A stretch of 26,536 bases of DNA. It comes from a virus. Position 1 is the first letter of the stretch. Each line of letters starts with the position of its first letter. Below are positions 1 to 26,536 of the stretch, piece by piece. The notes beneath the pieces were generated by a model, which ran no database searches, was not told the DNA's origin, and saw only the letters and a program-made list of their open reading frames with translations. The translations under genes were made by a program, and so were the position numbers. The stretch lies in the IMG/VR virus record IMGVR_UViG_3300002144_000203, positions 1 through 26,536 of that record. One strand, 5' to 3'.

Positions 1-12
1 GGAGTTGAATGA
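1..12 (+). CDS. 3' end of an upstream gene (partial)
   Basis: The first four codons read Gly-Val-Glu-stop (GGA GTT GAA TGA). The gene at 211-420 ends in nearly the same way (Phe-Gly-Val-Glu-Glu-stop), so this may be the tail of a related small gene. The stop codon overlaps the next ATG (TGATG), and its GGAG would be the ribosome binding site of that next gene. Only four codons are visible, so the call is tentative. Confidence 0.3.
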   Translation, partial: GVE

Positions 13-137
13 TGGGTGAAGAATATAGTTTGTGGAAATTTGTAAATGTAGATTGCATCAACTACATCTGTATCAATAATTATTCTAGGCATCATGCTAA
101 ACGTCTTATGCTTGGTTTTAAAACATACAAGGATTAA
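12..137 (+). CDS. Small hypothetical protein, 41 aa
   Basis: The ATG overlaps the upstream stop codon, and GGAG at 1-4 sits at a good Shine-Dalgarno distance. The 41-residue product is basic towards its C-terminus (RHHAKRLMLGFKTYKD) with no signal peptide or recognised domain. Close packing with its neighbours and the good ribosome binding site support translation. Small unassigned genes of this kind are typical of the early regions of marine T4-like phages. Function unknown. Confidence 0.5.
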   Translation: MGEEYSLWKFVNVDCINYICINNYSRHHAKRLMLGFKTYKD

Positions 138-140
138 AGA

Positions 141-209
141 ATGATTGAGATTGTAGCACTGATTTGCGTAGTTGGACCAACGATTGTTGTACACTACTTG
201 GGGAAATAA
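141..209 (+). CDS. Possible 22-aa hydrophobic peptide
   Basis: A 22-codon ATG frame (MIEIVALICVVGPTIVVHYL...) fits the gap between two small genes. The upstream AAGGATTAAAG includes a plausible ribosome binding site, and the stop lies one base before the next ATG. The peptide is hydrophobic enough for a single membrane helix. So short a frame could arise by chance. The tight tandem spacing is its only support. Confidence 0.3.
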   Translation: MIEIVALICVVGPTIVVHYLGK

Positions 210-210
210 T

Positions 211-420
211 ATGAACGAACGAATTAAACAACTTGCTGAACAGGCTGGATGGGGTAAGGGAGAAACACATGACGATTGTATACAGTGCAGTCCTTTTGAC
301 AAAGAAAAGTTTGCCGAGTTGATTGTTAGGGAATGTGCTAAAATTGCCGATATCGCAGATGAAAACAAATGCGAATGGATTGGTGGCAATGTCTTAACAC
401 ATTTCGGAGTTGAAGAATGA
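211..420 (+). CDS. Small hypothetical protein, 69 aa, MNERIKQLAEQAG type
   Basis: The product begins MNERIKQLAEQAG and continues with FDKEKFAELIVRECAKIA, a pattern I recognise from small unassigned genes that recur, sometimes in several copies, in marine T4-like phages. A TTG start at 172 would overlap the 22-codon frame upstream and lacks the conserved MNERIK beginning, so the ATG at 211 is preferred. Two predicted amphipathic helices dominate. There are three Cys (two in the C-I-Q-C pair) but no clear metal site. The last codons overlap the next gene (GAATGA). Probably early-expressed. Function unknown. Confidence 0.75.
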   Translation: MNERIKQLAEQAGWGKGETHDDCIQCSPFDKEKFAELIVRECAKIADIADENKCEWIGGNVLTHFGVEE

Positions 421-551
421 TCAAGTATATTACAAACAAACGAGGTACAATTAATCTACCTTGGGAGTCCGGTCTGCTCGAATGGCTTAGAGAAAATTAT
501 CCAGCAAGCGATTATAGAATTGTAGAGGTATCTCCGGACATTGTTACTTGA
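417..551 (+). CDS. Small hypothetical protein, 44 aa
   Basis: The ATG overlaps the preceding TGA (ATGA), an arrangement typical of translational coupling. GGAG at 405-408 is the likely ribosome binding site. The 44-residue product (MIKYITNKRG... ending in SPDIVT) has no recognised domain, signal peptide or membrane segment. Its stop codon lies inside the -35 hexamer of the promoter for the UV endonuclease gene, so it marks the end of this small-gene cluster. Function unknown. Confidence 0.55.
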   Translation: MIKYITNKRGTINLPWESGLLEWLRENYPASDYRIVEVSPDIVT

Positions 552-576
552 CAAAATATAGCAATGATAGTATAAT
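548..576 (+). promoter_or_regulatory. Perfect sigma-70 promoter for the UV endonuclease gene
   Basis: TTGACA at 548-553 and TATAAT at 571-576 are separated by exactly 17 bases, matching the bacterial housekeeping-sigma consensus at every position. Transcription would start near 583, leaving a leader of about 25 bases before the ATG at 609. The -35 hexamer overlaps the stop codon of the preceding gene. In T4-like phages such promoters are read by unmodified host polymerase early in infection. Confidence 0.85.
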
Positions 577-608
577 ATAAACTAAGCTAACAAACATTAG
601 GCAAACAC

Positions 609-1625
609 ATGATTCAACGTATAGGCTTCGCATGCAAATACATGCACCCAGATCAAACACAATCTAAGAAACTGCTTGAAGAAATTCAGCGGCCACTAAA
701 TACTAAGTCAACTACAGTACAGTGGTTGAACAGGCAGACTAAAGAAATTGCAGAGCAAAGGTTGTGGGACATTATGGAACACAACATTGCAGCTTACGGG
801 AGATTGATAGAATATGTCGGTAGCTTACCACAAGGTCTTAGAATGGTTAGACTCGGCAGCGATTGTCTTCCTGTTTACACTCAGCAGGATTGGCGGTACT
901 ACTGGCGACTACCAGACGTTATTGCCTATTGTGAAAGAGAGTTTGCCAAGGTGGGCGAGACTGCTCGTAGGCTTGATGTACGTTTGTCTATGCATCCTGG
1001 CCAGTTTACTGTTCTTGCTAGTGATGACGCTGATATTGTTGAGCGTAGTATAGAGGAGTTTGAGTATCACACGGATATCATCAGGTGGATGGGCTACGGT
1101 CGCAAGTTTCAAGACTTCAAGTGTAATGTCCACATATCAGGTAGACAAGGTCCAGCCGGTATCAAAGCCGCTCTTACCCGCCTCACACCGGAAGCAAGAA
1201 ACTGTATTACTATCGAAAACGACGAAAACAAATGGGGTCTCGAACACAGTCTTGAGCTTGCAGACGATCTCGCTCTGGTGCTAGATATCCATCACCACCT
1301 GTGCCGTGAAGGTGAATACATACAGCCCACCGACGATAGATTTAAACGTGTAATTGACAGCTGGCGTGGTGTACGTCCTGCAATACATTATTCATACAGT
1401 CGTGAAGAATGGGTAGGACACATTGATACAAATACTAAGCCAGACTTTCCTGCATTACTAGAGCAAGGTTATAAGAAAGCAAAACTACGTGCTCATAGCG
1501 ATTGGTATCCGAATAAGGCAGTAAATGACTGGGCACTAAGCTTCTTACCTTATACAGATATCATGTGCGAGTCAAAATTTAAGAACCTAGCATCAATAGA
1601 GTTATACAACTATGCCAAATCATAG
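609..1625 (+). CDS. uvdE: UV DNA damage endonuclease (UvdE/UvsE family)
   Basis: The product (338 aa) resembles UV damage endonuclease, a metal-dependent TIM-barrel enzyme that nicks DNA 5' of pyrimidine dimers and some other lesions to start excision repair. The family pattern runs through the whole chain: RIGFACKY at the N-terminus, RLGSD (81-85), LSMHPGQF (126-133), NVHISG (173-178), IENDE (202-206), LDIHHH (225-230), IHYS (259-262) and AHSDW (295-299). Candidate metal ligands include His129, His175, Glu203, Asp226, His229, His260, His296 and Glu321. Length is normal for the bacterial family, and no key motif is missing. AGG at 599-601 is a weak ribosome binding site. The strong host-type promoter suggests early expression, fitting repair of phage DNA in sunlit water. 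The 3' end overlaps the next gene by 14 bases. Confidence 0.93.
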   Translation: MIQRIGFACKYMHPDQTQSKKLLEEIQRPLNTKSTTVQWLNRQTKEIAEQRLWDIMEHNIAAYGRLIEYVGSLPQGLRMVRLGSDCLPVYTQQDWRYYWRLPDVIAYCEREFAKVGETARRLDVRLSMHPGQFTVLASDDADIVERSIEEFEYHTDIIRWMGYGRKFQDFKCNVHISGRQGPAGIKAALTRLTPEARNCITIENDENKWGLEHSLELADDLALVLDIHHHLCREGEYIQPTDDRFKRVIDSWRGVRPAIHYSYSREEWVGHIDTNTKPDFPALLEQGYKKAKLRAHSDWYPNKAVNDWALSFLPYTDIMCESKFKNLASIELYNYAKS

Positions 1626-1839
1626 CACAGACAGCTGGATGTTCAACAATCGCAGATTAGAGCAGGCGCAGAAGATTTCGTTATTGCCTAGACGTTGCTT
1701 CATAACGGATAAGCAACTTTGGCTTAAACGTTGCGAAGTGATTACAAGTATGGTAACAGGACCAGGTGATGCTATTTATGAAACATACTGGTGCGATACT
1801 AAAGCGTTTTTATTATACGAACTAAAACGCTCACGATAA
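1612..1839 (+). CDS. Conserved-looking hypothetical protein, 75 aa
   Basis: This frame starts inside the end of the UV endonuclease gene (14-base overlap), so it is probably co-transcribed and translationally coupled with it. The product is basic and soluble, with three Cys and aromatic-rich stretches such as TYWCDTKAFLLYEL near the C-terminus. It has no signal peptide or metal motif. I recall similar short proteins in marine T4-like phages but cannot assign a role. Its TAA stop lies within the late promoter box of the next gene, so the early and late units meet here without a gap. Confidence 0.7.
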   Translation: MPNHSTDSWMFNNRRLEQAQKISLLPRRCFITDKQLWLKRCEVITSMVTGPGDAIYETYWCDTKAFLLYELKRSR

Positions 1840-1842
1840 ATA
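1834..1842 (+). promoter_or_regulatory. T4-type late promoter box (CGATAAATA)
   Basis: CGATAAATA differs slightly from the T4 late consensus TATAAATA, which is recognised by the gp55 sigma factor with the gp33/gp45 co-activators. The same 9-mer occurs before four other genes in this window. It lies 18 bases before the ATG at 1861, followed by GGAG at 1849-1852, and overlaps the stop codon of the preceding gene. Confidence 0.75.
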
Positions 1843-1860
1843 CTATATGGAGAATACACA

Positions 1861-2148
1861 ATGAATTATCTAGCAAAAATGTACGGACGCAAGCAAATAC
1901 CAGCATTGCAGAGTTCGCCTGATAAGAATCCTAATCGTGTTAGCGGCGGCCTAAAGGCACAAGGTAGTGATCACTTTACTATGATAGCCGAGAATGGTAT
2001 GGAACAACAGATCCCTACACAACGCTATGTGCAGAGTTTGGAAGAGCAGTCAAGAAAACAGCGAGCAGCTATTACCGTCCTAGAACGTAAGCTAACTCGC
2101 TGTGAAACTGCTATTGAACAGCTAAAGGGTATGATTAGGCCTTCTTAG
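1861..2148 (+). CDS. Hypothetical late protein with C-terminal coiled coil, 95 aa
   Basis: A late box and a GGAG ribosome binding site precede the ATG. The N-terminal half is polar and rich in Asn, Pro and Gly (KNPNRVSGGLKAQGSDH). Residues about 57-92 form a likely coiled coil (SLEEQSRKQRAAITVLE, then LTRCETAIEQLKGM). Late expression and a coiled coil suggest a minor virion component or assembly factor, but no family is recognised. The 3' end overlaps the oppositely oriented gene at 2135-2488 by 14 bases, so the two converge tail to tail. Confidence 0.7.
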   Translation: MNYLAKMYGRKQIPALQSSPDKNPNRVSGGLKAQGSDHFTMIAENGMEQQIPTQRYVQSLEEQSRKQRAAITVLERKLTRCETAIEQLKGMIRPS

Positions 2149-2488
2149 AAAGTTTAAGCACTTCTTTAACTAGTTCTTCTTTTTTCTTACGTCTGTCAAT
2201 GTCAACACCGTAAGTTGCTAGTGCAAAATCTTCTAAACCTTGTTTAGTAAGTTTAGATAAACTTGCTTTAGTAACTTTCTCCACTGCAACTTTTTCTTCT
2301 GGTCGTACTGTTGGAAACGGCCAGTTGGTTGTTGTATCAAGTTCTTTTACTGCTTTCTTACTTACTGCAACTTCTGGTTTCTTAGCTGTAATAACTGCCG
2401 GTGTTGTAGGCACAATTACAGGAACTTCCTGTACTGGTGTTGCTACATCTTCTGCTGTTACAAATAAGTTTTTTATCCATTTAAACAT
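2135..2488 (-). CDS. Small protein with C-terminal HeH/SAP-like helical domain, 117 aa
   Basis: This minus-strand gene has TAGGAG (2495-2500 on the complement) just upstream of its ATG. Residues 1-75 are a low-complexity Val, Pro, Thr and Lys linker after a short N-terminal MFKWIKNLFV helix. Residues about 77-113 (LSKLTKQGLEDFALATYG, then KKEELVKEVLKL) have the helix-extended loop-helix pattern of HeH/LEM/SAP-type domains. In other phage proteins these often bind DNA or act as adaptors. Nucleic-acid binding is therefore an inference, not shown. Its 5' end shares a palindromic AT-rich region with the divergent gene at 2545. Confidence 0.75.
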   Translation of the reverse strand: MFKWIKNLFVTAEDVATPVQEVPVIVPTTPAVITAKKPEVAVSKKAVKELDTTTNWPFPTVRPEEKVAVEKVTKASLSKLTKQGLEDFALATYGVDIDRRKKKEELVKEVLKLSKKA

Positions 2489-2508
2489 AATTATCTCCTA
2501 TAGGAACT

Positions 2509-2525
2509 AATATTTACTAAATATT
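2509..2525. promoter_or_regulatory. Palindromic divergent late-type promoter
   Basis: AATATTTACTAAATATT is a perfect palindrome around a central base. Each arm contains TAAATA, the core of the late promoter, in opposite directions. It lies between the divergent genes at 2135-2488 (minus) and 2545-2709 (plus), 19-20 bases from each start codon, the same spacing as the other late boxes. It lacks the CGA start of the other boxes, so activity is inferred. Confidence 0.5.
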
Positions 2526-2544
2526 TACAACAAGGAGACTAGAA

Positions 2545-2709
2545 ATGGTTAAAGCATGGATTAAGAAAAGATTAGACGAGCGTACTTCACTAGACGGTGC
2601 AGTACTTATTGGCGTAGGACTAGTAATACTAATAGCAGGACCGTTTGCTAAACTAGCAGCATATGCAGCAATTGCATACGGTGCATGGACAATTTGGAAA
2701 TCAGAGTAA
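2545..2709 (+). CDS. Small membrane protein, 54 aa, two predicted helices
   Basis: AAGGAG at 2532-2537 lies 7 bases before the ATG. The protein begins with a basic stretch (MVKAWIKKRLDER). Two hydrophobic segments follow, at about 18-32 (GAVLIGVGLVILIAG) and 35-50 (AKLAAYAAIAYGAWTI), separated by Gly-Pro and ending WKSE. This predicts a hairpin in the inner membrane with both ends in the cytoplasm. It resembles short membrane proteins I recall from marine T4-like phages. It could modify the host envelope, but no holin or immunity function can be shown from sequence. Confidence 0.72.
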   Translation: MVKAWIKKRLDERTSLDGAVLIGVGLVILIAGPFAKLAAYAAIAYGAWTIWKSE

Positions 2710-2727
2710 TTGTAATAAATTGTAACA

Positions 2728-2756
2728 TTGCACTAATATAGGTTGCAATATGTAAT
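2728..2756 (+). promoter_or_regulatory. Possible weak host-type promoter before the copper enzyme gene
   Basis: TTGCAC (2728-2733) and TGTAAT (2751-2756) are 17 bases apart. The -10 element matches 5 of 6 consensus bases, but the -35 matches only 3 of 6. No late box of the CGATAAATA type precedes the ATG at 2798; TTTAAATA near 2764 is a weaker alternative. Given the AT-rich background this is a tentative call. Confidence 0.3.
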
Positions 2757-2797
2757 ATATGTGTTTAAATAGTAATAGTTCCCAGGAGAATTATTAT

Positions 2798-4081
2798 ATG
2801 AAATATATTACAGCAGCACTAGCAGCGTTATTCCCACTTGTCCTATCAGCACAAACATACACTAACGAAGTAGCAAGTATCATCAACGATAATTGTGTAG
2901 TGTGTCATCGTGCAGGCGGCATTGGGCCAATGAGTTTTGAAACATACGAGCAAGTAAGACCGTGGGCTCCTCTTATACAAATGAGAGTAGCAAACAGAGA
3001 AATGCCTCCATATGCTTACGATCACGGTATTGGCATACAGGATCTACAAGGCGATTGGCGACTTTCACAAGAAGATATTGACACAGTTGTTGCGTGGGTA
3101 AACACAGGCTCGCAGTATGGAGATCCTGACACAGTAGTACAGTCAGTTGACTTGGGCGATCCAGAAGCATGGAACTTTGAAGCAGACTTTGGTGCACCAG
3201 ACGCAATCATTCCTTCAGTAGCAATAGACATTCCTGCAAACGGAAATGATCTTTGGCACAAGCACTTAGTACCAACAGGACTAACTGAAGACAGATGTAT
3301 CAAAGCAGTACAAGTTAAACCACGTGGCGAAGCTAAGGCTGTCGTACATCACGCTAACTCAAGTATCATAACATCAGAAGGGCGTGAAGGCATGCTCACT
3401 GAGTACGCTATGGGAAAGTGGGGAGAGATCGTGCCAGAAGGAGTATGTCGCACGATCCCCGCAAACGCAGAGATCAGTTGGGATATTCACATGTTCCCAG
3501 GTGGACTTGGCGCAATGGCTCCAGGAGCGGTTATCAAAGACAACGTAGTGGAGATTGGACTCTGGTTATATACCGAAGAGGAAAGCGCACAACTGAAATA
3601 CAAACAAGATTTGAGTTTGTATCGCCTTGGAGATCAGGACGATTTAGTAGTCCCACCCAATGGATATGCAATGACTCAGGGCTTTCACAGTTTCGATCAT
3701 CCTGTACGTTTAGATAGTTTTCAGCCACACGGACACTTGCGTATGAATGCAGCAAGTTTAGAAATCTTCTATCCAGAAACAGGACGCACAGAACAGATTA
3801 GTCAGATAAGCAAGTGGAGTGCAACTTGGCATCACAGTCATTTGTATGCTCCAGAAGCTGCACCACTAATACCTGCGGGCGCAGTTATTATACTAAAGCA
3901 GTGGTATGACAATACTGCTGATAATCCAAATAATCCTGATCCAGATATGTTTGTTATGGGAGGCTCAAGAACAGGAGATGAAATGACTCACGCTTGGCTT
4001 GCTATTACACACTTAGACGAAGAAGGATACATCAAACTAAAAGAGGAAAGAGATGAAAAATTTAATATTGCTAGTAAGTAG
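2798..4081 (+). CDS. Exported c-type heme / copper type II monooxygenase-like protein
   Basis: This 427-residue protein combines two modules. Residues 1-19 (MKYITAALAALFPLVLSA) look like a Sec signal peptide, so it should be exported. Residues about 23-115 carry one c-type heme motif, C33-V-V-C36-H37, with Met69 in MPPYA as a possible distal ligand. The rest resembles the dicopper ascorbate-dependent monooxygenases (PHM and dopamine beta-hydroxylase): His184-His185, His231, the His311-Gly-His313 pair and Met396 fall in the order of the PHM copper ligands (HH, H, HxH, M). Bacterial proteins fusing a cytochrome-like region to this fold are known; the substrate is usually unknown. The ATG at 2798 is chosen because AGGAG precedes it by 9 bases and the signal peptide starts there. 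The upstream in-frame ATG at 2759 would place a polar stretch before the signal. The host would have to supply heme, copper and cytochrome c maturation. Confidence 0.82.
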   Translation: MKYITAALAALFPLVLSAQTYTNEVASIINDNCVVCHRAGGIGPMSFETYEQVRPWAPLIQMRVANREMPPYAYDHGIGIQDLQGDWRLSQEDIDTVVAWVNTGSQYGDPDTVVQSVDLGDPEAWNFEADFGAPDAIIPSVAIDIPANGNDLWHKHLVPTGLTEDRCIKAVQVKPRGEAKAVVHHANSSIITSEGREGMLTEYAMGKWGEIVPEGVCRTIPANAEISWDIHMFPGGLGAMAPGAVIKDNVVEIGLWLYTEEESAQLKYKQDLSLYRLGDQDDLVVPPNGYAMTQGFHSFDHPVRLDSFQPHGHLRMNAASLEIFYPETGRTEQISQISKWSATWHHSHLYAPEAAPLIPAGAVIILKQWYDNTADNPNNPDPDMFVMGGSRTGDEMTHAWLAITHLDEEGYIKLKEERDEKFNIASK

Positions 4082-4226
4082 TATTATTATAACAGGATGC
4101 ACTAGTTCAGGTTACAATGGTCCGCATGAGTTTGATTGGATGCCTGAGCGAATAGTATGGGAGCAAAATATTAGAAATTGTAGGAGTGCGGACGTTTGTA
4201 GAGCAGAAACACTGTTTAGACGATAA
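4053..4226 (+). CDS. Small predicted lipoprotein, 57 aa
   Basis: The frame starts inside the 3' end of the heme/copper enzyme gene (29-base overlap) with GAGGAAAG just upstream. The N-terminus MKNLILLVSSIIITGC has a basic start, a hydrophobic core and a lipobox (I-T-G-C16), so Cys16 should be lipidated and the protein anchored facing the periplasm. The mature part is about 42 residues and includes two Cys (43 and 49) that could form a disulfide. The overlap suggests coupled translation with the exported enzyme and perhaps a shared role. A spanin subunit (Rz1) was considered, but it is not proline-rich and no Rz partner is visible. Function unknown. Confidence 0.68.
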   Translation: MKNLILLVSSIIITGCTSSGYNGPHEFDWMPERIVWEQNIRNCRSADVCRAETLFRR

Positions 4227-4230
4227 AAGT

Positions 4231-4244
4231 TAAACTATAGTTTA
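4231..4244. other. 14-bp palindrome at a convergent gene junction
   Basis: TAAACTATAGTTTA is a perfect palindrome just after the stop of the lipoprotein gene (4226) and overlapping the stop of the convergent minus-strand gene (4235-4237). It could form a short AT-rich stem and act as a weak bidirectional terminator, but it has no GC-rich stem and no clear T-run. Confidence 0.25.
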
Positions 4245-4522
4245 CCAATAGGCGTAGAGCTACTAGCAGTCATATTCCATTTCTGTTTTTGTTCTACGCC
4301 TTTCTTTTGAGCAAATTTCTTACTATCACAGTTCTTACATACGTGAAAGTAGGAATTACTCAACCGTTTAGGATCCATACTGCCTCTAGCACGAGTAAAC
4401 TCTACGTCACAATTATCACACCTAAACACACACATAGTTGTTTCACGCTTGTATGCATGTTCCTTGCCTGTTTTACTAACTCGTGTATGCCGTGTTTGCT
4501 TTTTAAATTCTCTTATAAACAT
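4235..4522 (-). CDS. Zinc-ribbon-like hypothetical protein, 95 aa
   Basis: Encoded on the minus strand between two rightward units. The N-terminus is strongly basic (MFIREFKKQTRHTRVSKTGK). Two Cys pairs, C35-x2-C38 and C62-x2-C65, could bind zinc, with YFHVCKNC at the second knuckle. The C-terminal third is Lys/Gln-rich and probably disordered. I recall similar proteins in marine T4-like phages. A role in nucleic-acid binding is plausible but unproven. The ATG at 4522 is preferred to one at 4570, which would add a hydrophobic, low-complexity extension across the late promoter of the divergent gene. The start lacks an obvious ribosome binding site. Confidence 0.72.
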   Translation of the reverse strand: MFIREFKKQTRHTRVSKTGKEHAYKRETTMCVFRCDNCDVEFTRARGSMDPKRLSNSYFHVCKNCDSKKFAQKKGVEQKQKWNMTASSSTPIGKL

Positions 4523-4554
4523 AACTATATTTACATTAAGATTATAAAATGAAA

Positions 4555-4563
4555 CGATAAATA
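4555..4563 (+). promoter_or_regulatory. T4-type late promoter box (CGATAAATA) before hesB
   Basis: Identical to the other four late boxes. It lies 22 bases before the ATG at 4586, with AAGGA at 4574-4578 as ribosome binding site. It begins the unit carrying the Fe-S carrier and the giant structural protein. Confidence 0.8.
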
Positions 4564-4585
4564 TTATCATAAGAAGGATTATTCA

Positions 4586-4951
4586 ATGACAATTTGTACA
4601 CTATCTGACACTGCAAAGAAACAAATCGACACAATTTGTGAAGAAAATGAGTGCTATGCAGTAACACTTAACCTAAAAGGCGGCGGGTGTGCAGGGTTTG
4701 AATACGAATGGGGAACATTAGCAACTCCAGAAGAGGTAGAAGCTAACGACATAGTCCTAAAAACAGACACAAACTGCACTTTTGTAATTGGTGCAGCAAG
4801 TATGATGTTCCTTGTAGGAACAGAGATAAATTATAAAAAAGATATTATGGGTTCAATGTTTGAAATCATTAACCCTAACGCAAAATCAGCGTGTGGGTGC
4901 GGTATAAGTGTAAACTTTGACGTAGACAAATTAGCAATTCCAGCAATATAA
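4586..4951 (+). CDS. hesB: A-type iron-sulfur cluster carrier (HesB/IscA-like)
   Basis: This 121-residue protein has the signature of A-type Fe-S carriers, which hold and transfer Fe-S clusters to apoproteins: Cys35 in GGGCAGFEY and the C-terminal Cys103-Gly-Cys105-Gly. The spacing (C35 to C103, 67 residues between) is right for the family. Further Cys at 4, 18, 23 and 64 are not family ligands. Homologues are reported as auxiliary genes in marine myoviruses. The gene has its own late promoter, and its stop is only 16 bases before the 2915-residue virion protein, so it is expressed at the time of virion assembly. It may mature a virion protein or be packaged in the tail. Supporting host Fe-S supply is the alternative. 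Confidence 0.9.
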   Translation: MTICTLSDTAKKQIDTICEENECYAVTLNLKGGGCAGFEYEWGTLATPEEVEANDIVLKTDTNCTFVIGAASMMFLVGTEINYKKDIMGSMFEIINPNAKSACGCGISVNFDVDKLAIPAI

Positions 4952-4967
4952 TAACGGAGCAAGATAA

Positions 4968-7900
4968 ATGGCAAAGCAACAAATTGATATCGGCATTGAA
5001 GGTAATGACGGCACAGGCGATAGTATTCGTGAGTCGTTTCGTAAAGTAAATGAAAACTTTCAAGAACTATATGCTGTATTTGGCATCGGTGGACAAATAT
5101 CATTTACTGACCTTAACGATACTCCAAACACTTACGAAGGCAACGAAAACAAAGTTCCGTTAGTTAAGTCAGATGGTAGTGGAATTAACTTACTTGAGCT
5201 TGCTTCAGATAATAGTCTAGACGGTACTCCAGATACCATCGGGTTTGACTTTACTATAGACGGCAAAGTAATTATTAAACAACTTGTTTCAAAAGTTTCA
5301 AATGACCCAGAACCAATTTTGGGCGGGCCAATGGATGCTGCTACGCAGCCGATTGCAAACGTAAGTGTTACACAAGCAGCAATTGACACATTCAACAGTG
5401 TACACGGAACTAACTTAACAACTGGATCTCTTGTTATCGACAAAGCATTTGCTGACAGAAACTATCAAGCAAAAGCAGTTGCAGGCGGCGGCATTCGTAT
5501 AGGCGACGAGCCTGCAGATGCTACAGGCTATACACTTACTGCTTTGGGTATTAGCTTAGGCAATTTAAACATCACTGATCACGGACTAACTGAAGCATTT
5601 AACGGTGCTACATTTATCTTCCGTTCTACAGGAACTGATCCGTTTGGAGTTACAACAGGCAGTACATACTACATTAATATTGTTGATACTAATAGTATTG
5701 CATTATATAATTCAGAAAGTGATGCTATTAATACAACTGGTCGTATTTTATTAAGTGGCGGCACAGGTACATTTACAATTACTGATGCAGCATATGATAG
5801 TACACTTGAAGGATTTTGGTTAGAAAACGTTGCACTACCTCGTAAGAGTATTGTAAGACGTCAAGGTGATAGCATGACAGGTGCGCTTAACTTGTTCGAT
5901 CATCCAGGCGAATTACGTGGTATAGGTTTACCAAATGGTCCAGACGATTTGCAAGCTGCTACAAAATTATATGTTGATAATGCTGCTTCTTCTAGTCAAG
6001 TTAACTTGTATGTAAGCACATCAGGCAACGATCTACAAACATTTACACCGGATGGAAAAGAAGGTCGCGCTCCGGCATATGCATACCGTACAATTAATGC
6101 AGCAGCACGTAAGGCAGAAGAATTAATTATTGCTGCTCCTCCAGAGCCAGGTCCGTATATGCAGACTATGACGTATGGTACAGGCGGAACAAATGCTTCT
6201 ACTAATACAGTTGGAATTACATCGCCGATTGTAGGTCGTACAAATGCAAGAGCAATTATTGTTGCAAACAAAGAATTCATTGCTAAAGAGGTTACAGGAT
6301 ATATTGATGCAACATTCCCTAGCTTTGCAGGGTCGTACAATGTAGAAATTTGTCAACGTGATGTTGGCTATATTTTAGATAGTGTTAGTTTAGATGTACT
6401 ATTAGGTAATGCTGCTAACTATCTATCACGTTGGGCAGGTATACGCTACTATTCAAATGTTAGTGCGCAAAAAGCAATCGGTTCACAGCGTGTAGAAACT
6501 ATTGCCGGTATCGAATATGCCAAAACACTTGTTACACAATATATTTTAGCAAATACAGCACCTCCAACATTATACCAAACTCGTGTACCACAGGTAACTA
6601 ATTTAGCACTACCAGATAGTAGTGCAGACGAAGCAATTGGTGCAAGAATGGACGATGTCTTAGCTGTTATTGCAGACGGTCCGCTAGATGCTCCGGCAAT
6701 TGTCGACGGTACAACTACATATAAGCTCAATGTAAACAACGGCAACCTTGGATTCATTGATCAAGCAAATCCTGAAAACACAGACATTATTCCTGGTAAA
6801 GTTGTCCGTGGCAGAAACTCGGGTGCTATCGGTAGAATTATTGATTATAGATACGAAGCAGGTGACAGAGTAGTTAGCGTTGTAGGTACAGACGAAATTG
6901 AAGTGCAGCTATTAGAGCCAGTTGAATTTGAAACTGGTGAAGAATTAGAGTACGGTAATTTTGTACGTGAAACACAAATTTCAATTAGAGTTGAATCGGG
7001 CATCTACGAAGAAGATTATCCGATTCGTATTCCTGCTAACGTTTCAGTTAAAGGTGATGAGTTTAGGCGTTGTATTATCCGTCCAAAGAAACGTATTTCG
7101 CAATCACGCTGGGCAAACACATTCTTCTATCGTGATTCAGAATTTGACGGACTTATTTTAGGTAAGTCAGGTATTACTAGTGTTGCATTTGATCCGCAGC
7201 TTGATGCTTCTAGAACTCCTGGCACATATGCAGTAACTACATGGACTACAGACAAACTGGGTAAAAATGCAGAGTTTAGCATTACAGTAGGAGCCGATGG
7301 GGCATTATCAGACATTACTACTACAGCGGCTGGCAAAGATTTCCAAAAAAATGAACGTATTACTGTGCTTGATGCACAACTAGGAGCAGGCGGCGCAAAT
7401 AGTATTACGTTTACAATTGCAAGTGTTCCAAACGGCATTGAATATGTAAACCCACTAACTGGAGTAGTTGACGGATACTTTGGTTATCATTACTTATCGC
7501 AACCAAACAGATTAAGAAATATTGGTTCAGGTTACGAAAACGTAGGCAAGTGGGAAACTAATGCTCTTACATTAATTGATAACAAAGAATTCATTCAAGA
7601 GCAGGTTGTAAACTACATCGAAACTACATATCCGGCACTAGTTGGATCTTACAGCAGAACAAAATGTTTTAGAGATGTAGGATTAATTGTTGATGCACTA
7701 GTTAAAGACTTCCGCAACGGTAGCAATGAATTTTCACTAGAAGCACAAGGCGAATATTATGCTGGCGCAGTTGAAGCAGGTACAGAAGATGAAACAGTTG
7801 CAGGTATACAACATATCTATACTGTTGCTAGTCAACTAATACTAGGTGAAAATCCAACTACACTTTACAATCAAGCTGGAGGCGGCGAAGGCGATAGACT

Positions 7901-10900
7901 TTATGCAGCAGACTTGTTTAATGGCTCAGGCGAACCAGATGCTTGGGCAACCGGGCAGACGTACAGATTAGGAAATGTAGTTAAGTTTATAACAGGACTA
8001 GGAGTTACAACATATTACACTCCGACTAAAGAACATGTAAGCGGCGCAACATTTAGTGCAGGTGAAATTGCAGAGTTTTGGAGAGTAATCGACGGCCCTG
8101 CAACTGTATTGCAAAACTTAATTGATACTGTTGCATTTGCATTTAACGCAGCATACAATCCACCATTAAACAATATTGATATGGATGTGTTCTTAATGAA
8201 CGATGCAACGATGGTTCGTAACTTAACTGTACAAGGACATGGCGGATTTATGTGTGTGCTTGACCCAGAAGGTCAAGTACTAACTAAATCACCTTACATC
8301 CAAACTGGTTCGAGCTTCTCACAATCGCTTAACAAGCAAGCATTCCGTGGTGGATTATTTGTTGATGCGTTTGTCGGTAATAGTGCAGTACAAGTAACTG
8401 AAAAGGTTGACGGTAGTGCGTTTAGATTAAAAATTCAAAGTTTAGGTTCACCAACTGATCCCCAAGGATTGTACGTAAGACGTCCAGAAACACCGAGTGC
8501 TTTCTATATAGACGGAAGACGTTTCCAAGTTAATGCTGTAACATCGTATGATAAAGCAAACGGCACAGCAGAACTAATATTAGATCCAAGTTCAAATAGC
8601 GGAGCAGGGTTTACTGGAATTACTAGCGCTTTAGCAACCGGCGTCGATTTAGACTCGGTTGGCACATTTGAATTTGATTCGGTAAAATGTGCAAGAGATT
8701 CTGGTTACATTCTTGATGCTGTTACTTTTGATGTTGCATTAGGTACTAACTTTAACAGTGTGTACAACGGTATTGCATATCAAAGAGCATCAGGATCTTA
8801 TGTTCAGTCAAACCAAAAGACACAAACTGTTCTTGCTATCACAAAAGGTAAAACAGAAGTTGCTGCACTAACAGAAGTTGCAGATGACGCAACAGCACTT
8901 TCGAGAGCAAACGCAGCATTTGATGAAATTATTGATATTATTAATAATGGTACGCAAAGTGTTACGGCGCCAGGCGACGGTGTTGCAGATGCATTAACAT
9001 TCCCTGTGCCAGCAGTGTTGCCAACAACTGATGCTGACGATGCAGCAACAAGACTTATCAACAACAGAGCATTCTTAGCAGCAGAAGTTGTAGCATATGT
9101 AAATGCAAATACTCCTCCAGTAGGATACGATCAAGCTAAATGTTTAAGAGATGCAGGCTATATTGTTGATGCATTAACCTATGACGTACTATATGGCAGT
9201 AATAGTGCTACAGTAATTAACGCTCGTGCGTATCTCGATGGCGCTGTAGTTCAACTACCAGAAGCACAAAGACTTGCTACAGCAGCAGCATATGCACATT
9301 TAGCAGCAGTTGTTGCAGCAGTTGTTACAGACGCAACAGGAGTTGCAACACTTACTCCAACAGCAGGCAACGCACAAACACAAGTTACTACAGGTTCAGC
9401 AGCAACAGCTACAGAAAGTACTGTACTCGACGGATTATTACAAATTATTGAAGATGTTGTAACAGCAGGAAACTTGAACAGCTTACCTATTACCGTTACT
9501 CCAGACTTAACAGCACTTGGTGTAGTTACAGATTTAGTTGATGCAGCTAACAATATTATCGGTAACAGACGTTTAATTATCAATCGTATTGTACAAAGTA
9601 TTAATGCTCCATTACCAATTACACTACAAACTGCTGGTAACAGAAGTATCTTAGGTAACGACTTTACACAAGTTAACGACTTAGGTTACGGCCTTGTTGC
9701 TGCAAACGGTGCTCTATCTGAAATGGTTAGTATGTTTACATACTACTGCTACGCAAGTTACTATTCAAAGAATGGTGCTGAAATTAGATCACTAACTGGC
9801 TCAAGCTGTTACGGTGAATTTGGTCTAGTTGCTGAAGGGAGCGATCCAAACGAGATTCCAGACGCAATTGCATTGTATCAAGATATGACGCAACCTGCTA
9901 AAGCGTTTGATGTTGATTCTATCTTGTTTACAACAGGCCCAGTAATATTAACAGCTGGCGAAACAGTAACACAAGCAGGTTCAGGAGCATCTGGTAAAGT
10001 AGCAGTTGCTACAAGTACCACAGGCGGGTCAAACGTATTATATATAACTGACATAACCTCAGCGTTTGATACATCAAACGAATTAACAGGCAGTGTTTCG
10101 GGTGCGCTAGGTGCTGATAGTGTTCCGATAAGTGTTGATTCAAACGGTTATGACAACCCAGTTGAGTCACTATCATTCTATGTTTACGATATGAAGGACA
10201 CTCCTTCAAACAGATCAGAAGTTAACATTTGGCATCCGGCTCGTCCAGCATTTGCACGTTACGAAATTGCCAACGTAGAAGTTGTACAACACATTGTCGG
10301 CGAATATCCATTATTAGAAGAAACAACAGAGTATACAGCAACTACAGTAAATCCTGCTGCTACTGGATTTATATTTAATTTATATAAAACAATAAATGCT
10401 GGTTACAGTGTAACATATGCCGTAGCAAACGATGGTATCAATTATACAGTCGGTGATACATTCTTAGTAGATGGATCTATCTTGGGCGGCGTCACGTCAA
10501 CTAATGACTGTACTGTTACCGTTGATGCTGTTGACGGTACTGGTGCTATTACTGCTGTGTCAGCAGCTGGTACAATTGAAGTTGAAGCAAGCACGCCGAT
10601 GTTCAGCGGTAATGTATACAAGTTGAATTTTTCGACAGGTGATGCAGCGTTTAGTGCAAACGGTCTCCTAGAAGTTGTGCCATTTAATACAAGCATTGTA
10701 TACTACCGTAATCAAACTCATATTGTGTCTGACTTGGCTAGACCTGACGTGTTAACAATTCGTCCAAGCACTGCGCTAACATTTGATGAAAATCCAGACT
10801 TTGTTTACAGAAGTATTAGTTTCTTAACTAGCGATAGTGTAGGTAACGAGTTACCTGCGAACACTTCGCAAGCGGGTCTTGATAGTACATACGATTACAT

Positions 10901-13715
10901 TAGATTAACAATTGACAGTGCTAAAGCACAGGAAGTTGCACTAGCAGGTACAGGAACAACCAAAGGCAATACTGCCGGCGACGTTATACTTGCTATTAAA
11001 GTAGCAGATGCTAATGAAATCTTTAGACTTAACAATAACACAAGAACACCTGCAGGTAACAGACCTGCAGGTTGGACTAACGACACACTAGCTGTAGAAG
11101 CTCCAATTCTTACATGGGCTGGTAAAAAACATTATGTGTTTAACTATCGCGGTGTTGGCGCTGGTGATGTAGTCGAAGAGCCAAGTGAAGATAACATCTA
11201 CGCTATTGTTGATCTAGTTGACTACGAGACAATTAACCAAACTAATGCAACTGGTATTGCAAGCACTACTGTACTAGGTACCGAGTTAGTTACGTTGCGA
11301 GGCGGCTTAAAAGCAGGAGCAACAGGGCAAGTCACAGTTAACATTTCAACTTGTCGTGCAACAGGACATGACTTCTTAGACATCGGTACCGGCGGATTCA
11401 ACTCAAGTAACTATCCAAATGTTATCTTTGGTGAACCAGGCGAGAAGAAAGAAGCTAATGAAGTTATTGAAAAAGGCAAAGGTCGTGTGTTCTATGTGAG
11501 TACAGACCAAAACGGTATCTTCCGTGTAGGTAGATTCTTTAGTGTAGACCAAGGTACAGGTACAGTTAGCTTTAGTGCAAGTCTTGCACTTAGTGACGTA
11601 GACGGACTAGGCTTTAAGCGTGGTGTTGTTATTACTGAATTTAGTACTGACACAGCAATGGTAGACAATGCTTCAGATACAGTACCAACAGAAAGTGCGG
11701 TACGTGGCTATGTTAACAGACGTCTAGGTTACGATGTAACTGGCGCTCCTGTTGCTAACAAATTAGGCCCTGGTGTGCTTGCTCCAAACGGCGCTGTTCC
11801 AATGACAGACAACCTTAATGCTGCTGGCAATACAATTACTAACCTAGGTGTTCCAACAGCATTAACAGATGCCGCCACTAAAGCATATGTTGATAATGCA
11901 AGAGGAAGTGCAGACGAATTACAAGATCTTCGTAGCGTTGAATATAACGATGCTGCTCCGAATCAATTACTAGTTTCAACAAATTATAAGAAACTTATAA
12001 TTGAAGCTGGCAGTATACTAGGTGGCGGCTTCTCAATCGGTGATGTCATTACAGGATCTATAACAGGTGCAACTGGTACAGTCGTTGATGTTAAGACAGG
12101 CATCGAGGCTGTAGAAGGAGACGTTGTTGAAATAGTTTATACTCCATTAATAGGCGAATTTAGTGATGGTAAACCTGCAGATGGCCCAGATCCAGATGTA
12201 CTTACAGCGCCAGGTGGCAAACAAGGCAATGTAGTAGACGGTCCCGTAGATGAATGGGCTAATGGTGTATGGAATGCTGCTAGCGATATAACTGTAACTA
12301 CTAACAGAGAAAATGCAGGATTAGCAACACGATACACTACAATCAACATGCAAATTAAACCAGATACTATTGTTAATAGCGATGTGTCGGGAACAGCAAA
12401 CATTGCACAAAGTAAGTTGAATCTAAATGCTGCCACAACTAGAGCAAACGCTACTGGAATTAGTCAAAGTGATTTAGGTAGTGCAAGTTTTGACTCAGCT
12501 AAATTTACTGTTACTAATGGATGGGTTACTGTTAAGCCAGGAAGTATTCCAGTAAGCGATATCGAAAACATTGCTACCGACACTGTACTTGGCAGAAGTG
12601 CAGCAGGAACAGGTGTTGTTAGTACAATTCCGTTTAGTACTGTAGTTGACGAGGGTACCGGTTTATTAGATGCAGATTTTACTACTACAATATTAGCAGC
12701 TAGTGATTCAGGCGAAGCACTGATTAAAACAGGCGCAGGTACATATGGCATTACTAACGTAACCAAAACAGGCGAAATTAATAGTATTGTTAAAACTGAT
12801 GCAAATGGTAAGATTCAAGCTAACTCACTAATATTAGGCGGTGATAGTAGCTACGAAGTACTTGCACTAGATAGTTTAACACTTGTAGTTAAAACACCAG
12901 CTCAAGGCGAAATATTTACAGCAGTAGGTGGTAGCGGCGGCGCAAGCCCAACTTATCCTGATATGTTAGTAAAAGGTAGCATAGGCATCGGCGGTACTGG
13001 TATTACACAAAGTATTTTACAAAGCACTTCAAACTTTAACAATGAAAAGCGTTTAGGTGTTGACTGGATCTATTCAAGCTTTATTGAGGCTCCTGGCGAA
13101 AAGGGTGCAGCAAGTACAGGACTAGCAATTGGCGCCAACACTGGTAAAACAACTGCTGGTCAAGTTGCTGTTATTACAGCTGATACCGGATCTGCATCAA
13201 GTGTTTCCCCTGCTATCTTTAGTTCAATAGGAATTATTCCTGATACTGATAACACATATGATATTGGTAGTGCAACTAAAAAGTACAAAGACGTTTATGC
13301 AACATTGTTCCGCGGTACTGCAACTGAATCATACTACGCTGACTTGGCAGAAAATTATGTAGCTGATGCAGAGTATGCTCCAGGTACAGTTCTAATGTTT
13401 GGCGGTGCAGCTGAAGTTACACAAAGCACAATACACGGTACACATCGTGTAGCAGGTGTTGTGTCAACTAATCCAGCACACTTGATGAACTCGCATTGCA
13501 CAGGAGATAATGTTGTTGCACTAGCACTACAAGGGCGTGTTCCTTGTAATGTAATTGGTAAAGTTGCTAAAGGCGATATGTTGGTAGCAAGTAATGTTCC
13601 GGGCTATGCTATTGTTAATAACACCCCAACAGTTGGTAGTGTAATTGGTAAAGCACTAGCAGACAAACTAGACGGCGATCGCGGTGTAATTGAAGTTGTT
13701 GTAGGTAAACACTAA
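4968..13715 (+). CDS. Giant tail/fibre structural protein, 2915 aa
   Basis: One continuous frame with a CGGAG ribosome binding site. Regions in order: the N-terminal module shared with other proteins here (NDGTGD, KVNENFQELY; residues 1-38); an F-x-D-L-x-D-T-P module (about 46-75) also found in the 1039-residue fibre; a fibre motif ending ATKLYVDN (about 302-337); four copies of a C-x-R-D-x-G-x-I-x-D repeat (Cys462, 900, 1241, 1392); a second ATKAYVDN motif (about 2276-2310) after FRVGRFFSVDQGTG; a TYDIGSATKKYKDVYA segment near 2765; and a C-terminal domain (about 2790-2915; YADLAENYVADAEYAPGTV, ALQGRVP, KGDMLVAS) resembling the peptidase G2-type autoprocessing domains at the ends of phage fibres and spikes. 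Composition is rich in Thr, Ala, Gly and Asn, as in fibrous virion proteins. It is probably a host-recognition fibre or large tail accessory protein. The exact position in the virion is unknown. Confidence 0.85.
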   Translation: MAKQQIDIGIEGNDGTGDSIRESFRKVNENFQELYAVFGIGGQISFTDLNDTPNTYEGNENKVPLVKSDGSGINLLELASDNSLDGTPDTIGFDFTIDGKVIIKQLVSKVSNDPEPILGGPMDAATQPIANVSVTQAAIDTFNSVHGTNLTTGSLVIDKAFADRNYQAKAVAGGGIRIGDEPADATGYTLTALGISLGNLNITDHGLTEAFNGATFIFRSTGTDPFGVTTGSTYYINIVDTNSIALYNSESDAINTTGRILLSGGTGTFTITDAAYDSTLEGFWLENVALPRKSIVRRQGDSMTGALNLFDHPGELRGIGLPNGPDDLQAATKLYVDNAASSSQVNLYVSTSGNDLQTFTPDGKEGRAPAYAYRTINAAARKAEELIIAAPPEPGPYMQTMTYGTGGTNASTNTVGITSPIVGRTNARAIIVANKEFIAKEVTGYIDATFPSFAGSYNVEICQRDVGYILDSVSLDVLLGNAANYLSRWAGIRYYSNVSAQKAIGSQRVETIAGIEYAKTLVTQYILANTAPPTLYQTRVPQVTNLALPDSSADEAIGARMDDVLAVIADGPLDAPAIVDGTTTYKLNVNNGNLGFIDQANPENTDIIPGKVVRGRNSGAIGRIIDYRYEAGDRVVSVVGTDEIEVQLLEPVEFETGEELEYGNFVRETQISIRVESGIYEEDYPIRIPANVSVKGDEFRRCIIRPKKRISQSRWANTFFYRDSEFDGLILGKSGITSVAFDPQLDASRTPGTYAVTTWTTDKLGKNAEFSITVGADGALSDITTTAAGKDFQKNERITVLDAQLGAGGANSITFTIASVPNGIEYVNPLTGVVDGYFGYHYLSQPNRLRNIGSGYENVGKWETNALTLIDNKEFIQEQVVNYIETTYPALVGSYSRTKCFRDVGLIVDALVKDFRNGSNEFSLEAQGEYYAGAVEAGTEDETVAGIQHIYTVASQLILGENPTTLYNQAGGGEGDRLYAADLFNGSGEPDAWATGQTYRLGNVVKFITGLGVTTYYTPTKEHVSGATFSAGEIAEFWRVIDGPATVLQNLIDTVAFAFNAAYNPPLNNIDMDVFLMNDATMVRNLTVQGHGGFMCVLDPEGQVLTKSPYIQTGSSFSQSLNKQAFRGGLFVDAFVGNSAVQVTEKVDGSAFRLKIQSLGSPTDPQGLYVRRPETPSAFYIDGRRFQVNAVTSYDKANGTAELILDPSSNSGAGFTGITSALATGVDLDSVGTFEFDSVKCARDSGYILDAVTFDVALGTNFNSVYNGIAYQRASGSYVQSNQKTQTVLAITKGKTEVAALTEVADDATALSRANAAFDEIIDIINNGTQSVTAPGDGVADALTFPVPAVLPTTDADDAATRLINNRAFLAAEVVAYVNANTPPVGYDQAKCLRDAGYIVDALTYDVLYGSNSATVINARAYLDGAVVQLPEAQRLATAAAYAHLAAVVAAVVTDATGVATLTPTAGNAQTQVTTGSAATATESTVLDGLLQIIEDVVTAGNLNSLPITVTPDLTALGVVTDLVDAANNIIGNRRLIINRIVQSINAPLPITLQTAGNRSILGNDFTQVNDLGYGLVAANGALSEMVSMFTYYCYASYYSKNGAEIRSLTGSSCYGEFGLVAEGSDPNEIPDAIALYQDMTQPAKAFDVDSILFTTGPVILTAGETVTQAGSGASGKVAVATSTTGGSNVLYITDITSAFDTSNELTGSVSGALGADSVPISVDSNGYDNPVESLSFYVYDMKDTPSNRSEVNIWHPARPAFARYEIANVEVVQHIVGEYPLLEETTEYTATTVNPAATGFIFNLYKTINAGYSVTYAVANDGINYTVGDTFLVDGSILGGVTSTNDCTVTVDAVDGTGAITAVSAAGTIEVEASTPMFSGNVYKLNFSTGDAAFSANGLLEVVPFNTSIVYYRNQTHIVSDLARPDVLTIRPSTALTFDENPDFVYRSISFLTSDSVGNELPANTSQAGLDSTYDYIRLTIDSAKAQEVALAGTGTTKGNTAGDVILAIKVADANEIFRLNNNTRTPAGNRPAGWTNDTLAVEAPILTWAGKKHYVFNYRGVGAGDVVEEPSEDNIYAIVDLVDYETINQTNATGIASTTVLGTELVTLRGGLKAGATGQVTVNISTCRATGHDFLDIGTGGFNSSNYPNVIFGEPGEKKEANEVIEKGKGRVFYVSTDQNGIFRVGRFFSVDQGTGTVSFSASLALSDVDGLGFKRGVVITEFSTDTAMVDNASDTVPTESAVRGYVNRRLGYDVTGAPVANKLGPGVLAPNGAVPMTDNLNAAGNTITNLGVPTALTDAATKAYVDNARGSADELQDLRSVEYNDAAPNQLLVSTNYKKLIIEAGSILGGGFSIGDVITGSITGATGTVVDVKTGIEAVEGDVVEIVYTPLIGEFSDGKPADGPDPDVLTAPGGKQGNVVDGPVDEWANGVWNAASDITVTTNRENAGLATRYTTINMQIKPDTIVNSDVSGTANIAQSKLNLNAATTRANATGISQSDLGSASFDSAKFTVTNGWVTVKPGSIPVSDIENIATDTVLGRSAAGTGVVSTIPFSTVVDEGTGLLDADFTTTILAASDSGEALIKTGAGTYGITNVTKTGEINSIVKTDANGKIQANSLILGGDSSYEVLALDSLTLVVKTPAQGEIFTAVGGSGGASPTYPDMLVKGSIGIGGTGITQSILQSTSNFNNEKRLGVDWIYSSFIEAPGEKGAASTGLAIGANTGKTTAGQVAVITADTGSASSVSPAIFSSIGIIPDTDNTYDIGSATKKYKDVYATLFRGTATESYYADLAENYVADAEYAPGTVLMFGGAAEVTQSTIHGTHRVAGVVSTNPAHLMNSHCTGDNVVALALQGRVPCNVIGKVAKGDMLVASNVPGYAIVNNTPTVGSVIGKALADKLDGDRGVIEVVVGKH

Positions 13716-13867
13716 TGAAACAAAGCAAAGTAAAAGCACTATCAGCTAAAGGCGCTCAAGTTAGCGTTGATAATAAAAATCCCCAGCAAAGGCAAGTAAT
13801 TGCTACTGCTGGGAAATTAAGAATACAAGTTAACAAAGGAGCAGACCGTGGCAAAGCAAACAATTAA
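13715..13867 (+). CDS. Possible small basic protein, 50 aa
   Basis: The ATG overlaps the stop codon of the giant gene (TAATG) and the frame runs 20 bases into the next gene. The product is basic and soluble (MKQSKVKALSAKGAQVSVDN...), rich in Lys and Gln, with no known motif. Stop-start overlap supports coupled translation. Against it, the frame contains a strong RNA hairpin and the ribosome binding site of the next gene, so the stretch may mainly be a regulatory spacer. Confidence 0.45.
   Translation: MKQSKVKALSAKGAQVSVDNKNPQQRQVIATAGKLRIQVNKGADRGKANN
13782..13813 (+). other. Stable RNA hairpin between the giant gene and the next gene
   Basis: CCCAGCA (13782-13788) pairs perfectly with TGCTGGG (13807-13813). 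Inside it, GCAA (13792-13795) pairs with TTGC (13800-13803) around a GTAA tetraloop, with a symmetric 3/3 internal loop between the two stems. No T-run follows, so it is not a standard intrinsic terminator. It ends 21 bases before the AAAGGAG of the next gene, and could be a processing or stability element. Confidence 0.55.
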
Positions 13868-14051
13868 TTTAGGTACTAGTGCAAACAAAGGTGACGGAGA
13901 TCCGTTGCGTACAGCATTTGATAAAGTAAATGATAATTTCAACGAGTTGTATACAGCAGATGGGACATTTATTAGCGTAGCAGATTTAAAGGTGTTGGTA
14001 GCAGCAAGTGCTGATTTTGCAGACTTTCAAACAAGAATAGCAGCACTTTAA
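13848..14051 (+). CDS. 67-aa stand-alone copy of the shared N-terminal fibre module
   Basis: The start is GTG, supported by AAAGGAG at 13835-13841 and by alignment with the beginnings of two larger proteins here (MAKQ and MAVQ). It carries the same pattern: INLGTSANKGDGDPLR, then KVNDNFNELY. About 30 residues follow (SVADLKVLVAASADFADFQTRIAAL), probably helical, and the protein then stops. It is thus almost only the module that begins the 2915- and 238-residue proteins. It may fill the same attachment site without a fibre, cap it, or act in assembly. Likely co-transcribed from the late promoter at 4555. Confidence 0.8.
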   Translation: MAKQTINLGTSANKGDGDPLRTAFDKVNDNFNELYTADGTFISVADLKVLVAASADFADFQTRIAAL

Positions 14052-14066
14052 TACTTTGCGAAGATA

Positions 14067-14075
14067 CGATAAATA
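14067..14075 (+). promoter_or_regulatory. T4-type late promoter box (CGATAAATA)
   Basis: Same 9-mer as the other late boxes, in the gap after the 67-residue gene and 23 bases before the ATG at 14099, with CAGGA (14086-14090) as ribosome binding site. It starts the unit with the repeat-bearing fibre and the protease. Confidence 0.8.
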
Positions 14076-14098
14076 TATAAAACAACAGGAATTAGCAG

Positions 14099-17000
14099 AT
14101 GGCAAATAGATTTCCCTTAGTATTAGATACAACGGACAATAATAAGATTAAAGAAATCCAAGCTGGGGATAATTTAAATCTTACAGACAATAGTATCGTT
14201 GGCGTACAAAACATAACTGCACTAGGAACTATCAATGCCGCTGATATACAAGTTAACGGTAATAGACTAGTTGCACAAACATTTGCTGACCTAACAGATA
14301 CTCCTGCTTCGTTTATTGGATCACCCAACTACTTTGTAAAAGTAAAAGCAGACGGTACCGGGCTAGAATATAGGCCTCTTAGTGATCTAGGTAATATTGA
14401 AATTGATACTATTACAGTTGATACTGGTATTATTCCAAGTGTAGATAATGTAGGTTACTTAGGAACCTATGCTAAAAAGTTTAATGAGATTGTTGCTAGT
14501 ACGCTAAAAGGTAATTTAGTTTCATACAACGAAGAAATTGTATTTGATGCTATAACAGGTAAAATAAGTTATGCTGCACTGCAAGGTGCACCGACTTTCC
14601 TTTCGGAATTTACAGACGATATTGGATTTTTAAGAACACAAGATTTAGACGACCAATTAGCTGGCCTGTTTGATGAAGGTCAGCAGTTTGTAACAGACAT
14701 ACAAGGCAGTGTATTTGGTGATGATAGTACGCTATTAGTTGATGGCGTTAATAGTATTATTACAGGCGATGTACTAAACTCCGAAGTTATTACTACAGAT
14801 ATTATTACTACTACGGCACAAATAACTACAGCAACTATTACTACTATAAACGGACCAGATTCTAATGATTTAGAAATCAATGCAGGCGCAAGTGGTATTA
14901 TTAATATAGGCACAGGCGCAAGTACTACTACTGTTAATATTGAAAATGCAGTAATTGAAACATTCGATCAAGGAACAGGATTAGGCGTTGCACAACTTAC
15001 TGCAAATACTGATTTAGAAATAAATGCAGGGAACAGAGTTAAAATTACAGGAGGAGTTCCTTTTAGATTCTCTTCAACTACTACTGCTCTTCAACTTGCG
15101 ATTGGTGCTCAAGAAGGTGATGTAATATACAACACCACAACAAGCCGTTTACAAATGTATCAAGGCAGCGCTTGGAAAGACGTAAACGGTAATGTTGAAG
15201 CAACCGCAGGAACATCAAACTTTAATGATGTTGTAATTGCTGGCGACTTAACAGTTACAGGCACAACCACAAGTATCGAAACAACAAACACAGATATTAC
15301 TGACAATGTTATTACACTTAACAAAGGCGAACTTGGCGCTGGTGTTACACTAACTACTTCGGGTATCGAAATTGAAAGAGGAACATCTCCAAATAGATCT
15401 TTAGTATGGACAGAAAACTTTGGCGGTAAGTGGATAGTTACAGATAGTGCTACCTTCTTTGCTGATAGAGTTGAAGCTAATTACCTATTTGGAAGTTTAA
15501 CAGTCGAAACTGATAACCTTGTAATGGGCGATGGTGATATTACAGCAACTGGTACACTTACAGTAGGCGGCTTCGGACAAGTTCAAATTGTTAGTGTTAC
15601 AACCGACATTGAGCTATTGCCAGTTGGTAAGGTATTTGTTGACGGAAACTTAGAAGTTACAGGAAACTCTACTGTTACAGGTAGTATAGAAGCAGCAGCA
15701 TTTAAAGGTACGTTTGTAGGCGATGATTCAACAGTACTTGTAGACGGCGTTAATAATAAGGTTGTTGGTGATATTGACACAGCAAGTTTAAGAACTAGCG
15801 AAACAACAATCGCACTTGGTCTTAGTGCAGGAGAAACAACTCAAGCCGAGGCTGCTATAGCAATTGGGCAGCTTGCAGGTAATAACACACAAGGCTTATC
15901 AGCAATAGCAATTGGTCCTTTGGCAGGCCGAACAACTCAAGGTATTGGTGGAATAGCAATTGGTGCTACGGCTGGGCAAACTACTCAAGGCATAAAGGCA
16001 ATAGCAATTGGCTCTGACGCAGGACAAATAAATCAAGGTGCTAGTGCAATAGCAATTGGTGTTGCGGCAGGTGAAACAAGTCAAGCCGCAAACTCAATTG
16101 TAATTAACGCAACTGGCGCGGCTCTAAACAACATCGTAGAAGATACCTTTGTGGTTAAACCAGTGCGTGATGCAGTTGGTACGACTGTAATGATGTACGA
16201 TGCTACATCAGGTGAAGTAACACATACTGCAACACCAGGCACACTAGCAGCAAACATAGATCAAGCAACTGTAGCAATTGGTGCAACTACTGCAACAGCT
16301 ATTAATATAGGTAACGCAGGTAGCACAACAACAATTAACGGAATAGTTAATTTACCAGCACTAATTGCAGGTGAGATTACAGCAGACAATAGTATTAGTA
16401 TTACAACAGCAGTAGGCGACGGTAATGCAATTAGTATTGGACCAGGTGGCACAAATAGATACGTTAACCTAACAGCAGATTATATCAGATTCTTTGGACC
16501 TATTACTACTAATATAAATGCAACTGGCGGCATTACTGGTGATATTAAAGGTAGTGTAGTAGCAGATGATTCGACAGTAATGATTGACGGACAGTCAGGG
16601 ACTATTGTTGGTCCGATTGTATCTGCTAATATTGCAGGCACTCTTGTTAAAGCAACAACTATTGAAAATCATACAACTAGTGATTTAGCAATTAACGTAG
16701 ATGGGTTTATTAACATCAATGCAGGTACAGATGACGCAGGTCTAAGTAAGATCCAAATGGATCAAACTGGTATTAATTACATCGAGTTAACAACACAGCC
16801 TATTGCTCCAGGTAATCCTGCAGATGTAGCTAATATTGCAATCAATGCAACAGCATCATCAGGCGATGTCGTAATTGGTACTACAGGAAGTACACGTAAT
16901 CAATTAGTAACAATTCATAATGCTACTGTTAACGGAACATTAGTGGGTAGCGCACAAGGAAACCATACAGGTACACTAACCGGTGATGTTGTAGGTAGTG

Positions 17001-17218
17001 TATTTGCAGACGATAGTGCGCCAATGGTAGATGCACTAAACTACGCAATGTTTAGTGATACATTATCGCTAACTCCATTAAATGCAGAACCTAGTAATCC
17101 AATAAACGGAATGATAGCAGTTGCAGATGGTACAGGATGGAATCCTGCAGGTAATGCAAAAAATACATTAGTAGCATATCTAGGTGGTGCCTGGGTAACA
17201 GTTGCAGCAGCGGCATAA
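14099..17218 (+). CDS. Tail fibre protein with YadA-head-like repeats, 1039 aa
   Basis: The N-terminus has an F-A-D-L-T-D-T-P module (about residues 62-95) and a YLGTYAKKFNEI segment that correspond to parts of the giant protein. Four copies of a D-D-S-T-x-x-x-D-G-x-N-like motif occur near residues 207, 541, 822 and 970, each preceded by Gly- and Val-rich turns. A segment near 390-450 (ITDNVITLNKGELGAG, IEIERGTSPNRS) is of a type common in marine T4-like phage fibres. Residues 571-666 are six tandem 16-residue repeats (IAIGxxAGxxTQGxxA) like the beta-roll repeats of YadA-type adhesin heads. The C-terminus (DGTGWNPAG, AYLGGAWVTV) resembles fibre tips. The overall make-up suggests a trimeric, receptor-binding fibre. 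No enzymatic domain is seen. It probably shares a late transcript with the protease gene 17 bases downstream. Confidence 0.85.
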   Translation: MANRFPLVLDTTDNNKIKEIQAGDNLNLTDNSIVGVQNITALGTINAADIQVNGNRLVAQTFADLTDTPASFIGSPNYFVKVKADGTGLEYRPLSDLGNIEIDTITVDTGIIPSVDNVGYLGTYAKKFNEIVASTLKGNLVSYNEEIVFDAITGKISYAALQGAPTFLSEFTDDIGFLRTQDLDDQLAGLFDEGQQFVTDIQGSVFGDDSTLLVDGVNSIITGDVLNSEVITTDIITTTAQITTATITTINGPDSNDLEINAGASGIINIGTGASTTTVNIENAVIETFDQGTGLGVAQLTANTDLEINAGNRVKITGGVPFRFSSTTTALQLAIGAQEGDVIYNTTTSRLQMYQGSAWKDVNGNVEATAGTSNFNDVVIAGDLTVTGTTTSIETTNTDITDNVITLNKGELGAGVTLTTSGIEIERGTSPNRSLVWTENFGGKWIVTDSATFFADRVEANYLFGSLTVETDNLVMGDGDITATGTLTVGGFGQVQIVSVTTDIELLPVGKVFVDGNLEVTGNSTVTGSIEAAAFKGTFVGDDSTVLVDGVNNKVVGDIDTASLRTSETTIALGLSAGETTQAEAAIAIGQLAGNNTQGLSAIAIGPLAGRTTQGIGGIAIGATAGQTTQGIKAIAIGSDAGQINQGASAIAIGVAAGETSQAANSIVINATGAALNNIVEDTFVVKPVRDAVGTTVMMYDATSGEVTHTATPGTLAANIDQATVAIGATTATAINIGNAGSTTTINGIVNLPALIAGEITADNSISITTAVGDGNAISIGPGGTNRYVNLTADYIRFFGPITTNINATGGITGDIKGSVVADDSTVMIDGQSGTIVGPIVSANIAGTLVKATTIENHTTSDLAINVDGFININAGTDDAGLSKIQMDQTGINYIELTTQPIAPGNPADVANIAINATASSGDVVIGTTGSTRNQLVTIHNATVNGTLVGSAQGNHTGTLTGDVVGSVFADDSAPMVDALNYAMFSDTLSLTPLNAEPSNPINGMIAVADGTGWNPAGNAKNTLVAYLGGAWVTVAAAA
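15809..16096 (+). repeat. Six tandem 48-bp (16-aa) repeats in the fibre gene
   Basis: The unit IAIGxxAGxxTQGxxA repeats six times with an exact 48-base period. The ATAGCAATTGG core recurs at 15857, 15905, 15953, 16001 and 16049. The first copy reads IALG, and a partial IVIN follows the last. The repeated Ala, Ile and Gly pattern fits stacked beta-roll turns as in YadA-type heads. An in-phase repeat could lengthen or shorten by recombination without frameshift. Confidence 0.9.
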
Positions 17219-17235
17219 TAACATAGGAAATTAAA

Positions 17236-20200
17236 ATGAGCGAAAGAGAATATATTGTAAGTTTAAATAAAGGCGTAGACTACGCAGCATTTAATCAAGA
17301 AATGATAGCAGTAACCGGTGCTGGAGATATTCCAGGTCGTTCAGTTGAAGTTGCAAATGCTAGACCCAGTAGTGAACGTAACACGCATTATAATTTGACC
17401 GACGAAGAAGCAGCAGTACTTGCTAATGATCCTAGAGTTTATGGTGTTACACTATTGCCCGAACTTGACCCAAATATTGGAATTGGCACCAGTGCTATAC
17501 AAGCTGGCGATTTTACAAAAACTACTCTAGATCGAGGCGACTACTTAAACTGGGGTATGCGCAGAATTAACGAAGCCGCAAATCCATATACTGGTGTTAA
17601 TGTTACAGGTGGATATAATTATACGCTAGACGGAACTGGTGTTGATGTTGTTATTATGGATAGCGGATTACAAATTGATCATCCAGAATTTCAAGATGCA
17701 CAAGGTGTAAGTAGAGTTGTAGAACTTAACTGGACAACTGCTAGTGGTATTGCGGGTATGCCTGCACAAAATGCTAACTATTACAGAGATTATGATGGAC
17801 ATGGCACACACGTTGCAGGAACAGTAGCAGGCAAAACATATGGCTGGGCAAAGAACGCTAGAATTTATAGTTTAAAACTTAATGGACTAGAAGGTACTGG
17901 AGACAGTGGCACAGGCACAAGCACAACATATGCATTTGATTGTATTAAAGAATGGCACAATGCTAAACCAATCGATTCAGCAACCGGAGTTAAGCGACCA
18001 ACTGTCGTTAACATGAGTTGGGGGTACCTAGCATACTATTCTTCAGTTAGTTCAATGACATATCGCGGAGACGTAAAAACTGGTACAGATATTGATAGTT
18101 CAGCAAAACGTCATGTGTTTGGGCTGGTCCCAATTTTTAATCCTGTTGCCGGAGCATTTGTGACTAATGTAAGAATACCTTCGGTTGATGTAGACATGGA
18201 AGAATTGATTGATGCGGGTGTACATGTTATGGTTGCAGCAGGAAATAGAAGTCATAAAATTGACGCACCGGCTGGCGATGATTACGATAATTTTGCTGTA
18301 ACTAACACAGGAACTATATACTATCACAGAGGAAGCTCTCCTTACAGCACAAACGCACACATAGTCGGTAATGTCGATAGTACAGAGCATGTAGACGGAT
18401 TAGAGCAAAAAGCAGTAAGTTCAGAAGCCGGTCCCGGTGTTAGCGTATTTGCGCCAGGTACGGATATTATGAGTGCTATGAGTACAACTAACAAATTTGG
18501 TGCAACTACAGTTAACAATCCTTACCCTGCAAATGCTGCATTTTTAATTAATAATATAACCGGCACGTCAATGGCTTCTCCGCAAATTGCAGGTATGCTA
18601 ACATTATGGTTGCAATTAAACCCAGAGGCTACACCTGCACAAGGGTTAGCATTTGTTAGCGCTACTGCTAAAACAAATCAATTATACGACACTGTAAGTG
18701 ATACTGATTATAGTATTGACCGAAGTCTATTAGGTAGTACAAATAGATTTGCATTTAATAAATTTAACAGTAATGTTCAAATGAGACTAGGTACACCTGT
18801 AGCGGCAGCAGCAGCACCAGCAGTAGCTACATATGCACTATCAAGTTCTGTAGCATCAGTTAATGAAGGAAGTTCGTTTACTATAACATTAACAACAACA
18901 AATATAACAGACGGAACTACAGTACCATACACTATTACTGGAGTAACTACTGCTGACATCGGCGGCGCCAGTTTGACCGGCAACTTTACTGTAAATAGTA
19001 ATACTGCAACAGCTACATTTAGTGTAACAGCTGATGCTACAACAGAAGGCGCAGAAACATTTGTATTGACATTAAACGCATTGAGCACAACACAAAGTGT
19101 GACAATTAATGATACAAGTACTACACCGTTAGTACCTGCTTATGTAGTAGCGCCAGCAGCAAACAACGTAAATGAAGGTAGTGCGCTAACATTCAACGTT
19201 ACTACAACTAACGTAAGTGATGCAACTACACTATATTGGAGTGTTACAAACGCAGGCGACTTTGGAACAGCGACTGGTAGCTTTACAATCACAAGCAACG
19301 CAGGTTCGTTTAGTGTTACTCCAACAGCTGATGCTACAACAGAAGGCGCAGAAACTTTTACAGCAAGTGTAAGAACAGGCAGCGTAGGCGGAACAATAGT
19401 TGCAACTTCGAGTGCAGTTACAATTAATGACACTAGTACTACACCTGGTGGCGGTGAATCGTATGCACTAGCAGCTAGCAGTGAATCAATAACTGAAGGT
19501 GAAAACACAACATTTACACTTACAACTACTAATGTAGCAGACGCAACTAATGTAGCGTATACAATTACTGGTGTATCAAGTTCAGACTTAGACAACGGTC
19601 CAAGAAGAAAAACAGCCGCTAAAGACTTTGAAGGTCCGGGCAGTGCATTCTTTAAAAGAGAAATGCAAGTTGGTGGTGTTAGACTTGTTATTGCAGGCGG
19701 CGTAGGCGGCCAAACAGCAGTACCAGATTTGTTTGCTGATAAAGTAGCACGTATGTTTGAATTGTTTACTGATAGTGCAGGCGCAGGTATTAACGCAGGC
19801 AAACAAAACCAAATGATAGAAACATTACTTGGTAATACAACATCTTACCATTCAAATTATCCAACTATACAAAGAATTGCAAGAGGTGCAGGCGGCGACT
19901 ATACTCCAAACTTCTTAACTGATGCAGGAATAAGTGCTTGGGGACTATCACCATTGTTTGATGTATCAGTGCAAAACGATATGGTTTGGTATTTGAATTC
20001 AACAGGCGGAGCACCTGGAGATGGCGATATCGATGCACAAGAAGTTATTGAGCACGTATTCCACACACTACACATGCATGGTATAGATGCAGTAACATTA
20101 AAAATGTATCCAACTCTAAGTGCAGACTGGGCAACGGGTGATTTGTATAACGCAATGGCAGAAGCATTTGATGCAAATAAATGGGATCCACAAGGGTATA

Positions 20201-21012
20201 ACAATCCATCGAACGCTTGGAAGACAGATCCAGATGCATTTGAAGTAGCAGTCAAAGAATACTTGTACTTGTTAAACTTCTGTATGTTTGATTATTCAAG
20301 TCTATGGGATGGTGAAAGTCTTGCTCCTGAGTGGACAGATGATATGCGCACGCCAGCAGGTATACTAGCAAACAATCCGTTAGGCCATGCGTTGTTTAAT
20401 ACGCATATAGCAGATGTAATTAGTAAGCCATCACTCACAACTATTAGAAGTATATTCCAAGATGGTGATGTAGGCAATCCAGCACTAGGAGGTGCATCGG
20501 GTTATGTTCCAGATGCTGCAATTCCGCTAACTGGTAACTTTACAGTTAGTTCAGACTCTGCTACACTAACTCTTAACGTAGCAAAAGACGGAGTTGTTGA
20601 CGTAGATTCACTAACAGTTACTCTAGACAACGGCGAAGCAAATCAGGCTGTTACAATTGCTGACGATGGTGTTGTACCAGGTTTTGCACCAGACTATGCA
20701 CTATATGTAACTAACCCAGGCGGCAACGAATATACACTGAGTGGTTACGACAGAAATGGTTTAGTTAGTGGTGCGCAACCTACATTGGCTTATAACAATG
20801 GTGACAAAGTACTTGTTACTATACAAGGTAGTACTTCAAGTGCGCATCCTTTCTACATTAAAACTGCACAAGGCACAGGCACTGGTAATCAAGCAAGTGG
20901 CGCAGATGGCGGCGGAACACCAGTAGTTAAATGGACAATTGGAAGTACTGGAACATTCTACTATCAGTGCAGCATACACAGTGCAATGAACAATACAATA
21001 ACAGTATCATAA
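17236..21012 (+). CDS. Subtilisin-type protease with Calx-beta-like repeats and C-terminal cupredoxin, 1258 aa
   Basis: Regions in order: an N-terminal part (1-80) that may act as an I9-like propeptide; an S8 subtilase domain (about 130-490) with complete triad Asp142 (VVIMDSG), His189 (DGHGTHVAG) and Ser445 (GTSMASP) and oxyanion Asn337 (AAGN); Calx-beta-like repeats A (533-629) and B (635-735); and a third repeat (743-787) interrupted by about 309 residues and resumed at 1096-1146. The insert is an unrecognised domain with E936-x2-E939-H940-x2-H943 and nearby His946 and His948, possibly metal-binding. The C-terminus (1152-1258) is cupredoxin-like, with His1204, Cys1245, His1248 and Met1251 placed as in a type-1 copper site. 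There is no signal peptide, and the gene sits in the late fibre unit, so it is probably a virion-associated protease that cuts cell-surface proteins, processes fibres, or both. AGGAAA lies 8 bases before the ATG. Confidence 0.9.
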   Translation: MSEREYIVSLNKGVDYAAFNQEMIAVTGAGDIPGRSVEVANARPSSERNTHYNLTDEEAAVLANDPRVYGVTLLPELDPNIGIGTSAIQAGDFTKTTLDRGDYLNWGMRRINEAANPYTGVNVTGGYNYTLDGTGVDVVIMDSGLQIDHPEFQDAQGVSRVVELNWTTASGIAGMPAQNANYYRDYDGHGTHVAGTVAGKTYGWAKNARIYSLKLNGLEGTGDSGTGTSTTYAFDCIKEWHNAKPIDSATGVKRPTVVNMSWGYLAYYSSVSSMTYRGDVKTGTDIDSSAKRHVFGLVPIFNPVAGAFVTNVRIPSVDVDMEELIDAGVHVMVAAGNRSHKIDAPAGDDYDNFAVTNTGTIYYHRGSSPYSTNAHIVGNVDSTEHVDGLEQKAVSSEAGPGVSVFAPGTDIMSAMSTTNKFGATTVNNPYPANAAFLINNITGTSMASPQIAGMLTLWLQLNPEATPAQGLAFVSATAKTNQLYDTVSDTDYSIDRSLLGSTNRFAFNKFNSNVQMRLGTPVAAAAAPAVATYALSSSVASVNEGSSFTITLTTTNITDGTTVPYTITGVTTADIGGASLTGNFTVNSNTATATFSVTADATTEGAETFVLTLNALSTTQSVTINDTSTTPLVPAYVVAPAANNVNEGSALTFNVTTTNVSDATTLYWSVTNAGDFGTATGSFTITSNAGSFSVTPTADATTEGAETFTASVRTGSVGGTIVATSSAVTINDTSTTPGGGESYALAASSESITEGENTTFTLTTTNVADATNVAYTITGVSSSDLDNGPRRKTAAKDFEGPGSAFFKREMQVGGVRLVIAGGVGGQTAVPDLFADKVARMFELFTDSAGAGINAGKQNQMIETLLGNTTSYHSNYPTIQRIARGAGGDYTPNFLTDAGISAWGLSPLFDVSVQNDMVWYLNSTGGAPGDGDIDAQEVIEHVFHTLHMHGIDAVTLKMYPTLSADWATGDLYNAMAEAFDANKWDPQGYNNPSNAWKTDPDAFEVAVKEYLYLLNFCMFDYSSLWDGESLAPEWTDDMRTPAGILANNPLGHALFNTHIADVISKPSLTTIRSIFQDGDVGNPALGGASGYVPDAAIPLTGNFTVSSDSATLTLNVAKDGVVDVDSLTVTLDNGEANQAVTIADDGVVPGFAPDYALYVTNPGGNEYTLSGYDRNGLVSGAQPTLAYNNGDKVLVTIQGSTSSAHPFYIKTAQGTGTGNQASGADGGGTPVVKWTIGSTGTFYYQCSIHSAMNNTITVS
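19026..19058 (+). repeat. 33-bp perfect direct repeat, copy 1 (Calx-beta-like repeat A)
   Basis: This stretch is identical to 19323-19355, 297 bases (99 codons) downstream and in the same frame. It encodes the Asp/Glu-rich turn ADATTEGAETF, shared by repeats A and B. Identity down to third codon positions suggests recent duplication or gene conversion rather than protein-level conservation alone. Confidence 0.9.
19323..19355 (+). repeat. 33-bp perfect direct repeat, copy 2 (Calx-beta-like repeat B)
   Basis: Second copy of the repeat at 19026-19058, in the same reading frame and at the same place in the next Calx-beta-like unit. The 99-codon offset equals the length of one unit with its linker. 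Confidence 0.9.
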
Positions 21013-21022
21013 GGAAACGAAG

Positions 21023-21739
21023 ATGGCAGTACAATTAATTAACATAGGTAATGTTGCTAACGACGGAACAGGTGATGATCTCAGAGAAGCATTTATTAAA
21101 GTAAATCAAAACTTTGAAGAATTAGATTTACGTGATGACGAACAAACAACAGCTAGTAACTTAGGAGCAACAGGCGAAGGACTATTTTTTCGTAGAAACG
21201 CATACAACTTAGAATTTAAGAAAATTAGTGCCGGCGCAAACGTAACACTTACTGCTGATGATAACAAAATTGTTATTGCTGCTGATAGTGGTGTAAGTGA
21301 TTTAACAATTACTGCTGATACCGGCAGTGTTGTATTAGATAACAGTGCAGCATTAACTATTGCAGGCGGAAGTGATATTAGCACATCTATTGTTGACGGA
21401 ACATTAACAGTTACATATACTGGCGCTGCTGACCTAGCATCAGACCTAACTCCGCAACTTAGTGCAGATTTAGATGCACAGGCAAATAACTTATTAAACG
21501 TAGGAAATATTACTAGTTCAGAATTTATCGGACCGCTAACCGGTAATGTAACAGGCGATGTAAATGGATTAGTATATGGTGTCGATATACGTAATTTTTT
21601 TGCGGCAAACGCAGCAGACTTTGGAAGTGTAATTCCGACAGTATCTAATGTATTTGAATTTTTTATACAAAATACCGATGTAGATTGGGGATCGATTGTT
21701 GCACCTAACGTTGCTACATTTGACCTAGGCTCTCTGTAA
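21023..21739 (+). CDS. Structural protein with shared N-terminal module, 238 aa
   Basis: The AAGGA ribosome binding site overlaps the stop codon of the protease gene, so the two are coupled. Residues 1-36 repeat the shared module (INIGNVANDGTGDDLREAF, KVNQNFEEL). A middle region follows, rich in Thr, Asp and Ala with beta-strand character (VTLTADDNKIVIAAD, LTVTYTGAADLASDL). Near the C-terminus, IGPLTGNVTGDVNGLVYGVD corresponds to the spacer motif in the 1039-residue fibre. The protein ends VAPNVATFDLGSL. It looks like a short member of the fibre family, perhaps an adaptor joining the fibre or protease to the tail. No enzyme motif is seen. Confidence 0.82.
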   Translation: MAVQLINIGNVANDGTGDDLREAFIKVNQNFEELDLRDDEQTTASNLGATGEGLFFRRNAYNLEFKKISAGANVTLTADDNKIVIAADSGVSDLTITADTGSVVLDNSAALTIAGGSDISTSIVDGTLTVTYTGAADLASDLTPQLSADLDAQANNLLNVGNITSSEFIGPLTGNVTGDVNGLVYGVDIRNFFAANAADFGSVIPTVSNVFEFFIQNTDVDWGSIVAPNVATFDLGSL

Positions 21740-21748
21740 TATCTTTTC

Positions 21749-21757
21749 CGATAAATA
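21749..21757 (+). promoter_or_regulatory. T4-type late promoter box (CGATAAATA)
   Basis: Fourth copy of the 9-mer, in the gap after the 238-residue gene and 23 bases before the ATG at 21781, with AAGGAA (21767-21772) as ribosome binding site. Confidence 0.8.
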
Positions 21758-21780
21758 CGTTGTATTAAGGAAACTCATTA

Positions 21781-24700
21781 ATGTCAGATTTATGGAACGT
21801 TGTAACTGGAACTAAACTACAAACTATTATTGAACGATCTTCAGTAAACATACTATTACCTCTTGCAAACGGTATAGTTGCTGACATAGAACTTATTAGT
21901 GGTAGTATTCCAACAGGCACACGATTAGAAAATAGTATAATAACAGGAACTGTATTTGAAGTTGCTTATGACACAATATTTACGGCTGTATTTAGAGCAA
22001 CTACTGATGACAGATTTCAAGATTGCACTATAGAATTTGTAGTCACTGGGCCTGATAGTCCAACATGGCAGACTAATGAAGGACTACTAGCTATAGGTTC
22101 AAACAACAGTCTGTTTATTCTTGATAACGAAATTATTGATTATCAATTAGTAGCAACCGACACTGATCTAAGTGCAGGCGATGAACTATATTATTATATT
22201 GCAGATGGCGACGGTTCACTTCCGTCAGGTATTACACTAAGTGATAGCGGCAAACTACAAGGAACTACTGAGCCATTGCTTAGTTTAGATAAACGCAATA
22301 TCGGCGGTGGGTATGATACTGCCGCATATGCTGGTGTTCCGATGGACTATTCTGTTGTAAGTTCAAACGGCTACGGAAGTTTTTATTACGATACAGTTGA
22401 CTATGGTTATAACGAGCCAACAGCAAATTTACGAAAATTAAATAGGTACTATCCGTTTGCTGTTACAGTTACAGATGGCGAAAATTTTATAAGAAGAGAA
22501 TTTAAAATCTACCTAGTAGGTGATGATTATCTAAAAGCTGATAACACTATTATGCAAGCAGGTACGGGAGTATTTACTGCTGATAATACTAACGTAAGAA
22601 CTCCAGTATGGATTACTCCAAGTGACTTAGGATTTAAACGTGCTAACAATTACACAACAATATATTTAGAAATTGTCGACAACTGGACACTAGAAGGTGT
22701 TGTTGTTTATACTCTTGAAGATGTAAACGATGATCTTACACCTAGCGAACTTCCTCTAGGTATGACACTAGATAGTCAAACTGGCGAAGTTATCGGACGC
22801 ATTCCTTATCAGCCTGCTATTACACAGAATTATAAATTTACAGTCAGAGCAACTCGCATTACTACTGATTTAGATACTGTTACAATTTTTGCAAACTTTT
22901 ATGAAGATGTGCTATTAGGAAAGAATAGTTTTAAAATTTTTAAAATCGACCTAACTGGTAATATTGACGGCACTAATGATTTATTCGAATTAGTAGGGAA
23001 GAAAATTCTACTAGGCACTAGACAATATACAGTTACTAACGTCGATGACAGAAATGCACTTTACGATGTAGTATTTGTGCAGGAAACCCTTGCCCCAAGC
23101 ATTAATTTATTACTAAGCCAAACAGCGACGGTTGGACAAGATCATTTTTTTGTTACTAGATTGTCCGAATCAACAAAAACAAAATATGCTAGCAGAACAT
23201 TAAGATTTTCAGATAGCGAAACTTATACTATTAATACATTTACGCCATACATTGAATGGCAAGTTACCCAAACAACATCTAGCGACCCATTTTTACCAGC
23301 TAAGTCTCCAAGGTTGATTGAATTAAATGAAAATTATTTCATTGGCGATTATGTTATTAATACTATAGAAACGGGCGGCGACGGGAAAATATATAAATGC
23401 ACAACATCACATACGGTTACTGCACAAACAGACGAGCTCGGTGATAGCATATTAATTGATAACATTGTACAACTAAATTTTATAGATGCAAACTGGTTAG
23501 AAGTTGCAGAGACTCTCGAAGATCTTAGCCTAGCAGATAGAATAACTGCTACACAACAATCACTTGAAGCTGAATTTAACGGAGCTGCATATATTAGTGT
23601 AATTGACGACTTAAATTGGAGGATTCGTGTTCCTAGTACTGCGTATTCTAGAATTACTTCAAATATACAAAGTTTCTTTAGCGGTGAGGATAGCAGTGAT
23701 ATTATTGCAAGACTAATACGCGACAATGAAGATAAAATTACACTAGATAAAAATTTAAGTTCACAGCTAAACAACGGAAGAAACATAGGAATTGCATTGT
23801 TTGCAAGAGACGGTTTCTTTAAAAATATTATTGTTGCAGCAAATGACGAAGTTGACATACCTAGTACAGCTAAAACATTTGAAGTACGAGTAATCGGTGA
23901 AATTGATAGTAATATTAAATGGATAACTGCTGCTAATCTAGGAAAAATTAATGCTAATTTTACAAGCAATTTAAGATTAATTGCTGAAACTACTGTTCCT
24001 GATACTAAAATGATTTATAGTGTAAAGTCAGGTAAACTTCCATACGGATTAACTCTTAACTATGATGGCGAGATCATCGGCGCAGCTAGACAGTTTGGTA
24101 CTGTTGATGCGCCTGGATTGACTATATTTGAAAACAAAGCAGTTACATGGGACGGAAAACTTCCAGGAGATACTACGTTTGATAGAAGTTATAAATTTAC
24201 AGTAGAAGCTCGTGATAGATTTGGTTACACTGCAATTGAACGCGAGTTTACATTAGCAGTTGAAGATTTAGATAACACACAATATACTGACATATACATG
24301 CGTCCTATGTTAAGTGATGAACAGCGTCGATACTACAAAAACTTTGTAAGTAATCCAGAAGTGTTCACTCCAAATAAAATATACCGTCCAGGCGATCCAA
24401 CATTTGGAATACAAACAAATTTAGACATGTTAGTATATGCAGGCGTTGAAGCAACTACTATAAATAAATTTGTAGCTGGCGCCGCTAAGGGACACAAGCG
24501 TAAGAAATATATTTTAGGTGAAATTAAAAGTGCCGTAGCTAAAACAAGTGCAACATCAGATACAATATACGAAGTAGTGTATATTGATGTCAAGGATCCT
24601 GCTAACTCAACAACTGGAGTTAAAACTGCTAGTAGTTTTAAAATAAAAAATAACGAAAAAATCACAGTCGATAGCATACAATATGCAGTAGTAGATGATG

Positions 24701-25290
24701 CTACTAGGTTTAGATCAGGTTATAATGAATTAGCTGTTAGTACTAGATCAACTGTACGATTTGTATTCAGTCAGCTAGACGAAATAATAATCGATACTAG
24801 AGCTCCTGCCGAAGAAGAACTTAATGTAGATAATCAAGATTTTGAAATAACTGTAAGAGACGGTGGAATAGTAACTGTAGAATTACAAAAGGGAGATAGT
24901 GAGCCTTATAGATTTAGACCTAAAACTAATACTATTAAGACAGACAGTAATGCAATCAATGTTAGCCAATCAACTGACTCAATCAAATATATATCTAGTA
25001 TAGATAACATGAGAGCAAACATTAAAACAATCGGTGACGAAGAACGTAACTACTTGCCATTGTGGATGAGAACTGCACAAACAGGTTTTGAAGAATTAGA
25101 TTATGTAACTGCGATACCAATTTGCTATTGCAAGCCCGGTGAATCGACAAGCATAATTAACAATATTAAAAATTACGGGTTTGATCCTAAAACAATTAAC
25201 TACGATATAGACAGATATATCGTAAAACGAACTGAAAACTCCGATGTCGAAAAATTTGTCCTGTTCGCAAATTACCAATTCAATGTATGA
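21781..25290 (+). CDS. Large structural protein with putative Ig/cadherin-like modules, 1169 aa
   Basis: Three clear copies of the LPxGxTLxxxxGxxxG pattern occur near residues 147, 324 and 753 (for example LPLGMTLDSQTGEVIG), with a weaker one at about 43-57 (IPTGTRLENSIITG). This pattern marks putative Ig (He_PIG-type) beta-sandwich modules in surface and phage proteins. Each is followed by strands such as YKFTVRATR or YKFTVEARDRFG. The C-terminal part (LPLWM at about 1092, CYCKPGE near 1115, IDRYIV near 1153) resembles the ends of large tail proteins of marine T4-like phages, as I recall them. With its own late promoter and ribosome binding site it appears to be a single-gene unit. It is probably a tail or baseplate accessory protein that contacts the cell surface. 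No protease or hydrolase motif is seen. Confidence 0.83.
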   Translation: MSDLWNVVTGTKLQTIIERSSVNILLPLANGIVADIELISGSIPTGTRLENSIITGTVFEVAYDTIFTAVFRATTDDRFQDCTIEFVVTGPDSPTWQTNEGLLAIGSNNSLFILDNEIIDYQLVATDTDLSAGDELYYYIADGDGSLPSGITLSDSGKLQGTTEPLLSLDKRNIGGGYDTAAYAGVPMDYSVVSSNGYGSFYYDTVDYGYNEPTANLRKLNRYYPFAVTVTDGENFIRREFKIYLVGDDYLKADNTIMQAGTGVFTADNTNVRTPVWITPSDLGFKRANNYTTIYLEIVDNWTLEGVVVYTLEDVNDDLTPSELPLGMTLDSQTGEVIGRIPYQPAITQNYKFTVRATRITTDLDTVTIFANFYEDVLLGKNSFKIFKIDLTGNIDGTNDLFELVGKKILLGTRQYTVTNVDDRNALYDVVFVQETLAPSINLLLSQTATVGQDHFFVTRLSESTKTKYASRTLRFSDSETYTINTFTPYIEWQVTQTTSSDPFLPAKSPRLIELNENYFIGDYVINTIETGGDGKIYKCTTSHTVTAQTDELGDSILIDNIVQLNFIDANWLEVAETLEDLSLADRITATQQSLEAEFNGAAYISVIDDLNWRIRVPSTAYSRITSNIQSFFSGEDSSDIIARLIRDNEDKITLDKNLSSQLNNGRNIGIALFARDGFFKNIIVAANDEVDIPSTAKTFEVRVIGEIDSNIKWITAANLGKINANFTSNLRLIAETTVPDTKMIYSVKSGKLPYGLTLNYDGEIIGAARQFGTVDAPGLTIFENKAVTWDGKLPGDTTFDRSYKFTVEARDRFGYTAIEREFTLAVEDLDNTQYTDIYMRPMLSDEQRRYYKNFVSNPEVFTPNKIYRPGDPTFGIQTNLDMLVYAGVEATTINKFVAGAAKGHKRKKYILGEIKSAVAKTSATSDTIYEVVYIDVKDPANSTTGVKTASSFKIKNNEKITVDSIQYAVVDDATRFRSGYNELAVSTRSTVRFVFSQLDEIIIDTRAPAEEELNVDNQDFEITVRDGGIVTVELQKGDSEPYRFRPKTNTIKTDSNAINVSQSTDSIKYISSIDNMRANIKTIGDEERNYLPLWMRTAQTGFEELDYVTAIPICYCKPGESTSIINNIKNYGFDPKTINYDIDRYIVKRTENSDVEKFVLFANYQFNV

Positions 25291-25293
25291 CAT

Positions 25294-25302
25294 CGATAAA
25301 TA
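25294..25302 (+). promoter_or_regulatory. T4-type late promoter box (CGATAAATA)
   Basis: Fifth copy of the 9-mer, immediately after the stop of the 1169-residue gene and 18 bases before the ATG at 25321. AGAGGA (25309-25314) is the ribosome binding site. Confidence 0.8.
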
Positions 25303-25320
25303 TATTAAAGAGGAATTAAC

Positions 25321-25911
25321 ATGGCCAGCAACATTATAAGCGGAACAATCGACGGAGCATATCCAGTAGCAGGTGTTGACAACGACACTCAAGGGTTTCG
25401 TGATAACTTTACAATTATTAAAACAGGACTAGCAACCGCTGGAAGTGAGATTACCTCGCTACAGAGTAATACTGCTAAATTAAACGCATCAAACGACTTT
25501 AATGGTAGCGATATTGCAGACGCTAATTTTTCGTTAAACACTGAAAAATATCATAATATTGGTACAGTTACTACCGGAATGAACATTAGTTTCTTGAACG
25601 GACACTACCAAAGTATGTCGATTAACTTAGCTGAAGGGGTTGGAACTATCAATTTTGCATTAGCAGATTGGCCAGATAGAGATCATCTTGCTAAAATGAC
25701 TGTGCAGATGTTTGGCAATGATACTGCAAAAACTGTAACATTTACAGTAGATGGTGGTGGCGACTTAAAATACAATAGTACGTACCCTAGAATTGCAGGC
25801 GAAGCAAAAGTTACCGTAGACAGCAGTACAGATCCAATCGTTATTGATTTTTGGACATACAATCAAGGCACAACTGTATATGCAGAGTACAGAGGACGGT
25901 TTGAAGACTAA
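25321..25911 (+). CDS. Structural protein with divergent N-terminal module, 196 aa
   Basis: The start MASNIISGTIDGAYPVAGVD and then GFRDNFTIIKTGLATA is the pattern of a small structural protein family I recall from marine T4-like phages. G-F-R-D-N-F-T-I-I aligns loosely with the F-x-K-V-N-x-N-F-x-E-L part of the module in the other structural proteins here. A short helical stretch (EITSLQSNTAKLNAS) is followed by a beta-rich region (INLAEGVGTINFALADWP, VTFTVDGGGDLKY) and a polar end, YRGRFED. Late promoter and ribosome binding site are both good. Likely a tail or fibre accessory. The next gene starts on its stop codon (TAATG). Confidence 0.82.
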   Translation: MASNIISGTIDGAYPVAGVDNDTQGFRDNFTIIKTGLATAGSEITSLQSNTAKLNASNDFNGSDIADANFSLNTEKYHNIGTVTTGMNISFLNGHYQSMSINLAEGVGTINFALADWPDRDHLAKMTVQMFGNDTAKTVTFTVDGGGDLKYNSTYPRIAGEAKVTVDSSTDPIVIDFWTYNQGTTVYAEYRGRFED

Positions 25912-26150
25912 TGCTTAATCCTTTAGTTGATAGTTTAGCAGATCTATCTACAAACGAATTAGAAGACAAAATAGTTGTACTCCAACGTAGATACTTCATG
26001 ACATCCAATCCTGGAGTACAGCATCAAATTGCAAACTTCTTAGAAATCTACAAACAAGAAGCACAGACTCGACGTGCAATCGAATATCAGCGGCAAAAAG
26101 ATCAAGATAATGGCGGGAATGGACTTGACAGTTTAATAAATGTAAGTTAA
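25911..26150 (+). CDS. Conserved-looking helical protein, 79 aa
   Basis: The ATG overlaps the stop of the preceding structural gene (TAATG), so translation is probably coupled. The product is predicted mostly helical: LADLSTNELEDKIVVLQRRY, then HQIANFLEIYKQEAQTRRAI, with a polar Gln/Asn/Gly-rich tail. No metal site or membrane segment is present. Its place after late structural genes suggests an assembly chaperone or minor virion part. I recall similar short proteins in marine T4-like phages, but no function is recognised. Confidence 0.75.
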   Translation: MLNPLVDSLADLSTNELEDKIVVLQRRYFMTSNPGVQHQIANFLEIYKQEAQTRRAIEYQRQKDQDNGGNGLDSLINVS

Positions 26151-26159
26151 ACTGTATAC

Positions 26160-26536
26160 ATGCTTATAAAAACTGACGAACTAGGTATTCCTCGCTTTAC
26201 AAACAAAGACCTTGTCAACATGATCTATAGTGGTCATGTTGACAAGTGTCACGTTGTGCTGTGTGATCCTTCAGATGATATTGAAAAGTTTAATGCAGCA
26301 ATGCGTGAACAATACCTTCCCGAACTTACAAAATATATTCCCTTAGATGTAGATCAAAAGACATTCGACGGTGCGTTACAGAGTGAATGGTTTATGCCTG
26401 ATGAATATAAAACATATCCTATCTATGACTTTTGTTTAGCGCAATGCGATACTATAGGAAAGAAGCAACGTTTAACAGAAGAATTTGACGCATTTGATGA
26501 ACGTGGAATGTTATCACTGTTATGCTATATGAAGTA
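26160..26536 (+). CDS. Hypothetical protein, 5' part (cut by window end)
   Basis: An open frame of 125 codons runs to the window edge from an ATG at 26160, ten bases after the previous stop. It begins MLIKTDELGIPRFTNKDLVN and continues with CHVVLCDPSDDIEKF, WFMPDEYKTYPIYDFCLAQC and LTEEFDAFDERGM. The part seen is soluble, acidic and rich in aromatics, with several Cys. I recall similar proteins in marine T4-like phages but know no function. No convincing ribosome binding site is visible. A perfect 13-bp inverted repeat lies 51 bases inside the frame. Confidence 0.72.
   Translation, partial: MLIKTDELGIPRFTNKDLVNMIYSGHVDKCHVVLCDPSDDIEKFNAAMREQYLPELTKYIPLDVDQKTFDGALQSEWFMPDEYKTYPIYDFCLAQCDTIGKKQRLTEEFDAFDERGMLSLLCYMK
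26211..26246 (+). repeat. Perfect 13-bp inverted repeat inside the last gene
   Basis: CTTGTCAACATGA (26211-26223) is the exact reverse complement of TCATGTTGACAAG (26234-26246), with a 10-base loop TCTATAGTGG. The RNA would form a long stem early in the coding region (codons 18-29). No T-run follows, so a terminator is unlikely. Confidence 0.85.

Follow-up and report, generated by a model that had tools for sequence, protein, structure and literature searches.

What would a phage do with a complete redox enzyme made for the periplasm? The question is raised by a 26.5-kb virus record, analysed over its whole length of 26,536 nucleotides (the window), and by one gene in it, named A here. The reading frame of A is free of stops from position 2759, and an ATG at 2798 opens a 427-aa product. 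B denotes a divergent paralogue that often follows A in other viral loci. The features of A are as follows.

2784..2788, plus strand: AGGAG ribosome-binding site, 9 nt ahead of the ATG (from the sequence)
2798..4081, plus strand: gene A, encoding an exported cytochrome c / PHM-fold dicopper monooxygenase-like protein of 427 aa (from sequence, homologues and fold comparison)
2798..2854, plus strand: Sec-type signal peptide MKYITAALAALFPLVLSAQ, residues about 1-19 (from the sequence)
2894..2908, plus strand: CVVCH heme c site, C33-H37; the CxxCH is invariant in A, B and bacterial relatives
3002..3004, plus strand: M69 of an MPP motif, candidate distal heme ligand; invariant
3347..3352, plus strand: H184 and H185, CuH-type ligands; invariant in 24 diverse relatives, in a domain that matches PHM
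3488..3490, plus strand: H231, third CuH-type ligand; invariant
3728..3736, plus strand: H311-G-H313, CuM-type ligands; invariant in viral A and B, lost in one bacterial paralogue type
3983..3985, plus strand: M396, CuM-type thioether ligand; invariant in viral A and aligned with M399 of B

A first-pass annotation had claimed a signal peptide, a single CxxCH heme motif with a candidate distal Met, and all six PHM-type copper positions in order. Each of these was found. The leader is present in the translation, and homologues keep a hydrophobic leader of variable sequence. The heme residues, the Met and all copper-ligand residues are invariant in an alignment of 21 viral homologues, which have a mean column identity of 83% over the whole protein. 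Likewise, the heme Cys and His, the Met, HH, H and HxH are all invariant among 66 dereplicated viral A and B proteins. With its export signal, CxxCH and axial Met, A has the marks of a c-type cytochrome with predicted heme attachment, although the Pfam cytochrome models match it weakly (18.9 bits vs a cut-off of 21.3, and 19.4 vs 27). The three His of a CuH site and the His, His and Met of a CuM site follow each other in the PHM/DBH order. A small ligand set alone could be a matter of chance. A has a median dN/dS of 0.087 and B one of 0.094, with synonymous sites close to saturation; ligand invariance under such conditions, combined with the fold match described next, makes chance very unlikely.

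Is the copper part of A really of the PHM type? In phmmer and hmmsearch searches of Pfam, NCBIfam, PHROGs and the PDB, A gave no significant copper-domain match, and even a profile built from diverse family members (A4) failed to pick up PHM among the PDB sequences. The copper-domain claim thus rests on fold comparison. The AlphaFold models of A and B were made from shallow and narrow alignments and have mean pLDDT values of 50 and 53, respectively; the heme domain was not reliably modelled in either. At this low pLDDT, PHM and DBH nevertheless make up the top 26 solved structures for the A model (Z 8.7-11.4, next entry 6.7) and for the B model (Z 12-14.4, next entry 9.1), and they also come first in Foldseek. 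The structure comparison proposed in the first-pass annotation therefore came out in its favour: the copper part of both models matches PHM/DBH and nothing else comparably, and two tandem copper beta-sandwich domains are predicted in models with a pLDDT of about 50. In the B model, the putative ligand M399 lies 9 residues ahead of the end of the PHM alignment (model residue 408 = PHM 323). M314, the copper ligand of PHM, likewise lies 9 residues ahead of this end. Neither PF01082 nor PF03712 matches A, and the best B-type or bacterial relative reaches an E-value of 0.0022, under the Pfam cut-off, which is a library criterion and not a biochemical one. Because of this score, A is classed as PHM-fold or PHM-like and kept apart from the two Pfam families. 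Taken together, A is very probably a heme-fused PHM-fold protein. It shares with PHM/DBH the two copper beta-sandwich domains (by fold), the order HH..H plus HxH..M, and export, while A and B are only about 10-17% identical to these enzymes, carry a fused N-terminal cytochrome c, and are of bacterial or phage origin.

Is A truly a phage gene? The neighbours in the window look phage-like, as had been noted: besides two proteins whose N-termini are of the T4 gp9/10 type and fibre-like proteins of great length, the following genes were identified.

609-1625, plus strand: UvdE UV-damage endonuclease; the closest deposited relative, from phage NCTB (50%), gives no help on the host
4586-4951, plus strand: Fe-S_biosyn (SufA/IscA-type) gene adjoining A, possibly another auxiliary gene
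17236-21012, plus strand: 1258-aa phage protein carrying a peptidase domain of the subtilase (S8) type, amid the fibre genes; it may be a tail protease that cuts a receptor or matrix

The block of A, optionally B, a gene of cluster c9, the Fe-S gene and a fibre gene is conserved in many relatives of the window. A scan of IMG/VR for the same fusion found that at least 259 viral stretches encode A relatives, a lower bound since exact peptide patterns were matched, with some contigs not being independent genomes; the 80 that were retained are 74-93% identical. A occurs in at least seven distinct phage neighbourhoods. A T4-type capsid gene (Gp23) shares the contig with A in six tested records, including those of 339,794 and 230,036 bp. 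In 17 loci, A follows the major head gene either immediately or with one small gene in between, and a tail-tube gene lies downstream of A where the locus extends far enough. A is carried by many T4-like viruses that only metagenomes have revealed. The earlier view that such an enzyme is very unusual for a phage holds for isolates, among which A is absent from all 50,697 deposited phage records, but not for uncultivated phages, in which it is common in what appears to be one host group.

Assembly chimerism or bacterial contamination of the viral bins was also considered. A is the GC maximum of the window (0.456 vs 0.34-0.44 elsewhere), in line with a host-derived gene, and has bacterial homologues. 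The many viral stretches and contexts, the phage genes on both flanks, the capsid genes on the same contigs and a dN/dS of 0.09 speak against a chimera; conversely, the A genes of two non-gammaproteobacterial MAGs are located on phage-like contigs. This explanation, which the first-pass annotation had named as its possible undoing, was rejected as already refuted by independent contigs, and its probability is negligible.

In the viral loci, A is often part of a cassette, whose B and small cytochrome c escaped the first-pass annotation, as did the lipoprotein described below. Downstream sequence of 2 kb or more is available for 63 distinct viral A genes; 49 of them have B directly behind, with a small cytochrome c between the two genes in nine cases. 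Seen from the other side, all 36 testable viral B genes adjoin A. B retains the heme site and all copper ligands. It was rejected as a plain copy of A: the identity is about 25-30%, the bacterial ancestor is a different one, and an N-terminal domain has been lost. In loci syntenic with the window, B separates A from the c9 gene that comes next. B is missing from the window and from several other loci, and a previously unannotated small gene takes its place in the window.

4053..4226, plus strand: 57-aa lipoprotein (lipobox TGC, motif NxRxCR....CxAxxLF) overlapping the end of A; the start codon is approximate

By its pattern, this lipoprotein family was found in 52 viral loci, in many of them directly after A or beside A and/or B, and it is absent beside bacterial A genes. 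It was rejected as a fixed partner of A in general; since 20 loci have neither A nor B within 3 kb, the lipoprotein is at most a frequent companion. A match in the Pseudohongiella genome G001 (E 1.5e-4) was dropped as weak and in an unrelated context.

Where did the phages obtain A and B? I scanned genomes of about 85,000 species of bacteria and archaea. Among the best 76 loci, A-type relatives are nearly confined to marine Gammaproteobacteria (Pseudohongiella, OM182 and SAR86-labelled MAGs), and the two exceptions sit on phage-like contigs. A-type genes are present in 19 of 39 genomes from the family of G001, and among 369 genomes from its class only in G001 itself. Eleven Pseudohongiella-type genomes have 16-57 matches each across the broader family, with some proteins counted as two pieces. 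The largest number, 57 matches to this cytochrome c-PHM family, which has no named NCBIfam or Pfam family, belongs to a Pseudohongiella genome of 6.6 Mb (G013). Identity between phage A and the closest genuinely bacterial gene reaches about 84%. For phage B, identity with its bacterial relative, which has an extra thioredoxin-like N-terminal domain, is 50-56%. These bacterial proteins are the direct relatives of phage A and B and have the same domain order; the differences are that phage B is free of the thioredoxin-like domain and that bacterial A genes are arrayed in tandem together with genes for transporters and oxidoreductases while phage A stands amid phage genes. The tree calls for several moves between hosts and viruses. 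A viral clade of 38 rows adjoins bacterial A, and a second one of six rows is nested inside bacterial A, each separately supported. Judging from these sequences, phage A has been captured at least twice. The host of the A-carrying phages is probably one marine bacterial family of the Pseudohongiella type, an assignment made from gene relatedness only. Two public MAGs deserve mention in their own right: a 335-kb T4-like phage contig with Gp23 and A (G006 contig C57; L085/L180) was binned in a Marinimicrobia (Neomarinimicrobiota) MAG, and a viral-looking contig carrying A was binned in a Flavobacteriales MAG (L105).

The bacterial gene neighbourhoods give a hint of function. The tandem arrays of A face a B-like gene without HxH and adjoin genes for a monocarboxylate/bile-salt-type MFS transporter, a GMC alcohol oxidoreductase and its partner, a cupin, and c7, an exported protein in which one stretch is rich in His and Met. 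The location of bacterial A beside the MFS, GMC and c7 genes suggests substrate uptake, hydroxylation and oxidation of the alcohol. In the B-like bacterial proteins (L089:4992-6731 and relatives), the CuM HxH has been lost (RARMN) while the CuH ligands, the Met and the heme site are kept. A 317-aa exported protein (cluster c1; L156:6731-7684 and relatives) stands beside the A arrays in 52 bacterial loci; it has no Pfam match and is likely a partner of the bacterial enzyme. No c1, MFS or GMC gene of this operon turned up in the phage loci examined.

How might the enzyme work? Loaded with heme and copper, A would be an exported periplasmic oxygenase in which an N-terminal c-type cytochrome is joined to two copper domains of PHM/DBH fold. 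The animal PHM/DBH enzymes take their electrons from ascorbate. In A, the fused heme likely replaces ascorbate as the electron entry, and I infer that electrons probably pass from the quinol/cytochrome c pool of the host through this heme to CuH. CuH and CuM would then jointly activate O2 for the hydroxylation of a C-H bond in a small substrate of the periplasm. The simplest scheme is that an organic substrate is taken up and hydroxylated by A, and the resulting alcohol is oxidised by the GMC enzyme. The phages would have acquired A, usually together with B, from Pseudohongiella-type marine Gammaproteobacteria, and by analogy with phage PmoC, A and B may raise the flux through periplasmic oxidation of the host during infection. 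A is a host-derived gene in genuine phage genomes and is under purifying selection, with a dN/dS of about 0.09. These findings support the earlier reading of A as an auxiliary metabolic gene, a role slightly better than an even bet. Overall, the best explanation is a periplasmic O2-dependent hydroxylase that is reduced by its own heme and serves as an auxiliary metabolic gene, with a probability of roughly 0.6.

Other readings accept the gene as phage-borne but assign it a different task. A might drain periplasmic electrons of the host to O2 for redox balance with no specific product, an idea that draws on the presence of an electron-transfer heme and an O2 site on one polypeptide, on the additional small cytochrome c of nine viral cassettes, and on phage loci in which the bacterial operon's transporter and GMC genes are missing. 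However, the whole protein and not the ligands alone is conserved, which suggests a real substrate, and two divergent paralogues are retained. I regard an electron or oxygen sink as unlikely. Somewhat less probable still is a modification of the envelope or a receptor by A, perhaps with the lipoprotein, that would block superinfection or aid release. The export of A, the frequent overlap or adjacency of the lipoprotein gene, and the established biochemistry of PHM, which acts on peptides, are compatible with it, and late expression is plausible from the position of A behind the major head gene; yet the host copies stand beside transporter and oxidoreductase genes and not beside envelope genes, and the 20 lipoprotein loci apart from A and B weaken the link further. 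Finally, the bacterial paralogue with RARMN shows that the family tolerates the loss of CuM, and A could be a non-catalytic exported binder of heme and copper that acts as a copper buffer or an electron shuttle. All viral A and B proteins examined have the full six-ligand set, which makes such a role improbable.

The hydroxylase reading, which I prefer, has a partial precedent. Phages carry single copper monooxygenase subunits, namely PmoC and AmoC, and animals use the PHM/DBH fold to make hormones. Large freshwater phages carry PmoC, the subunit C of methane monooxygenase, with a proposed auxiliary role; as with A, large phages took a copper monooxygenase gene from the host, but PmoC forms one subunit, in the membrane, of an enzyme that has three, whereas A is a complete exported polypeptide with an unrelated fold and its own heme (PMC7674155). 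With its different fold and architecture, A is not a subunit C of the PmoC/AmoC type, and the comparison is limited to the biological role. In the open-access papers searched, neither a phage enzyme of the PHM type nor the Pseudohongiella-type cytochrome c-PHM family was found to be described. A further-reaching proposal is that phages encode a complete two-enzyme periplasmic oxygenase system consisting of A and B, sometimes with the small cytochrome c, in which the fused heme replaces ascorbate, the thioredoxin-free B has been streamlined by phages, and the oxidative metabolism of the marine host family is altered during infection. This would apparently be the first phage-encoded case; I offer it tentatively, at a little short of even odds.

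The phages described here carry a whole exported oxygenase-like protein with an electron-transfer heme, and often two of them. That A has been kept at many unrelated genome positions points to a strong and specific benefit in infection. Marine Gammaproteobacteria hold an almost undescribed and massively expanded enzyme family, and the phage versions show which of the many bacterial copies matter most, giving a handle on the substrates that these bacteria oxidise in the ocean.
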